In this document: positions 1 to 64,000 of the stretch, one piece after another | How the letters are laid out: the number at the start of each line of letters is the position of its first letter | How positions within the stretch are numbered: position 1 is the stretch's first letter | Assembly: GCF_020091405.1 (NCBI RefSeq) | Contig: NZ_CP081903.1 | Location: forward strand, 3,472,501 to 3,536,500 | Length of the DNA stretch: 64,000 bases | Direction: 5' to 3' | From: Bacteroides cellulosilyticus | GTDB taxonomy: Bacteria > Bacteroidota > Bacteroidia > Bacteroidales > Bacteroidaceae | Notes under the pieces: model-generated | Told to the model about the DNA's origin: nothing | The model's input: only the letters and a program-made list of their open reading frames with translations | The model's database searches: none | Program-made: the position numbers and the translations under genes

Positions 1-1764
1 TGCGCATATATAATTGCTCGGCAAACCGTCCACTATTGTGTATTCTTGGATATCAAGACTTTGGGGATTGAGTCGTTTTAATCCTTTAGACGTTCCTATC
101 CAGATGATTCCATCACTACCCTCGTGAAGGGCATAAATTACATCTTCATATAATATTCTTCTGTTTTTCAGAGGGGAAATGAAATCCATGTTTTTTATGT
201 CCAGGCATCCTAAGCCGTCATAAGTTCCTATGTACAGTTTGCCTTCATCAGTGTATAAGAGACTGTTTATCCATGAATTATGTAGCATGTTTATTTTATT
301 CCAGTTAGTGTTGTTGTTGTCGAGTATCGAGCATTGACCTACTTTCCTGGTATTTATATCCATGTAAAATAGGCCGCCTCCCATAGTTCCTATCCACAAT
401 GTCTTGTTATTATCTTCTGCAAAGCAATATATGTTTTCTGTCAGGTTGGACGGTTGTTCCGATAGCTTCAGGTATTCGCAACGACCGGTCTTGGGGTCCA
501 GTCGAGCCATGCCGTGAAGGTAAGAGCCTATCCACAGATTGTAGTTGGAGTCTTCAAAGATACTCATGATGGTTGCGGGAACAGAATGTGGGTCATCTGT
601 AGGAGCAAAGTGCGCTTTCAACGTGTTGTCCGGGGCAATTGCATAGATCCCATCATTGTCGGTACCTACCCAGAGAGTTTCGGTATGATCCTTGTATACT
701 GACATGACGCAGTTCGAACCGATCACATTATGTACGGAAGATTTATACCCCATGTACTTGAATTTGTTGATAGTGGCAGGTATAATCATAACCCCTTTCT
801 GGAAAAAGCCTAACCAAGTATTTCCTATTTTGTCTTTCAGAATAGAGTGTACTTTGGCTTTTTTCAGGTTAAATGTGGTGATGTTAAAATTGGCTTCCTT
901 TATCTTTTGTTCCTGAGTATCATATATTTTTATTCCTGAACCGTCTGTACCGATAAATATCTCATTCTGATCTCCGGGATATAGAATTTTGATAGGCAAA
1001 TTTGGATTAGGAGTATATGTGATAGGAATAAATGTATCTGCTTTGTCATCATATATAAATAGCCCTTTCTTTAAACTACTCATATAAAGATTGCCTTGGT
1101 GGTCTTCACACATACTTGAAACTGTATTCTTCGCTATATCTTTTTCGCCTGAATAGTGTTTGGATTGGTTATTTTCATCAAAACGAAAGATACCATTATC
1201 ACCTGTTGATATCCATAAATTCCCTTTTTTATCTTTATATGCAGATGTGATTAAATTGCTAGGGATAAATTGGCTTATTTGCCTGGCATTTATGCTGTCT
1301 CCCTTTGTCTCCAGCAGAAACATGCTATGTCCCGAGGTACCTATTAGTATTTCTCCATTATTGCGTTCAAGTATTGTTGCTATATTGGGGGCTATCGGAG
1401 CTCCGCTGGAAAGGTACATCGGAATGGTGGTAAAGCTATCTGTTGCCCGGTCATATATTTGTAATCCGTTCAGGGAACCTATGAAAAAGCGTCCTTGACT
1501 GTCTTCATAAAGTGTACGTACGTAGTCGTTAAGTAGAGAGTGGGGGTTATCTTTTTCATTTTTGTAAACGGTGAATTTAGCACCATCATATCGATTCAAG
1601 CCGTCTTCTGTTGCAATCCATATTATTCCGTCACGATCTTGATATATTTTATTGAGCATACTGCTTGATAAGTCTTTGTCGACCGTGAACATCTTCCCTT
1701 CCTGTCCGTGAGATGTGGTGGATAAGCATAAACCTAATAGGCATAAAATAAATACAATCTTCAT
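1..1764 (-). CDS. Hybrid two-component regulator, sensor half (partial, runs off left edge)
   Basis: Reading frame open from an ATG at 1764 to base 1 (588 codons, no stop). It begins with a signal peptide (about residues 1-21, ending near SHGQ) and continues as repeated blades of the two-component-regulator propeller, with motifs such as GIIWIATEDGLNRYDG, GNLWISTGDNGIFRFD and ETLWVGTDNDGIY. The last visible residues (DGLPSNYICA) are the usual late-propeller motif, so the Y_Y_Y, membrane, kinase and DNA-binding parts must lie outside the window. The layout matches the N-terminal third of the complete regulator at 37750-41853. Its target locus is probably to the left. A -7 promoter motif lies about 20 bp before the start. 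Confidence 0.9.
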   Translation of the reverse strand, partial: MKIVFILCLLGLCLSTTSHGQEGKMFTVDKDLSSSMLNKIYQDRDGIIWIATEDGLNRYDGAKFTVYKNEKDNPHSLLNDYVRTLYEDSQGRFFIGSLNGLQIYDRATDSFTTIPMYLSSGAPIAPNIATILERNNGEILIGTSGHSMFLLETKGDSINARQISQFIPSNLITSAYKDKKGNLWISTGDNGIFRFDENNQSKHYSGEKDIAKNTVSSMCEDHQGNLYMSSLKKGLFIYDDKADTFIPITYTPNPNLPIKILYPGDQNEIFIGTDGSGIKIYDTQEQKIKEANFNITTFNLKKAKVHSILKDKIGNTWLGFFQKGVMIIPATINKFKYMGYKSSVHNVIGSNCVMSVYKDHTETLWVGTDNDGIYAIAPDNTLKAHFAPTDDPHSVPATIMSIFEDSNYNLWIGSYLHGMARLDPKTGRCEYLKLSEQPSNLTENIYCFAEDNNKTLWIGTMGGGLFYMDINTRKVGQCSILDNNNTNWNKINMLHNSWINSLLYTDEGKLYIGTYDGLGCLDIKNMDFISPLKNRRILYEDVIYALHEGSDGIIWIGTSKGLKRLNPQSLDIQEYTIVDGLPSNYICA

Positions 1765-1784
1765 AGTTATTAAATTAGCGTTTG

Positions 1785-1792
1785 CAAATATA
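1785..1792 (-). promoter_or_regulatory. Bacteroides -7 promoter motif for the left-edge regulator
   Basis: The minus strand reads TATATTTG, a match to TAnnTTTG, 20 bp before the ATG at 1764. No convincing -33 TTTG is seen. The leader would be about 15 nt. Confidence 0.5.
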
Positions 1793-1854
1793 CTTAATAT
1801 CCACTATATTTCCTTTTAAAACATGAACTTATATGCCGAATTTCTTATTCAGAG

Positions 1855-1886
1855 TTTGCGGGGCTTTTATGTTTTTATTAATTTTG
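1855..1886 (+). promoter_or_regulatory. Promoter (-33 and -7) of the alpha/beta hydrolase gene
   Basis: TTTG at 1855-1858 and TAATTTTG (TAnnTTTG) at 1879-1886 are 20 bp apart, the expected Bacteroides spacing. Transcription would begin near 1893, just before the hydrolase start, and it supports an ATG start at 1927 or 1939. Confidence 0.6.
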
Positions 1887-1926
1887 AATTCTGTGTAAAT
1901 GGTAGATACCATGTCAATTGAAAGTA

Positions 1927-2721
1927 ATGAATTGGAAGATGAATAAGAGAGAAGTTAACGAACAGATGGAGAGACAACAACCATGTTATTATCCACGGGA
2001 AGGTGCGAGTACTATTGTTGTTTTCATACATGGTATAGTGGAAGGACCGGATCAGTTTTCGGAATTAGTGAAACGAAGCTTCGAACTGGGGTTTGCTGCT
2101 GCTTCTTTGCTACTACCGGGACATGGCGGAACAGGAGAGGAGTTTGCACGCAGTAGCAGACAGCAGTGGTTGGAACATGTCAATGCAGAAATCGCCCATT
2201 ATAAGAAAAACTATAATTCGATTATTTTGGTTGGGCATTCTATGGGGAGTCTTTTGTCATTTCTTACTTATACGGAAAGTCCGGAGCAGATAATAGGTAT
2301 AGTAGCTATAGATACTCCTTTATATGTGAGAGTTAAGGGCAGAGCCCTCAGAAATAATCTGAAAGTAGGCTTCTGCAAAGAAATTCCGGAAAGTGATCCT
2401 GCTCATGCTCTATTGGAGGCGAGTAGTGTAGCTCCTTGTTCCATACTTACTTATTTGAGTTGGGCACCGAGAATGATTGACTTGTTTTGTTTGATGAAGA
2501 AAACAAGAGAGGTACTACCTCAGGTCTCTATTCCTACATTGGTCTTTCATGCAGATGAGGATGAATTGGTAAGTGCTTCCAGCGTGAAGTGCTTCGAGAG
2601 AACAATTCCGGAGAAGTACTTACAACTTGTTCACTTAAAAGAGTCAACGCATTTTTTTTATGGAAATGTGGACTGGGATTTGCTTCATTATACTTTTAGC
2701 CACTTTCTACAATCCTGTTAG
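1927..2721 (+). CDS. Alpha/beta hydrolase (esterase/lipase family)
   Basis: About 264 aa, with no signal peptide, so cytoplasmic. Counting from the TTG at 1918, three codons further upstream, the oxyanion-hole HGI is at 38-40 and the nucleophile elbow GHSMG puts the catalytic Ser at 108. The likely acid is Asp213 or Asp215 (HADEDE) and the base His245 (STHFF). This is a complete triad of the carboxylesterase / monoglyceride-lipase-like superfamily. ATG 1927 is preferred, and ATG 1939 is possible. It is the only plus-strand gene in the left 37 kb, and its last 4 bases overlap the end of the convergent regulator gene. Substrate unknown. A link to xylan deacylation is possible, but only position suggests it. 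Confidence 0.8.
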   Translation: MNWKMNKREVNEQMERQQPCYYPREGASTIVVFIHGIVEGPDQFSELVKRSFELGFAAASLLLPGHGGTGEEFARSSRQQWLEHVNAEIAHYKKNYNSIILVGHSMGSLLSFLTYTESPEQIIGIVAIDTPLYVRVKGRALRNNLKVGFCKEIPESDPAHALLEASSVAPCSILTYLSWAPRMIDLFCLMKKTREVLPQVSIPTLVFHADEDELVSASSVKCFERTIPEKYLQLVHLKESTHFFYGNVDWDLLHYTFSHFLQSC

Positions 2722-5612
2722 AAGTTTTGCAAAAACCTCGACAGGCTCTCTTCCCGTGACAAACCTAATTTCTTTCTAAGTCTGTATCGTGCTGATTCCA
2801 TACCCCGTTCCGATAGGTTGAATAGTGGTGCAACTTCTTTGGTGATTAAATCCATACGGATATATGCGGCCAATTTTAATTCGCTGGATGTGAGATCGGG
2901 ATAACGCTCTTTCAGGCGGCTGAGAAAGTTATTGTGTACGATATTGAAGTTATTTTCCAACTTCTGCCAGTTATCTTCGTCCTCGATATTGGCATGTACT
3001 TTCTCCAGAAGTCTGTTCAATTTACGCAAGGCGTCTTTGGTCTGTTCTTTACGCAGATAGGCAGAAATTTTTTGGAGTTCGTCTTGCATGAAAGTAAAAA
3101 TTTCCTGCTTCTGGATTACATAGAACATGGAATTTGAGAGTTCCTGGCTCTTTAATAATAACTCTTGTTGAAGCTTGTTATTTTCTAGTTCAACTATCCT
3201 CTTTTCCTGGGCAAGAGCTTCCTCTTTTAGTTTGAATTCCCGTTTAAGGCTTTCTTCCTTCAGTTCATCCAGACGTTTTTGGTGTTGTTTGTTGAATCTC
3301 TGGTTCAATAGTTTATAGATTCCATATCCGAGTGCAACAATGAGAAGTACGTACAAGATGTAAGCATAAATACTTCTATACCAAGGTGGAAGAATTCTGA
3401 GATGAATTTCTTCTACTTCCGTCTGGTGGGTATGATGATTGTAGGCACGTATAAGGAAGGTATAATTTCCTTCTTTCAGTCCAGTATATTCTTTTATGCC
3501 TGAAGCATTCAATGCCAGCATTTGTTCATCCAGCCCTTTTAGCTGGACGGAATAAGTGATTTTATCATAAGAATTAGTATTCGGATTCATTTCAAACCGA
3601 TATGAAGCATCCGGCCGATATTTTCTTAAGATAGTCTGATGCTGTTTGTCAGTTGGAAAGCCGTTGTAGAAATAAGAATCTATTTCTTCATTACTGGAAG
3701 AGATTATTACTTTTTTAATCAGAAATTTGTAACTGTTGGAGAGGGATGACAATGAATCTGTGGTGATACGATAAAGGCTGAAACCATCCAGAGTGCTGAT
3801 AATACAAGTAGCCGAGTCCACTCTGTTGATACTTTCGAAGGTACCCATCAGATTGTTTTGCAAACGGGTGGTACTGACAGAATCTGTTATATAACCATAC
3901 GGAGTAATATAATTGATTTTCAGTTTACCGGACTGCATATACCATACACAACTGTTTTCTTCATTGCTGACTACACGAAAATAATCTCTGTTACCTATAC
4001 GCTGATTCCATTCTTCGGATAATTCGAATTCCTGCCTGATGGAGTTATAACGATAGATACCGGAATCTGTTGTGAAGTAAACACGGCCTTTGTCTTTAAA
4101 CAGATTGGTCTGGTAAGAGTTATTCTGATTCGGATAATTCTGGCAGGATATTACTTTACTATATTCCGAATCTAATTTGACCGCACTCAGACCTGTCCCA
4201 TGAAATATCCACCAGATATCATCAGATTCATCATATTCTACATACCGTACAGAGAGATTAAAACCTTTTATTTTCCGTGTGGATATCCAGCGAGGTGCAG
4301 ACTCTGTGCCTTTATTTTCTAGTAAAACCAATCCGGTGTAGCTGCCTGCCAGCACTTTGGATTTATTTCCTCCGACCGGCGTAAAGTTCCAAAAGCCATT
4401 TTCACCTATCAGGGGGATGGCCGTTCCTTCCTCAATCATAAAGGCTCCATTATTGTGACCGCAGAACAAAGTTTTTCCAATGGCGGTCAGATTCCAGACT
4501 TGTCCATCGGCATTCTTTACGGGACGGAGAGCCAGGTGGCGGATGTCTTTGATAGGCCAGAGGCTATAATATAATCCCTGGTTCGTTCCGAAATAGATGT
4601 ATCCATTATGAATGATTGACGCGTAGCCTACTCCGTAATTCTGGTTTCCGGTATAGAGGTTTGATAATGGACTGTTGGTTTCCAGATAGCTGATTCCGTT
4701 ATCAAGCCCCAACCATATATTATCTCCTTCGGTCACGTTCAGACTCAGTACGGAATTATTTTGCAGGCCCGACCGAATATCATATTGCTCAATCTCTCCC
4801 GTAGGAATATCTGTAATGATCAGTCCGCTCTTAATCGTCCCGATATAAATCTTGTCATCCTTTATTTCTGCGCAATACAGCTGGCTGGATTTGAGTAACG
4901 GATCATTTTGAGTGATGAGCGGAACAGTTGTTGAATTGTCATAGATATAAATGCCATGATATTCAGTTATCAGTAATAGCTTTTGATCCTGATAGGGGAG
5001 TATTTCGCTGATATGATAGTTACTGATCTTTTCCGTACTTGCCAACGGTATAAATAACTGTCCGGTTTGCAGAAATACCCCCGCGTTTTCCTTGAACACA
5101 TATAAATTTCCGTTTATATTGGCGGAGCAGAGCATACGTTCCTTACTTTGGATAACAGTAATTTCATCGTTCGTAAGTTTGAATATATGGTTGTAGGATA
5201 CAAAGTAGATGCTATGATCTATGCAATAGATATCCCATACATCACTGAAATTGCGATATTTATCTTCCAGACTGTCGGATAAGGAATGATAGTGCATAGC
5301 TCCCTTTTCGTCCGGCGAGAAATAACCGAAATTGTTGAATGCTCCTACATAGATACGTTCCTTGCCGTCATGGTAAGCCGTTCGGATAATCATGCCATTG
5401 CTGAACAGATGCCATGAGTAACCGTCGAACTGTAGTAACCCTGAGTTGTTGGCTGCATAAATCCAGCCGTTGTTGTCACGGGTGATTGTCCAATTCTGCG
5501 TGCCCCCACCATACTCCATACGACTGATGTTATTGATATAAGGTAACCAGTTCTTTATGGAGTTTGCATGAACGGAGAAGATGAGTAATAACAATGTCAG
5601 TGTGTATTTCAT
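2718..5612 (-). CDS. SusR-like transmembrane transcriptional regulator (propeller - coiled coil - LuxR-type HTH, no kinase)
   Basis: 964 aa. A signal peptide (about 1-17) is followed by propeller repeats in the periplasm (NNGWIYAANNSGLLQFDG near the start), a Y_Y_Y-type beta domain ending near residue 740, one membrane helix at about 748-769, a long charged coiled coil (about 775-830), and a C-terminal LuxR/GerE-like helix-turn-helix (about 905-950: SELKLAAYIRMDLITKEVAP, then SERGMESARYRLRKKLG). There is no histidine kinase or receiver domain, which is the layout of SusR, the starch regulator of B. thetaiotaomicron. It follows the SusC/SusD/GH26-like/GH43 genes on the same strand and probably senses an oligosaccharide for them. 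A -7 motif at 5630-5637 suggests its own promoter. The ligand is unknown. Confidence 0.85.
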   Translation of the reverse strand: MKYTLTLLLLIFSVHANSIKNWLPYINNISRMEYGGGTQNWTITRDNNGWIYAANNSGLLQFDGYSWHLFSNGMIIRTAYHDGKERIYVGAFNNFGYFSPDEKGAMHYHSLSDSLEDKYRNFSDVWDIYCIDHSIYFVSYNHIFKLTNDEITVIQSKERMLCSANINGNLYVFKENAGVFLQTGQLFIPLASTEKISNYHISEILPYQDQKLLLITEYHGIYIYDNSTTVPLITQNDPLLKSSQLYCAEIKDDKIYIGTIKSGLIITDIPTGEIEQYDIRSGLQNNSVLSLNVTEGDNIWLGLDNGISYLETNSPLSNLYTGNQNYGVGYASIIHNGYIYFGTNQGLYYSLWPIKDIRHLALRPVKNADGQVWNLTAIGKTLFCGHNNGAFMIEEGTAIPLIGENGFWNFTPVGGNKSKVLAGSYTGLVLLENKGTESAPRWISTRKIKGFNLSVRYVEYDESDDIWWIFHGTGLSAVKLDSEYSKVISCQNYPNQNNSYQTNLFKDKGRVYFTTDSGIYRYNSIRQEFELSEEWNQRIGNRDYFRVVSNEENSCVWYMQSGKLKINYITPYGYITDSVSTTRLQNNLMGTFESINRVDSATCIISTLDGFSLYRITTDSLSSLSNSYKFLIKKVIISSSNEEIDSYFYNGFPTDKQHQTILRKYRPDASYRFEMNPNTNSYDKITYSVQLKGLDEQMLALNASGIKEYTGLKEGNYTFLIRAYNHHTHQTEVEEIHLRILPPWYRSIYAYILYVLLIVALGYGIYKLLNQRFNKQHQKRLDELKEESLKREFKLKEEALAQEKRIVELENNKLQQELLLKSQELSNSMFYVIQKQEIFTFMQDELQKISAYLRKEQTKDALRKLNRLLEKVHANIEDEDNWQKLENNFNIVHNNFLSRLKERYPDLTSSELKLAAYIRMDLITKEVAPLFNLSERGMESARYRLRKKLGLSREESLSRFLQNF

Positions 5613-5629
5613 TTCAGCCTCTTTTGCTC

Positions 5630-5637
5630 CAAAAATA
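5630..5637 (-). promoter_or_regulatory. -7 promoter motif before the SusR-like regulator
   Basis: The minus strand reads TATTTTTG (TAnnTTTG), 18 bp before the regulator ATG, in the 30-bp gap after the preceding gene. It would let the regulator be made independently of the upstream operon. No clear -33 box. Confidence 0.4.
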
Positions 5638-5642
5638 TAAAT

Positions 5643-6701
5643 TTATTCAATATGAGCTATCGGTTCATGGATATATCTTTCCATTTTCATTTTCTCTTTC
5701 CACTTCACAGTGATGTCCGGATTGATCTGTAACCGTGCATCTATCTTGCTGAAAACCACCGTATCCCCTTGCCACATTGCTTCCGAAGGCCAATCTGCAT
5801 TGATGTATGAAAATGCTTTCACGACATCCGGATTACTCTCCACTGTATTGAACAGTTCCTTGTACCAGGTACGCCAGGCACGATTGGCCTGTTCCGGATT
5901 GGAAAGGCGTAACTCGGAAGCTACAACTCCCTTTTCCTGGAACATAGGAGTAGATTCCGCAATAAAGAGTGGCTTGCCATGTTTGCGAGCCAGGTCTATC
6001 ATAGCCTGGCAACGCCCTTGGGCAAACTGGCTGTATGCAAACCAATCTACATATTCATCACCGGGGTAATATTGATAAAGTTCATCCATACTGCTGTTGC
6101 CTCCGGTGGATTGCCAAACATAAGCTACATTGGATATGTTCAGTGAATCGAATAGGGTATGGATACGGCGGAAAGCTGTAATGTAAGCTTCCGGTTGATA
6201 GTGGTTCCAGGCATGCCCGTCGAATTCATAGCCGATGCGCAGAAATACTCTTTGGGGGGCAATGTTTTGTATCCATTCTCCCAAGCGAATGATATAACTG
6301 TCATGTTCTCCGCTGGCTACTTTTTCTTCATGGTTTACTAATTCAAGACCGATGGCTACGTCACAGTCTTTAAGCAGGGGAGATGCAAGTTGTGCGTCCG
6401 CAAAGCAATTGCCTGCACCCCAATTGGCATTCGATTTAAGCCCGTCAAGTCCCTGGTAAGTATATCCGTAAGATACATCTCCTGGGCGGATGTTGGTATA
6501 GATGGTTATACCTGCCGGAGTTCCGAAGAAGTCAACATATCCTTCTTTCCCTTCTATACCGCCTATTGCTTCCATGTCCTGACCGATGAAAACCAGGCAC
6601 TTGCCGTCTTCCGGCTCGAACTTGGCATAGTTTACGGAAGACTTCTTGTTTGTACAAGCTATGGCACAAAGAACTATAGCAAGATAAAATAGCTTTTTCA
6701 T
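5643..6701 (-). CDS. GH26-like glycoside hydrolase, lipoprotein
   Basis: 352 aa. SPII signal with lipid Cys16 (CAIAC). The body reads as a TIM barrel of the GH26 type. FLRIGYEFDGHAWNHY places a likely acid/base at Glu159, and KPLFIAES places a likely nucleophile at Glu249. Both fall where GH26 mannanases and beta-1,3-xylanases have theirs. A characteristic N-terminal segment (EPEDGKCLVFIGQD, 29-42) is shared with the paralogue at 9640-10722. It is the last structural gene of the first SusC/SusD locus and lies just before the regulator. Probably surface or periplasmic. The substrate is not readable from sequence. Family-level assignment is moderately sure and specificity is open. Confidence 0.65.
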   Translation of the reverse strand: MKKLFYLAIVLCAIACTNKKSSVNYAKFEPEDGKCLVFIGQDMEAIGGIEGKEGYVDFFGTPAGITIYTNIRPGDVSYGYTYQGLDGLKSNANWGAGNCFADAQLASPLLKDCDVAIGLELVNHEEKVASGEHDSYIIRLGEWIQNIAPQRVFLRIGYEFDGHAWNHYQPEAYITAFRRIHTLFDSLNISNVAYVWQSTGGNSSMDELYQYYPGDEYVDWFAYSQFAQGRCQAMIDLARKHGKPLFIAESTPMFQEKGVVASELRLSNPEQANRAWRTWYKELFNTVESNPDVVKAFSYINADWPSEAMWQGDTVVFSKIDARLQINPDITVKWKEKMKMERYIHEPIAHIE

Positions 6702-6719
6702 ATAGCAAATTAATAGAGT

Positions 6720-8312
6720 TTACAATAAAGGTTTGTATTCAAAGCTGTCAAAATAGGCCCATTTGCCCCGTCCTGATACATCCTGGCAGCACATACCGAT
6801 GAAAGCTCCGGTAAAGGCGGCTTTGTATTCAAACTTGTTGCAAACGTAATCATCGGATATAATGGAAGCATCCAATGTACCCCCTATTTCCTGCCATGTA
6901 TCCCCGTCGGTGGAATAACTGAAGCTCAACTTTTCTCTCTGAACGGTTGCCCGCAGCCATACTTCTTCCTTTTCCAGCCGGATATATTCCGGTAACGGCT
7001 CACTCCAGCGATTATCATCATTAACGAATATATTCAGCACATAGCTGTTGAGAGATTCTTCCCACGACATGAAGAGATAGTAAAAGTGCCTTGTATTGTA
7101 GTAATAGGCCAATCCTGCCATTTGCTGGAAAGTATCCGGTTGAAATTCCAGTCGGGTGCTGGCTGTAAAGTTGAAGTCTTGTTGTCGCCTGGCTATCATG
7201 CTTTGGTTATGGGTGGAACAAAGTGATTCCCTACCTTTAATACTCAGGAACCCGCTCCGTTTCCTGAGTGATACCCAGGTTTCATCCATCGGCACACGGA
7301 GTGACTGGAAGTCGATAAGCATAGTCTCGTCTTCAAAATCACATCGTTCCGGTAAAACCTCCCAACGGCAGACTGGCAAGTCGGGAGCTTCAATTTGTAC
7401 TTGCGGTTCATTACCTCCGCTTTTCAGATACAGCCAGTCATCTTCGTGCCATACTACTTCCTGCAGGCATGTTTCGCGTCCCAGGGTACATCTGCCACGG
7501 GTAGTTAATGGCCGCCCTGCAAGGTGAGTCAGGTACCATCTGCCATCGGGAGTAGATACTACCGAGCCGTGACCTGCCTTTTGGAGATACAAATCCGGAT
7601 TGTGAGCGGAAGTCAGTACCGGATTCGTAGGATGCACTTCGTAGGGGCCGGTAATCTGCCGGGATCGTGCCAGAGTTACGGCATGATTATATTCCGTTCC
7701 GCCTTCGGCTGTTATCAGATAATACCAACCGTTGCGCTTGAAGAGTACGGGACCTTCCGTAACTCCCAATGCAGTACCGGGGAAGATGTAATAAACTTCT
7801 CCGATAAGCCGGCGCTCCCGGTAAGAATATTCCTGCAAGACAATTCCACCGAAGAATTTTCCCTTCCGGTGATCTACAAGCAGATTGGGAACCCAGGCAC
7901 GCCCGTCTTCGTCATGGAACAACGAAGGATCAAATCCGCTACTGTTCAGATAGATGGGGTCGGACCATTCACCGTCTATCTTAGTTGTCGTTACAAGATA
8001 GTTGTGCGTATCTTTCCACCTGCCGTCGAAGCGCTTGACATCTGTGTAGACCAGATAAAACGTTCCGTCCTTGTAGGTCAGATTGGGCGCCCAGACTCCG
8101 CAAGAGTCAGGATTTCCTTTCATATTGAGTTGAGACACACGGGTGAGTGGCCGGGTTAGTAAATGCCAGTGAACCAAGTCACGGGAGTGATGTATCTGTA
8201 CACCCGGAAACCAGTCGAAAGTGGAGGTGGCTATGTAGAAATCATCTCCTACGCGGCAGATAGACGGATCCGGATTAAATCCGGTCAGAATAGGGTTTGT
8301 AATCATATTCAT
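6720..8312 (-). CDS. GH43 beta-xylosidase (subfamily 11-like), cytoplasmic
   Basis: 530 aa, no signal peptide. The N-terminal five-bladed propeller has the full GH43 catalytic set: base Asp15 (FNPDPS), pKa-tuning Asp128 (SGFDPSLF) and acid Glu186 (TEGPVLF). The order and spacing match the Selenomonas-type beta-xylosidase SXA. The C-terminal 200 residues form the beta-sandwich typical of that subfamily. It releases xylose from short xylo-oligosaccharides. It lies 4 bp after the MFS gene, so the pair suggests uptake of xylobiose or similar sugars followed by hydrolysis inside the cell. Arabinofuranosidase side activity is common in the family. Confidence 0.9.
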   Translation of the reverse strand: MNMITNPILTGFNPDPSICRVGDDFYIATSTFDWFPGVQIHHSRDLVHWHLLTRPLTRVSQLNMKGNPDSCGVWAPNLTYKDGTFYLVYTDVKRFDGRWKDTHNYLVTTTKIDGEWSDPIYLNSSGFDPSLFHDEDGRAWVPNLLVDHRKGKFFGGIVLQEYSYRERRLIGEVYYIFPGTALGVTEGPVLFKRNGWYYLITAEGGTEYNHAVTLARSRQITGPYEVHPTNPVLTSAHNPDLYLQKAGHGSVVSTPDGRWYLTHLAGRPLTTRGRCTLGRETCLQEVVWHEDDWLYLKSGGNEPQVQIEAPDLPVCRWEVLPERCDFEDETMLIDFQSLRVPMDETWVSLRKRSGFLSIKGRESLCSTHNQSMIARRQQDFNFTASTRLEFQPDTFQQMAGLAYYYNTRHFYYLFMSWEESLNSYVLNIFVNDDNRWSEPLPEYIRLEKEEVWLRATVQREKLSFSYSTDGDTWQEIGGTLDASIISDDYVCNKFEYKAAFTGAFIGMCCQDVSGRGKWAYFDSFEYKPLL

Positions 8313-8316
8313 AGTG

Positions 8317-9603
8317 TTAAGTTGTTTTTATGAGTTCTTTTTCCAGTTCTTCCATGTTGCGCCCCTTTGTTTCGGGGTAGAGCAGGCTGACGGAAATCAG
8401 GCAGAATACCATGATGATAGCATAAATCATAAAGGTATTGCCTGCGCCCAGATGTTCTATCTCAACCGGGAACAAGGTGGTGACGGTGAAACTGATAATT
8501 CCGTTGAAAACGCCTGCAAGCGATATACCCAATCCTTTTACATGATACGGGAATATCTCAGACAGCAATATCCAGGTAATCGGACCTAATGAAATAGAGA
8601 AGCCGACTATCATGCAGAGCAGTCCGATCAGGATAATGACGGGGGAACCAGACATATAAAATGTGGCGGATACAGTCAGCAGTGAGGCTATCATGATACA
8701 CGAACCGACGATCAGCAGAGGTTTTCGTCCGAGCCGGTCAATCAGTGTCATGGATGCGAGGGTCATAACCACCATACATATCCCGATAAGGTTGGATTGC
8801 AGGAAAGAACTGTCGGGGGTGAAACCCGCCATATCGAAAACTCTGGGTGCATAGAATAATACCGCATTGATTCCGCATGCCATTTGGAAGAAGGCTATAC
8901 TGAAAGCAATAAACAGTATTAGTCGCATCGGGCGTTTAAACAGTCTGCGTCCTTGTTCCTGATAGGAGAGGGCAGTCTTTTTCTTACCTTTCCGTTGGCT
9001 CCGGTTTTCGGTCCATACCGGACTTTCCGGTACAGATGTCAATCCGATAAGGTAGATAATCGGGAACAAAGTACCCAATCCGAGCATCCAGCGCCATTTC
9101 AGTTCCGGACTGTCGAACCAGCCATTCACCAACGTATTGGAAGCGTAAGCCACCAGATAACCTACTCCGATGTTCAGTTGGTTGAACGATACGAGAAAGC
9201 CCCGCTTATCGGAAGGTGCAAGTTCCGCAATGTACATGGGGACTACCAGCAGTGAGATTCCTATACCCAGTCCACCGATGAAGCGGCTTATCAGAAAAAA
9301 CATATACGTCTGACTGAGTGCACTGCCCAATGTGCAGAAGCAAAAGAGCAGTGCTGCCAGAATGAGTGATTTCTTTCGTCCGATTCTTTCGCTGACATTT
9401 CCGGCAAAGAAGTTACCGATGAAGGTTGCCAGCATGGTGATGCTTACAGCCAGCCCTTCCTGAAAGGAACCGGACGTCAGACCGAAAAAGTCGCCGAAGT
9501 ACATGCTTGCTCCCGATACATTGGCTGATATGCCCAGCAGCAGACCACCTATCGAGACGATGAAGCAGGTGATGTACAGATATGTATTGTTTCTTTTATC
9601 CAT
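8317..9603 (-). CDS. MFS sugar porter (sugar:H+ symporter, XylE-like)
   Basis: 428 aa, about 12 membrane helices. It shows the signature motifs of the sugar porter family: ERIGRKKS after helix 2, PESPVW before the central loop, DRLGRKPL after helix 8 and PETKGRNMEELE at the C terminus. Inner membrane. It sits between a GH26-like lipoprotein and a cytoplasmic beta-xylosidase, 4 bp upstream of the latter, so xylose or short xylo-oligosaccharides are the likely cargo (inference). A second, unrelated symporter of the GPH family is encoded at 23199-24695. Confidence 0.9.
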   Translation of the reverse strand: MDKRNNTYLYITCFIVSIGGLLLGISANVSGASMYFGDFFGLTSGSFQEGLAVSITMLATFIGNFFAGNVSERIGRKKSLILAALLFCFCTLGSALSQTYMFFLISRFIGGLGIGISLLVVPMYIAELAPSDKRGFLVSFNQLNIGVGYLVAYASNTLVNGWFDSPELKWRWMLGLGTLFPIIYLIGLTSVPESPVWTENRSQRKGKKKTALSYQEQGRRLFKRPMRLILFIAFSIAFFQMACGINAVLFYAPRVFDMAGFTPDSSFLQSNLIGICMVVMTLASMTLIDRLGRKPLLIVGSCIMIASLLTVSATFYMSGSPVIILIGLLCMIVGFSISLGPITWILLSEIFPYHVKGLGISLAGVFNGIISFTVTTLFPVEIEHLGAGNTFMIYAIIMVFCLISVSLLYPETKGRNMEELEKELIKTT

Positions 9604-9639
9604 TGATTGATTTATTCAGGGTACATAATTACAGCTTGT

Positions 9640-10722
9640 TTATTGGGGCAGCTTACTCCAATCCAATTCCGCGGCATGTATATAGCCATTGCCCGAAACT
9701 TTCTCTTTCCAGTGGTTGCTTACATATTCGCTTTGCTGAATACGCGAGTCGCATTGCTGGAAGGTTACATTTACTATCCACATCGGTTGCGAGAGCCATT
9801 CCACGTTGATGTAGGAGAAAGCTTTAACCACATCGCTGTTTTCTTCGATAACACTGAAGAATTTGGTGAACCACTCATCCCATATCTTCCGGGCTATCTC
9901 AGGCTTTTTGATATCCGCATCGAAGTAAGTCTGTCCCTTCTGGAAGACAGGAGTCGATTCGGCTATGAATACCGGTTTGCCTTTCATCCGGGCAAACTCG
10001 ATCATCACCTGATCCGGCTGCCCGAAATAAGAATAGGCACACCAGTCCACATATTCATCCCCCGGATACCATTTCTGCATATCAGCCAAGGGAGTACCAT
10101 CTCCTTTGGACTGCCATACATAAGCTACGTTGCGGATGCCTGCCGCATCAAAATGATCTTTGATGTGTTTATAGGCGGGGATATACGTTTCGGGTACATA
10201 ATGATTCCAGTCTGTACCGTCGAATTCATAGCCGATACGCAGAAAGACGGGACGGGGAGCAAGCTTCTTGAACCATTCACCTATTATGTCCAGCTTCCGG
10301 TCATATTTGCCGGATGCTATGTCCGCTTCATTTCCCACAATGGCAAGCCCTATGGCGATCATTGAGTTGTTGAAACGTTCCGATTGAGGGTATAAGTTGG
10401 CACAACAATCGCCTGAACCCCAATTGTCGATATCATAAAGACCGGATACTTTATCGGTGTCGCTACCGCCCAGTCCCAGGTAAACGGTTATTCCTGCCGG
10501 AGTCCGGAAATGATCACAGTAGCCCTCATTGTACTGTTCCAGTCCGCCCACTGCTCCCAGATCCTGACCGATGAAGACAAAGCATTTGCCGTCTTCAGGT
10601 TCGTATTTGGAGAGTTCCCGTCCGTCAGGTTCCGGGGCGGGGGTATCGTGCTCTTTATTCTCACATCCGATACAGGAGGTGAAAAGGAGGGGAAGTATGA
10701 TATACTTTAGTATTGATTTCAT
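9640..10722 (-). CDS. GH26-like glycoside hydrolase, lipoprotein (paralogue)
   Basis: 360 aa. SPII signal (lipid Cys17 or Cys20). Same fold and motifs as the protein at 5643-6701: EPEDGKCFVFIGQD at 41-54, likely acid/base Glu166 in LRIGYEFDGTDWNHY, likely nucleophile Glu255 in KPVFIAES, and YPGDEYVDW between them. The two copies clearly differ in sequence, so the duplication is old. It is the first gene after SusD, separated from it by a 256-bp gap that holds a 22-bp-spaced repeat array. Probably acts at the cell surface or in the periplasm beside the SusC/SusD pair. Substrate unknown. Confidence 0.65.
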   Translation of the reverse strand: MKSILKYIILPLLFTSCIGCENKEHDTPAPEPDGRELSKYEPEDGKCFVFIGQDLGAVGGLEQYNEGYCDHFRTPAGITVYLGLGGSDTDKVSGLYDIDNWGSGDCCANLYPQSERFNNSMIAIGLAIVGNEADIASGKYDRKLDIIGEWFKKLAPRPVFLRIGYEFDGTDWNHYVPETYIPAYKHIKDHFDAAGIRNVAYVWQSKGDGTPLADMQKWYPGDEYVDWCAYSYFGQPDQVMIEFARMKGKPVFIAESTPVFQKGQTYFDADIKKPEIARKIWDEWFTKFFSVIEENSDVVKAFSYINVEWLSQPMWIVNVTFQQCDSRIQQSEYVSNHWKEKVSGNGYIHAAELDWSKLPQ

Positions 10723-10818
10723 GCTTAATAAGAGTTTATAGTTTTAATAAATTCATTACTATACCGATATGCGTTATATAGGAGTGAACAGAAGAACGTA
10801 ACTTCTTGTGTGATAGTG

Positions 10819-10950
10819 TACTTGGTGTTCCACTAAGATTAGTCGTAGTGGAACACTAGTTCAGTCGTAGTGGGAAGTGGTTTCAGTCGTAGTGGGAAGT
10901 GGCTTCAGTCGTACTGGGAAGTATGTTCAGTCCTAACGGGAATATAGCTC
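10819..10950. repeat. 22-bp-register repeat array A (six units)
   Basis: AGTC recurs at 10841, 10863, 10885, 10907 and 10929. TAGTGG or a near match (TACTGG, TAACGG) recurs at 10846, 10868, 10890, 10912 and 10934. Every step is exactly 22 bp. A first unit at 10819-10840 carries the motif in inverted orientation (CCACTA at 10830), so units 1 and 2 form an 11-bp perfect hairpin (10825-10835 with 10846-10856, 10-nt loop). The array begins 28 nt after the SusD stop and ends 96 nt before the next gene. No coding potential. See findings. Confidence 0.8.
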
Positions 10951-10978
10951 ATTACCGTACTACGTTGAATTCATCCCA

Positions 10979-12667
10979 TTACTGCCTCAGATTCGGATTC
11001 TTCTCTGTTTCACTGTGAGGAATGGGTAGATAGTAATTGTTTTCATTGAATACCCGTTCCTCAATGGTTACTATTTTATAGTTATTATTGTTTCCGTCAA
11101 ACTCAACCGTCATTCCTTTGATGGGTGCCCGTAGAGTCGTTGTTTCTTTCCAGCGACGCAAGTCGAAGAAGCGGTGTTCTTCCAGACACAACTCTACGCG
11201 GCGCTCATTGTGAATACGGATACGCATCTCGTCTTTGGATAAACCTTCCGGTAATCCCGGTTGGCCTGCACGGTCGCGAACTTCGTTGACGGCATCATAC
11301 ACACTCTTGTCCGGTGCAGCCAATGCCTCATTCTGCGCTTCGGCATAGTTCAGCAACACTTCTGCATAGCGGAAATAAGGCCAGTTGTTATCCTGTGCAA
11401 AGGCTCCGGTGTATAAGTCGGCAGATGCTCCGTCATATTCCTGCATCATTTTGCGAAGCCCATACCCGCAGCGTGCGCGGTAATCGTTGGGCAGACAGTT
11501 GCCGCTCCAATCCGGGTTTTGCAGATGGCGATGCATAAGCAACTGGCTTCCTTCCCAGTAACTTCCATGATAAAGCAAAGTTTGATAGAAGCGTTTGTCA
11601 CGGTTGGCGTATGGATCTTGCGGATTGTAAATAGATGTAGGATCAGTTATCAGTTTACCATCTGTAGTTTCGTAAGCATCGGCTAAGTTCTGGGTGGGAT
11701 ATAAACCGTTCCAGGAACCGCGGTCGGCATCGGCAGGGTCAAGACTCCATTGCATGTGGATGTTATGCGTGATTTCCGGGAACTGGAAGCGGCGCTCAAA
11801 GATAATCTCCGTGTTGGCATTCGATTTGTCGAAGAATAAAGAACCGTAGGCATCCTCACCGTTGCGGTAAAGATGATGCACTCCCAGAGTCATGACAGCT
11901 TGTGCGGCTTTGGCAGCATCTTCCCAACGCTCTTTAGAGTTGGAGGCATTGTTGAGCGGGCTGGCAAGATAGAGTAGGGCACGGGCTTTCAGCGCCAGGA
12001 AGGCACCACGGGTGGCACGCCCTTTCATGGCGTCGGAAACGGTTGGGTCGAGATCTTCCGCATAGTTATCGCTCTCGGTGGCAATGAAGTTTATCAATCC
12101 TTCGAAATCGGTGGCCGGTATCAGCAGATTGTCTTCCAGTTGCTGAGCTTCCGTAATCAACGGTGCCCGTCCGAATGTCCTGGCAAGGTCGAAGTAACAG
12201 AATGCCCGCAGGAAACGTGCTTCCGCTTCGTAATATTTCTTTTCGGTCGGTGTCAGCACCACGTCTTTGGTGTCCGGAACGGCGGCAATTATCAGGTTAC
12301 ATTTGCGGATAATGCTGTAATTGCTCTTCCATATTTCATCGATGAACGGAGTGCTTTGCGCTGTGATCTGCCCTGTATTGAACTGATTTACATTTGCATC
12401 GAACTTGCCGTCAAAGTCGTCGGCGCCGGCATCGAAGTTACCGCCGAAAGCGGCGGCCCAGTCCTGATCCCATCCCTGCGTATTGCGGTTGAAGCCGCAT
12501 ACCAGTGTACCGTACGTATTGGCTACGAATTGGTCGATAAGCTTTTTGTCCTGCCAAATCAAGTCGTCGGAGACAAATGTCGTAGGCTTGATGTCTAGCA
12601 TATCAGTACAGGAAGTCATGCTGATAGCGGCAAGTAGTATGAATAGGGGTTTAAATATTTCTTTCAT
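10979..12667 (-). CDS. susD: SusD/RagB-type surface glycan-binding lipoprotein (locus 1)
   Basis: 562 aa. SPII signal with lipid Cys20 (MTSC). N-terminal SusD-like domain followed by the C-terminal RagB/SusD domain: RFLRAFCYFDLARTFG, ALKARALLYLASPLNN, FRYAEVLLNYAEAQNEA and IRIHNERRVELCLEEHRFFD are the usual TPR-helix signatures, and the protein ends in the LPIPHSE region. It forms the lid of the SusC channel at the outer membrane. The start lies 12 bp after the SusC stop, so the two are co-transcribed. The gene symbol is generic for the family, not a specific orthologue claim. Confidence 0.93.
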   Translation of the reverse strand: MKEIFKPLFILLAAISMTSCTDMLDIKPTTFVSDDLIWQDKKLIDQFVANTYGTLVCGFNRNTQGWDQDWAAAFGGNFDAGADDFDGKFDANVNQFNTGQITAQSTPFIDEIWKSNYSIIRKCNLIIAAVPDTKDVVLTPTEKKYYEAEARFLRAFCYFDLARTFGRAPLITEAQQLEDNLLIPATDFEGLINFIATESDNYAEDLDPTVSDAMKGRATRGAFLALKARALLYLASPLNNASNSKERWEDAAKAAQAVMTLGVHHLYRNGEDAYGSLFFDKSNANTEIIFERRFQFPEITHNIHMQWSLDPADADRGSWNGLYPTQNLADAYETTDGKLITDPTSIYNPQDPYANRDKRFYQTLLYHGSYWEGSQLLMHRHLQNPDWSGNCLPNDYRARCGYGLRKMMQEYDGASADLYTGAFAQDNNWPYFRYAEVLLNYAEAQNEALAAPDKSVYDAVNEVRDRAGQPGLPEGLSKDEMRIRIHNERRVELCLEEHRFFDLRRWKETTTLRAPIKGMTVEFDGNNNNYKIVTIEERVFNENNYYLPIPHSETEKNPNLRQ

Positions 12668-12679
12668 GATATTGTCTGT

Positions 12680-15600
12680 TTAGAATTGAATACTGATACC
12701 TGCGTTAAATGATTTCATTTGCGGATAAGACCAACCTTGTGAGTTTACATTCTCGGGGTCTATCTGAGGAACATCGGTAATGGTGAAGAGATTCTGCCCG
12801 CTGACGTACACACGTACATTCTCTAAACGGAGGTTATTCAACCATTTGCGCGGGAAGTTGTAACCTACTTCAATGTTTTTCAGTCTGAAATAAGACGCAT
12901 CATACAGATAGGTCTGCACGGGCGGGAAATCCGTATTCGGGAAGTTGTGCGTGGACTGTTCCAGACGCGGATAACGTGTGCCGGGATTGTTCTCGCTCCA
13001 TGCTTCTTTTACCCAGAACTGAGGCAGATTGCCATCATTGAAGTAAGGCATTACTACGCCGCCATTCAGATAAACCTGCGCATGGGCTGCTCCCTGGAAG
13101 AGGAAACTGAGGTCGAAATTCTTCCATGCCAGACTTCCGTTGATACCGTATACGATTTCCGGTACGTTGCCGTATCCCAGATAGGTCATATCACCGGCAT
13201 TTACCACTTCGTCACCGTTTACGTTTACATATTTGATATCACCGGGGCGGGTCACATAGTCGCTTCCTGCCACTTCCTGTTTGGCATACGCATCTATTTC
13301 CTGCTGGTTCTGGAAGATGCCGTCTGTCTTATAACCGTAGTAGCTGTAGATGGGACGTCCGGTTTTTCTCAGGTACTCGGAGGTTCCTGCAGCCTCAGCC
13401 ATTTCCAATATCTTGTTGCGGGCATAAGTGAAGTTTCCGCCTATGGAGTAACGGACTTTACCGATGTGATGATTGAACGTCAGGTTGGCATCGATACCTT
13501 TATTCTCCACCTTGCCGATATTTTCAAGCGGGAGTTCTCCACCGAACGACCAGGGCACTTCGGCTCCTCGCTGTGCAAGGATGTCGGAACGGGTTTCTTT
13601 AAAGAAATCTAAAGACAGGTTGAACCTATCAAACAAACCTGCATCTATCGCGATATTCATCTTCTTGGAAGTTTCCCAGGTTGCCAGTGCATTGGCTATG
13701 GGGCCGGGAACCAAACCCTTGGTAACCAATTCTCCGAATACGTAGTCGCCAAGGTTGTTCGCCAGTCCGCCATTGTGCGAACCGCGTGAAGCGTACAAGT
13801 CGAAGCGGCTGTAATACGGGAAGGCTACGCCACCGGTATTGTCGTTACCCAATGTACCATAGGATCCTCTGATCTTCAGAAAGTTTATCTTATTCTTCAA
13901 AGGTTCGAAGAACTTCTCTTCCGAAATCACCCAGCCGATAGACGCGGATGCAAATGTTCCCCAACGTTTGTCGGGATCAAAGTTTTCGGAAGCGTCCCGG
14001 CGGATATTCGCTTCAAACAGGTATCTGCCGCCGTAATTATAGTTGATTCTACCCACATAGCTGAGGCGTGCCGACTCTCTGTCATATCCACCCAATTGTT
14101 GTCCGGTACTGTTACCGGCACTGATCTGATCCATAACGTCCGAGTCGAATGAGTTGCGGGATACCCATACGTTGTGGTATTTTTCTTTGCGTCCCAATGC
14201 CATCAACAGGGCCGAAACGGTATGGTTGCCGAAAGAACGGTCGTAGGTAAGATGTCCCTGCCACTCTATGTATTCGTTGTCATTCTGATTCTGATAGAGT
14301 GAGGCGCTACCCCGTGGCTGCAAGTTGTAGTTGTTGTCTTGGTCGCGTACATACAGGTAAGGGGAGAGTGACCAGGTCTTCTGGGCGTAATTGTTTTTAT
14401 CGTATGAGAAGACACCCTTTATTTTCAATCCTTGGGTTACGAACGGCAGGTCTTGAGTCAGTTCGAGGCGGGTTAACAGACTGTTGTTTCGTGAGTCACT
14501 GTATCCCGCGTCCTTGCTGGTTTGCGCCATGATGTTCGGGTGAGTGGCATCGGGTACTGTGTAAAGGCCATTGTCATACTTGGCAAGTAGCACAGGAGTA
14601 TTACGGATCAACTGCTGAAAGACATTGGTACTGCTCTGTGGGCTTCCATGACGGTATTCCACACGACCGGATGCATCTACCGAGAGCTGAGTGGTAGAAG
14701 TGATCTTTACGTCGATATTGCTTCTTAAAGAGTAGCGTTCGTAGTTCAGATTGTCCCACAAACCATCCTGATGTACATATCCGAAGCTGGTAAAGAACTT
14801 GATGTTATCGCGTCCGCCATCCACGGTAATGTTGTGCTGATGCTGCACTGCATTCTTTGACAGCATTTCTTTGTACCAGTCGGTATTCGGATAGCGTTCG
14901 GGATCAGAGCCGTCAGCGAATTTTCTGATTTCCTCGTCTGTATAGATTGTATTGCCCATGTATATGTTCTTCATCCGGGCATAGTCGGTAGAATTGGCAA
15001 ACTCCGGCAGACTTGTAGGCTTCTGTATCGATACGTTTCCCGAATACTTCACGTGGATTTTCCCGGTATTACCCCGTTTGGTAGTGACCAGTATAACTCC
15101 GTTGGCACCGCGCATACCGAAGATGGCGGCTGAGGCGGCATCTTTCAATACGTTCAGCGATTCTATTTCATTGGGATCTATGCGGGCAAAGTCTTCTGCC
15201 TGGCGTTCGATGCCGTCGATGATATAGGTAGGTGAAGTTCCTCCCTGGAAAGTGGCGACACCGCGGATATAGATTTGTGAGCCGTCCAGTCCCGGTTCTC
15301 CGGTGGTTTGTTTGGCTATCAGTCCGGGAATCTGTCCGATAAGTGCGTTGGAGGTATTTGCTGATTGGGCTTTCAGAATCTCGTCGCTTTTTACGGAAGC
15401 TACGGCACCCGTCAGATTTACTTTCTTCTGGACGCCATATCCCACGACTACTACTTCATCCAGTTTCATGTTGTCTTCACTCATAACTACACGCATATCT
15501 TTGGCAGCGGCAAGTGTTACGGTGCGATATCCTATATAAGATATCTTCAGCATGTTTCCTATGCGGGTTTCGAGCGAGAATTTACCGTCTATATCGGAGA

Positions 15601-15775
15601 TGGTACCTTTTAGTGTCTTCTGGTCCTGTATGGATACACCAATCAGCGGCTCTCCGTTTTCGTCAATCACCAGACCTTGAATAAGACTCTCTTGTGCGTA
15701 CCCGCTTGCCGTTATAAGAAGAAATAGTATCCATGCAAGAGGCCGCAGTGTGATAAGTGGCAGTCTTTTCTTCAT
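12680..15775 (-). CDS. susC: SusC/RagA TonB-linked outer membrane transporter (locus 1)
   Basis: 1031 aa from the ATG at 15775. The frame is open 39 codons further upstream, but MKKRLPLITL is followed by a normal signal peptide ending in YAQ. A CarboxypepD_reg-like domain (about 23-100), then EVVVVGYG and the plug domain (about 110-225: VASVKSDEI, DGIERQAEDF, ILVTTKRG), then a 22-strand barrel ending in an aromatic residue (SIQF). Imports the oligosaccharide captured by the adjacent SusD. A -7 motif and an 11-bp direct repeat lie upstream. Substrate inferred to be xylan-derived from neighbours only. Confidence 0.95.
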   Translation of the reverse strand: MKKRLPLITLRPLAWILFLLITASGYAQESLIQGLVIDENGEPLIGVSIQDQKTLKGTISDIDGKFSLETRIGNMLKISYIGYRTVTLAAAKDMRVVMSEDNMKLDEVVVVGYGVQKKVNLTGAVASVKSDEILKAQSANTSNALIGQIPGLIAKQTTGEPGLDGSQIYIRGVATFQGGTSPTYIIDGIERQAEDFARIDPNEIESLNVLKDAASAAIFGMRGANGVILVTTKRGNTGKIHVKYSGNVSIQKPTSLPEFANSTDYARMKNIYMGNTIYTDEEIRKFADGSDPERYPNTDWYKEMLSKNAVQHQHNITVDGGRDNIKFFTSFGYVHQDGLWDNLNYERYSLRSNIDVKITSTTQLSVDASGRVEYRHGSPQSSTNVFQQLIRNTPVLLAKYDNGLYTVPDATHPNIMAQTSKDAGYSDSRNNSLLTRLELTQDLPFVTQGLKIKGVFSYDKNNYAQKTWSLSPYLYVRDQDNNYNLQPRGSASLYQNQNDNEYIEWQGHLTYDRSFGNHTVSALLMALGRKEKYHNVWVSRNSFDSDVMDQISAGNSTGQQLGGYDRESARLSYVGRINYNYGGRYLFEANIRRDASENFDPDKRWGTFASASIGWVISEEKFFEPLKNKINFLKIRGSYGTLGNDNTGGVAFPYYSRFDLYASRGSHNGGLANNLGDYVFGELVTKGLVPGPIANALATWETSKKMNIAIDAGLFDRFNLSLDFFKETRSDILAQRGAEVPWSFGGELPLENIGKVENKGIDANLTFNHHIGKVRYSIGGNFTYARNKILEMAEAAGTSEYLRKTGRPIYSYYGYKTDGIFQNQQEIDAYAKQEVAGSDYVTRPGDIKYVNVNGDEVVNAGDMTYLGYGNVPEIVYGINGSLAWKNFDLSFLFQGAAHAQVYLNGGVVMPYFNDGNLPQFWVKEAWSENNPGTRYPRLEQSTHNFPNTDFPPVQTYLYDASYFRLKNIEVGYNFPRKWLNNLRLENVRVYVSGQNLFTITDVPQIDPENVNSQGWSYPQMKSFNAGISIQF

Positions 15776-16083
15776 AATATTAAAAGATTTAATAGTTAAT
15801 AATAGTGTTTTCATGCAATACAGGGAAAAGGGATATCCGAGGTTACCGCGCGTTGTAGTCCGTCCATCCTTTGGCCTGTTTGGCTGATACAAAAGTAGAG
15901 GATGGGAGGAGTAAAAGCAAGCGAATCACTACTCTTTACATACTTTTGTCGGAGGTAAATTATACGTTTGAAATACGTTTGCAGATTGCTAATATATTGA
16001 TAAATAGTTGCGTATGTAAGCATGGACTTTGTTCGTGTATAAAAATAGCCTTCATATTTTCATAGAATCAACCGAATATAAAA
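15776..16083. other. Intergenic regulatory region upstream of SusC locus 1
   Basis: No gene. It contains a minus-strand -7 motif (15890-15897), a plus-strand mirror of it (TACTTTTG near 15942), and an 11-bp direct repeat ATACGTTTG at 15962-15970 and 15973-15981. These may be operator sites for the regulator of this locus (inference). Confidence 0.5.
15890..15897 (-). promoter_or_regulatory. -7 promoter motif for the SusC/SusD locus 1 operon
   Basis: The minus strand reads TACTTTTG (TAnnTTTG), giving a leader of about 105 nt before the SusC ATG at 15775. Long leaders are common for SusC genes. The -33 box is weak (TTG only). Confidence 0.45.
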
Positions 16084-16111
16084 AAGAGGGGAAGCGTTGG
16101 CTTCTCCTCTT
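16075..16111 (-). terminator. Intrinsic terminator of the GH67 operon
   Basis: On the minus strand, a 12-bp stem with one wobble pair (16100-16111 with 16084-16095, 4-nt loop) is followed directly by a run of T residues. It lies 26 bp after the GH67 stop codon and closes the enzyme operon before the SusC locus 1 promoter. Confidence 0.85.
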
Positions 16112-16136
16112 AAAGATAGGTTTGTGAAGTATGTGA

Positions 16137-18167
16137 TTACCTTCTTTCATTCAGCATTTTCGGTGTCGGACATTCATGGTTGTCGATAGGAAGCTTCACT
16201 TGTTTCAAATCGTCCAATTCATGTATTGGTCTTTCCACTTCGTAAGGGGCGCGCATACCCGAAAATTCCTGGAAGTATAGCAGGCAGGCGTCTTTCCACC
16301 ATACGGCATCACGTGCCTGTATCTTCAGGCGTGACTGTACATCCTTGAAACGTTCCGCATCAATGTAGTTCTCGGCCAGATCCCATTTTTTCTGAAAGCT
16401 TCTTACCTGCTGTACACCATGATCGTAGCGATAGCAAAGCTCGTCCCATAAAGTACGTCCACTTTGCATGGTGTGTTGCCAAGGGGCATGATGGAACCAC
16501 AAGAGATACTCATCCGGACAAGTACGGATGTCATCGTAAAGGTGGCAGAGTGAATCGGGATATTGGGCTGTAGCATTGCTACCCGTATGACTGCGGTCGA
16601 AACCTATCCCCTGTTTGTCTGCTTTATGATAGTAAGACGGCATCCAGTCGGGGCGTGCACCGGGCACGTCGCACCAAGGTTCCGGACCGTAATGGTGTCC
16701 CCATGCAAAGAGGTGATGCAGACCGAGCGGCATCATATAGTCTACCACAGCCTCGCGGCTTTCCATCATCATGTTATGTATTTCATAGGCAATGGGTGCA
16801 TGTTTGGGATTGCTTGCATCGAAGAAAGTCTGTTTCAGCCATTCTTCTGCGATTGTTCCTGATGTCAGGGAAGGATTCCAGGCCATGCGTCCGAAAGCGT
16901 ACCAGTTGGCTTGGGCAAAAGGATGACCGCACCAGTTTGTATCGGTACCTATATTGGCGACACCTGCTATGGCTTTCAGTGAAGACGGCTTCACAAAGTC
17001 GAAGAACTCTTCCCACATCGGGGCAAGATAGGCAAGGTGATTGGAGAAGCCCAGATATTCTTGTGTAATCTGGAATTCGACCATCTGCGGAGTCCGGGGC
17101 ATAGCGCCGAATAAAGGACTATACGGTTCGCGAGGCTGGAAGTCGACCGGACCGTTCTTTATCTGTACGATGACATTGTCGCGGAATTGTCCATCCAAAG
17201 GCTGGAATTCCAGATAGGCTTGCTTAGCGCGGTCTGCATCCGTTGGGCTGTAGACGAAAGCGCGCCACATGACAATACCTTTATAGGGCTTCAATGCATC
17301 TGCCAGCATATTGGCACCTTCGGCGTGTGTACGGTTGAAGTCGCACGGGCCGGGCTGTCCTTCGGAATTGGCTTTCACCAGGAAGCCACCGAAGTCGGGA
17401 ATGGTGCGATAGATCTCTTTGGCTTTCTGCTTCCACCAGGCGATGACATCTTTGTCCAAAGGATCGGCTGTGGAAAGCCCGCCCAGTTGCATGGGGGAGG
17501 CAAAGTTGATAGAGAGATATACCTTGATGCCGTAAGGACGGAATATGTCTGCCAGAGCCTTTACCTTTTCCAGATATTCGGCGGAAAGGATTTTAGAAGA
17601 AGCATTTACATTGTTCAGCACCGTTGCATTGATTCCGATGGAGGCATTGGCACGCGCATAAGCTTCGTATCTGTCGGAGAGTGTGCCGGGCAGTTCTTCC
17701 CAGTTCCAAAGAGATTTGCCGGCATAACCGCGCTCGATGCTGCGGTCGAGGTTATCCCAATGATTGAGAATACGCAGGTCATAGGCAGGGTTCTCCGTTA
17801 TTTCCTGGTCTGTTTCCGAAGGCTTTCCAAAGTTCCGCATTTCTTGCAGGCGGATCAGGTGATAGGCAGCATAAAGCAAACCCGTTTCGCTGGGAGAAGT
17901 GACGGTGAGTTTTCCATTTACTTGTCGTATACGGAAGCCTTCGGGAGATAGTTGTTTGTCTTTCTTCAGTGCAAGCGTAACGGGGAGCCCTTTCCATGCC
18001 TGTTTTAGTTCACGGACGGCTATGTTTAGTGTCGGAGACTGGCGAGGCGCTGTAATCTGTGCGTGGGCATCTGTCGATTGCCGGAGCCACAAGCGGCTGC
18101 CGTCTTCCGCGGATACGGGTCCGAGTAAACAAGATAATAATAAGAATAAAGAGAGCAGTTGTTTCAT
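16137..18167 (-). CDS. GH67 alpha-glucuronidase
   Basis: 676 aa from the ATG at 18167. A TTG two codons upstream is less likely. N-terminal signal peptide ending near VSA, so periplasmic. The family motifs are complete: KANSEGQPGP with the acid Glu269, GPVDFQPREP with Asp342, and EFQITQEYLG with Glu370, the Asp/Glu pair being the general base in GH67. It removes 4-O-methylglucuronate or glucuronate from the non-reducing end of xylo-oligosaccharides, so it acts after the endo-xylanases. Last gene of the enzyme operon, 21 bp after the oxidoreductase gene. The length fits the family (about 670-730 aa). Confidence 0.95.
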   Translation of the reverse strand: MKQLLSLFLLLSCLLGPVSAEDGSRLWLRQSTDAHAQITAPRQSPTLNIAVRELKQAWKGLPVTLALKKDKQLSPEGFRIRQVNGKLTVTSPSETGLLYAAYHLIRLQEMRNFGKPSETDQEITENPAYDLRILNHWDNLDRSIERGYAGKSLWNWEELPGTLSDRYEAYARANASIGINATVLNNVNASSKILSAEYLEKVKALADIFRPYGIKVYLSINFASPMQLGGLSTADPLDKDVIAWWKQKAKEIYRTIPDFGGFLVKANSEGQPGPCDFNRTHAEGANMLADALKPYKGIVMWRAFVYSPTDADRAKQAYLEFQPLDGQFRDNVIVQIKNGPVDFQPREPYSPLFGAMPRTPQMVEFQITQEYLGFSNHLAYLAPMWEEFFDFVKPSSLKAIAGVANIGTDTNWCGHPFAQANWYAFGRMAWNPSLTSGTIAEEWLKQTFFDASNPKHAPIAYEIHNMMMESREAVVDYMMPLGLHHLFAWGHHYGPEPWCDVPGARPDWMPSYYHKADKQGIGFDRSHTGSNATAQYPDSLCHLYDDIRTCPDEYLLWFHHAPWQHTMQSGRTLWDELCYRYDHGVQQVRSFQKKWDLAENYIDAERFKDVQSRLKIQARDAVWWKDACLLYFQEFSGMRAPYEVERPIHELDDLKQVKLPIDNHECPTPKMLNERR

Positions 18168-18188
18168 AAACAAAAAGTATTGGTTGGT

Positions 18189-19169
18189 TTATTCATCGGC
18201 GGGGTAGCGTACTCCCCATTCGCGGCGTAAGTCATCCATCATGCGCATGATGCGCAGGGTTTCGGCGTGAGGCATATAGGGAGATTCGAGCCACCCGTTC
18301 CTCAGAGCTTCCATGGATGCATATACCTGGTATTCGTATCCGGTGATTTGTGGTGGACAGTTGTAGACAACTGCCGTCTTATAATCTTCTGTTACCACCC
18401 TGATTCGTTGCGGATTGTTGATATTTTCAATGATCAGATGGCCTTTGTCACCGGAAATGATGCCTTGGCGGTCGGTCATACTCAGCATACTGCTGTGCAG
18501 CACGGCGATTTTTCCATCCTTGAATGTAAGAGTGATACTATTCTGTGCATCTACTCCGGTATCGGTCTTTACGCAGGTAGAGGTGACACGTTCTACCTCC
18601 GTCCCGAAAACCATGGAAGCAAAGTTCAGTGCATACACTCCCAGGTCGAGCAGAGCCCCGCCTGCCAGTGCCGGTTGGCGGAGGCGCTCACGGTTGCCGA
18701 TTGGGTAACCCAAATTGGCAGACAGCGTCATGGGGCGTCCGATGATTCCACTGGTTACAAGATCATTGATGGTATGCGATAGAGGCATGTAACGTGTCCA
18801 GATGGCTTCGGTGATGAAGAGTTCCTTTGCTTTGGCAAGATTCAGCAGTTCCTCCGCTTGGCGGGCATTGGCGGTGAATGCCTTTTCGCATAAAACCGCC
18901 TTGCCTTTCAGCAGACTCATACGGGCATGTTCGAAATGGTGGGAATGGGGAGTGGCAATATATACCAACTCCACCTCTTCATCATCCAGCATTTCTTCAT
19001 AAGAACCGTAGGCACGGGTGAAACCCCACCGGTCGGCAAAGTCACAGGCAGTCTGCAACTGGCGGGAAGCGACTGCATAAGCTTCTACTCCCTCCATTCC
19101 TTCGAGGGTGATTGCCATCTTTTCGGCAATCCACCCGGTACCTATAATACCTATTTTGACAGTATCCAT
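18189..19169 (-). CDS. Gfo/Idh/MocA-family NAD(P)-dependent oxidoreductase
   Basis: 326 aa, no signal peptide, cytoplasmic. N-terminal Rossmann fold with IGIIGTGWIAEKM (6-18), then ATPHSHHFEHA and CEKAFTANARQAEELL. The usual EKP motif is EKA here (Glu95-Lys96-Ala97), with the catalytic Lys kept. GGALLDLGVYALNF in the C-terminal half is the substrate-side motif. The pattern is closest to the dihydrodiol / D-xylose dehydrogenase branch. It lies between GH43 and GH67 genes, so xylose, uronate or an oxidised derivative is a plausible substrate (inference). Confidence 0.8.
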   Translation of the reverse strand: MDTVKIGIIGTGWIAEKMAITLEGMEGVEAYAVASRQLQTACDFADRWGFTRAYGSYEEMLDDEEVELVYIATPHSHHFEHARMSLLKGKAVLCEKAFTANARQAEELLNLAKAKELFITEAIWTRYMPLSHTINDLVTSGIIGRPMTLSANLGYPIGNRERLRQPALAGGALLDLGVYALNFASMVFGTEVERVTSTCVKTDTGVDAQNSITLTFKDGKIAVLHSSMLSMTDRQGIISGDKGHLIIENINNPQRIRVVTEDYKTAVVYNCPPQITGYEYQVYASMEALRNGWLESPYMPHAETLRIMRMMDDLRREWGVRYPADE

Positions 19170-19186
19170 ACTCTATCGGGCAACGG

Positions 19187-20164
19187 TTAATCCAGTCCTT
19201 CAATGGTGACGATCTTTCCGTCGGTGTCGTATTCCAGTTCGCATACTTTCAGGCTGCGCAACCAGGTGCGTCCGCCGGAAGGCACACTGTCGTGATGGAA
19301 CAGATACCATTTGCCCCGGTATTCCACAATGGAGTGGTGGGTAGTCCAGCCTACCACCGGAGTCAGGATTACTCCCTGATAGGTGAAAGGGCCGTAAGGA
19401 TTGTCACCAATGGCGTAGCACAGGCGGTGGGTATCACCGGTGGAGTAGGAGAAGTAATACTTTCCGTTATACTTGTGCATCCAGCTTGCTTCGAAGAAAC
19501 GGCGTTCGTTGTCTCCGGCTGTCAGCGGTTGCCCGTTTTCGTCCAGGATCACTACGGCTTTAGGCTCTTCGGCAAATTGCAGCATGTCCGCACTGAGGCG
19601 GGCAACCCGTGCGGGGATGGACGGCTCGTTGTCTGCGGGGAAAGTAGCTCCACTTTCCAGGGCTTTGTTGTCGCGATAGCGTTGCAACTGTCCGCCCCAC
19701 AGACCACCGAAGTACATGTAATAGTTACCGTCTCCATCATTCAGAACGGCAGGGTCCATGCTGTAACTTCCGCGCATCGGGTCGGGTTGGGGAATGAACG
19801 GACCTTCGGGACGGTCGCTGATGGCAACGCCGATACGGAAGATGTCGTTCTGGTCCTTCAGGGGGAAATACATATAATACTTGCCGTCTTTCTCAGCTAC
19901 GTCGCAATCCCAGAGTTGGCGTCCTGCCCAGGGAATATCTTCGGTGGTGAGTACCAGTCCGTGGTCTGTGATTTCACCTTTCATGGGGTCATCGGTAGAG
20001 AAGACGTGGTAGTCTTTCATATTGAAATGGTCGCCATTATCATTTTCGGGAATACCACTTTCCCAATCGTGGGAAGGGTAGATGTAGAGACGGTCGTTGA
20101 ACACATGCACGGCAGGGTCTGCCATATAATCTCCGGGTACCAGGTATCTTTTTTCTTTCTTCAT
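19187..20164 (-). CDS. GH43 glycosidase (subfamily 1-like), cytoplasmic
   Basis: 325 aa, single propeller domain, no signal peptide. Catalytic triad visible: base Asp16 (MADPAVHVF), Asp137 (YSMDPAVLND) and acid Glu225 (RRFFEASWMH). Lacks the C-terminal beta-sandwich of the 530-aa GH43 at 6720. Members of this subfamily are beta-xylosidases or alpha-arabinofuranosidases acting on short oligosaccharides, and the cytoplasmic location fits the GPH symporter in the same operon. It follows the GH10-GH43 gene after a 160-bp gap containing repeat array B, and is 17 bp from the oxidoreductase gene. Confidence 0.88.
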   Translation of the reverse strand: MKKEKRYLVPGDYMADPAVHVFNDRLYIYPSHDWESGIPENDNGDHFNMKDYHVFSTDDPMKGEITDHGLVLTTEDIPWAGRQLWDCDVAEKDGKYYMYFPLKDQNDIFRIGVAISDRPEGPFIPQPDPMRGSYSMDPAVLNDGDGNYYMYFGGLWGGQLQRYRDNKALESGATFPADNEPSIPARVARLSADMLQFAEEPKAVVILDENGQPLTAGDNERRFFEASWMHKYNGKYYFSYSTGDTHRLCYAIGDNPYGPFTYQGVILTPVVGWTTHHSIVEYRGKWYLFHHDSVPSGGRTWLRSLKVCELEYDTDGKIVTIEGLD

Positions 20165-20197
20165 GACTCTATAATTTTAAAGGTTAATATTCTTATT

Positions 20198-20307
20198 TGT
20201 TTCATCTTATTGGGATAATAGTTTCAACTTGAAGAAACTGTAGTTTCTCCTTATTGAAAATAGAGTTTCTCCTTACTGAAACAACCGTTTCTATTAAGAT
20301 GAAACGG
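20198..20307. repeat. 22-bp-register repeat array B (five palindromic units)
   Basis: GTTTC begins at 20199, 20221, 20243, 20265 and 20287, each exactly 22 bp apart. The right half (GAAAC or GAAAA) follows at 20234, 20256, 20278 and 20301, so most units are small palindromes with a variable 8-9 bp centre. The array starts 17 nt after the GH10-GH43 stop codon and ends 33 nt before the next start. Confidence 0.85.
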
Positions 20308-20324
20308 TCGTTGATCCTTGCTTC

Positions 20325-23024
20325 CTAATTCTGATAGCCTCCTGTAGCATAAATGCCGACCATGGTTCCGGTGAAACCGCCAGCTGTCTGCGTGCTTATC
20401 AGGTCGGCGGATACGGGGTCGCCTACTTGCGTCCAGCCACCTTTAGGACTGGTGGAGTAGCTGAAGGTATAATTTACTGCATTGTCTCCTTCTACTTTCA
20501 GATATACTTTTTCATCTGTCCGGGTTAGCGGGCTGTTTGCCTGGCTGCACAGTCTGCCATGGCTGTATGTTTCCAGAAGCATGACGGGTTTGCCGTCTTT
20601 GTCCAGTGTCTTTCCGAAGCGAATATAGCAATTATCATCATGGAAACAGATGATGCCTGCGAAATCTTTCGGCTGTTGTGGCACAAAGTCCAAGCCGGTC
20701 TGAGCTGTGAATGTCCAATTGCTAATCCAGCGACCGATGGCGGCGGGCTGACGCTTTTGGTTAAGATCAGTGCGGCTGGCGGTCATTTCCAACTGTCCTT
20801 TACTGTTTATACTGTAGCAGGGCACCAGTGGAGTGCGGATAAAAAATGCTTCTTTAGCCAGTCCGTTTGCTGTCCATAGTGGGGCAGGACCGTAGGAGCG
20901 GTCGGCGGTATAAGTGATGACGTCACCCTCAGGAAGAATAATGGGTTGATTTTCTTTCCAGGTCACCGGGAGCATGAAAGTCTCGCGTCCCATCACGTCA
21001 TGGCCGTCGCGATAGGGGCGAACACCAAGGAAGACGGCGTACCAGTCACCATCGGGAGTTTCCACCAGGTCGGCATGACCGACGCAGGTAACCGGATTGG
21101 GGCGGTCGCCCGGTAAGCCGCGTTGCGTCAATATCGGATTGATGGCACAAGGTTTGAAAGGGCCGAATGGAGACGCAGAGGTGAAGATCACTTCCGAGTG
21201 GTTGGGGCCTGTGCCACCTTCGGCAGCCATCAGGTAGTACGTGCCGTTGATGTGGTAGAGGTGTGGACCTTCTATCCAGCTGGGATGCTGGGTTTTGTCT
21301 ACGCCCCCGTCAATAATCATCTTCTGTTTTCCTACGGTACAACCGTTTTTCCAGTCGAATTCGCGTATCCAGATAGCGCGGTGACCGTCATATTCGGGCT
21401 TTCCTGCCGGAGCGTCATTGTTCACAATGTATGCTTTCCCGTCTTCGTCGAAGAGAAATCCGGGGTCGATGCCGCCCACTTCGGGCAGGAAAGTGGGATC
21501 ACTCCAGTTGCCTTTCTTCGGATCATCCGTGGTGACGAAGAAGTTGCCGCCACCGTCTACGGCTGTAGTGATCAGATAGAACAGTCCGTTGTGAGGATTG
21601 TATTTGATGTCCGGAGCATAGATACCGCCGCTGATGCGCAGGCCGTCGTACATAGGCAACTGTGAGGGACGGTTGAGGACGTAGCCCAGTTGTTCCCAGT
21701 TCGTCAGATCTGTGCTGTGCCAGATGGGTACGCCGGGGTAGAAGGCGAAAGAGGAGTTGACCATGTAATAGTCGTTTCCTACGCGGCAGATGCTCGGGTC
21801 GGGATAACACCCCGGTAACACGGGATTCAATGTGCCCGGTGTGGTAACCTGATCAGTTGCTTTATCGGTATCCCTGGGGGCTACCGTATACGTAAATTCA
21901 TCGAACACGGCCTTTTTAGGTTCCAGAATTTCTTTCAGGAAGGGTTTGGGCTGATAATTGCGGTCGAAGAGTAGGGGATATTCCCGTCTTCCCGGTACGG
22001 GCCAGTCGTTCTTCCAGGAGTCGCTGTCCGATACTCCCCAGGCGGTTACGCGCGTAATGACGTCCGAGTGCTTTATGAAAAGTTCCATGAACGATTTCAT
22101 ACGTGCATTCCACAGATTGGAAACACTATCCGGCAGAGCTTCGGGATAGGGATTCAGGGCTTTCTCAAAGGCTACTTTATCGGCAATATTTGCTCCGCGG
22201 TTTACGGTTGGCAAAGCACTCATGTCCCATTCCGTTATCATCACTTTTGCACCTGTGGAGGCAAAGGCGAGAAGGCTGGTTTCATATTCACCTATGCTTG
22301 GGTAGTCCAATCCCATGTGTCCCTGCATACCTACGGCATCTATGCGCAATCCTTTTCCTTTAAGTGAATTGACCATGCGCACCACTGCATCGCGGCGCCC
22401 CGGTTCGTGCATGCCGTAGTCGTTATAGTAGAGCTCCGCTTCCGGGTCTGCCTCATGTGCATATTGGAAAGCCAGCGGGATATATTCTTCTCCCAGTATC
22501 TCGTAGAACTTGCTCCGGCGGTAGTTTCCGTCTCCTTCGATGGCTTCGTTTACTACGTCCCAGCCTTTAATGCGACCTTTGTACCGGCCCACGATAGTAT
22601 GGATATGGCTTTTCAGCCGCTCTTTCAGGACTTCGGGTGAAACATTCTTTCCTTCGGCATCTACGCAGAACCAAGGTGAGAGTTGGGAATGCCACACCAG
22701 GCAATGCCCGATGATGAACATTCCGTTGTCCTCGCCGAACTGAACGAATTCGTCTGCCAGGCTAAAGTCATATCTGTCTTCTTCCGGGTGTATCACTTCA
22801 CTCTTCATGCAGTTTTCGGCCACAATGGAGTTGAAGTGGCGGCGCACTACATCGACTGCGCTGGTGTCGCGACCCGCAGCCTGTTCGGAATTAATGGCGA
22901 CACCAACGAGGAATTTATCGCCGAGAATATTTTTTAGAGTCGGATCCGCCGCAACAGGTTTGTCACTATTGCAAGATATAAATGCGGCAGCACAAACTGA
23001 TAATGCTAAATACTTTAATTTCAT
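20325..23024 (-). CDS. GH10 endo-xylanase / GH43 fusion lipoprotein
   Basis: 899 aa. SPII signal with lipid Cys18 (FISC). Residues about 28-370 are a GH10 barrel with acid/base Glu160 (WDVVNEA) and nucleophile Glu265 (ITEWDMS; the common form is TELD). Residues about 398-700 are a GH43 propeller with Asp409 (CYPDPS), Asp520 (GGIDPGF) and Glu585 (WIEGPHLY). About 700-899 is a GH43-associated beta-sandwich. One polypeptide can therefore cut the xylan backbone and remove xylose or arabinose side groups. Bimodular GH10/GH43 proteins are known from xylan loci of B. intestinalis and B. ovatus. Likely anchored to a membrane facing the periplasm or the surface. Confidence 0.93.
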
Positions 23025-23067
23025 GCTACTTATTTGGTATTATTTAGTTGCTGAAGTTATTTGTATA

Positions 23068-23182
23068 GGTTATTCAATTTCACCACAGAGGACGCAGAGT
23101 TCACAGAGTTTTTAGGCTTCTAGTTCAGAGATAATTATAACCTCTGTGTCCTCTGCGTCCTCTGTGGTGAAATTGAATAACC
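23068..23182. repeat. Long inverted repeat (32-bp perfect arms), CACAGAGGACGCAGAG type
   Basis: 23068-23099 and 23151-23182 are perfect inverted copies. Pairing continues inward about 9 bp with two mismatches, leaving a loop of about 33 nt. The arms contain CCACAGAGGACGCAGAG, a motif that recurs as an intergenic element in many bacteria including Bacteroides (recalled, not checked). It lies between the GPH symporter and GH10-GH43 genes of one operon, so it would form a very stable hairpin in the mRNA. Confidence 0.85.
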
Positions 23183-23198
23183 TCCATCACCTTTACAA

Positions 23199-24695
23199 TT
23201 AATAATCTTCTTTACTTCTGCGTTCCGTCAGTTCAGCCTGCATCTCTTCATTATACTTCTTTGTAATAGGATAGAAGTACAGCGCTATGACACCGATAAA
23301 GAACGTAACAGCCGGAATAATACTGGATGAAAGCACGATACCATGAATAGCCGATTCGCTTTGTGCGATCCCTGCACCCGATACATAACCGAAACCGGAG
23401 AGCAGGAAACCCAAAATAGCGCCGCCAATACCCAATCCGGCCTTCAGGGCAAACACCACACCTGCGAACACGAAACCCGTTGCACGGCGGTGATTGACAT
23501 ATTCCGAATGATCCGCCACGTCAGCAATCATAGCCCAAAGCAATGGAACGGTGGGAGCGTATGCCAAACTCTTGAGGAAGTTCAGGACGAACATTGTTTC
23601 TACATCCGTTTCATTCGGGAAATAGAAGAAGGCGGTGAACACTGCCGTCAGTGCCAGACAAACGATAAACACCGATTTCTTTCCGAACCGATTGGCTAAG
23701 AAGCCGGACAGGAAGATAACGCCGAAGAACTGTACCACTGCTCCCAGCATATTAAACACACCGAAACCCACTTCATAAGCCCTTTCAGGACTGCTGACAA
23801 TAAGGCCGAAAGCATTCAGTATCGTATAGCCCACCGAATCACTGGTCTGTGTAGCCACTAACCCCAGTTTATCGAGGAAGGCAAATAATGCGCCCGAATC
23901 CACATAATTCTCAAAGTAGTAGTTCATAGCGCTTCCCCACATGGCAAGGGTAGTGAAAAGGAAGAGCGTCAGGATGAACATCGCCCGCCAGGGAATATTC
24001 TTGAATACATCCTTGATATCTTTCCGGGTATCAGTTTTCTGATTGGCGGGCGGTGTGATACGTTCGCGGCTGGAGAAGAAGGTAATAACCAGGAACACGA
24101 AACCGATGACTGCAAACAAGGAAATAGTGCATAGCCAACCGTGCCCCTTATCACCGCTTTCACCTGCAAACTTGCTTACCAGCGGGAGAGTCAAGCCCTG
24201 TACCACAAACTGCGCAATAGTAGCGGCTACGAAACGGATAGACGTAATGCTTGTACGTTCCTTGATGTCACTTGACATTACACCACCCAACGATGCATAC
24301 GGTGTATTGTTGAACGAGTAAAGCGTCATCAACAAGGTATAAGAGATTGTAGCGTATACCGCTACCAAACCCTTATCCTCGATACCGGGATTGTAGAATG
24401 CCAGCACATAGAACACCATGAACGGCAATGCAGTCCAGAGTACCCATGGGCGGTATTTGCCCCATTTGGTTTGTGTCCGGTCGGACAATATACCTACGGT
24501 AGGGTCTACAAAAGCGTCCACAATGCGGGCAATCAGCATCACTGATCCTGCAATGGCGCCTTCCAGACCGAAGACATCGGTATAAAACTTGGTTTGGTAA
24601 ATCATCATCATCTGGAACACGAGGTTCGCAGAGCAATCTCCTAAACTATAGCCAATCTTCTCGGCCATAGACACTTTTTGACTTAGTGCGTTCAT
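23199..24695 (-). CDS. GPH-family glycoside/pentoside/hexuronide:cation symporter
   Basis: 498 aa, 12 predicted membrane helices. The family signature is clear: YSLGDCSANLVFQ near the N terminus, RIVDAFVDPTVGILSDRT with the conserved Asp residues, and TKWGKYRPWVLW. Related to MelB and to XynP/XylP xyloside symporters. Inner membrane. Placed between the esterase and GH10-GH43 genes, it probably takes xylo-oligosaccharides or aldouronates from periplasm to cytoplasm, where the GH43 at 19187 can act (inference). Confidence 0.92.
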   Translation of the reverse strand: MNALSQKVSMAEKIGYSLGDCSANLVFQMMMIYQTKFYTDVFGLEGAIAGSVMLIARIVDAFVDPTVGILSDRTQTKWGKYRPWVLWTALPFMVFYVLAFYNPGIEDKGLVAVYATISYTLLMTLYSFNNTPYASLGGVMSSDIKERTSITSIRFVAATIAQFVVQGLTLPLVSKFAGESGDKGHGWLCTISLFAVIGFVFLVITFFSSRERITPPANQKTDTRKDIKDVFKNIPWRAMFILTLFLFTTLAMWGSAMNYYFENYVDSGALFAFLDKLGLVATQTSDSVGYTILNAFGLIVSSPERAYEVGFGVFNMLGAVVQFFGVIFLSGFLANRFGKKSVFIVCLALTAVFTAFFYFPNETDVETMFVLNFLKSLAYAPTVPLLWAMIADVADHSEYVNHRRATGFVFAGVVFALKAGLGIGGAILGFLLSGFGYVSGAGIAQSESAIHGIVLSSSIIPAVTFFIGVIALYFYPITKKYNEEMQAELTERRSKEDY

Positions 24696-24768
24696 AGTGC
24701 TGTATTATTCAGTTATTAATAGTCAGTAATCAGTTGTTCGTTTGCTGTTATCCGTTTCCGGCTGTCCG

Positions 24769-26442
24769 TCATTTATTATTCTCCAACGCACTTTCTGCCG
24801 CGCGTTGTCCCAGGGTTTTCTTATCCAATGGATGTATATCGTTCCATTCGCCCAGGTCGCTGTTGCGGATGAGTCGGGTGTTCCGGTTGGTTTCAGCTAC
24901 TTTGGCCTGTTCCTTGCGCATCTCAGCCCAGGCCTGCCGACCGCTGACGTCATCTCGGGACAGGAAGTCTGCCAGCTCTACAATGTAGAAAGGTAATTCC
25001 GGGTTGTTGAATGTGCTGCGCCAATCAGCAATCATGGCTGTCAGTAGGGCGGCGTATTCATTGCGGCGGTCCACATTGGACTCTCCCTGATACCAGAGGA
25101 CACCACGGATGCCATAGTTTTGTAACGGGGCAATCATGGCATTGTACAGGCATACCGGTTTGTAACAGAAGAACATCATTCCCGGAGCCGGAGGCATGGA
25201 AGCGCCTAGTCTGTATTTCCATTCTCCTTGCAGGCTTACTTCTTCATTTCCGCAAATAATCTTATAAGGTTTCTCCTTCACAAAGTGCGGATAACCGTTG
25301 TTGCTGATGAGGCGTATGGTCACTGTATTCTTCTTTCCCGCTTTCAGTACACCTGCCGGAATGGTATAGATGCGTGGAGGATACTGATAGGAAATAGTAC
25401 CTATGAATGTACCGTTCACATAGACGGAGTCTGCATCTACAATGCAACCTAAGCGCAAGGTCGCTTCTTTTCCGTTCCAATCCTGCGGTACTTCCACTTC
25501 CTTGCGGAACCAGTGCGAACCGTTTATCGGATTCAAACCGTTGGTTCCCCAGTCGGTAGAGAATAAATCAACGGTCTTCCAGTCTTTATCATTGTAGTTG
25601 GTGGCATACCAAGGTGTTGCTTCGTGTAGCCCTGCGTCTCCCCGGTATAGGGAAGTGTTCCAGCGATAGAAGCTCAAACCTTCTGTCTGCTTAATGCTTT
25701 TCAGATACGCATCATCTTCATATTGTCGTTTATCATTTATATACTTTGGAAATTCTTTCAGTCCTTCTTCGCTTATCCATGCCTCAACGGGAGTCCCGCC
25801 CCAACTGGAGTTTATCAGTCCGACGGGTATGTTGTTCTTCTCATACATGGCTTTGGCAAAGAAATAGCCCAGAGCGGAGAAGTTCATTACGTTGTCCTGT
25901 GTCAGCGGTTTCCAGGCAACGCTTTCCGGCAGGTCCGTTTGCGGTGCATGGAAGTTGAAGATATTGGGTACTTTCAACTGCCGTATATTCGTGTTCTCAT
26001 AAGCGGCGATTTCATCACGGAACATATCCGTAACCCGGCTGACAGGCAGTTCCATATTAGATTGACCGGAGCATAGCCATACATCTCCCACCAGAATATC
26101 TTTCAGTTCGATGTCATTTACTTGAAGGATGTAAGGTCCGCCCGGTTTCATGGCAGGCAGGGTGAGGGACCATTGGCCGTTTTCATCCGCTGTGGCTGTG
26201 TAAGTGGCTTTCAGCTTTCCACCTTTTACACCTGTAGGAGTGGCATTCTTCAGGAACTTAACCAGTACGCTTTCTCCGGCATCTGCCGTACCCCATACTT
26301 TAATGGGTTGTTCGCGTTGCAGTACCATTCCGTCAGAAATCAAGGCAGGTAACTTTACCTTTGCGTCCACCATGGAAGTAGCGCAAAGGCAAAGTAACAC
26401 TGCCAGACTCAACCTAACTTTATTAAAACTAACCTTATTCAT
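24769..26442 (-). CDS. Sialate O-acetylesterase-like (SASA) esterase, likely acetyl-xylan esterase
   Basis: 557 aa, signal peptide ending near VDA, periplasmic. Block I GDVWLCSGQSNME gives the nucleophile Ser128, WYQGESN is the second block, and NDIHPLDK near the C terminus supplies Asp535/His537. SSWGGTPVEAW is also kept. A galactose-binding-like jelly roll (about 270-410, ATPWYATNYNDKDWKTVDLF onward) is inserted between the two halves of the catalytic domain. The protein ends about 20 residues after the His, shorter than many family members. It removes acetyl groups from sugars. The xylan-operon context points to acetylated xylan (inference). Confidence 0.85.
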   Translation of the reverse strand: MNKVSFNKVRLSLAVLLCLCATSMVDAKVKLPALISDGMVLQREQPIKVWGTADAGESVLVKFLKNATPTGVKGGKLKATYTATADENGQWSLTLPAMKPGGPYILQVNDIELKDILVGDVWLCSGQSNMELPVSRVTDMFRDEIAAYENTNIRQLKVPNIFNFHAPQTDLPESVAWKPLTQDNVMNFSALGYFFAKAMYEKNNIPVGLINSSWGGTPVEAWISEEGLKEFPKYINDKRQYEDDAYLKSIKQTEGLSFYRWNTSLYRGDAGLHEATPWYATNYNDKDWKTVDLFSTDWGTNGLNPINGSHWFRKEVEVPQDWNGKEATLRLGCIVDADSVYVNGTFIGTISYQYPPRIYTIPAGVLKAGKKNTVTIRLISNNGYPHFVKEKPYKIICGNEEVSLQGEWKYRLGASMPPAPGMMFFCYKPVCLYNAMIAPLQNYGIRGVLWYQGESNVDRRNEYAALLTAMIADWRSTFNNPELPFYIVELADFLSRDDVSGRQAWAEMRKEQAKVAETNRNTRLIRNSDLGEWNDIHPLDKKTLGQRAAESALENNK

Positions 26443-26480
26443 ATCTTGTTTATCTTTTTAATTCTTCTGCAGATAAGCCG

Positions 26481-26533
26481 TCAACCTATCTTAGACTAAC
26501 CGTCTTCTTACCTTAGACTAATTGTTAGTCTAA
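26481..26533. repeat. 22-bp-register repeat array C (short)
   Basis: TTAGACTAA occurs at 26491-26499 and 26513-26521, exactly 22 bp apart, within units ending in ACCG / ATTG. An inverted copy TTAGTCTAA at 26525-26533 makes a 9-bp hairpin with the second copy (3-nt loop). A degenerate unit ending in the same CCG may lie at 26459-26480. It starts 13 nt after the GH35-like stop and ends 38 nt before the esterase start. Confidence 0.7.
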
Positions 26534-26546
26534 CTCTTAAAATATA

Positions 26547-28274
26547 TTACTTATACTCGTACAACTTCACATGAAGTATCTGGAAGTCTCCCACTGAGAT
26601 ACGCACATGGCGTCCCTGATGGTTTTGATCACCATTCAGACGGCGGATATAAGAGAACGTACCATCCTCGTTTACCTTCACTTCATCTACGGAACCGATG
26701 CCGCAACGTGCCCCTTTCCACATCACCTTATCACTTATCACTCCATCACTTATCACTTTATCACCCTTTCCTCCTGTCTGGGCAAATCCGTCTTCGCCCA
26801 ATGCCCGGACTTTGGCCTGATTTTCTGTAGCTTTCTCAAACTCGATAACGATACCACTACCAGCTACTATATACTCATTAGGTGCCAATTTTAATAATAC
26901 ACCTCCACCTTCGGGCCATACACTGCCATCAGTGGCACGCACATCCCATGGAAGAGTAAAGAAATGGCGGCAAGTTATCTTCAAATCATCCTGATATAGG
27001 ATGCGTTCTTTATTTTCCTGATCGAAGAGTAATCCTTTCATTGCGCCTTTACCCTGATACTTAGCCAGCAGAGGCATGAACTCTTTTAGCGTACGATAGC
27101 TTTTCACCAACGGAGAGTTGGGAGAGTCGGAACCTCCTTCGATGGAGAACGGGCTGATACCGATGGCATCATGTTCGCCAAAGATATAGAAAGCTCTTAC
27201 GCCATTATTATCTGTCAGTTTGATTTCGGGAATAAACAACGGGTTGTTGTGTAACTTATATTTGGCTACCCAGTCTGTAAAGCCATTGTCATACAGGTCG
27301 GGAGCAAGAAGGTCGATGTTGGGCGCTCCGCAATGCCATATATCAATAAGGTGTGCCAGCGGACCGGCAGAAGGATATTCTCCCGGCTTCCGGTTGCGGC
27401 TGTTCATGGCAGCGTTCACATATAGTGGAATATTGTAGATGGACCGTGCGCTTTGTGCCATTCTTTCCACATAGCGGGCGTAGTGCCAGGCCATAAATAA
27501 TTCATCGGTGTAAATATCGGCTCCGAATACTTCTTGCCAGGTGCCTTGCTTCTTGCTACCTTGGCTTTCCCATTTCTCAAGCATCCGGGGATGGAGCGTT
27601 TTCTTATTTTTCTGCAAGTAGCTCATTAATTCCGCAGGTACCGGTGCATTGAACAATGCGTTGGCCTCTTTAGAATAGTCTCTTGCATCTTCCAGCATAC
27701 CTATCTCATTTTCTATCTGTATCATGATGACGGTACCTTCCTCTTTATCAATGGCTGCGATGTGTGCCATCCACCCGGAAAAAGCACGGTTGTCGGCTTG
27801 GAATACATTTTCAGAGAATGCGCTGGCTATTTCGAGTGGTTTTCCTTTTTGTGTATAAGCACGCGGGTATTTCTTATAGTTTTCTTTGAACCAGAGGGGA
27901 GCGTAGCAACTCATGGAGTTCTTCCAGGCACCGAACCAAAGAAAGATAACTTTCAGATCGTTCTGCCGGGCTTGACGGATGACTTTATCTGTGAGGGTGA
28001 AGTCGAATTGTCCTTCCTGCGGTTCTATCAAATCCCAGTATGCGGGAACGAGTACTGTATTCAGTCCCATTCGTTGCAGCTTCGGGAAGATACGTTCGAT
28101 ATCTTCTATGCATGCTGCCGATGAATTTCCTAATTCACCGCCTAAAATAAGAAATGGTTTGCCGTCTACTACTAATTGAGTAGCGGTGCCTTGTTTTTGT
28201 AATGTACTTTTTTGAGCATTTACATACCCAACTGACATTACACTTAAAACTAAAATGAAAATCCAATTCTTCAT
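26547..28274 (-). CDS. GH35-like glycosidase with DUF5597-type C terminus
   Basis: 575 aa from the ATG at 28274. The frame is open 12 codons earlier, but a -7 motif at 28316-28323 leaves little leader there, and MKNWIFILVL begins a normal signal peptide (ending VNA). TIM barrel with IQIENEIG (acid/base Glu190) and PLFIPEIKL (nucleophile Glu350), matching beta-galactosidase family 35. The C-terminal beta domain resembles DUF5597. Likely periplasmic. First gene of the enzyme operon. It may remove terminal galactose from xylan side chains, or act on another beta-linkage. An in-frame 5-residue duplication lies near residues 515-528. Confidence 0.8.
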   Translation of the reverse strand: MKNWIFILVLSVMSVGYVNAQKSTLQKQGTATQLVVDGKPFLILGGELGNSSAACIEDIERIFPKLQRMGLNTVLVPAYWDLIEPQEGQFDFTLTDKVIRQARQNDLKVIFLWFGAWKNSMSCYAPLWFKENYKKYPRAYTQKGKPLEIASAFSENVFQADNRAFSGWMAHIAAIDKEEGTVIMIQIENEIGMLEDARDYSKEANALFNAPVPAELMSYLQKNKKTLHPRMLEKWESQGSKKQGTWQEVFGADIYTDELFMAWHYARYVERMAQSARSIYNIPLYVNAAMNSRNRKPGEYPSAGPLAHLIDIWHCGAPNIDLLAPDLYDNGFTDWVAKYKLHNNPLFIPEIKLTDNNGVRAFYIFGEHDAIGISPFSIEGGSDSPNSPLVKSYRTLKEFMPLLAKYQGKGAMKGLLFDQENKERILYQDDLKITCRHFFTLPWDVRATDGSVWPEGGGVLLKLAPNEYIVAGSGIVIEFEKATENQAKVRALGEDGFAQTGGKGDKVISDGVISDKVMWKGARCGIGSVDEVKVNEDGTFSYIRRLNGDQNHQGRHVRISVGDFQILHVKLYEYK

Positions 28275-28315
28275 CGTTTGTCTCTGGTATTGATTTGAGA
28301 TGTTTTCCATTGCAA

Positions 28316-28323
28316 CAAAGATA
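28316..28323 (-). promoter_or_regulatory. -7 promoter motif for the enzyme operon (GH35-like to GH67)
   Basis: The minus strand reads TATCTTTG (TAnnTTTG), 41 bp before the ATG at 28274. It fits the terminator-like hairpin at 28498-28527 that separates this operon from the GH10 gene. The -33 box is weak. Confidence 0.55.
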
Positions 28324-28497
28324 GTGAGCTATAATTTAGAAAGCTTTTCGCAGTGTTGCAGAAAACTTCATTTCGGTTACATCATTCCTCAATGATGTTA
28401 CATAATTTTTTGTTTATCGTACATTTCCCTGTTTCAGGGGGTAAAATGGGTGTTTTTACCGGATTCGGGAATGTTTGGTAAATGGTTTGATGAATGG

Positions 28498-28527
28498 AAT
28501 CCGGTAAGGCCGGAGCCTTACCGGATT
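28498..28527 (-). terminator. Stem-loop after the GH10 xylanase gene
   Basis: Perfect 13-bp stem (28498-28510 with 28515-28527) and a 4-nt loop, 15 bp after the GH10 stop. No T-run follows on the minus strand, so it may end transcription imperfectly or protect the mRNA 3' end. It marks the boundary between the SusC locus 2 operon and the next operon. Confidence 0.65.
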
Positions 28528-28542
28528 TCCTGTCTTCACACT

Positions 28543-30855
28543 TTATTCAGCCGGAGTTTCTTCTCCTTCTGTTTCATACGCATTCTTCCAGTCGTCACCG
28601 CTGAAATCTTCACTGATATCTTTTCCGGCAATACCATCGCATACGCCTTTATAGGCATGTTTGCGTTCATAGTTTGCGTCGAAAAGGTTCGGTGCATCGT
28701 TAGGCAGCCAGTATTCATGTTCTTTTTTGCTGTCGGTCAGCGTCCAAATGGTGATACCTGATTGTTGAGCCTGCGGTACATTAATCCGGTAAGAGTCAAA
28801 AATCATTTGATATACTTCCGCCTGTGTGGCCAGCTGTTCAGCCGATGGAGTAGTGGTTCCTACCTGTACGTCCAATTCCGTTACTCGAATCAGTTTGCCG
28901 GTTGCAGCCATAGTCTTGAACATAGCGTCTACCTGATCTTTCGTGATGCTGGATGATACGTGCATCTGAGTACCGATACCGTCTACCTCCTGACCATTAT
29001 CTTCAATATACTGTACAAAGTCAATCAGAGCAGCCAGTTTGTTTGGACTTGATTCGAGGTTGTAGTCATTTACATACAGCTTGGTTCCTGTACTACAGTA
29101 CTTGCGTGCGTATTCAAATGCCTTTGTTGCATATTCCTTGCCAATGTAGTAACCCCAGTAGAAATGTCCGTTACCGGCTTCATTGCCCCAGTTCAAGGTT
29201 AGGCCGCTTTCTTCGTTTTCTACAGGTGCGGAATCTCCATCCATGAAGGTATTGTCGAATCCACGCCATTTGCTGTTATCGCCGATAGGTTCGTTGATAA
29301 CATCCCATTCAGTGACACGTTCCATTCCCGGATGTTGAGCCATACCTTTTATCCACGCTTCCATAGCTGAGAGTAAAGCGGCTTTCTTTTCTTCTGCTGA
29401 TTTAGGAACATAGGTGATGGAAGTTCCACGGGTTAGGGCACGTGCAGTCGCTTTCTTTACACCAAACTTGATATTGTCTAAATAGAAAGTAGCTGCATTC
29501 TTGCCAAAGTTTATGAGGATGCGGTTTATGCCTTCTTTGGAGCATGTATATTCGTGCTCGCATAATACCCATTCACTGCTTAAAGGAATGGCATGATATC
29601 CTTCACCGGAATAGTCATTGCTGTTTTGAGTTGCAAACTGTACTCCGGCTCCTGTCAGGGATGTTTTGGCATAGAACTGGATGACATAGGTTTCGCCTAC
29701 TTTCAACGGATCGTCAAAAGTATAAGCCAACTGTGCTGCATAGTAATCGCTTCCGTCTGTAGGATTAACCAGTACAATACAATAGTTGCTGTTGTAGCCT
29801 TCTCCACTTGCCGATACCGAAGTGGTTGAATTGTTACCCCAGCTTCCCCAACTGCCTTTTGTACCACCTTCAAAGTCACTGTTGTCACCGGATAGAACAT
29901 TAGTCATCGGGTCTTCTACTTTAAGGCCGAACTGAATATCATCGATGTAATATGTGGCGCCTACCTTACCAAAATTTAATATGATGCGGTTTATATCTTC
30001 ATAATCGGGGGTAAATTCATATTCAAAGTCATTCCAGTCGGTACCGATATTAAAATCGTTGTATCCGCCTTGGCTGCCGTAAGTCGTTCCGTTCTGGTAT
30101 TGGAATTGTAAATATCCGGCACCTGAAGTCGATTTAGCTTTGAACTTAATCATGTATGTTTTACCAACTTGCAGAAAATCACTGAGAGTATAGCCACATT
30201 GTGCTTCCCAGGCATTACCATCTCCTAAGTTTTTCAATACCATACATGGTGTGCCGTCCGAGCCTGCACCTTCTTCAATGGTCTGGCTGTCTTTGTTGCT
30301 ACCCCAGCTTCCCCAACCTCCGGTAGTTCCGCCGTTAAAGTCTGTTGCGTCACCGCTGAGTATATTGGCAACGCCTCCGCTGCTTTCCACTTTCATGGTA
30401 GGAGCAATGAGCGACTTCAAATAATTCTGATTCTGCTGGGTATGCCATAGGAAGTTATGCCCGTAGATTTTTATGTCGGTGGGTACAGCTTGCAGAAATG
30501 CGTCTATAGTGGTGAAGTCAAGGCTACCGTCAGACTTTACTACAGCCTGATGTTTCATAGCATTGCCAGTTGTAAACAACTGGAAGTTATCGTCAGCCAC
30601 CTGCTTGTATTGTGGATCGCTAATGTACTGGTCGGCACCTAAACCGAGGCCGATGGTCATATGCGGTGCATACTGTTTGGCGTACGCTTTGATATAATCA
30701 TAGTTTGCCAGTTTCTCTTTCAATGCGAGGGGAATATCGGAGATGTTGACGTCACCGTGGCCGTCGGGTTTGCCCCATTCCATCTTTTCGTCGTAACAGC
30801 CGCTCAATGTCAGTGCACAAGCCATTACCGGAAGAATGATTTTATTTAGTTTCAT
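28543..30855 (-). CDS. GH10 endo-beta-1,4-xylanase with two inserted CBMs, surface lipoprotein
   Basis: 770 aa. SPII signal with lipid Cys20 (LSGC). The GH10 barrel is split: residues about 40-150 (GHNFLWHTQQNQ at 132-143) and about 475-745, with acid/base Glu522 (WDVINEP) and nucleophile Glu660 (VTELDVQ). Between them lie two related CBM4/22-like jelly rolls (about 163-312 and 318-468), each starting N(I/V)LSGD and ending in YYIDDIQFG or FYLDNIKFG, so they arose by tandem duplication. This architecture is described for surface xylanases of B. ovatus and B. intestinalis. It makes the first cuts in xylan outside the cell. Last gene of the SusC-SusD-binding protein-GH10 operon. Confidence 0.95.
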   Translation of the reverse strand: MKLNKIILPVMACALTLSGCYDEKMEWGKPDGHGDVNISDIPLALKEKLANYDYIKAYAKQYAPHMTIGLGLGADQYISDPQYKQVADDNFQLFTTGNAMKHQAVVKSDGSLDFTTIDAFLQAVPTDIKIYGHNFLWHTQQNQNYLKSLIAPTMKVESSGGVANILSGDATDFNGGTTGGWGSWGSNKDSQTIEEGAGSDGTPCMVLKNLGDGNAWEAQCGYTLSDFLQVGKTYMIKFKAKSTSGAGYLQFQYQNGTTYGSQGGYNDFNIGTDWNDFEYEFTPDYEDINRIILNFGKVGATYYIDDIQFGLKVEDPMTNVLSGDNSDFEGGTKGSWGSWGNNSTTSVSASGEGYNSNYCIVLVNPTDGSDYYAAQLAYTFDDPLKVGETYVIQFYAKTSLTGAGVQFATQNSNDYSGEGYHAIPLSSEWVLCEHEYTCSKEGINRILINFGKNAATFYLDNIKFGVKKATARALTRGTSITYVPKSAEEKKAALLSAMEAWIKGMAQHPGMERVTEWDVINEPIGDNSKWRGFDNTFMDGDSAPVENEESGLTLNWGNEAGNGHFYWGYYIGKEYATKAFEYARKYCSTGTKLYVNDYNLESSPNKLAALIDFVQYIEDNGQEVDGIGTQMHVSSSITKDQVDAMFKTMAATGKLIRVTELDVQVGTTTPSAEQLATQAEVYQMIFDSYRINVPQAQQSGITIWTLTDSKKEHEYWLPNDAPNLFDANYERKHAYKGVCDGIAGKDISEDFSGDDWKNAYETEGEETPAE

Positions 30856-30894
30856 AATCTATATTCTTTTATTCATTTACAATGTGATTCATCC

Positions 30895-32274
30895 TTATTC
30901 TTCATCGTCGAAGTCCGAAACCGTGACGCTTGCGCAAGGAACCACGCGCCAGTTGTCCAGATAGATCTTCGTCTTGAAGAGTGTGGAAGTAATGCTTACT
31001 CCGCCATACGTGAAGTCGGTATTCACGAAACCTACACCAAAGTTCTGGTATGTGGCAGCCAGACGGTCATCGACAACTGTCTGGAAAGTAGGAGTTGTGG
31101 TACCCTCTTCCAATTGCTTCTTGTAGTAGCCGAATTCGCTGAAAGGAATAGTAACAGTCTGCCAGCCAGCCGTAGTAAAAGGAACTACTGCGCCATCCTG
31201 GATGTAAGGCACATAGAATGCGGTGCGCTGTCCGTCGTCATCAGAACCTATTCCTCCATAATTGAAATTATTGAATAGGCAGATCTGAATATGTCCGGTT
31301 CCGATCCACGCATCGGGCACATTGATGTCAAACTGGAAGGCGACGTCCGTCAGGGCGGTAGTGGCCGGAATGTGGGAATACATGTAGGTCCAATCCACCG
31401 TTTCGTCTTCACCGGCACCCACTGTCCAACATTCGGTAACACGCGGTTTACCAGCGGCTACTCCATTTCCGGTCAGCAGGCGGTCCGGAACAATCTGCAG
31501 GCACTTGCCGCGACCGGAATCATCCGGATCATTTACAAGATCATCCGCACTGATCATAGAGCCTGTCTCGCTCCAGCTCCACGAACCTTGTGCGCCTTTG
31601 CCGTCGAAGTTAAGTATCATGCAACTGCTGTCATTGAAGTAAGCGGGAGTGATGGCGATACCGTTAGCGCCTTCCGAAGTGATGGATCCGCTGGCTGTGA
31701 TACCTGAAGGCATTGTGAATGAATACCATTCACCATCTTCATCGCTTTCTATGTTGGCGGTGATTTCTGTTCCGTCGGGCAAGGTCACTTTACTTGTTTC
31801 GTGCAGTCCGGTGCCATATACAGTCACTTTTTCCTGTGCTTGCGGCAGCGTGTTGCTGATGCGTGAGATGCTGGGGGCTGCGGAGCGGATCTCAAAAGGG
31901 TACTCTAATTCCGCGCCCGATTTTACCAGACGTATCTTATTGCGTACATTGTCCGGTGCATCTACAACGGGAGTTTTGCTGTCCACGGTAATTAGCATGG
32001 AGTTATCGGCCACGTATGCCACGTTGAAGAAGGTTTCATAGCCGTTGATATAAACCCGCTTCATCCCCAGGAAACCGCTGCCCTCGATACGGATCAACTG
32101 TCCCAGGCGGGCGAACTGGACTTCACGGTCGGGCACTGCCGACTTGTAGTCTTCCAGATAAATCTTTGTGATTACGATAGGTTTACTGTCCTGATTGTCA
32201 TCGTCGTCGCAGGATGCGAAGCAGACGGCGGTCAGCGCAAGACATAAGAGCCATATATATTTCAAGTTTTTCAT
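30895..32274 (-). CDS. Surface glycan-binding protein with IPT/TIG domains
   Basis: 459 aa. SPII signal with lipid Cys22 followed by DDDD, an acidic stretch after the Cys that favours surface export in Bacteroides. Two IPT/TIG-like Ig domains (about 32-125, with LIRIEGSGFLGMKRVYING; about 130-215, with EKVTVYGTGL), then a C-terminal beta-rich domain (about 220-459) that probably carries the xylan-binding site. Lies between SusD and the GH10 xylanase, the usual place for the SGBP-B type protein of xylan loci. No catalytic motif. Specificity inferred from position. Confidence 0.85.
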   Translation of the reverse strand: MKNLKYIWLLCLALTAVCFASCDDDDNQDSKPIVITKIYLEDYKSAVPDREVQFARLGQLIRIEGSGFLGMKRVYINGYETFFNVAYVADNSMLITVDSKTPVVDAPDNVRNKIRLVKSGAELEYPFEIRSAAPSISRISNTLPQAQEKVTVYGTGLHETSKVTLPDGTEITANIESDEDGEWYSFTMPSGITASGSITSEGANGIAITPAYFNDSSCMILNFDGKGAQGSWSWSETGSMISADDLVNDPDDSGRGKCLQIVPDRLLTGNGVAAGKPRVTECWTVGAGEDETVDWTYMYSHIPATTALTDVAFQFDINVPDAWIGTGHIQICLFNNFNYGGIGSDDDGQRTAFYVPYIQDGAVVPFTTAGWQTVTIPFSEFGYYKKQLEEGTTTPTFQTVVDDRLAATYQNFGVGFVNTDFTYGGVSITSTLFKTKIYLDNWRVVPCASVTVSDFDDEE

Positions 32275-32292
32275 ATCTGTTTGGTATTAAAG

Positions 32293-34014
32293 TTATTTGT
32301 ATAAATCAGCTACAGACACTTCTCTTTCACCGAAAGCATAGGGTACGGTTTCAATGGTGCCGCTGAGATAGTGGTTCTTGTTTTGGTCTACGTCTGAAAC
32401 AGGAAGCGTCAGGCTGCTGGCCGTAGCTGTGGCCACACCCTTTCCGGGAGCAACGTAATCTTCGCTGATTTCATACTTTCCGGTAGTTTCGTTATAGTCG
32501 TAGCTGGCGTTGCGGTTCTGGTTGTTCATGTAGTTCACCACTTCCTGCTGTTTGTAGTAGGAGCGGCGGATTAAGTCGTACCAGTATTGTCCTTCAAAGG
32601 CCAGTTCGATGCGGCGTTCGTAGCGCAGATCCTCGTAAGTGATGGCTTCATTGGTAGCCTTTGTCGGCATGCCTGCACGGGTGCGCACTTTGTTATAATA
32701 GAATAAGGCTGTAGGATCTGTAGTCGAAGCATCATTCCCCAGGATGGCTTCCGCCAGGTTCAGATAAACTTCCGCCAGTCTGAGCATGTGCGTGTTCAGA
32801 CCGCTACTCTGCTGATAACTTACGCCATTGTCGGCATTTGTCCCGATCACATACTTCTTGATGTTTGCACCCTGGCTTCCGCGGTTTTCGGTCACACCAT
32901 ACGTGTAGCCGCCGCCACGGACATTCATATCCGGATAATGTTCGCCATAGGAAGCCACAGAGTAGTGGCGGCGGATGACATCTTTCGGATCATATTCGTC
33001 CCATAAGTCCCAGGAACAATAAGTGGCACCGCCCCAGTTGGTGGCATCCGTCACCATAGTAGACCAGCCGAAGAAGGTAGTGATAGCCTGCATGCTTCCC
33101 CAGGGAAGAACGTCTTTGGAACCGGAGAGCCATTGCAATTGGAAGAGCGCTTCTTTGCAATTGTTGTTTGCATACGTGAAGAGGTCGCCATAGTTATCCA
33201 TCAGATCATAATTGGGAGTGCCCACAACTTTCAAGGCTGCTTTTTTGGCCAGATCCAGATAATATGTGTTGCGCGTACCCCGGTTCGGGTCGGTAGCTAT
33301 GTTGCTTCCATTGTATTCGCCGTTGTCAGTCAGTCCGGCCATGGAGAGATATACACGTGAGAGCATGCCGAAAGCACTGTACTTGGTGACCCGTCCGGTC
33401 TGTGCAGGAGTGTCCGAAAGATATGCGGCTGCATATTCCAGGTCGCGGATGGCAAATTCCATCACGTCGGTGCGGTTGTTGGCGGGAACTACGTAGTTGT
33501 TCACCAGGTCAGAAGTGTTCTCGTAGATGATGGCCAGTCCCCAGAGGGAGGCCAGATACCAATAGGCTGTTCCGCGCATGAAGCGTGCTTCGGCTATGCC
33601 TTGGGTCTTGGCTGTCTCACTTACGTTGGCAGAAGCATGATTCCGGATGTTGTTGATCGTATTGTTGGCTTGCGCCACTACCGAGTAGAAAGCTCCCCAA
33701 GCATCGTCGAGTCCGGCGGCGAGTGAAGTTTCGTTCAGGTTGGTATACGGATAGATATAGTCCGAATATTGAGCGGTGATGTTATTGGCACGACCGTCGC
33801 CCATGGAGTAATAGGCTTTCTCGTTGAAGCTGGACCATACATAGTTGTAAAGCGGAGCTGTTGCAGCTGTGATAGCCGCATCGCTGTCGAAGAAAGTTTC
33901 CTGGTTGAGGTTCGTAGTGTTTTCCTGATCCAGAAAATCCTCGCAGCTTGCCAGTGCCATTCCACCGGCCAAAGCCATTATAAGTATTAATTTGCTTTTC
34001 ATTTGTTTTCTCAT
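32293..34014 (-). CDS. susD: SusD/RagB-type surface glycan-binding lipoprotein (locus 2)
   Basis: 573 aa. SPII signal with lipid Cys24 (ALASC). SusD-like helices: GIAEARFMRGTAYWYLASLW, TKYSAFGMLSRVYLSMAGL, MLRLAEVYLNLAEAILG and YEDLRYERRIELAFEGQYWYD. The second ATG, four codons in (34002), is an equally possible start. Starts 7 bp after the SusC stop. Works as the lid of the adjacent SusC channel. Not close to the SusD at 10979 beyond family level, so the two loci are likely tuned to different oligosaccharides. Confidence 0.93.
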   Translation of the reverse strand: MRKQMKSKLILIMALAGGMALASCEDFLDQENTTNLNQETFFDSDAAITAATAPLYNYVWSSFNEKAYYSMGDGRANNITAQYSDYIYPYTNLNETSLAAGLDDAWGAFYSVVAQANNTINNIRNHASANVSETAKTQGIAEARFMRGTAYWYLASLWGLAIIYENTSDLVNNYVVPANNRTDVMEFAIRDLEYAAAYLSDTPAQTGRVTKYSAFGMLSRVYLSMAGLTDNGEYNGSNIATDPNRGTRNTYYLDLAKKAALKVVGTPNYDLMDNYGDLFTYANNNCKEALFQLQWLSGSKDVLPWGSMQAITTFFGWSTMVTDATNWGGATYCSWDLWDEYDPKDVIRRHYSVASYGEHYPDMNVRGGGYTYGVTENRGSQGANIKKYVIGTNADNGVSYQQSSGLNTHMLRLAEVYLNLAEAILGNDASTTDPTALFYYNKVRTRAGMPTKATNEAITYEDLRYERRIELAFEGQYWYDLIRRSYYKQQEVVNYMNNQNRNASYDYNETTGKYEISEDYVAPGKGVATATASSLTLPVSDVDQNKNHYLSGTIETVPYAFGEREVSVADLYK

Positions 34015-34021
34015 TTTTAGG

Positions 34022-37000
34022 TTAGAAAGAAACGTTTAAACCGAATGTATAAATACGCGGTGAGGGATAGCGGCCGTAGTCCAGACCGTTCATCAGAGCA
34101 TCGCCATACATACAGCCCACTTCGGGGTCGTAACCGGAGTAGTTGGTCCATGTGTATACGTTTTGCAGGTTGGCATATACTTTCACATTCTGCAGGTTCA
34201 GCTTGTTCACCCACTTCTTGGGGAGTGTGTAGCCCAATGAGATGTTTTGAATACGCAGGTACGAGCCGTCTTCGATGTAAAGGTCGCTGACGCGGTTGTT
34301 GGCATTCGTGGTAGAAGCCGAGATGCGCGGCAGAGTGGTGCTTGTGTTAGCCACACGCAGGTTGCGGAAATCATCCGGACCGTCCGGGTTTATTCTTTCC
34401 AATACGGCATAGTTGGCTGCGCTCTTCAGCAGGTTGCTGTTTACGCGCGGGTTTTCTATGTAACGGCGATTGTAGTTCAGCACATCGTTACCGTAAGAGC
34501 CGGAGAGGAAAATAGTCAGGTCGAAACCTTTCCAGGAGAATGTATTGCCGATGCCGTAAGTAAACTTGGGTTCGGGATTACCGATGAAGGTACAGTCGTT
34601 GTTGTCGATGACACCGTCATTGTTCAGGTCGGCAAAGATGTAGTCGCCGATCCAGGTCTTTCCTTCTTCGATGGAAGAACCGGCAGGCAGAGCGACGGGT
34701 TTCACGTTCCCCTCTTTATCTTTATAATAGAAGTCTTCGGCTTTGTCGAAACGGCCGATCACTTTGTATCCCCAGAATTGTCCGATAGGCTGCCCTACAA
34801 CGGTACGGGTCACTACGCTGTTCTCGCTGCCTACACTGTAGGTCTTTTCGATAGAAGCGCTTTCCGTATCCAGTTCCAGGACTTTGTTGCGGTTCAATGA
34901 GAATACGAAGTTAGAACGCCATTGGAACCCTTTCTTATCAATGTTCACTGTGTTCAAGGTCAATTCTATACCTTTATTTTCGAGTGATCCGACGTTTGCC
35001 CATGGATTGCTGGCCGAACCGGCACCTGCCGAACCGAGGTAAGAGGGTAACGGAAGTTGAAGCAGCAGATCTTTGGTCTTCTTGTAATATACGTCTGCAA
35101 TGAACTCGATGCGGTTCTGGAAGAGACTGAGGTCCAAACCGATGTTGGTGGAGTAAGTAGTTTCCCATTTCAGTTCGGGATTGGGGGTGTTTCCTGTCAG
35201 CACACCTACGCCCCACGGGGTGGTTTTGGATGAAAGCATGGCCATATAAGCCCAGTTCTCTACATTCTGGTTACCTGTTGCACCCCAGCCGAAGCGGAGT
35301 TTCAGGTTATTGATCACGTCGTTGTCTTTCAGGAAAGATTCATTGGAAAGTTTCCAACCCAATGCAGCAGACGGGAACCATCCCCAACGGTTGCCGCGGG
35401 CGAATTTAGAAGAACCGTCGCGGCGCAGGGTAGCGGTAAGCAGATAGCGGTCGTCATACGAATAGAAGGCGCGTCCGAAGAATGAAGCGATGGAGTTGTC
35501 GCTCTGTGATCCGGTACCGCTTGATTTGGACACGTCACCTGCACTGGGGTCTTTGGTTGAGTTGCTCAGGTAGCCTGTTGCGTTGCTCACCTGTGTTTCC
35601 CAATGTGACTGCGACATTTCCTGTCCCAGCATGACGTTGATGCTATGCACTTGTGCGAAGGTCTTATTGTAAGTAAGGATATTGCGCCATGACCAGTATT
35701 TGGTGTCCGTCTTTGTCCAACGTCCGGTACGGGTGTCGTTGGTGATTACCCCGAACTTGTAGTCGGGTTCGTAATAATAGAACTTATTCAGATTGTAATC
35801 GGCAGAGAGCTCCGTCTTGAATGACAGTCCGTCCAGCAGTGTGGCTTCCAGATAAGTATTAAAGCGGAAGTTTATCTTCTTATTATAATTGTCGCGAATG
35901 GTTGCGTAAGCTACCGGGTTCACCGGCATCCACACGTCGTCCGGTCCGTCGAAACCGCCATCAGCATTGGTTACTGCTACGGAAGGCTGCTGTTGCAAAG
36001 CATTCATAATAATATTGTTGTCGCAACCTACCTTTTGTTTAGAGTCTGCCAGTGAGAAATTAATTCCCGCCTTCAGCCACTTCTTTACCTGTGCATCAAG
36101 ATTTCCGCGCAGGGAGAGGCGTTTGAAGCCTGAGCCCAGCGCTATACCATCCTGGTCCAGATAACCGGCACTGATGGCATAAGTAGCCTTATCGCTGCCG
36201 CCTGTTATAGACAGGTTGTGGCTGGTCATCATAGCGTTCTGGAAAAGTTCGTCCTGCCAGTCGGTTCCTTCACCCAGCATGTCGGGGCGTACGAAGGCGC
36301 TGCTTTGGGTGACGATACCTGCTGCGGCACGGGCATTGTGATGTTCGGCATATTCACGCAGGTTCATCATATCCAGGTGCTTGGGCATATTCTGCCAGCC
36401 GATGTAACTGTCATAAGTGATGGTGGCTTCACCTGCTTGTCCGCGTTTGGTAGTAATCATGATGACACCGTTTGAGGCACGTGCACCGTAGATGGCAGTG
36501 GCGGAGGCATCTTTCAGTACGTCCATTGAAACAATGTCCGACGGGTTGATGCTCGACAGCGGGTTATTCGTTTCGTCATCTGTGGCGGCATCCACTACTA
36601 CTCCGTCAATCACGAAGATAGGTTGGTTGGTGGCGTTCAGTGAGTTGATACCACGGATACGGATGGCAGAGCTTGCACCCGGTGTACCGGAGTTTGCCTG
36701 AATCTGCACACCGGCAGCGCGGCCTTGCAACACCTGATCGATAGAAGTCGGAACGGACTTCTTGATGGCCTGGTCGTTTACAGATACCACCGAACCCGTC
36801 AGGTCCGAACGTTTCATCTGTCCGTAACCCACTACCACGACTTCGTCCAGCATCTCAGTATCTTCCTTCATCGTAACATTGATTTGTGTCTTCCCGGCTA
36901 CAGGAATTTCTTGTGTCTTGTAGCCCACAAATGAAATTACGATGGTACTGTTGGATGGAACATTCAGTGTAAAGTTACCGTCGATGTCGGTAATAATACC

Positions 37001-37165
37001 GTTGCTGGTGCCTTTCTGCACTACGCTCGCACCGATAACCGATTCTCCTGTGGCGTCCTTCACCACACCTTTCACAGTGATATTCTGTGAAAATGCCCAT
37101 AGAGGTATCAGGCATAATAAGAATAGAAGCCCCAAAGGCTTAAAACAATAATTTGTGCATTTCAT
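34022..37165 (-). CDS. susC: SusC/RagA TonB-linked outer membrane transporter (locus 2)
   Basis: 1047 aa. Signal peptide ending WAFSQ (about residue 27). CarboxypepD_reg-like domain (about 30-110, VVKDATGESVIGASV), then EVVVVGYGQMKRSDLTGSV and the plug (about 118-235, with PIFVIDGVVVDA and VIMITTKRG), then the barrel, ending GLNVSF. First gene of the SusC-SusD-SGBP-GH10 operon. Its promoter region holds a 20-bp palindrome and further TGTTAC half-sites, likely the operator of the divergent regulator. Confidence 0.95.
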   Translation of the reverse strand: MKCTNYCFKPLGLLFLLCLIPLWAFSQNITVKGVVKDATGESVIGASVVQKGTSNGIITDIDGNFTLNVPSNSTIVISFVGYKTQEIPVAGKTQINVTMKEDTEMLDEVVVVGYGQMKRSDLTGSVVSVNDQAIKKSVPTSIDQVLQGRAAGVQIQANSGTPGASSAIRIRGINSLNATNQPIFVIDGVVVDAATDDETNNPLSSINPSDIVSMDVLKDASATAIYGARASNGVIMITTKRGQAGEATITYDSYIGWQNMPKHLDMMNLREYAEHHNARAAAGIVTQSSAFVRPDMLGEGTDWQDELFQNAMMTSHNLSITGGSDKATYAISAGYLDQDGIALGSGFKRLSLRGNLDAQVKKWLKAGINFSLADSKQKVGCDNNIIMNALQQQPSVAVTNADGGFDGPDDVWMPVNPVAYATIRDNYNKKINFRFNTYLEATLLDGLSFKTELSADYNLNKFYYYEPDYKFGVITNDTRTGRWTKTDTKYWSWRNILTYNKTFAQVHSINVMLGQEMSQSHWETQVSNATGYLSNSTKDPSAGDVSKSSGTGSQSDNSIASFFGRAFYSYDDRYLLTATLRRDGSSKFARGNRWGWFPSAALGWKLSNESFLKDNDVINNLKLRFGWGATGNQNVENWAYMAMLSSKTTPWGVGVLTGNTPNPELKWETTYSTNIGLDLSLFQNRIEFIADVYYKKTKDLLLQLPLPSYLGSAGAGSASNPWANVGSLENKGIELTLNTVNIDKKGFQWRSNFVFSLNRNKVLELDTESASIEKTYSVGSENSVVTRTVVGQPIGQFWGYKVIGRFDKAEDFYYKDKEGNVKPVALPAGSSIEEGKTWIGDYIFADLNNDGVIDNNDCTFIGNPEPKFTYGIGNTFSWKGFDLTIFLSGSYGNDVLNYNRRYIENPRVNSNLLKSAANYAVLERINPDGPDDFRNLRVANTSTTLPRISASTTNANNRVSDLYIEDGSYLRIQNISLGYTLPKKWVNKLNLQNVKVYANLQNVYTWTNYSGYDPEVGCMYGDALMNGLDYGRYPSPRIYTFGLNVSF

Positions 37166-37299
37166 ACTGAAATTAATTTAGTTGGATAACAATAATATTC
37201 TCTTTCTTTATTAAAGATGTGAAGACATGTTTTTCATTTTCAAGTTTCCATATTTACATTTATCAAATTAAAGGGTTAAACATTGCTTTTCGCTTGTGA

Positions 37300-37307
37300 C
37301 AAAGGTA
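37300..37307 (-). promoter_or_regulatory. -7 promoter motif for the SusC/SusD/SGBP/GH10 operon
   Basis: The minus strand reads TACCTTTG (TAnnTTTG), giving a leader of about 130 nt before the SusC ATG. The palindrome at 37347 would sit about 50-70 bp upstream of the transcription start, a normal place for an activator. Confidence 0.55.
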
Positions 37308-37346
37308 TTTTATAAAATGGAGAAACAGGTATTTAATTGTAGCCTG

Positions 37347-37406
37347 TGTTACATTTAAATGTAACATGACTTTTCCCTATGTTACAAAATCATTTGCTGG
37401 TGTTAC
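37347..37406. promoter_or_regulatory. Candidate operator: TGTTAC palindrome and half-sites
   Basis: 37347-37366 is a perfect 20-bp palindrome with TGTTAC at its left end and GTAACA at its right. Further direct TGTTAC copies lie at 37380-37385 and 37401-37406. Direct-copy spacings are 33 and 21 bp, near multiples of the helical repeat. AraC-type DNA-binding domains of hybrid two-component regulators usually use such repeats, so this is the best candidate site for the protein at 37750. Confidence 0.6.
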
Positions 37407-37458
37407 GTCCCGCGGTTGTTGATGCCCGAAAGATAAATAATTAAGTGATAAATCCCAT

Positions 37459-37602
37459 ATTCCTTTCACTTATATCATTTATTCCTTTCATCTGCATCAA
37501 TAAGAGGGCTGATGCAAAAGGTGGCATCTTTTGCTGTAAAAGATGCCATCTTTTGTATCATTAGATGCCACCTTTCGATGTAAAAGATGCCATCTTTTGC
37601 AA
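37459..37602. repeat. 22-bp-register repeat array D
   Basis: The near-palindromic core AAAGATGCCATCTTT or a variant has its centre at 37524, 37546, 37568 and 37590, exactly 22 bp apart. The first copy is the complementary form GGTGGCATC. In the same register further left, ATTCCTTTCA occurs at 37459 and 37481. Not coding. Unlike arrays A-C it lies between divergent promoters, about 120 bp upstream of the regulator's -7 motif. Confidence 0.85.
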
Positions 37603-37718
37603 TGAATGTATAAGGCTTCCTGGTGAAAGGGTTTAAGGTTCCGTTCCTTTAGGTATAATGCGGAAGAGATAAAGAGCATATATGCAATGGCTTCCCTGCC
37701 CATTTCGAAAGTTTTTCT

Positions 37719-37726
37719 TATCTTTG
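37719..37726 (+). promoter_or_regulatory. -7 promoter motif for the hybrid two-component regulator
   Basis: TATCTTTG (TAnnTTTG) 24 bp before the ATG at 37750, giving a leader of about 17 nt. No clear -33 box, which suits a weakly expressed regulator. Confidence 0.55.
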
Positions 37727-37749
37727 CTTGCCTTTAAGTATAAAATGCC

Positions 37750-40700
37750 ATGAAAACAGTTCTTAACAAAGTCCTCCTTATAGTCTTATTGCTGTGTTTG
37801 ACTGTCCTGCCTTTGGCGGCACAAACCGGTAAGTTCTATTCTACTAATAACGAATTGTCCAGCAGTCTTATCAACCAGATCTTTCAGGATAAGCGCGGGT
37901 TTATCTGGATAGCTACTGAGTATGGACTGAACCGCTTCGACGGACTTCGCTTTTCTAACTATAAACATGTGTCCGGCGATTCCACCTCCATCAAAAACAA
38001 TTATGTGCGCACGCTTTTTGAAGACAGTCGGCAGAATTTGTTGGTAGGTTGCATTGACGGGTTGATGAAGTATGATTCGGAAACGGATACTTTCCGGGAG
38101 ATTCCAATGATACGCGCGGGCAAGCGGGTTTTTCCGCACATCACGCAGATGCAGAAATTGCATAATGGTGAGATCTGGGTGGTAACTACCGGACAGGGTA
38201 TTTTCCGCTTGGACGAAGAGAAGCAGCAGGCGGAGTCCATTGATGCCATCATGAGGCAAGTGAATTATAACTTCCAGTCGAATTTATACGAAGATTCTGA
38301 TTATAATATCTGGATTGGTACGGAAGGGCATGGGCTGATTTGCTATCTGCCCGCTACGCAGGAAGTTCGTGTGTTCAGATATCCGGTGATTAATGATAAC
38401 TATGTGTCGGCTATCGGTGAAGATAAGTACGGGAATCTGTTCATCGGCACTCAAAAGCATGGCTTGTCCCGTTATGATCGTGAGCAGAACCGCTTTATTC
38501 CTGTACCCTATACGGGTAGCGAGGAGTTGTCCATCTATTGTCTGACGCTGGTGGACGACCGTCTGCTGATAGGCACCGACGGCCAGGGCCTGAAGACTTA
38601 CAACCGGATGACCGGGAAGATAGAGGATTATAGCATCAATTCCGCGCCGCTGGATTTTTCGGAGGGAAAGATACACGCTATCATGGAAGACCGGGACAAG
38701 AACCTGTGGGTGGGGTTGTTTCAGAAGGGTATTGTACTGATGCCGAAGCAGGAGAATCCGTTTGAGTATTATGGCAACAAGTCCATTTATTATAATCCCA
38801 TCGGACAAGGATGTGTAATGTCCATCTATCAGGACAGTAACCGTCACCTGTGGGTAGGAGCGGACAATGAGGGAATCTTTGAACTGGATGCGGAAGGAAA
38901 GAGGCTGCGGCATTATCAGCCCGGCAATAACCCGCGTTCGATGGCTAATACTATTATGTGTATGTACGAGGATACGGACGGAGATTTCTGGCTCGGCACG
39001 TACACCCGGGGACTGGCAAAACTAAACCGGAGAACCGGTGAGTGTGAATATCCGCTACCGGTGGATAATGAGAAGATTTTCTCGATTACGGAAGACCGGC
39101 ATAAGAACCTTTATATCGCTACTTTCGGTTCGGGTTTCTACCGCTATAATCTGGTGACGAAGGAGTTGAAGCATTATGAGTCATCTAAAGACGAGTCGGG
39201 CGACCTGACCCGGAATGAACTGGCAAATGACTGGGTGAACTACATCTTTTGTGATAGTGAGGGAATGATCTGGCTGGGGCATTATAAAGGTATCAGTTGC
39301 TTCAATCCGGTGAATGAGAGTTTCATTAACTACCGCAATGTGAATACTCTGATTGAAGACCGGGTGGGATATGTCTTGCAGGAAGACCATGCCGGAAATA
39401 TTTGGGCAGGTACGACGGACGGACTCTATCGCTTCAACAAGAAGACCGAAGAACTGACCTGTTTTACGGTGGCGGATGGTTTGCCTAATAATGTAATCTG
39501 TGGAATTTGCGAGGATGAGGAACATAATATGTGGATCAGTACCTATATGGGTATCTGTAAGTATAATGTTGAAAACAACCGTTACATCAATTATTATGCG
39601 GGCGACGGATTGCAGGGAAACGAGTTCACGCACGGCGCATTCTATAAAGATCAGGCGGGAAAAGTCTATTTCGGCGGTATAAATGGTATTACCTATTTCC
39701 AGCCTTTATCCATAGGGAGTGTGCTGAAAGACACCAAGGTCTGGATTACGGACTTCTTTATCTTCAATCAGCCTGTGCGGAAAAATACGCGTTCGGGAAG
39801 ACATACCGTTATCTATACGTCTGTGACGGATGCGAACATGTTTCAACTGGCTCATTACGATAATACGTTCAGTATCGTCTTCTCCACGTTGCAGTATAAC
39901 AATCCGGAGCAGATATCCTATCAGTATAAGATTGGAGAACTGAGTAACCAGTGGCTTAGCACCGAGCCGGGTGTGAACAGGGTGACTTATAATAATCTTC
40001 CGCCGGGCAAATATACTTTCCATGTGCGGGCGCTGAGTCACGGCAATCTTTCGGAGATACGTACGGTTAAGATTCTGATTACTCCGCCCTGGTATGAAAT
40101 GTGGTGGGCATATTGCATTTATGTTTTTCTGCTCGGCTTGCTTGTATTGGGCATTGTGAACTATATCCTGTCGCGTATGCGCCACCGCCGTGAAATCATG
40201 AAGCGCGAACATGCCGAACAACTGAATGAAGCAAAGCTGCAGTTCTTTATCAACATCTCGCATGAAATACGTACTCCGATGACGCTGATCATTAATCCCC
40301 TGGAGAAATTGTTGGCTGAAAAGAAGGGAGGGGAAGTACAAAAGACTTATCTGATGATTTACCGGAATGCACAACGTATTCTTCGTCTGATAAATCAGTT
40401 GATGGACATTCGTAAACTAGATAAGGGACAGATGTTCATGAAGTTCCGTGAAACGGATATGGTTGGTTTCATTGATGATGTGATGCTTACCTTCGATTAT
40501 ATGGCGCGGAAGAAGAAGATACATTTCAGCTTCGAACACACTATGCCGCAGTTGAAGGTATGGGTGGATATGAATAACTTCGACAAGATATTGATGAATA
40601 TCTTCTCCAATGCCTTCAAGTATACACCGGAGCAGGGTGAAATTACGGTTTCGCTTTCTACCGGGCGCGATGCCACCCGTCGCGATCCTCTGAAGGAATA

Positions 40701-41853
40701 TTTTGAAATAACGGTCACGGATAGTGGTATCGGACTCGACCGGGAGAAGATAGAGCGTATATTCGAGCGTTTCTATCAGATAGATAATGATGTGACGAAG
40801 TCGAATTTCGGTACGGGTATCGGCTTGCATTTGTCCCGTTCATTGGTGGAACTGCATCATGGCATTATCTTGGCAGAGAACAGGGAGGATGCTCCGGGCA
40901 GTCGTTTCGTGATTCGTATTCCTTTAGGTTCAGCCCATCTGCGTACGGACGAACTGGAAGATGTGGAAGCACTCATCACCCCTCATGCCGTGCTGGTTAA
41001 ACCGGAAAAAACGGACTTGGAGGAAGTCTTTGAAGAAGGAGAGGGTGAAGAGGATGAGGAAAGCAAGAAGACCGGTAAGGCAAAGAACCGTATGCGCATA
41101 TTGATAGTGGAAGATGAGGAGGAGATTCTTTCTTATCTGAAAGAAGAATTGGAAGGGGACTATCGGATAATGACCCGGAAGAATGGCAGGGAGGCTTATG
41201 ATACTATTCTTGCAGATACTCCTGATCTTGTAATCAGCGATATTATGATGCCGGAAATGGATGGTCTGTCACTTTGCCGGAAGATTAAGCAGAATACGAA
41301 TGTCAATCATGTGCCTGTAATTTTATTGACTGCCAAGTCGAAACCCGAAGATACCATGGAGGGAATGGCAACCGGTGCGGATGCTTATATGGTGAAGCCT
41401 TTCAATACGGAACTGCTGAAGAGTACGATTGCCAACTTGCTTGCTAACCGTAAACTGCTGAAGAGTAAATTCAGTGGTGCACAACAGCAAGAGGACAAGG
41501 TGCAGAAGCTGAGCATGAAATCGGCGGATGAGATATTGATGAGCAAGATAATGAAGGTTATCAATGAGAACCTTTCCAATCCGGATTTGAATGTAGAGAT
41601 GTTGGCGGCAAATGTCGGTTTAAGTCGCGTCCATGTACATCGGAAGCTGAAAGAACTGACCAACCTTTCGGCACGTGATTTTATCAAGAATATCCGTTTG
41701 CAACAGGCTGCCGCACTGCTGAAAGAGAAGAAACTGACGGTTTCCGAAGTGGCGTATGCTACGGGGTATACGAATCTGTCACATTTCTCCAGTTCTTTCA
41801 AGGAGGTGCATGGGATGTCGCCTAAGGAGTATATGTTGGCGCATCAGGGGTAA
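37750..41853 (+). CDS. Hybrid two-component system regulator (HTCS)
   Basis: 1367 aa. Signal peptide (about 1-25, ending PLAAQ), 14 or so propeller repeats in the periplasm (GFIWIATEYGLNRFDG, HLWVGADNEGIFELD), Y_Y_Y domain (about 724-775), one membrane helix (about 783-806), HisKA with phospho-His838 (NISHEIRTPMT), HATPase (NAFKYTPEQGE, DSGIGLDREKIERIFERFYQ, GTGIGLHL), receiver with phospho-Asp1164 (VISDIMMPEMDG) and C-terminal AraC-type HTH (about 1265-1365, ATGYTNLSHFSSSFKEVHGM). All signalling modules are intact in one chain. Divergent from the SusC locus 2 operon, which it very likely activates on sensing a xylo-oligosaccharide. Confidence 0.96.
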   Translation: MKTVLNKVLLIVLLLCLTVLPLAAQTGKFYSTNNELSSSLINQIFQDKRGFIWIATEYGLNRFDGLRFSNYKHVSGDSTSIKNNYVRTLFEDSRQNLLVGCIDGLMKYDSETDTFREIPMIRAGKRVFPHITQMQKLHNGEIWVVTTGQGIFRLDEEKQQAESIDAIMRQVNYNFQSNLYEDSDYNIWIGTEGHGLICYLPATQEVRVFRYPVINDNYVSAIGEDKYGNLFIGTQKHGLSRYDREQNRFIPVPYTGSEELSIYCLTLVDDRLLIGTDGQGLKTYNRMTGKIEDYSINSAPLDFSEGKIHAIMEDRDKNLWVGLFQKGIVLMPKQENPFEYYGNKSIYYNPIGQGCVMSIYQDSNRHLWVGADNEGIFELDAEGKRLRHYQPGNNPRSMANTIMCMYEDTDGDFWLGTYTRGLAKLNRRTGECEYPLPVDNEKIFSITEDRHKNLYIATFGSGFYRYNLVTKELKHYESSKDESGDLTRNELANDWVNYIFCDSEGMIWLGHYKGISCFNPVNESFINYRNVNTLIEDRVGYVLQEDHAGNIWAGTTDGLYRFNKKTEELTCFTVADGLPNNVICGICEDEEHNMWISTYMGICKYNVENNRYINYYAGDGLQGNEFTHGAFYKDQAGKVYFGGINGITYFQPLSIGSVLKDTKVWITDFFIFNQPVRKNTRSGRHTVIYTSVTDANMFQLAHYDNTFSIVFSTLQYNNPEQISYQYKIGELSNQWLSTEPGVNRVTYNNLPPGKYTFHVRALSHGNLSEIRTVKILITPPWYEMWWAYCIYVFLLGLLVLGIVNYILSRMRHRREIMKREHAEQLNEAKLQFFINISHEIRTPMTLIINPLEKLLAEKKGGEVQKTYLMIYRNAQRILRLINQLMDIRKLDKGQMFMKFRETDMVGFIDDVMLTFDYMARKKKIHFSFEHTMPQLKVWVDMNNFDKILMNIFSNAFKYTPEQGEITVSLSTGRDATRRDPLKEYFEITVTDSGIGLDREKIERIFERFYQIDNDVTKSNFGTGIGLHLSRSLVELHHGIILAENREDAPGSRFVIRIPLGSAHLRTDELEDVEALITPHAVLVKPEKTDLEEVFEEGEGEEDEESKKTGKAKNRMRILIVEDEEEILSYLKEELEGDYRIMTRKNGREAYDTILADTPDLVISDIMMPEMDGLSLCRKIKQNTNVNHVPVILLTAKSKPEDTMEGMATGADAYMVKPFNTELLKSTIANLLANRKLLKSKFSGAQQQEDKVQKLSMKSADEILMSKIMKVINENLSNPDLNVEMLAANVGLSRVHVHRKLKELTNLSARDFIKNIRLQQAAALLKEKKLTVSEVAYATGYTNLSHFSSSFKEVHGMSPKEYMLAHQG

Positions 41854-41888
41854 GTTTTAGGAATTTATTTATTATTGAGCGGTTATGA

Positions 41889-41979
41889 ATCAGTTACGAG
41901 CTACAGGCTACAAGCTACAAGTGCCTTTCGGAACATAGCGCAGCTACTTGTAGCCTGTAGCCTGTAGCTCGTAACTGAT
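41889..41979. repeat. Inverted repeat with GAGCTACA/AGCTACAAG arms (hairpin element 1)
   Basis: 34-bp arms (41889-41922 and 41946-41979) with one mismatch, built of short units like GCTACAAG repeated in tandem. The 23-nt loop holds CCTTTCGG and AGCGCAGC. Lies between convergent genes, so it can act as a two-way terminator. Shares its centre with elements at 45159-45340 and 54176-54280. Confidence 0.8.
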
Positions 41980-42002
41980 CAGTTTTGCTTTATTGCCAAC
42001 CT

Positions 42003-43922
42003 TCACTTACAAAAACTTGATTTAGCCACTCCTTTTAGTACCACATTATTAATATTTACCTGTGCCGCTTGTGCATCAGTTATCACTTCTTTCTTGGCTA
42101 ATCTTTCCGCAATCAGGCGGAAGTAGCCTTCCTGGCTTTCTTGCAACCGCCCATCTGCCGTAAATGAGTTTTTGAAGTGTTTCGGTTTAGGAACGATAGA
42201 AGCCAGGAAAATACTTTCTTCTAAACTTAACTGTGAGGGGCGTTTGTTAAAGTAGAAAGATGCCGCTTCGTGGATGCCGTAAACCATAGGCCCCCATTCC
42301 GCTATGTTCAGGTAAACTTCGTACATGCGTGCCTTCGGAGTGAGGTGTTCGGTTTCGATGAGCCAGACGATAAGCGCTTCTTCCAGTTTGCGGGCAATGT
42401 TTTTGTTACGGTTCAGGAAAACATTCTTCACCAATTGCATGGAGATCGTGCTACCTCCGCGGGCAAACTTGCGAACTTCCAGGTCATGAATCAGAGCTTC
42501 TCGCATGGCATCCGGAAGGAATCCCCGGTGATAGAAGAAAGCTCCGTCCTCGCTCTGCATGACAGACATTTGCAGCAGAGGAGAAATACTGTCCAAGGGT
42601 GTGAAATTCTCCCATGACGGACCGACTGGGAAGGTGTATACGGGTTGTCCGCTCTCGTACGCTGTATAGATAAACTCATCGGACATCTTACCTAAATCCG
42701 TCTTTCCATAGTGGAGAATACGGAAATCTTTTTCTTTCAGTTCCGACTCAAACTTCAAGCTATCCAGTTGCGAGAAATCCACATCCAATAGAAAGTGATA
42801 AGCTAATTGTCCGGTAGTACCGAGACCTTCCAGGTTTTCGAAAAGTCCTTTGGGCAATGAACCGAACAACTCTTCCGAAGGGAACCAGGGTTTCCGAACA
42901 GAAGCTATAAAATGCCACTCTTTCTTGCCTGTACTTTTTCCGACACGTTCTGCCTTTAAATAAGGATGGAAGGTCAGTGCATTGAAACGTACAAGGCTGG
43001 TACTATCCAGTTCTACGGCTTGCGGACTGACATTTACGTGGAAATCCAGTTGTCCGCGATCCAGGTTGATCGTCTCGGGCGACAACCGCTTATGATATAC
43101 CTGCAATCCCCGTACTTCCGATTGGCCAACCAGATATGTGAGCCCGTTGCTTGCTTTTTCTTGTGAGAAGTTGCACGTCAGACTGTCGAACTGTACTTCT
43201 GCACCGAATCGGCGGTGGATATAAGGAACAGTCAGTTGTGGAGCATGTAAAGTTGCATGCAATCGCCTTTCCGAAGGATTAAATTCTCCTTCGGTATTCC
43301 ATTGTTGGTTCAGGCTGTCTTCCAGAACTGTTATTTCTGATTGGAAATGATAGTCATCAATCACAAAGCGGGGAATACGGAAGCTGACGAAATTACGGTC
43401 TTTCCGCTCAGTGATTGTAAGATGGGTGAGTTCACCGTTTCCGGGTAACAGGCCGAAAAGGAGATTTAATGTTGTATTGATGCGACGGGTGTAATCGGTA
43501 CTGGTATTGCTTTCATTGGAGGCAGTTACTTCGGAAGAGGGCAGGAAAAGGAAATCATAGTTGGCTGTAGAGTCTTTTTTTATGAAATTGAGTGAGAGTC
43601 CGTCCAGGCGGACTTCTTTGATCTTGATATCTCCCCACAGCAGTTTCCAAAGACCGATACGGATATTGAGAGATTGAAGGGAAAGCAATGTATCTCTTTT
43701 CTGTGGAACCACATTCAGTCCGTCGATAGAAATCGTATTCAACCCCTTCATGTGGAGTTTATTGTAACTGATGTCCAATCCGTAACGCTGTTCCAGTCTG
43801 ACAATGCGTTTATCTGCGATATGGCGCAGTAGGCTTCCCCGGAAGATGAAAATACCTGTTGATAAAAGAAATAGCAGCATGAGACATGCTACTATTACTT
43901 TGGTTATTTTTCGTTTTATCAT
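42003..43922 (-). CDS. AsmA-like / GT51 peptidoglycan glycosyltransferase fusion
   Basis: 639 aa. An N-terminal membrane anchor (about 7-29) leads into a beta-rich AsmA-like region (about 35-430; IKIKEVRLDGLSLNFIKK). The C-terminal part is a monofunctional transglycosylase domain of family GT51: catalytic Glu458 in QSEDGAFFYHRGF, then GGSTISMQLVKNVFL, KLEEALIVWLIE and YLNIAEWGP. No transpeptidase domain. Polymerises lipid II into glycan strands at the outer face of the inner membrane. The AsmA-like extension is unusual beside E. coli MtgA but appears in Bacteroidetes homologues. 5 bp after the permease gene, so co-transcribed. Confidence 0.85.
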   Translation of the reverse strand: MIKRKITKVIVACLMLLFLLSTGIFIFRGSLLRHIADKRIVRLEQRYGLDISYNKLHMKGLNTISIDGLNVVPQKRDTLLSLQSLNIRIGLWKLLWGDIKIKEVRLDGLSLNFIKKDSTANYDFLFLPSSEVTASNESNTSTDYTRRINTTLNLLFGLLPGNGELTHLTITERKDRNFVSFRIPRFVIDDYHFQSEITVLEDSLNQQWNTEGEFNPSERRLHATLHAPQLTVPYIHRRFGAEVQFDSLTCNFSQEKASNGLTYLVGQSEVRGLQVYHKRLSPETINLDRGQLDFHVNVSPQAVELDSTSLVRFNALTFHPYLKAERVGKSTGKKEWHFIASVRKPWFPSEELFGSLPKGLFENLEGLGTTGQLAYHFLLDVDFSQLDSLKFESELKEKDFRILHYGKTDLGKMSDEFIYTAYESGQPVYTFPVGPSWENFTPLDSISPLLQMSVMQSEDGAFFYHRGFLPDAMREALIHDLEVRKFARGGSTISMQLVKNVFLNRNKNIARKLEEALIVWLIETEHLTPKARMYEVYLNIAEWGPMVYGIHEAASFYFNKRPSQLSLEESIFLASIVPKPKHFKNSFTADGRLQESQEGYFRLIAERLAKKEVITDAQAAQVNINNVVLKGVAKSSFCK

Positions 43923-43927
43923 ACTCT

Positions 43928-45139
43928 TTACTTTTCTCTGTTTCCTTTCCAGATGGAGAGAACTTTCTTTCGTATCAGGAGGATGTTTAAAGCGGATACC
44001 ACTATAAATAAGATACTTCCGGCAAGGATACAGGGCAGAAGAGAGCCTGTTTCCAGTTGTGGAATAAGAGTTTGCAGGACTCCGGTGTAGTAAGATCTTA
44101 ACCAGACTACACCAATGACGGCGAGGAGCAGTACCAGTAAATTCAAGCCTACAGTCAATACATGATAGGGCAATGCGACTTTAGAAGGGCTGTAACCTAT
44201 TAATAGCAGGTTTTCTAACTTTGCCGTATTCTTCTGAAGCAGCAAGAATACACTTAACATCAGGATATAAAAAGACAAGATACTGATAAATAGTCCTACC
44301 CCCGAAACAATACCTGTGATGAGGCGGAGGAAATAGGTTGTTTTTCCGGCATCCAGATTGTCTCCTTCGGTTTCATAGTTCTTTTGTTGGAAGTAGTCGG
44401 TGATGGCTGTATCTGTGGGATTCTTTACTTCCACGATGAGGCGGGAGGGTTGCGCTTCCCGTTCGGGGGAGAAATTCTGATTTGCCCACTCCATAAAGGA
44501 TTGAGGAACAAGGATGGTATTCAACCGGTTGGAGAAACCGACGATATTTCCTTTGTATTGTTCTGCACGTCCGTTGCCACGCATGTTGATATCCATTTGT
44601 ATCAGTCCCATCACACCTTCCGATAATTTCGGCAAGTTACGGCTTTGCGCAAAACCAAAGTTGTAAAGGTTCAGATAATTGCGGGGAATGATGATAGGTA
44701 TGGTTTGTGTACCTTCATCAAAGTGCCACTTGTCCAGGCTGACATCGACAAAAGCATCGGGAACAGATTCAAAAAACATATCCGTAGAAATACGGATACC
44801 GGCTTGTTGCATTCCCAACCCTGCCGATACTTTGAAAAGGGTAGGTGTGAAGGCGCCTACGCTGCGTGTAAAAGGTTGTGCTTCCAGCTCCTTGATTTCA
44901 TCTTTGGAAAAAGTATTGCTTTGTCCGGTAATGCTGCCAAGAGTGCTGATCTTTTTGGTAGCGATGATATAATCCTTCTTCATGAAACTGTCTCCCTGCG
45001 TGAAGACGGGAAGAACGTCTTTATAAAATTGCACGCTCAACAGTACAATCAGCATACCGAAGATGTTGGCGAGAAAAAAGCCACTTAATTGTCCGATGCT
45101 GATGTGCTGGCGAAGAAGTTTCCAAACAAGCTTGTTCAT
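43928..45139 (-). CDS. FtsX/MacB-type ABC transporter permease
   Basis: 403 aa. One N-terminal helix (about 18-40), a large periplasmic domain (about 45-265), then three helices (about 270-300, 318-345, 362-390), the usual FtsX-like arrangement. Pairs with the ATPase at 45338, though the two genes are split by 198 bp of nested inverted repeats. Substrate unknown. Such systems move lipoproteins, act as mechanotransmitters or control cell-wall hydrolases, and the neighbouring transglycosylase suggests an envelope role (inference). Confidence 0.8.
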   Translation of the reverse strand: MNKLVWKLLRQHISIGQLSGFFLANIFGMLIVLLSVQFYKDVLPVFTQGDSFMKKDYIIATKKISTLGSITGQSNTFSKDEIKELEAQPFTRSVGAFTPTLFKVSAGLGMQQAGIRISTDMFFESVPDAFVDVSLDKWHFDEGTQTIPIIIPRNYLNLYNFGFAQSRNLPKLSEGVMGLIQMDINMRGNGRAEQYKGNIVGFSNRLNTILVPQSFMEWANQNFSPEREAQPSRLIVEVKNPTDTAITDYFQQKNYETEGDNLDAGKTTYFLRLITGIVSGVGLFISILSFYILMLSVFLLLQKNTAKLENLLLIGYSPSKVALPYHVLTVGLNLLVLLLAVIGVVWLRSYYTGVLQTLIPQLETGSLLPCILAGSILFIVVSALNILLIRKKVLSIWKGNREK

Positions 45140-45158
45140 TGAAATTATATGTTTTTGT

Positions 45159-45340
45159 TAAATGATAATTTAGCGGCAAAGCGCGATAAGTAACGAGCTA
45201 CAAGCTACAAGTGACAAGTACCTTTCGGCGTGATAGCCGGGCGAATTATTATTCGCCCACGAGTACAGCGCAGCAACTCGTTACTGGTAGCTCGTAGCTC
45301 GTAACTTAATTTAGCGGCGAAGCCGCTAAATTATCATTTA
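45159..45340. repeat. Nested inverted repeats (hairpin element 2)
   Basis: Outer perfect 19-bp arms at 45159-45177 and 45322-45340 (the right arm is also part of a local palindrome around GCGGCGAAGCCGC). Inside, GTAACGAGCTACAAG-type arms recur near 45190-45212 and 45280-45305, and an 8-bp palindrome GGGCGAAT/ATTCGCCC lies at 45239-45258. The centre holds CCTTTCGG and AGCGCAGC as in element 1. Falls between the ATPase and permease genes of one operon and reaches 3 bp into the end of the ATPase gene. Confidence 0.8.
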
Positions 45341-45982
45341 TAGTTTCATCACTTTATTATATTCTAATTCTATATGTTTTCCAATGGAAGTAACAATTAT
45401 TCCTGCGCCTTGCCGTTCGGCTTCTTCGGTCAGCATGCGTCCCATAAGTGTGCCGTTATCATCATCCAGGTGGCTGATAGGTTCATCCAGAAAGATGAAA
45501 TCGAACGGTTGGCAGAGGGCACGGATGAAGGCTACACGTTGCTGTTGTCCGAAAGATAGCTTTCCGGCTTTCTCGTTTACTTTCTCAGCGATACCGAGTG
45601 TTTCAAAAAGTGCAAGGATTTCTTTTTTCTTCTTATAATTGGTGAGTCGGTTCTTCAACTGAACGTTTTCCAAAGCCGTCAGTTCCGGGAAGATGCGCAG
45701 CTCCTGGAACAGCATGCTCAGCGAATGTTTCCGCAGTTCCACCCACTCATGAATGGAAAGCGAACGGATATTACGTTCATCAAAGTTGATGATACCCTGG
45801 TAATCGCGGCGATATCCGTAGATATAGCTGCATAGAGAAGATTTGCCTGTGCCGGAAGCAGCTTCTATCAGATACCGCTCTCCTTTTCGTAGCACAAGGT
45901 CTTGATGCCACACGTCGGACGTGATGGCATCCCGGTCGGCAAACACTTGGGGAAGTGTTTGCCTCAGATGAATGATTTCCAT
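45338..45982 (-). CDS. ABC transporter ATP-binding protein
   Basis: 214 aa. Walker A AASGTGKSS (41-49, Lys47), Q-loop Gln93, signature LSFGQQQ (142-148), Walker B FIFLDEP (162-168) and the D-loop SHLDDD. Shape of the LolD/MacB/FtsE group, which drives the permease at 43928. Starts 12 bp after the DUF4836-type gene. Confidence 0.9.
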   Translation of the reverse strand: MEIIHLRQTLPQVFADRDAITSDVWHQDLVLRKGERYLIEAASGTGKSSLCSYIYGYRRDYQGIINFDERNIRSLSIHEWVELRKHSLSMLFQELRIFPELTALENVQLKNRLTNYKKKKEILALFETLGIAEKVNEKAGKLSFGQQQRVAFIRALCQPFDFIFLDEPISHLDDDNGTLMGRMLTEEAERQGAGIIVTSIGKHIELEYNKVMKL

Positions 45983-45994
45983 TATTTATCGGGA

Positions 45995-47545
45995 TTAGAT
46001 GCCTGCAAACCCTTTGATGAAGTTTACGATCTGTTTCAATGCATTTACATTCTTGTCTTTCAGCTGAATGACCATGTCTGCATCATTATTGGAATTGCCG
46101 GTTGCTTCTACATAAGCTATCTTATCAACCAGAGCAAAAGCCGTTGCATATTGTGAACCACCGTATTCCGACAGCATTTTCACAATCGGCAAAGCGAGAA
46201 CCGCTTCTGTGTTAATAACGAAAGCACCATTCTTACCTTTGATATTAGAGGCAAATTCGGTATCTTTGATTGAAGGATTAACAGTTTTATCTATGCTCTT
46301 ATACAACATTTCGTCATTCGTAGCATACAAGCTATTATTGCGGACACCAAAGAATATATTCAGCATTCTGGACTTATATACATATTCGTTCTCACCCAGT
46401 TTCAAGATGTCTTCTCCACGTTTCAAGCCCAGTTCATTCTTCTTTTCATACAGTAATTGTACGGGTGTCGCACTCTTTACGCTGGCGTACATCAGGAAAG
46501 TGGGAGCATTGTCCATTGTGAAGTTTATCAGCCCCATTGCCATATCTTTCTGGAATGTGCCGAACAACTCTTTTACTTCATTGGCTTTGGCAATGGAGAA
46601 GTTCTTTTGGAATTGCTCGTTCTCCAGTAGCAGGTTATAGAATTCCTCTCCGTTGATACCTGCGCTGATATACATCAGAGTCGATTTAGGGAAATATTTC
46701 AGGAAAGTATTCTCTATGGGGCAAGTTGCTTTCTTTTGCTTATCGAACAAGGCTTGCAGTTCAGGACTTTCAGTGAAGTTTTCATATTTCATGCTGATCT
46801 TACCTTTTTCGAAAGAAAGACTTCCCAACATCTTCAGATCCTTCATGTTAAAAGGCATATCACTTTCTTTGATCATATTGGCGTAAGGACCCATCAGGCT
46901 TGCCGGAGAGAGCATCGCATCGATATCTCCACCCATTTTCTGCATTTTCTTGAAAACGGCAGTTGAAACAATACTGTTTTCATTGGTCTGTTTCAGCAGT
47001 GCAGGAATATCTTGCTTGATTTTTTCAAGTTGAGTAGTACCTTTGTAATTAGTTAGCATAAGTACTGAAGGAGTGTATGCCATGAATACCTGATTACCCA
47101 TTTGTGTGAACTGAAAGCCATCTCCACTTGCCAGGGGCTGACAAACTTTCTCTTTCTCTAATGTTTCCAGCAGCGCGTGCAGGTCGTCCTCGTTGCTGAC
47201 TTTTGCAATTACAGTAGTGGGAAATGTCTCAGTATTGAAAACGTATAAAGGTGCCGATACGTCGATTCCCGATTTCTTCGGATCTTTCATAATCATTTCC
47301 ACTTGCTGGAATGTTGCGGCATTCATGCCACTCTTCATAGCATCTGTCAGCTTTTGCTGCGCTTCTTTGTTCTCCTTGTCATTGAGCCCTGCTTTATCAA
47401 CCAATGATTTCATGTTGATACTGACTACCGTAGAGGCATTGGCAGGAATAACATTCGTATATTCGAATTTCTTCTCGGAACATGCGCTGACAAGAGCTAC
47501 CACTACAGCCATCAACGCCAAACGGGGAAACAAACTTTTCTTCAT
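45995..47545 (-). CDS. DUF4836-type lipoprotein
   Basis: 516 aa. SPII signal with lipid Cys22 (LVSAC). The rest fits the DUF4836 pattern: YTNVIPANASTVVSINMKSL near the N terminus, alternating alpha/beta, and repeated phrases such as VINTEAVLALP near the end. Function unknown. In the operon NupG-like, BFN, RsmE, this gene, ABC ATPase. Assignment to DUF4836 is by recall of the family pattern. Confidence 0.7.
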   Translation of the reverse strand: MKKSLFPRLALMAVVVALVSACSEKKFEYTNVIPANASTVVSINMKSLVDKAGLNDKENKEAQQKLTDAMKSGMNAATFQQVEMIMKDPKKSGIDVSAPLYVFNTETFPTTVIAKVSNEDDLHALLETLEKEKVCQPLASGDGFQFTQMGNQVFMAYTPSVLMLTNYKGTTQLEKIKQDIPALLKQTNENSIVSTAVFKKMQKMGGDIDAMLSPASLMGPYANMIKESDMPFNMKDLKMLGSLSFEKGKISMKYENFTESPELQALFDKQKKATCPIENTFLKYFPKSTLMYISAGINGEEFYNLLLENEQFQKNFSIAKANEVKELFGTFQKDMAMGLINFTMDNAPTFLMYASVKSATPVQLLYEKKNELGLKRGEDILKLGENEYVYKSRMLNIFFGVRNNSLYATNDEMLYKSIDKTVNPSIKDTEFASNIKGKNGAFVINTEAVLALPIVKMLSEYGGSQYATAFALVDKIAYVEATGNSNNDADMVIQLKDKNVNALKQIVNFIKGFAGI

Positions 47546-47569
47546 ACAATTCTTATTAAAATGTGATTA

Positions 47570-48268
47570 TCATTGATTTTGCAAGTTCAGTGTATGGCAA
47601 GCCACCAGAGCCGCCGTCTCTGTGCGTAGCCTCGACTTACCCAGACTGATGGGGGTAAAGCCGTTTTCTATAGCCTTTTGTACTTCTTCTTCACTGAAAT
47701 CCCCTTCCGGACCTATCAATACCAGTGCATCTTCTCCTTTGCGGAACACATCTTTCAGCAGCGGCTTTTCTCCTTCGTAACAGTGCGCAATGAACTTTTG
47801 CCCTCTGAAGGGCTGTGTGATGAACTTATTGAAATCCGTCATCTCGTTCAGTTGTGGCAAACGTGCTTTGAGGGATTGTTTGATGGCAGATACCAATATC
47901 TTGCTGATACGCTCTGTTTTGATGACTTTCCGTTCAGAGAAACGACAGTTCAGGAAAGTCAGTTCATCGAAGCCTATCTCAGTAGCTTTTTCTGCAAACC
48001 ATTCTGTACGGTCCATATTCTTGGTAGGGGCCATTGCAATGTGCAGATGCCCGTTCCATAAAGGTTCCTGATAAATGGTTTCCAGGATGTTTACCATGCA
48101 ACGTTTATTGGTGGCGGCACTGATTTCTGCGCGATAGAAATTACCTTTACCGTCCGTCAGCGTAATCTGATCACCGATATTAAGGCGCAGTACGCGGACG
48201 CAGTGCTGGGCTTCTTCTTCGGGAAGTTCGGCACGGGTTTGTATGTCGGGTGTATAGAATACGTGCAT
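47570..48268 (-). CDS. rsmE: 16S rRNA m3U1498 methyltransferase RsmE
   Basis: 232 aa from the ATG at 48268. The frame is open upstream but would overlap the preceding gene, and MHVFYTPDI is the normal N terminus. N-terminal PUA-like domain (about 1-70, EEAQHCVRVLRLNIGD), then a SPOUT trefoil-knot methyltransferase with LVLIGPEGDFSEEEV and LGKSRLRTETAAL, the SAM-binding knot. Methylates U1498 of 16S rRNA. 4 bp after the BFN-family gene. Confidence 0.95.
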   Translation of the reverse strand: MHVFYTPDIQTRAELPEEEAQHCVRVLRLNIGDQITLTDGKGNFYRAEISAATNKRCMVNILETIYQEPLWNGHLHIAMAPTKNMDRTEWFAEKATEIGFDELTFLNCRFSERKVIKTERISKILVSAIKQSLKARLPQLNEMTDFNKFITQPFRGQKFIAHCYEGEKPLLKDVFRKGEDALVLIGPEGDFSEEEVQKAIENGFTPISLGKSRLRTETAALVACHTLNLQNQ

Positions 48269-48272
48269 AAGT

Positions 48273-48875
48273 TTATTGCTGTTCTTTTCGTTTGGAAATT
48301 TCATCCCTGATGTGGGCGGCGCGTTCGTAATTCTCATTGGCTATAGCTTCCTGCAAAGCTTTTTGCAGCATTTCCATTGTGTCTTCATGGAAGAATTCAT
48401 CTTCGTGTGGAGAAGGATTCTCTCCCATAGGAGCTACGCTTCCCGCTTCGCTTTCCTTTCCGGTTTTAAGTTGTTCCGACTCCAGAATTTCTTCGTAGAT
48501 AAAGATCGGAGCTTTCATCCGTAAAGCCATTGCGACTGCATCTGATGTACGGGCGTCCATACGAATGATAGCATCGTCTGCTTTCAGATAGATATAAGAA
48601 TAGAATACACCGTTGTCTACCCTGTAAATAAGGGCACGCATCATGTTTACCCCTAATACTTCCAGACATGAAGCGAAAAGGTTGTGGGTCAACGGGCGTG
48701 GCGGAACAATTCCCTTCAGGCTGATTAACATCGCTTGTGCTTCTGCCGCACCGATGATAACCGGTAATTGACGGGCACCCTCCACTTCTCCTAATACGAG
48801 GGCATAAGCTCCTGCCTGTTCCTGACTGTTGGAGATGTTTAGTACTTCCAGTTCTATTTTTTTCTTTTTATCCAT
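48273..48875 (-). CDS. Bifunctional nuclease (DUF151/BFN) family protein with UVR motif
   Basis: 200 aa from the ATG at 48875 (a TTG ten codons upstream is rejected). N-terminal BFN domain (about 5-135; LPVIIGAAEAQAM, RPLTHNLF, DARTSDAVAMALR), an acidic linker, and a C-terminal UvrB/UvrC motif (about 165-198, LQKALQEAIANENYERAAHIRDEI). Members show nuclease activity in plants. The bacterial role is unsettled. Cytoplasmic, in an operon with rsmE. Confidence 0.85.
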   Translation of the reverse strand: MDKKKKIELEVLNISNSQEQAGAYALVLGEVEGARQLPVIIGAAEAQAMLISLKGIVPPRPLTHNLFASCLEVLGVNMMRALIYRVDNGVFYSYIYLKADDAIIRMDARTSDAVAMALRMKAPIFIYEEILESEQLKTGKESEAGSVAPMGENPSPHEDEFFHEDTMEMLQKALQEAIANENYERAAHIRDEISKRKEQQ

Positions 48876-48917
48876 AATCTTTTTCTGAGTGGTGACAACT
48901 GCCAACCACTTGCTTAC

Positions 48918-50174
48918 TTACTTTTTATTTACTGCTTCTTCCGGCCGATGCTTGTACTTGAACACCAAGGCGAACAATATGCCGATGACCAGTGCGTAAG
49001 CAGCAAAAATAAGCCAAATCTCAGGCCACTCACGACTTACCAGTTTTCCGTCGGCATATACTGAGAAAGCATCTACTACGGCACCGCTGGCGTATCCTCC
49101 AATAATGGCGCCCAAACCGTTGGTCATCATAAAGAATAATCCCTGGGCACTGGCGCGGATATTGGAATTGGTTTCTTGTTCAACAAACAACGAACCCGAA
49201 ATGTTGAAGAAATCGAATGCCATGCCATAAACAATCATGGATAGGATTAACATCCACAAGCCGGATCCCGGATCTCCAAAGCCGAACAATCCGAACCGGA
49301 ATACCCATGCAAACATACTGATCAGCATAACCTGCTTGATTCCGAAATGTCTCAGGAAGAAAGGTATGGCAAGAATAAATAATGTTTCGGACATTTGTGA
49401 GATGGATAGCAGGATAACCGAATGTTTCACGCCAAAGGAATCTGCGTATTCCGGAATACTGGCAAAACTACCCAGGAAAAGGTCACCATACGTATTGGTA
49501 ATCTGTAACGCTGCTCCCAGAAGCATGGAAAACAAGAAGAAAATAGCCATTTTCTTTCTTTTGAATAATACAAATGCATCCAGTCCTAAAGAAGAAAGCA
49601 GTGATTTGTTTCCGGTCTTGGCAGGCTTACATGCCGGCAGGGTGAAAGCATACAGCCCCAGCATTAATGCAGATGCACCACCTACATAAAGTTGGGCGCT
49701 TGAATTCTTGAATCCGGTAAGGTCTACTGCCCACATCGCACAGATAAACCCAATGGTTCCCCATACGCGAATGGGTGGGAAATCCTTGATCAGATCACAC
49801 TTATATTGTTCAAGTGAATTGTACGAAACTGTATTGGCCAGTGATAAAGTAGGCATATATACCAATAAATTGAGTAACATTGCCCAATACATCTGGTCAT
49901 ATCCCGTAGCGGTAGAGGCATAGAAAAGGCATGCGGCTCCTATAATGTGGCAAAGTCCGTATAAACGTTCAGCATTGAACCATTTATCGGCGATGATACC
50001 AATGATGCCGGGCATAATTAGAGAGGCAATGCCCATGGTTGCGAAGATTGCGCCGATTTGGCCTCCTTCGAAGTGTAGTTCTCTACCCATGTAACCTCCT
50101 AATGAAATTAACCATGACCCCCATACGAAGAATTGCAGGAAGTTCATGATAATCAAACGAACTTTTATACTCAT
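48918..50174 (-). CDS. Nucleoside:H+ symporter-like MFS transporter (NupG/XapB type)
   Basis: 418 aa, 12 membrane helices. N-terminal NFLQFFVWGSWLISLGGYM and later GIIADKWF and GAIIGGYASGAVVD match the NHS family. Inner membrane. First gene of the operon leading to BFN, rsmE, DUF4836 and the ABC ATPase. Its own -7 motif is at 50221-50228. Nucleosides are the expected cargo from the family. Confidence 0.85.
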   Translation of the reverse strand: MSIKVRLIIMNFLQFFVWGSWLISLGGYMGRELHFEGGQIGAIFATMGIASLIMPGIIGIIADKWFNAERLYGLCHIIGAACLFYASTATGYDQMYWAMLLNLLVYMPTLSLANTVSYNSLEQYKCDLIKDFPPIRVWGTIGFICAMWAVDLTGFKNSSAQLYVGGASALMLGLYAFTLPACKPAKTGNKSLLSSLGLDAFVLFKRKKMAIFFLFSMLLGAALQITNTYGDLFLGSFASIPEYADSFGVKHSVILLSISQMSETLFILAIPFFLRHFGIKQVMLISMFAWVFRFGLFGFGDPGSGLWMLILSMIVYGMAFDFFNISGSLFVEQETNSNIRASAQGLFFMMTNGLGAIIGGYASGAVVDAFSVYADGKLVSREWPEIWLIFAAYALVIGILFALVFKYKHRPEEAVNKK

Positions 50175-50220
50175 GACTTTTCTAATTTGTGTGTTTTCTT
50201 TTCACATTAAATAATAGATG

Positions 50221-50228
50221 CAAATATA
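50221..50228 (-). promoter_or_regulatory. -7 promoter motif for the nucleoside permease operon
   Basis: The minus strand reads TATATTTG (TAnnTTTG), 46 bp before the ATG at 50174, giving a leader of about 40 nt. Confidence 0.5.
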
Positions 50229-50330
50229 ATATTTTCGTTGATTGCGTGAGCAAGTTAATTAATAAAAAGCGCATAAAAGTGAAGAAAGGTGAAGAATAGA
50301 TGATGAAAAGCGGAATGGCTAAGAGGTATA

Positions 50331-50398
50331 TAAAAAAAGAAGGCTATCTATCCCAGACAGCCAATCTTTATTAACCTTAAATCTAATACCATGAAAAA
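50331..50398 (-). ncRNA. Candidate small RNA with its own promoter and terminator
   Basis: The minus strand reads TACATTTG (TAnnTTTG) at 50405-50412 with a GTTG -33 match at 50430-50433, 17 bp away. About 40 nt after the predicted start, an 8-bp stem with a G-U pair (50342-50349 with 50355-50362) is followed by a short spacer and seven T residues, a standard intrinsic terminator. The RNA would be about 67 nt and stops well short of the permease gene, which has its own promoter. No ORF. Not recognised as a known family. Confidence 0.5.
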
Positions 50399-50562
50399 CA
50401 CAGTGCAAATGTAGAGGTTTTATGTTATACAACATAACGTTTTACTAATTTTCTTCTTTGGTTTAACATCTTTTAGATTACAGGGCGGCTTTTGTCCCAT
50501 TTATGAGAGAGTAAAGTGCATTTTTGGCAAAGATAGTATTAGTTAATCTTCTATCCCTTGCT

Positions 50563-50570
50563 TACCTTTG
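50563..50570 (+). promoter_or_regulatory. -7 promoter motif for the GH2 gene
   Basis: TACCTTTG (TAnnTTTG) 16 bp before the ATG at 50587. It puts the transcription start at about 50577, so the open frame further upstream is not translated. Confidence 0.55.
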
Positions 50571-50586
50571 CTTCATAAATCGAGAA

Positions 50587-53409
50587 ATGATGAAAAACAG
50601 AATCTTATTGACTGCTGCGTTATGTATGAGCATGATGGCACAGATTACTGCACAAGGTTACACTTCTTTGCGGGAGCAAATCCAGTTAGCGGGAGAGTGG
50701 GAGAGTTCTTTAGGCACCTGTCGCCTGCCCGGTACGACAGATGAAAACCGACTGGGTGAAAGAAACCGGGATACGCTGGTGACGTATCAGTTAACACGTC
50801 TCTATCCTTATAGTGGTAAAGTGATTTATACCCGTGAAATAAATATCCCTGAGAGTTTCCGGGGTAAGAAACTGTTTTTGATGATGGAGCGTACCAAACC
50901 AAGCACTGTGTGGGTAGATGGTGACAGTATCGGTAGCTATGGTCATCTGTATGCGCCTCACCGGTATGAGCTGCCTGCCCTGGCGGTAGGGAAGCATCAG
51001 CTGAAAATCAGGATCGATAACTCACCGACTTCTGTCCCTAAAGAAATACAGGGCTCTCATGCCTGGACAGATGCTACGCAAACGAATTGGAACGGCATTC
51101 TGGGAGAATTTTATATCGAGGCAGTTCCGGTTTCTTATATCCAGTCGGTACAGGTATATCCGGAAGTGGATAAGAAACAAGCATTAGTTATAGTGGAAGT
51201 CGATGCGGACAAAGACGGAAAAGCGATACTGGATGTCGATGGATATGCCTGGAATACTTCTGAAACACACACCTTGTCTCCCCAGCAACTTGCCGTGCGA
51301 TTGAAGAAAGGACGAAATCGGATTGAGCTTCCTGTGAATATGGGTGATAAACCATTACTGTGGAGTGAATTTCATCCCGCACTTTACAAACTGAACATTG
51401 CGCTCCATGCCGGGAAAAACCGGGATAGCCGGATGGTAGATTTCGGTATGCGCAAGTTTGAAGTGGAGGGTACGCAATTTGTGATAAATGGTTATAAAAC
51501 TTTTTTGCGTGGGAAACATGATGCCTGTGTTTTTCCCCTGACCGGTTACGGTCCGATGGATGTAGCGCCCTGGCAGCGTGTATTCCGCATAGCTAAACAA
51601 TACGGTATTAATCATTATCGCTGTCATTCTTTCACTCCGCCGCGTGCTGCGCTGGAGGCTGCCGATATCGAAGGTATCTATTATCAGATTGAGTTGCCTT
51701 TATGGGGGTATATCAAGCGTGAAAATACGGTCCTGAACGATTTTCTGAAAAGGGAAGGGGACATGTTGCTGGAACACTTTGGGAATCACCCTTCATTTAT
51801 GATGCTGGGTCTGGGTAATGAGTTGGATGTGGAGATAGATGTGGTGCGTGAATGGCTCGATGATTTCCGCAATCGGGATAATCGTCATTTGTATTGCTTC
51901 GGTTCCAATAATAACCTTGGTTGGAAAGGTCCGCAGGATGGAGAAGATTTCTTTGTGACCTGCCGTGTAGGTGGTGGAGACGGATATACGACTCATGTAC
52001 GTACTTCCTTTGCGTACGTAGATGCTGAGAAGGGTGGCATTTTGAATAATACGCGTCCGGCTACGGATAAAGACTATTCCGGTGCCATTGCGCACTGTCC
52101 CCGTCCTGTAGTGGGGCATGAAAACTGTCAGTTTCAAATCTATCCCGATTACGGTCAGATAGCGAAATATACCGGGGTGCTTCATCCTTATAATCTTGAG
52201 ATTTTTCGTGATCGTCTGAAAGAGAACCATCTTTCTTCTCAGGCAAAAACTTTTCACCAGGCTACCGGACGTTTCTCGATAGAGTGTTATAAAGCGGATA
52301 TGGAATATGCTTTCCGTACTCCCGGTTTTGGTGGCTTCCAGTTGCTTGATTTGCAGGATTATCCCGGACAAGGTTCCGCATTAGTGGGTATTCTGGATGC
52401 CTTTATGGATAGCAAGGGTATCGTTGCCCCCGAAACTTTTTATGGTTTCTGTGCACCTCTTGTTCCTTTGGCATTGATGAAGGATCATTGTTGGCTGAAT
52501 ACTCAACCGCTTCACATAGATGTTGCTCTTTCTAATTATGTGGAAGGCGATTGGAATGAACCTGTCCGTTGGAGTTTAGCATCTGATAATGGCGGTTGGA
52601 AACGCGAAGGGCAATTGTCTGCTTCCGTCCCTCAGGGTGAAGTGGGACGTGTGGGGAGTATTGAACTTTCTCTCTCTGCGATAAAGGAAGCTCGGCGTCT
52701 GACATTGACTCTGTTCACAGGTGAGTATCGCAATTATTACCATCTTTGGGTGTATCCCGATGAATCTGCTGAATCGGAAGTTTCCGTCTATGTAACTTCC
52801 CGGTTGGATGGTGACTTAAAAAAGAAGTTGGAGAACGGTGCGTCTGTTTTGTTTATTCCTGAGCATGACAGTATTCTTGTGCAGAGTGTGAGCGGTATGT
52901 TTACTCCTGACTATTGGAATTTTTCAATGTTCAAGACTATCTCCGAGAATGCCGGAAAGGAAGTGTCTTCCGGAACACTGTCCATCTTGACCGATCCCAT
53001 GCATCCGTTGCTGAAATACTTTCCAACAGAGAATCATAGTGATTGGCAATGGTGGAGCATTACCCGTAATTCACGCCCTATGATACTGAATGCGACTCGC
53101 GGTGAATACCGTCCGCTGATTCAGGTGGTGGATAACATCGAGCGGAATCATAAGTTGGGGTTGGTTTTCGAGTTTGCTGTCGGCAAAGGGAAATTATTAG
53201 TCTGCATGACGGATCTTCGCGCCATCGCTGATATGCCTGAAGGAAGGCAGTTCCGTACCTCCTTGCTACGATATGTAAAGTCTGACGCTTTCCGGCCTGT
53301 AGAGCAACTTACCTGGGAAGAGTTGAACGCACTCTTTCATGCCGATATCAATCAACGAATGATTATCGGGGTGAAGAATGAGTCGGATTATACGATAGGG
53401 AATGATTGA
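50587..53409 (+). CDS. GH2-family glycoside hydrolase
   Basis: 940 aa from the ATG at 50587 (the next codon is also ATG). Signal peptide ending ITAQ, periplasmic or secreted. A jelly-roll sugar-binding domain (about 25-185), an Ig-like domain (about 190-295), a TIM barrel (about 300-640) and C-terminal beta domains. LGLGNELDVE gives acid/base Glu412, and VVGHENCQFQIYPDYG gives a likely nucleophile Glu512. The family includes beta-galactosidases, mannosidases, glucuronidases and exo-acting enzymes on plant glycans. Specificity is not readable. Stands alone, apart from the xylan loci. Confidence 0.8.
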   Translation: MMKNRILLTAALCMSMMAQITAQGYTSLREQIQLAGEWESSLGTCRLPGTTDENRLGERNRDTLVTYQLTRLYPYSGKVIYTREINIPESFRGKKLFLMMERTKPSTVWVDGDSIGSYGHLYAPHRYELPALAVGKHQLKIRIDNSPTSVPKEIQGSHAWTDATQTNWNGILGEFYIEAVPVSYIQSVQVYPEVDKKQALVIVEVDADKDGKAILDVDGYAWNTSETHTLSPQQLAVRLKKGRNRIELPVNMGDKPLLWSEFHPALYKLNIALHAGKNRDSRMVDFGMRKFEVEGTQFVINGYKTFLRGKHDACVFPLTGYGPMDVAPWQRVFRIAKQYGINHYRCHSFTPPRAALEAADIEGIYYQIELPLWGYIKRENTVLNDFLKREGDMLLEHFGNHPSFMMLGLGNELDVEIDVVREWLDDFRNRDNRHLYCFGSNNNLGWKGPQDGEDFFVTCRVGGGDGYTTHVRTSFAYVDAEKGGILNNTRPATDKDYSGAIAHCPRPVVGHENCQFQIYPDYGQIAKYTGVLHPYNLEIFRDRLKENHLSSQAKTFHQATGRFSIECYKADMEYAFRTPGFGGFQLLDLQDYPGQGSALVGILDAFMDSKGIVAPETFYGFCAPLVPLALMKDHCWLNTQPLHIDVALSNYVEGDWNEPVRWSLASDNGGWKREGQLSASVPQGEVGRVGSIELSLSAIKEARRLTLTLFTGEYRNYYHLWVYPDESAESEVSVYVTSRLDGDLKKKLENGASVLFIPEHDSILVQSVSGMFTPDYWNFSMFKTISENAGKEVSSGTLSILTDPMHPLLKYFPTENHSDWQWWSITRNSRPMILNATRGEYRPLIQVVDNIERNHKLGLVFEFAVGKGKLLVCMTDLRAIADMPEGRQFRTSLLRYVKSDAFRPVEQLTWEELNALFHADINQRMIIGVKNESDYTIGND

Positions 53410-53469
53410 TACAGGGTGTTTTGTTCTTTTTTTGTTCGCAATTTTGTGAATGATGTCATTCTAAATATG

Positions 53470-53477
53470 TATCTTTG
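53470..53477 (+). promoter_or_regulatory. -7 promoter motif for higBA
   Basis: TATCTTTG (TAnnTTTG) 20 bp before the toxin ATG. TTTG at 53443-53446 may be the -33 box, with 23 bp between, slightly wide. Confidence 0.5.
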
Positions 53478-53497
53478 CGACGAACAAACTACTGATT

Positions 53498-53821
53498 ATG
53501 ATAGTTACTTTTGATAAAGAATACCTTAAAGAACTTTATATTACCGGTAAATGCAGTGACAAGAAGCATCGCTTTCAGCCGGATGTGATAAAGCGGTATG
53601 CAAGATGCATTTATCGGCTGGAGGAGGCAAGCAGAGAAGAAGACTTATATAAGATTAGTTCTCTTAATTATGAAGTGCTTCGAGGCGATAAAGAGGGAAT
53701 ATCTTCAATAAGGGTTACTGATAAGTATCGTATTGAATTTACGATTTCATTAAATCCTGATATTGATGAGTTTTTTGTCAGAGTGTGTAATATATTGGAA
53801 TTGTCTAACCATTATAAATGA
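53498..53821 (+). CDS. higB: HigB-type toxin (RelE/ParE superfamily)
   Basis: 107 aa. Compact alpha/beta fold with conserved late residues RVTDKYRIEFTI, as in HigB proteins that cut mRNA in the ribosome. It comes before the antitoxin, the reversed order typical of higBA. 7 bp separate the two genes. No sign of damage. Confidence 0.85.
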   Translation: MIVTFDKEYLKELYITGKCSDKKHRFQPDVIKRYARCIYRLEEASREEDLYKISSLNYEVLRGDKEGISSIRVTDKYRIEFTISLNPDIDEFFVRVCNILELSNHYK

Positions 53822-53828
53822 GTAGAGT

Positions 53829-54152
53829 ATGACTATGATTGCAAATAAATTAACTCCTTTCTATCCTATTCATCCCGGTGAGATACTGAAAGATGAAATT
53901 GAATATCGTAAAATCTCCCAGCGCGCCTTGGCCCGTCAGATGGGGATTGCTTATTCACAGTTGAATGAAATACTGAACGGTAAACGTCCGGTGAATGCGG
54001 AACTCGCCTTACTTTTTGAGGCGGCTCTGGGGCTTGACCCTGAAATGCTGCTTAATATGCAGATGCGTTACAATATGCAAGTGGCACGTGCTGATAAGAA
54101 AACGCAGGACCGCTGGAACGAAGTACGTAAATTGTGTGCCTCTTTTCTGTAA
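53829..54152 (+). CDS. higA: HigA-type antitoxin (XRE-family HTH)
   Basis: 107 aa. IHPGEILKDEIEYRKISQ and LARQMGIAYSQLNEILNGKRPV are the HigA helix-turn-helix (about 15-60), followed by a short dimerising tail. Neutralises HigB and represses the operon. The start at 53829 gives MTM; the second Met is equally possible. Confidence 0.88.
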   Translation: MTMIANKLTPFYPIHPGEILKDEIEYRKISQRALARQMGIAYSQLNEILNGKRPVNAELALLFEAALGLDPEMLLNMQMRYNMQVARADKKTQDRWNEVRKLCASFL

Positions 54153-54175
54153 CCTTCCGACGTTCGTTTGTACAA

Positions 54176-54280
54176 ATAAAAAGAAAGAGGATGTGTCCAA
54201 AGTCACTTTGTGCATTTCGGGCGAATAATCATTCGACCGCACATAGCGCAGCATTTTGATACATCCTCCTCCTTTTTTTA
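54176..54280. repeat. Hairpin element 3, two-way terminator between convergent genes
   Basis: Imperfect arms (about 54181-54198 and 54258-54275; AGGATGTGTCC against GATACATCCT), followed on the plus strand by a T-run and on the minus strand by T-rich sequence. The centre has TTTCGGGCGAAT, ATTCG and AGCGCAGC, shared with elements 1 and 2. The arms are unrelated to theirs. Lies between higA and the methyltransferase gene. Confidence 0.7.
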
Positions 54281-54331
54281 TTTTTGTATACTTTATTCTG
54301 CGTAGCGGAGTAATCAGTCTTTATAGTTTAG

Positions 54332-55513
54332 CTATTCCACATACAGCACCAACCCTTTCAGGTATTCTCCTTCGGGGTGGTAAATACTTACCGGATGGTC
54401 AGCCGGCTGCGTCAGTTGGTGCAGAATACGCACACTGCGACCTGACATTGCGGCAGCCGTAAAGACCGCCGTGCGGAAGTTCTCCTTGCTGACAGCTTGT
54501 GAGCAGGAGAAGGTGAATAGAATACCGCCCGGTTTGATCTTTTCGAAAGCTTTCACATTCAGCTTGCGGTAACCTTGCAGCGCATTGCGCAGGGCATCGC
54601 GATGTTTGGCAAATGCGGGTGGATCCAGAACTATCAGATCGTACTGGTCGCCCATACGATCCAGATATTTGAAAGCATCCTCGGCAAAAGCGGCATGGCG
54701 GGTATCACCGGGGAAATTCAATTCAATATTTTTGTTCGTGAGGTCAATAGCCTTGGCGGAACTGTCTACAGAATGTACCAGTTCGGCATTACCACGCATA
54801 CCATAAACAGAGAAGCCACCGGTATAACAGAACATATTCAGCACAGAACGTCCGTTAGCATAGCGTTCCAGCAGTGCGCGGTTCTCGCGTTGATCCACGA
54901 AGAAGCCCGTTTTTTGTCCTTTCAGCCAGTCGATATGGAATTTTAAGCCATATTCCATTGCCACATTATCTGTGCTGCCACCTTTCAGGAATCCATTCTC
55001 AGGGTAGAGGTCGGCTTTGAAGGGGAGAGTCGTTTCTGATTTATAATAGATATTCTCTATTTTATCACCCATCACTTCACTCAGGGCATTGGCTATTTCC
55101 ATGCGGTCGAGGTGCATACCGGCAGAGTGTGCTTGCATTACGGCCGTGCGGGCATAAATATCAATGATCAACCCGGGAAGGTTATCTCCCTCGCCATGTA
55201 CCAGTCTGTAAGTGTTATTAGTCGGGTTTTCAGCAATGCCAATGCTGCGACGCATCTCATAGGCAATACTGAGTTTGCGTTTCCAAAAATCAGAATCAAT
55301 AGCTTCATCCTGATGAAAAGAAAGCACGCGCACGGCGATGCTGCCTATTTGGAAATGCCCCTTGGCTATGAATTCCTTCTTGGAAGTGTAGATTTCAACT
55401 ACTTCACCTTCTTCGGGTTCACCGTCGAAATGAGCGATGGCACCTGAAAACACCCAGGGATGGAAACGTTTTAATGACTCTTCTTTGCCGGATTTGAGAT
55501 ATACTTTGTACAT
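54332..55513 (-). CDS. RlmI-like 23S rRNA (cytosine-5) methyltransferase
   Basis: 393 aa from the ATG at 55513 (the TTG six codons upstream is rejected). N-terminal PUA domain (about 1-75, KSGKEESLKRFHPWVFSGAI), a central EEHEE-like region (RLVHGEGDNLPGLIIDIY), and a Rossmann methyltransferase: VLNMFCYTGGFSVYG (SAM), DLIVLDPPAFAK, and FTFSCSQAV with the catalytic Cys. Matches RlmI/YccW, which modifies C1962 of 23S rRNA. Its start is 18 bp after the exonuclease stop, so co-transcribed. Confidence 0.88.
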   Translation of the reverse strand: MYKVYLKSGKEESLKRFHPWVFSGAIAHFDGEPEEGEVVEIYTSKKEFIAKGHFQIGSIAVRVLSFHQDEAIDSDFWKRKLSIAYEMRRSIGIAENPTNNTYRLVHGEGDNLPGLIIDIYARTAVMQAHSAGMHLDRMEIANALSEVMGDKIENIYYKSETTLPFKADLYPENGFLKGGSTDNVAMEYGLKFHIDWLKGQKTGFFVDQRENRALLERYANGRSVLNMFCYTGGFSVYGMRGNAELVHSVDSSAKAIDLTNKNIELNFPGDTRHAAFAEDAFKYLDRMGDQYDLIVLDPPAFAKHRDALRNALQGYRKLNVKAFEKIKPGGILFTFSCSQAVSKENFRTAVFTAAAMSGRSVRILHQLTQPADHPVSIYHPEGEYLKGLVLYVE

Positions 55514-55531
55514 GCGATTAGTGATTAGCAA

Positions 55532-56179
55532 TTATGGGTTAGTGATTAATGATTCCTGGTTGGTAAGCGGTTCATCCGGTTCCAATTCATAGTCACCGGT
55601 AACTTTTAATTCCTGCAATCGGTTGTATATATTGAGGCATGCCCATGCATCGGTAGCTGCATACTGCTTTTGAGGTTCGGTCAGATGCTCAGCTTCCCAG
55701 TTGGAGAGGCGTTGTGATTTGGATATTTTCTCACCGAACAGGATACCATAGATTTTTTGCAGGCTCTTGTCCTGTATGCCGAACATACGGACATATTCTT
55801 GCAACTCGATACAGGAACGTTGTTCAAAAGGAGCGCGCTTGTGCAGCATCATAAAGTCGTCACGCAACGAAAGGCCGACTTTGGTAACTGACGGACTTTC
55901 CAGCAATGAAATAATCGGAAGCGTCAGGCCGGTAAGGTTCAGGCGGAAAAGGAAGCAGTCTTCTGCAGAGGATACTTGCAGTAAGGCTACCTTATGTGAT
56001 TGCCCTTTGGTGAATGACGGGCGGGTTTCGCTGTCAATTCCCAACAGAGGATACTTCTTAAGATAAGTCACAGCTTTTTCCGCTTCCCAGGGGGTTTGTA
56101 CAAGATGTATTCGTCCCGGAAAGAGTACTTTGGGCATCTCTTTGATATCTTCCTTTTTAATCGTTTTTTTAATAACCAT
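55532..56179 (-). CDS. 3'-5' exonuclease (RNase D-like, DEDDy)
   Basis: 215 aa. DEDDy exonuclease domain: GIDSETRPSF (motif I), KVGLSLRDDFMML (motif II) and YAATDAWACLNIY (motif III with the Tyr/Asp signature). No HRDC domain, so shorter than true RNase D. Trims DNA or RNA 3' ends. Overlaps the upstream gene by 11 bp. Confidence 0.88.
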   Translation of the reverse strand: MVIKKTIKKEDIKEMPKVLFPGRIHLVQTPWEAEKAVTYLKKYPLLGIDSETRPSFTKGQSHKVALLQVSSAEDCFLFRLNLTGLTLPIISLLESPSVTKVGLSLRDDFMMLHKRAPFEQRSCIELQEYVRMFGIQDKSLQKIYGILFGEKISKSQRLSNWEAEHLTEPQKQYAATDAWACLNIYNRLQELKVTGDYELEPDEPLTNQESLITNP

Positions 56180-56795
56180 AATTTAAGTCTTTTTCGCAAT
56201 CGCAATGACCATGATCGTGGCCATGACAATCACTTTCTCCTTCATCTTCAAAATCATCATCTTCCGGTTCGTCCTCTTCAGACTGGCGGTATTTTACGTC
56301 GTGCAATGCGCGAAGTGTGTTTACCAGGGTTTGCCCCCAGTATTCTTTGAACTGTTCCTGACAGATAGCCAGGGAGTCGTTCATTGTTTCGTTCAATCCC
56401 AACTGGAAGACGAAAATGAAATCTTTGATGGCCTGGTAAATATCTGCCAGGTCTTCGGAAATATTCTTCTTGATAGGCTGGTCGCTATAAACCATATCTT
56501 GTATGAACACGTCCAGATAGTCATCTTTTTCGGCAAGAATCCCGGCAAGGTTGATACGGAGCACTTCATACGTTTCTTCCGTTACGTAGCTTTCAGGAGC
56601 GTCGTCGCCTATTATTTCTGTTTCGGGCAACATGGCCGCCTTGAGGTAGAGCAACGGAAGTATCTTTAATGAGGTATCGACAAATGTGTCACGTTTCATC
56701 GTTTCCGCCTGCTCCAGGAATTTGCAGAATTCAGCAGCTACGGTGACGAATTCCACTACATTACGGTCGAATATCACTTGGCTTTCTTTTTTCAT
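56169..56795 (-). CDS. DUF5063-type protein with His/Cys-rich tail
   Basis: 208 aa, mostly helical, no signal peptide. Matches DUF5063 in pattern (VEFVTVAAEFCKFLEQAE, ILPLLYLKAAMLPE, ADIYQAIKDFIFVFQLG). The C terminus is acidic and then CHGHDHGHCDCE, a likely metal-binding tail. Function unknown. Its -7 motif is flanked by a 9-bp inverted repeat. Confidence 0.7.
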   Translation of the reverse strand: MKKESQVIFDRNVVEFVTVAAEFCKFLEQAETMKRDTFVDTSLKILPLLYLKAAMLPETEIIGDDAPESYVTEETYEVLRINLAGILAEKDDYLDVFIQDMVYSDQPIKKNISEDLADIYQAIKDFIFVFQLGLNETMNDSLAICQEQFKEYWGQTLVNTLRALHDVKYRQSEEDEPEDDDFEDEGESDCHGHDHGHCDCEKDLNYGY

Positions 56796-56799
56796 ATAT

Positions 56800-56835
56800 A
56801 CTCGGTTTGAAACGCAAAGATAGTGTAAACCGAGT
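56800..56835 (-). promoter_or_regulatory. Promoter with flanking 9-bp inverted repeat (DUF5063 operon)
   Basis: The minus strand reads TATCTTTG at 56815-56822. ACTCGGTTT (56800-56808) and AAACCGAGT (56827-56835) are perfect inverted copies on either side, as expected for an operator covering the -7 box. Another -7 match lies at 56843-56850. Confidence 0.5.
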
Positions 56836-56858
56836 GCAGTAGCAAATTTATTTGCATT

Positions 56859-58961
56859 TTACTGAAATGCCGTTTCATTTATTATTACGTGATATTCCGT
56901 TCCCCGGTTTCTTCTCCGGCTGCTGATTCCAAGTTTGCGAAGTGCACGCCCGAAGTACGCGACTTTGTTGATGGCTAATCGGTCTTTAGTCTTTTTCTGG
57001 AGAAAGGAAAGTATTTCCATCGGTGTCATCCACGTTCCTTCGTCTTCTGTTTGTGCCGCCTGGAAGTGGCACAGGAAGAGTTGTTCCAATGGAGTAGGTT
57101 GTTCAAACTCTTGATTGCTCTGTTTCAGAATGGCCTCGTCGGTGTCGTCCAGCCAGTAGCGTTCACCTTGCGAAATGGCAGTCATGGCCTGGGCATAGAG
57201 TTGGCGGTAGTTGATGGTGACATTGGTGTTGATGGGACCGGTTACTTCGATACAGATGAAGCGCCGGCTGCCGCTGGGATCGGTCAGCAAGTCTTTTTGA
57301 TTGCTGGTGCCTATGAAGGAGGCGTAGCGGCGTATCTCCTGAATGGCGGTTCCGTATGGCTTCCGCAGGTTGGCTACGGGTTTTTGCAACAGATGTTTCA
57401 GGAAACCTTGCTGGCTGACGCTGATCTGGTCGAACTCGTCGATGTTGATCAGAAAGAAGCGCCCCAGGCTTCGTTCGGCATCCTGTTTGCTCTTGAAGTC
57501 GATGCTGTCTGTATAGCCGAAACGCAGTTCCGGTGGTAAAAGAATGCGGCAAAACGTGGATTTCCGATACCCTTGGGCGCCTACCAGTAGGGGCGATGTA
57601 CTGTTGCCGTGCTGCCGGTCAAGTCCCCTCCAATGGGCCGTCATACTGAGAAACCAGCGGTAGAACAATTCCCTCCAATGCGGATTTTCGCAGGGAACGA
57701 GGTCGGCCAGGGCACGGATGCGGTCTTTTCCGTCCCAGCGCCCGGTGTCGTTGAGGTATTCTTCTACCGGATTATGGAGGGGGATATAGTCGGAGGTAAG
57801 GTAGCGTGCTATGTCGCGGTCCCATACCCGGATACCTTCTTTTAGGGCATTGAACGCTATGCTGCTTCGTATCCGCTGGTCGGCGGGGCGGAATTGGAAG
57901 TGTATGGAGTCGCGCTGGCGGTATTCCAGCTCGCCCAACACGGTGTTGTAGCGGAATTCGTAGCGGCGGTTCATGAACTCTTCCAGGCGGAAGGCTGTGT
58001 CCTGTTCGGCGGTCATGCTGTTGCGGGTGCCGAAACCTTTACATTCACGGTAAAGATTATGTATGGCGGCACGTATTACGGGCTCGTCCGCTTCGCGATA
58101 ATAATGCATCAGGGTTTGCCGGACTACCTCTTCCTCGGGGATGCCTGCTTTGTAACAGTGCTCGGCAAGCCGTGTCAGCAACGGGCGTAGGTCGTCACCC
58201 CGCTTCCAGTTTGTCAGTCCGTCGAATGCACGGTTGAGTGCCGCTTCAAAGAGCATGGAAAAGGTGTCCGATGAACTGTAGCCGGGCTGCATGCGTAATA
58301 GTGGATTGGTTTCCGCCTGCTTCTGTTCCTTGAAAGTGGTTTCGCCGGGCATGGCGAAGGGTTGTTCTAGGCAGAAGGGGATGGCAGCCGGATTATAATA
58401 AGGTTGCTCATCCAGCGTCATGCGGCAACTCTGGTTGAGCGACGGTTCTTTTAGGGTGATGGAGTAGGGCAGCAGGGGTTGGTAACAATTTACTGCAAGA
58501 CGGTAGGCGTGGGTATGAAACAGGGCCATTTCACTTTCATGTTTAGGGAATGAGCCGTCGGGCAGGGCGAAGAGCACCCATATCTTTACACTGCGTCCGC
58601 TGCTTCCACAAAAGGCGGCAAAGGTTTGAGGCAGCAGGGAAGCCTGTTGCTTTATCTGTTCCACTTCGGTGATACCTGCCAGGTGGTTGACTTCAATCTG
58701 TACCAGTCCGTTGTAAATCTTCACCCGGTGTTCTCCGTCTTTGGTGCGGGCATATTCCACGGCGGGATAGATGCGGGGTAATTTATCTATGTTCAGATAG
58801 TGGTTATCTGTTCCTTGCAGCATAGGTATGAGGTGGCGCAGGGCTGATACATGCGCTGCTTTGTTCTCTTTCTTTATTTTCTCTATCAAGGTTTCAGCTT
58901 CAAGGGTACTGAAAGATTCTTTGCCGGTTTCACGGTCGGTGCGTATAAGGGTTAGTTTCAT
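56859..58961 (-). CDS. VirE-type primase/helicase-like protein (BT4734-like N terminus)
   Basis: 700 aa. N-terminal BT4734-like / VirE_N domain (about 45-180, with VEYARTKDGEHRVKIYNGLV), a primase-C-like helical part (about 230-320) and a P-loop ATPase (about 400-610) with GAQGYRKSTFC (Lys467), FFLINIDEFDQ and GTSNQKDLL. In the P-loop the residue before the Lys is Arg, not Gly. A DUF3874-like C-terminal domain follows. Families of this type occur on mobile elements and as single chromosomal genes in Bacteroides. No integrase or phage gene is nearby. Function not settled. Confidence 0.8.
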   Translation of the reverse strand: MKLTLIRTDRETGKESFSTLEAETLIEKIKKENKAAHVSALRHLIPMLQGTDNHYLNIDKLPRIYPAVEYARTKDGEHRVKIYNGLVQIEVNHLAGITEVEQIKQQASLLPQTFAAFCGSSGRSVKIWVLFALPDGSFPKHESEMALFHTHAYRLAVNCYQPLLPYSITLKEPSLNQSCRMTLDEQPYYNPAAIPFCLEQPFAMPGETTFKEQKQAETNPLLRMQPGYSSSDTFSMLFEAALNRAFDGLTNWKRGDDLRPLLTRLAEHCYKAGIPEEEVVRQTLMHYYREADEPVIRAAIHNLYRECKGFGTRNSMTAEQDTAFRLEEFMNRRYEFRYNTVLGELEYRQRDSIHFQFRPADQRIRSSIAFNALKEGIRVWDRDIARYLTSDYIPLHNPVEEYLNDTGRWDGKDRIRALADLVPCENPHWRELFYRWFLSMTAHWRGLDRQHGNSTSPLLVGAQGYRKSTFCRILLPPELRFGYTDSIDFKSKQDAERSLGRFFLINIDEFDQISVSQQGFLKHLLQKPVANLRKPYGTAIQEIRRYASFIGTSNQKDLLTDPSGSRRFICIEVTGPINTNVTINYRQLYAQAMTAISQGERYWLDDTDEAILKQSNQEFEQPTPLEQLFLCHFQAAQTEDEGTWMTPMEILSFLQKKTKDRLAINKVAYFGRALRKLGISSRRRNRGTEYHVIINETAFQ

Positions 58962-59148
58962 CGTGGTTATTTTTAGTTACTGTCTTCAAAAGACGGCGCA
59001 AGTTACGGCAAAAAAGCCGGTGGGCAAAGTGTTTCTTTATTTTTTCTTGCACATCCAGCATTTTCTATTTACATTGCGCCTCCGATTTACGATAAATTCT
59101 TTAATTGTCGGCTTTTATCAATACATACGAACAAAATAAATAGCAGGA

Positions 59149-61035
59149 ATGAAAGACAAACTAGTTTTCTATATCATCAACATTGCAATCTATCCATTGA
59201 TTACATTTGTTATCATGCCATGCCTCGTCAGATTACAAACTTTTGATGGAGGAGATGCTGCCGGAAATGCAATGGGGCGGGCTTTTACATATCTTTTTGG
59301 ATGTGTAGTGGCTTGTGTTATAGTATTAATTTTCAGTTTTATAATTTCTTATAAATGGCTGCATTGTGTATGTCATGCAGTTCCTGCATTGGTTTTGGGA
59401 GTTTTCCTTATTTGGTTCCTTCCCGAAGCAGAATCCTATATCGAATCCAACAGAACCCGTCATTATAAAGAATATTATGCCTCAGGTCAGCTTAGGGAAG
59501 AAGGAGTTAAAATCGGAAACCGTGCTCACTCCAAGCATGGTATAATCACTTACTACGCAGAAGACGGGCATATAGACCGGACAGAAACCTGGAAGAAGGG
59601 TGAAATGAACGGGGAATACTGCGAATACTACGACAATGGAAAACTGGCGGCAAAGGGTATCCAAATCTACTGTTCTTTACGTGGAGAATATGACAGCTAC
59701 CGCTTTGGTAAATGGCTGTTTTATCGCGAAGACGGAACGTTGGACGACGAGCGGACGTATGATGAAGGAATTCTTTCGGGGTCTAAAAATTATAAACTCT
59801 GCTGGTTGAAGTCTCAAAACGGTAGACACATTGTCTGTGATATAGGGAATCGTCAGCCTTTTACGGGCGAATTGGACAAAACTGCCATTGTGGACAACTA
59901 TGTTATTCCGTTTTACTATACAGGAAAAATCATAGACGGAAAGTTTGATGGCGCCTGGAGTGGTTATTATGATTCATCAGGCTTACAAATGTCGGCTGAG
60001 GGAACTGCCGTTATGGGTAAGAATGAGGGCAAGTATACAGCTTATTATCCGAATGGTCAAGTATCTGTCACAGCCTGCTATCAGGATGATGAACTGGAGG
60101 GGGAATATTATAGCTATGACAAAGAGTCCGTTGTTACAGCCTCACATGGAACTTGCAGATATAGTTGCCATTATGTAGATGGAAAACGCCATGGTATTGC
60201 CCGCTGGTGGAATGAAGACGGTGTATTGGTACGCGAATCGGAATATGACACAGGGGAAACTGATGGTGCCAGTTGGGAATACTATGATAATGGCGGACTT
60301 AAATCAGAATATATTTATCGCAATTCTCAAAAAGAAGGTCCTTACGAATGTTACTACGAGAGTGGGGCTTTGCAGGAAGAAGGGTGCTATAAAAACAATA
60401 AAAAGGTGTATTACAAAAGTTACTATGAAAATGGAATGCTTGAAGAGTTGTTGCTGGAGGGGGATACCCCTGTGCATTATGCCCCGGATGCTTATGTACA
60501 AGCTGTTTATTCATTGAAGAATGGATATGAACTTCGGATTTCCTTGTCACCGGACAGCATACACGTTTTTACTCTGAAGCAGGATGGCGAAGGGTATGTG
60601 ATGGAAAAAGATCCGTATTGTGGCTACAACAAAGAAAAGTTTGCTTTACGCTATAGTGGAATCGATTTCGATGATTATTTGGTGTTGGACAGATGGGAAT
60701 CTCAATACAGTGTATATTTGTACCTGTATGAAAAGAGTACCGGGAAAAATTTGTTTAAAGATAAACTGTACTTGGAAAGCGGTTACGATGCATCTGCTAA
60801 TCTTCTGTTATATCTTGATACGGATGACAAGACTAATCCGAAAGGTAATCTTACGTTACTTAACCTGCAAAATCTCTCAGCGATGGAAGTAGATGTAAGG
60901 CGGTTTATTCCCGAAGATACACTTCCGAACTATTATTGGAACGATTTTAGTGTAAAGAAAGTCAATAACACATCGGTATGTATCACTTATGATGGTGAAA
61001 AATCAAAGCAAATTTCTGAATTAATATTGGACTAA
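59149..61035 (+). CDS. Membrane protein with YwqK/MORN-like repeats (copy 1)
   Basis: 628 aa. Three N-terminal membrane helices (about 6-28, 44-68, 72-91), then about 12 repeats of the form GxxxxYYxNGxLxxEGxYxxGxxxG (about 105-440), as in YwqK antitoxin-like proteins. The last 190 residues (from about 445) have no family I recognise. Overlaps the end of copy 2 by 15 bp in convergent orientation. Function unknown. YwqK is linked to LXG-type toxin immunity in Bacillus, but no toxin gene is adjacent here. Confidence 0.75.
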   Translation: MKDKLVFYIINIAIYPLITFVIMPCLVRLQTFDGGDAAGNAMGRAFTYLFGCVVACVIVLIFSFIISYKWLHCVCHAVPALVLGVFLIWFLPEAESYIESNRTRHYKEYYASGQLREEGVKIGNRAHSKHGIITYYAEDGHIDRTETWKKGEMNGEYCEYYDNGKLAAKGIQIYCSLRGEYDSYRFGKWLFYREDGTLDDERTYDEGILSGSKNYKLCWLKSQNGRHIVCDIGNRQPFTGELDKTAIVDNYVIPFYYTGKIIDGKFDGAWSGYYDSSGLQMSAEGTAVMGKNEGKYTAYYPNGQVSVTACYQDDELEGEYYSYDKESVVTASHGTCRYSCHYVDGKRHGIARWWNEDGVLVRESEYDTGETDGASWEYYDNGGLKSEYIYRNSQKEGPYECYYESGALQEEGCYKNNKKVYYKSYYENGMLEELLLEGDTPVHYAPDAYVQAVYSLKNGYELRISLSPDSIHVFTLKQDGEGYVMEKDPYCGYNKEKFALRYSGIDFDDYLVLDRWESQYSVYLYLYEKSTGKNLFKDKLYLESGYDASANLLLYLDTDDKTNPKGNLTLLNLQNLSAMEVDVRRFIPEDTLPNYYWNDFSVKKVNNTSVCITYDGEKSKQISELILD

Positions 61036-62301
61036 ATTACCTTTTAAGTCATAATTATCACTCCGAATGCATTTACCGTTGCGCCACTGATAAATAGATA
61101 TCAGTGTGCCGTCAGCACGATAGCTTTCACGATACGACACCTCACCTTTTTCATAGCTTCCCTTTTGGTAACTACCATCATTAATGTTGTAGCTTTGGAA
61201 TGCCCCATCTTTATCTCCGTTATGATAATTATACATTAGTATGAGTTTACCATCCGAACCATATTTGCGAGAGACTCCCTCTTTTTTTCCTTCAGAATAT
61301 TCTGTTTCTTCTTCCAGAGCTCCGTTTTCATAATAAGAGGTATAATTACCTTCGATTTTCCCGTTGACATAAACCGCACTTGTCATTAACTGACCGTTAG
61401 GATAATATTTCTTGAGTTGACCGTTAAGTTCTCCATCAACGTAGGTTGCCGTTGCAGCGACGATTAAATCGTTTCCTGTGGTGTAATAAGAGCAGAAATC
61501 CCCATCACACCGGCCATTGTTTACTGGTACGGTATATAAATTGGGGAAAAGAGCTTTACCGACAATTCCAGTCTTATTAAGTTTCCCCGTAAATGGTTTG
61601 CCTGTGACAATCACGCAAACCAGTTTTGTTGAATTAAAGTAAAGAGTAAAGTTTTTAGAGCTAATCAGTTTACCTTCGGCGTAGGTGCGTTCATCATCTA
61701 TACTGCCGTCTTTACGATAGTATATCCAGTTTCCGTCCTGGATTCCAATTAGTTCTCCATTATTCCACTCACCGCCTTTGAATTCACCTTTTACCATCAG
61801 TTTGCCGTCAGGGTAGTATGATTCGCAAGGACCTAGCGGTACACCTCTTTCGTAGGAGTCAACGGACTTTACCGTTCCATCTGGGTAGTATCCGGTAATT
61901 TTGCCGTGCTTATTCTCAGCACTCCTTTGACCTATATAATATCCTTTTTCGCGAATCATGCCGCTTTCATAGTGCCTTTCATAGGGGCGGAGTAAATTGT
62001 TTGCTTGCTCCTTCTTATGAGCTTCTATTGCCAAGATGGAAACACCGCCCACTATTAATGCGAAAACACCTATCCACCATGTCCGTACACACCAATGAGC
62101 GAGTATCGTTGAGAGTACGAACCAGATAATGAATGAGAATAGACACCCGTAATAGAATGAAAATCCAGCGGCCATACCTCCACCGGCTGGATCCGTTGAT
62201 TCGCTAAAATCCTTGAATGAGTTACTCCACGGAACGATAACATAAAACAACGCTGGATAAACAGCTGAAGTAATGATGAAAAACACTATTCTTTGAATCA
62301 T
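61021..62301 (-). CDS. Membrane protein with YwqK/MORN-like repeats (copy 2)
   Basis: 426 aa from the ATG at 62301. The TTG 12 codons upstream coincides with the -7 motif at 62335-62342 and is rejected. Three N-terminal helices (about 4-24, 46-68, 74-93) like copy 1, then the YwqK repeats to the C terminus, with no extra C-terminal domain. Shares phrases with copy 1 (DGSIDDERTYAEGKLISSKN here, DGTLDDERTYDEGILSGSKN there), so the pair is a convergent duplication. Confidence 0.75.
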   Translation of the reverse strand: MIQRIVFFIITSAVYPALFYVIVPWSNSFKDFSESTDPAGGGMAAGFSFYYGCLFSFIIWFVLSTILAHWCVRTWWIGVFALIVGGVSILAIEAHKKEQANNLLRPYERHYESGMIREKGYYIGQRSAENKHGKITGYYPDGTVKSVDSYERGVPLGPCESYYPDGKLMVKGEFKGGEWNNGELIGIQDGNWIYYRKDGSIDDERTYAEGKLISSKNFTLYFNSTKLVCVIVTGKPFTGKLNKTGIVGKALFPNLYTVPVNNGRCDGDFCSYYTTGNDLIVAATATYVDGELNGQLKKYYPNGQLMTSAVYVNGKIEGNYTSYYENGALEEETEYSEGKKEGVSRKYGSDGKLILMYNYHNGDKDGAFQSYNINDGSYQKGSYEKGEVSYRESYRADGTLISIYQWRNGKCIRSDNYDLKGNLVQY

Positions 62302-62334
62302 TTGCGTGCGATTATCTTTTTGGCCAATATTTTG

Positions 62335-62342
62335 CAAATATA
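62335..62342 (-). promoter_or_regulatory. -7 promoter motif for YwqK-repeat copy 2
   Basis: The minus strand reads TATATTTG (TAnnTTTG), giving a leader of about 27 nt before the ATG at 62301. Confidence 0.5.
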
Positions 62343-62355
62343 TATCGCAGTCAGG

Positions 62356-63621
62356 CTAAATATAATTATAGATATTCCATGCCTGGATATGTTTAACCCC
62401 ATTTTTGGAAGGTAATGTTATTTCGTCCAATGTTACTACAAACTTCTCATAGTGGTCGGTAAGCGAATCAAAAGGAGCATATTCGCGTTCCGTGGTACTA
62501 TCGTCAATCAACAGATAGCTGACCTGCAAATAGATAATCCTATCGGCTTTTGTAGCAACAAAATCTACTTCTCTATCCTTTATCACTCCTACATATACGT
62601 CATATCCTGCTATTTTTAAATCCAGATAAATACGATTTTCCAGCAAATAGCCTATTCCATATCCATTATATAAATAGTTATGAAAAGCCAAGTCGTTTGC
62701 ATAATATTTACATGTTCCCGAAATAATATCTTTACCTTTAATGTTATATCTTTCTGCCCGATGCAACAGGTTTGCTTCTTCCAGATAGAGGATATAATTT
62801 GATACGGTTTCATAATTTGTTTTTCTCCCTTTGGACTTAAAGAAATTCACAACATTGTTCACTGAAATCAAATTGGATGCATTGTTTACCAGATATCCGA
62901 ATATATCTTCCAGTAATCTGGCATCTTTGATGTTGTTTCTTTGTACAATGTCCCTTAACAAGACGGTATCTTTGATAGAAGAAATATAATTCCGTTTTGT
63001 TTCAAAATTGTTGAGATGAAACAATTCGGGGAAACCTCCTGACTTTAAGAATTCCATGTATGTATCTTTGTTCACATTTCTTTCAGAAATGAGTGCATAT
63101 TCCTCTATATTAAAAGGAAAGACCTTAAACTCGATATATCTTCCCGATAGTAATGTTGACAATTGACTCGAAAGCATCTTCGAATTGGAACCTGTTATCA
63201 CAATTTCGCAATCTTCCGTATAGTCTTGAGATAAAGAATTTACGGCTTTCTCCCACTCCGCGATGTTCTGTATTTCATCCAGGAATAAATAAATTTTCCC
63301 GGCAGACAGTTTTTCCTTTCTATACAACTGGTAAAGACTGAGTAAATCGTCTGCATTCCTGACGAAACAGAAAGGGGCAAATTCAAAATTTACATATAAT
63401 AATTGCCGGGGTTCTACTTGTTTCTCTGTGATTAGATAATTCATCAACTGTCTCATAATGAAACTTTTGCCACTTCTTCGCTGTCCCACTAATACTTTCA
63501 CCAGTCGATTTTCCATAGCATTGGCTATCGGGTCTATATATTCCTTACGAATCAATCCTAAATCTGGAAACTGTCCATTCCAGAAATTATACTTCTCAAG
63601 TAATTGTAATCTTTCGTCCAT
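62356..63621 (-). CDS. AAA ATPase with DUF4143 C-terminal domain
   Basis: 421 aa from the ATG at 63621. The frame is open 27 codons further upstream, but the -7 motif at 63640-63647 lies inside that stretch. Walker A GQRRSGKS (46-53, Lys52), Walker B LFLDE (112-116), sensor ITGSNSKML, then the DUF4143 domain with its PD-(D/E)XK-like DREVDFVA motif. Common accessory ATPase of unknown role in bacteria and archaea. Cytoplasmic. Neighbour of a partial MNT nucleotidyltransferase. Confidence 0.85.
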   Translation of the reverse strand: MDERLQLLEKYNFWNGQFPDLGLIRKEYIDPIANAMENRLVKVLVGQRRSGKSFIMRQLMNYLITEKQVEPRQLLYVNFEFAPFCFVRNADDLLSLYQLYRKEKLSAGKIYLFLDEIQNIAEWEKAVNSLSQDYTEDCEIVITGSNSKMLSSQLSTLLSGRYIEFKVFPFNIEEYALISERNVNKDTYMEFLKSGGFPELFHLNNFETKRNYISSIKDTVLLRDIVQRNNIKDARLLEDIFGYLVNNASNLISVNNVVNFFKSKGRKTNYETVSNYILYLEEANLLHRAERYNIKGKDIISGTCKYYANDLAFHNYLYNGYGIGYLLENRIYLDLKIAGYDVYVGVIKDREVDFVATKADRIIYLQVSYLLIDDSTTEREYAPFDSLTDHYEKFVVTLDEITLPSKNGVKHIQAWNIYNYI

Positions 63622-63639
63622 AAGTGCATACGTTTCCGA

Positions 63640-63647
63640 CAAATATA
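63640..63647 (-). promoter_or_regulatory. -7 promoter motif for the DUF4143 ATPase
   Basis: The minus strand reads TATATTTG (TAnnTTTG), 19 bp before the ATG at 63621. Confidence 0.5.
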
Positions 63648-63658
63648 ATAGAAATTTT

Positions 63659-63712
63659 TCAGGTACACTTGAAAAAAGTGTCTTTTTTGAGGGGAAAATC
63701 AAGTGTACCTGA
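63659..63712. promoter_or_regulatory. Inverted repeat overlapping the -33 region of the ATPase promoter
   Basis: Perfect 14-bp inverted repeat (63659-63672 and 63699-63712), 26 bp apart. The near arm starts 11 bp from the -7 motif, over the expected -33 box. Candidate operator. Alternatively a terminator hairpin after the nucleotidyltransferase gene. Confidence 0.5.
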
Positions 63713-63772
63713 TAAATATGTCTGTCTGATTGAGTATTAGGATTTGTAATCCGCCTGATTGGCTACCGAATG

Positions 63773-64000
63773 TTACTTCTTCTCTCCTTCTTTAGGGTTT
63801 TCTTGCAGGACATTGTCAATATTTTGCCGGAACATCTGACGCATGTTCTCGTGCAGGTTTAACAAATCTACTTTGATGTGGAAGAGGTGTTCAAGTTCTT
63901 CGCGGATGTCTTGCAATGTGAGGAGGTCGATAGAATGATGTGTCTTCACACAGATATCAATATCGCTATCCTCCCGCTGTTCGCCCCGTGCGGCGGAACC
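63773..64000 (-). CDS. MNT-type nucleotidyltransferase (partial, runs off right edge)
   Basis: Last 75 residues only, stop codon at 63773-63775, frame open to base 64000. GSAARGEQREDSDIDICV is the GSxARG...SDxD signature of the minimal nucleotidyltransferase (MntA-like) fold. In many genomes these pair with a HEPN toxin gene, which would be outside the window. Confidence 0.8.
   Translation of the reverse strand, partial: GSAARGEQREDSDIDICVKTHHSIDLLTLQDIREELEHLFHIKVDLLNLHENMRQMFRQNIDNVLQENPKEGEKK

Follow-up and report, generated by a model that had tools for sequence, protein, structure and literature searches.

Intergenic DNA of Bacteroides cellulosilyticus holds tandem arrays of many different motifs that keep a common step of 22 bp. 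On balance, we read these arrays as many MITE-like repeat families built on a common 22-bp construction rule, dispersed as whole elements and resized by modules. The analysis started from a window of 64,000 bp (contig NZ_CP081903.1, positions 3,472,501 to 3,536,500), to which all coordinates below refer unless they are called genome positions or name a gap or locus elsewhere. The arrays of the window and their parts are as follows.

10752 to 10964, plus strand: array-bearing element at 10819, present at 9 loci in the genome; its ends were set by eye from an alignment.
10752 to 10766, plus strand: left end of the 10819 element, with TTCATTACTATACCG, followed by a strong hairpin and the 22-bp units.
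Within 10752 to 10964, plus strand: conserved right end of the 10819 element, CTCATTACCGTACTACG, set by eye from the alignment.
10825 to 10856, no strand assigned: 11-bp inverted repeat GTGTTCCACTA / TAGTGGAACAC with a 10-nt loop, in the 10819 element.
10836 to 10942, no strand assigned: 22-bp array of five rows, motif TTCAGTCGTAGTGGGAAG, in the 10819 element.
20194 to 20292, no strand assigned: 22-bp GTTTC/GAAAC array.
26471 to 26533, no strand assigned: short 22-bp array, TTAGACTAA twice and then inverted TTAGTCTAA.
37449 to 37499, no strand assigned: weak two-unit 22-bp array, TATTCCTTTCA (score 13).
37510 to 37597, no strand assigned: four-hairpin 22-bp array, AAAAGATGCCATCTTTTG (score 28).

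A sequence-only reading of the window had described four such arrays, each uniform inside itself and each in an exact 22-bp register. The register is as described in two of them: GTTTC starts at 20199, 20221, 20243, 20265, and 20287, and the 10819 array runs without slippage over five 22-bp rows (10836 to 10942). The 20198 array is bracketed by an 11-bp inverted repeat (20199 to 20209 and 20295 to 20305, found by eye). The 22-bp step is also present in 37459 to 37602, but what had been taken for one array there is two, 37449 to 37499 and 37510 to 37597, which are not in one register because their starts lie 61 bp apart. The array at 26481 keeps the step and consists here merely of two direct units and an inverted half (score 15); its orthologues score 32 in B. 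timonensis and 20 in B. stercorirosoris. Tandem Repeats Finder reported period 22 in 6 of its 12 rows for the window, none of them the 26481 array. Uniformity was not borne out, as units differ within arrays. Among the domains encoded next to these arrays are GH10-GH43, GH43, SusD-like, TonB-receptor, and hybrid two-component regulator domains, a neighborhood that we read as a putative xylan-type utilization locus.

The step was then measured in contiguous stretches of the same genome, 864 kb and then 1.664 Mb, after masking a greedy selection of open reading frames that were 90 aa or longer. Local segments were scored +1 for a match and -1 for a mismatch, and a score of at least 15 defined an array unless stated otherwise. 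Across the 864 kb, intergenic bases matched at lag 22 at a rate of 0.2952, compared with a mean of 0.2750 over lags 5 to 79 (z 12.7), with further peaks at lags 44 (z 5.7) and 66 (z 3.2); lags 7, 11, and 21 were raised too. The rate in coding DNA was 0.2524 at lag 22 versus 0.2505 to 0.2517 at lags 19, 20, and 23, and coding DNA is almost free of lag-22 arrays (2 in 736,134 bases). Intergenic arrays in 864 kb numbered 37 at lag 22, 4 at lag 21, 3 at lag 23, and none at lag 20 or at any lag from 24 to 30. In 1.664 Mb, there were 65 at lag 22, 8 each at lags 21 and 23, none at lag 20, and 2, 1, 0, 0, 0, 0, and 0 at lags 24 to 30; 11-bp arrays numbered 9 in the same scan. The sequence-only reading had named a genome-wide scan as a possible refutation of its claim that one 22-bp step runs through differing motifs, and at genome scale the claim holds.

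Two other steps recur. Arrays with a 7-bp step (20 in 864 kb of intergenic scan) are nearly as common as those at lag 22, 43 versus 65 in 1.66 Mb at a score of at least 15; one lies in the window at 41895 to 41968, and they are rare in divergent gaps (2 versus 10.1 expected; score of at least 12, 864 kb). Some dyad arrays, a minor class, step by 23 bp (genome positions 2768440, 2890807, 3070298, 3106872, and 3166453). Period 23 is also found in loci of Tannerella, Phocaeicola, and Prevotellaceae and at two loci of Bacteroides sp. 51, the latter two with the core ACACCCGGGTGT.

Among other genomes, the close relative G143 has 15 lag-22 arrays in 56,402 intergenic bases, and three other members of the genus have 2, 2, and 3 in 100 kb each. 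E. coli K-12 has no array at any lag from 8 to 59 in 34,890 padded intergenic bases from 200 kb. Pooling 80 loci around one GH43 gene gave a weak peak, with 6, 10, 13, 8, and 6 arrays at lags 20 to 24, respectively; loci labeled Bacteroides contributed 9 of the 13 at lag 22 and 3 at lag 23, with no more than 2 at any other lag from 15 to 40. Three order-level genomes, 60 kb in total, held one lag-21 array and none at lag 22. These 80 loci and 60 kb are too little to bound the peak taxonomically.

The motifs behind the common step fall into families. When consensus units were clustered at 17 or more matches out of 22, in any rotation or strand, 36 of the 65 arrays formed 11 motif families of 2 to 9 arrays each (1.664 Mb), and the other 29 were singletons at this threshold; similar unit pairs numbered 56, versus 0 to 1 among shuffled units. 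The view that arrays share spacing but not sequence needs correction, since the same motif families turn up at many places in the genome. This is so for three of the four arrays described in the window: the 10819 array has relatives at 9 loci, the 37510 array at 12 loci in both orientations (our own count of the match list), and the 20198 array at a single one, genome position 8486, with 76% identity. The array at 8486, GGAAACGACAGTTTCC, has steps of 22, 22, 22, and 23, counted by eye. No second copy of the 26481 array was found in the genome, and the gap holding the 20198 array had no match on plasmids. A GTTAAC palindrome pattern occurs at 14 positions here and at none in a sample of 59 other genomes of the phylum. 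The ATCATT family is genus-wide: by our reading of the match table, the array part was matched in 31 of 133 genomes of the genus, this one included, and outside the genus there was one weak match in a sample of 118 genomes of the order, this one included; its units are spaced by 22 bp in 51 of 60 intervals, by 23 in 8, and by 25 in 1.

Several families keep more than a motif. In the GTATAC family, identity between loci is 0.82 to 0.88 in the same register and 0.63 to 0.67 in the next; in the 10819 family, the best register gives 0.78, 0.92, and 0.87 and the next 0.64, 0.71, and 0.78. Both families carry unit-specific spacers in the same order at different loci. The best register is clear in one of three pairs of the GATGCC family, and in the GTTAAC family its margin over the next is often nil. 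BLAST found flank similarity between loci in several families. The conserved leader and tail around the repeats were worked out for the 10819 family only: its nine aligned copies have in common a left module with the strong hairpin, most of them share the right end, and by eye they show no clear terminal inverted repeats. The arms of the hairpin covary in some copies (TTCC/GGAA, TCCC/GGGA, and TTTC/GAAA), and two copies, those of loci L256 and L257, have a C/A mismatch. Because unit order, spacers, and tails are kept between loci in some families, we conclude that such arrays were copied whole as short hairpin-rich elements. Local amplification of one unit, which the sequence-only reading had allowed, fails as a full account, given families at many loci, some with kept unit order and flanks.

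Many units are dyads. In a test with 100 shuffles that permuted the 22 columns and kept the periodicity, dyad symmetry reached P ≤ 0.05 in 23 of 42 arrays (864 kb, score of at least 13) and was not significant in the other 19; a net stem score of at least 4 was found in 46 of 65 consensus units versus 24.4 in shuffles. By these two measures, dyads are enriched yet not universal. In the ATCATT family, ATCA and TGAT follow each other in turn at 11-bp intervals around a variable central 7 bp, in sequences that were selected for these half-sites. The TACGGAG family has direct 11-bp units arranged as two inverted arms facing each other. Binding on one DNA face and evenly spaced hairpins had both been offered as explanations of the step; the dyad enrichment (23/42) fits either.

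The arrays turn over between relatives. In B. timonensis, ∼97% identical around 10819, that array has exactly one more unit (+22 bp), the array at 26481 has altered and added units, and the 20198 array is missing. In both B. timonensis and B. stercorirosoris, the orthologue of 26481 has changed arms but still the same step, and the gap at 20198 is much shorter in B. stercorirosoris. The comparison with G143 covered the 110 gap pairs for which both flanks could be located (mean flank identity, 97.2%); other gaps were dropped, including those with the arrays at genome positions 3648902 and 3741058. Of 11 array gaps, 4 are of equal length in G143, and the others show changes of 132 (6 × 22), 22, or 11 bp or larger, complex replacements. 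In gap 3723745, units have changed in concert. Unit number thus differs between relatives, as in a simple minisatellite or VNTR. That the arrays might be ordinary duplications fixed once per lineage is contradicted by the variation of both unit number and motif among close relatives.

We also looked at sites where the element is absent. Genome G123 lacks ∼340 bp that, at genome position 6834906, contain both a 10819 element and another hairpin repeat; when the alignment was reread, this one empty orthologous site had a 3-bp GAA on both sides of the composite segment. The array element's own ends are unproved there because the segment also holds the second hairpin repeat, and the same gap in G143 has a third, different content. 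At genome position 257917 (L256), G143 has the right flank without the element and its left flank is unmatched, so this is not a clean empty site. An ∼85-bp repeat at L256 (1427 to 1511), present on both strands in many copies in G143, G215, and G123, adjoins array elements at L256 and L262. In the B. timonensis locus L085, the gap orthologous to 20165 to 20324 carries a long inverted repeat in place of the 20198 array.

A junction motif, approximately TTCATTTCTGNNCGGTTATGAAT, came up while empty sites of the 10819 family were being traced. It occurs in the window at 41868 to 41968 and, depending on the score cutoff, at 28 to 40 collapsed intergenic places in 1.66 Mb. It joins modules in varying order, namely, the TTCACCACAGAG hairpin, the GAGCTACAGGCTACA heptad module, the TTCAACTTCTGATTCGCA module, the ACGCGGACGACGCGG hairpin, and the 10819 array element; the arrangement resembles cassettes around a shared site. 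In two gaps of relatives where the array element is absent, the motif occurs once, and the center of the L085 inverted repeat, TTCATTTCTATACGGATATGAAC, is similar to it by eye in the alignment. Of 94 matches to a matrix, 64 are intergenic, versus 10.7% of bases; the matrix was trained on matches of the same genome, and reversed sequence gave 36 matches in all. The motif was rejected as an insertion frame shared by all arrays: it lies near 6 of 65, versus 3.8 expected, and is not enriched.

Cyanobacterial small dispersed repeats, mobile units of ∼21 to 27 nt that nest in intergenic repeats, are not known to us as arrays in which many motifs keep a single step. CRISPR loci are similar in having constant-period direct repeats that are partly palindromic, but were rejected here: there are no unique spacers, and the units follow one another directly at 22 bp and differ among themselves. 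A search of one open-access library found no account of 22-bp arrays in Bacteroides, and the nearest case was from Porphyromonas gingivalis, which belongs to the same order. This is BrickBuilt, an intergenic MITE with 23-nt tandem units without spacers between a leader and a tail, found at many loci, with strain-variable unit number and predicted stem-loops (PMC4596501). Like the present arrays, it has abutting 22- to 23-nt tandem units in intergenic DNA, with a leader and tail at several loci, as in the 10819 family. BrickBuilt is one sequence family with IS5-like terminal repeats, whereas here several unrelated families have a common 22-bp step and the 10819 copies show no clear terminal inverted repeats by eye; tandem direct repeats of 41, 23, and 22 nt in P. 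gingivalis W83 are noted in the same paper (PMC4596501). Judged by form, BrickBuilt is the closest published relative in the library searched. The window arrays are not assigned to it, given that neither element ends nor target duplications are proved here and that the likeness drawn is one of form.

On the reading that we favor, the elements are short, intergenic runs of ∼22-bp modules, many with hairpin-capable dyad symmetry. Some activity, perhaps a trans-acting transposase, a recombinase, or recombination between repeats, would disperse them whole, and slippage or recombination between modules would later lengthen or shorten them. No candidate for the mover of the elements was found. A ruler is needed because the step distribution is narrow: slippage explains the gain and loss of units, not the choice of 22. 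More tentatively, the common step might correspond to two turns of DNA with half-sites every 11 bp. The dyads might then lie on one helix face, as required by a binding or moving activity or by negative supercoiling that favors evenly phased hairpins. Such a two-turn spacing on a single face, which would also take in the minor 23-bp class, is the simplest physical reading of the 22-bp step and our leading, if unproven, one. A stronger version is possible, although we consider it unlikely: a putative Bacteroides machine, a binding or mobilizing protein or a polymerizing nucleoprotein, would impose a lattice of 11-bp half-sites and 22-bp dyads on intergenic DNA, giving many unrelated motif families one register, with the arrays as its footprints or substrates.

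The arrays could instead act as RNA, as tandem hairpins in leaders, operon gaps, and 3′ ends selected for transcript stability or processing, which we regard as rather unlikely. Single-strand folding with DNA parameters does beat dinucleotide shuffles in all six strands tested from the four window arrays (z -2.6 to -6.0), and in some copies both arms covary. Stem mismatches on the transcript strand of co-directional gaps include 16 G·U and 6 A·C, a weak hint of selection on RNA that is suggestive only, as there are also 22 other mismatches and the bias counted by array is 9 versus 3. Against this role, arrays occupy co-directional, divergent, and convergent gaps (23, 9, and 4) much as gap length predicts (20.9, 9.9, and 5.2), and the absence of placement bias also speaks against a promoter- or terminator-specific function. 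Conservation is slightly lower in the array bases than elsewhere in the gaps, 92.3% (735/796) versus 94.8% (3,130/3,303) identity with G143, in a comparison of 11 aligned gaps, 10 of them with arrays and two of these largely replaced. Hairpins in RNA need no fixed 22-nt step, and at gathering score Rfam found nothing at the arrays of the window. Elsewhere in the window, the FopS small RNA (RF04319) lies at 50329 to 50401 on the minus strand (78.9 bits).

The arrays might also be operators, rows of sites two turns apart that bind dimers on one face, with one protein per family. A step of 22 (minor, 23) that is constant over unrelated motifs, the existence of 11-bp arrays (n = 9), and the ATCA/TGAT half-sites of the ATCATT family all fit this arrangement. 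It is improbable nonetheless: the arrays show no promoter bias, eleven families plus singletons would demand many proteins of equal geometry, and relatives at ∼97% identity have lost or replaced some of the orthologous arrays.

We find it quite improbable, too, that the arrays are neutral minisatellites grown in place through replication slippage and hairpin template switching. Gains and losses by whole units and the concerted changes in gap 3723745 are what such growth would give, but it offers no cause for slippage to pick 22 in dozens of arrays and does not account for unit order and flanks common to several loci in some families. Inversions of hairpin loops between relatives, outside the arrays under study, also speak for it. 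Compared with G143, hairpins at genome positions 3671247 and 3595703 have the loop inverted between intact arms, the trace expected of template switching or hairpin inversion. Loop flipping was rejected as specific to arrays: in a strict test of 78 hairpins with exact flanks, one was an exact flip, outside arrays, and a second flip, at 3671247, was seen by eye; neither involves the arrays under study.

REP/BIME elements (compare PMC2817692 and PMC3733652) are short, dispersed intergenic palindromes, at times tandem, and proposed protein-binding sites. They share those features with our arrays, which differ in their head-to-tail 22-bp step and several small families. Their movement by a REP-associated Y1 transposase (RAYT) is a most improbable explanation, as PF01797 (Y1_Tnp) had no match in the whole genome in a search that was positive for 5 of the 14 control genomes, E. 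coli among them; without a Y1 transposase, the REP/RAYT route is unsupported, and a GTAG-tagged REP reading of motifs that end in GTAG fell with it.

By extrapolation from 65 arrays in 1.66 Mb, the whole genome would hold ∼270. Through them, the length of intergenic DNA changes from one close species to another in a major gut genus, including inside a polysaccharide use locus. If one step does run through many unrelated families of short elements, a physical ruler would be at work in these genomes, and it would be directly searchable.
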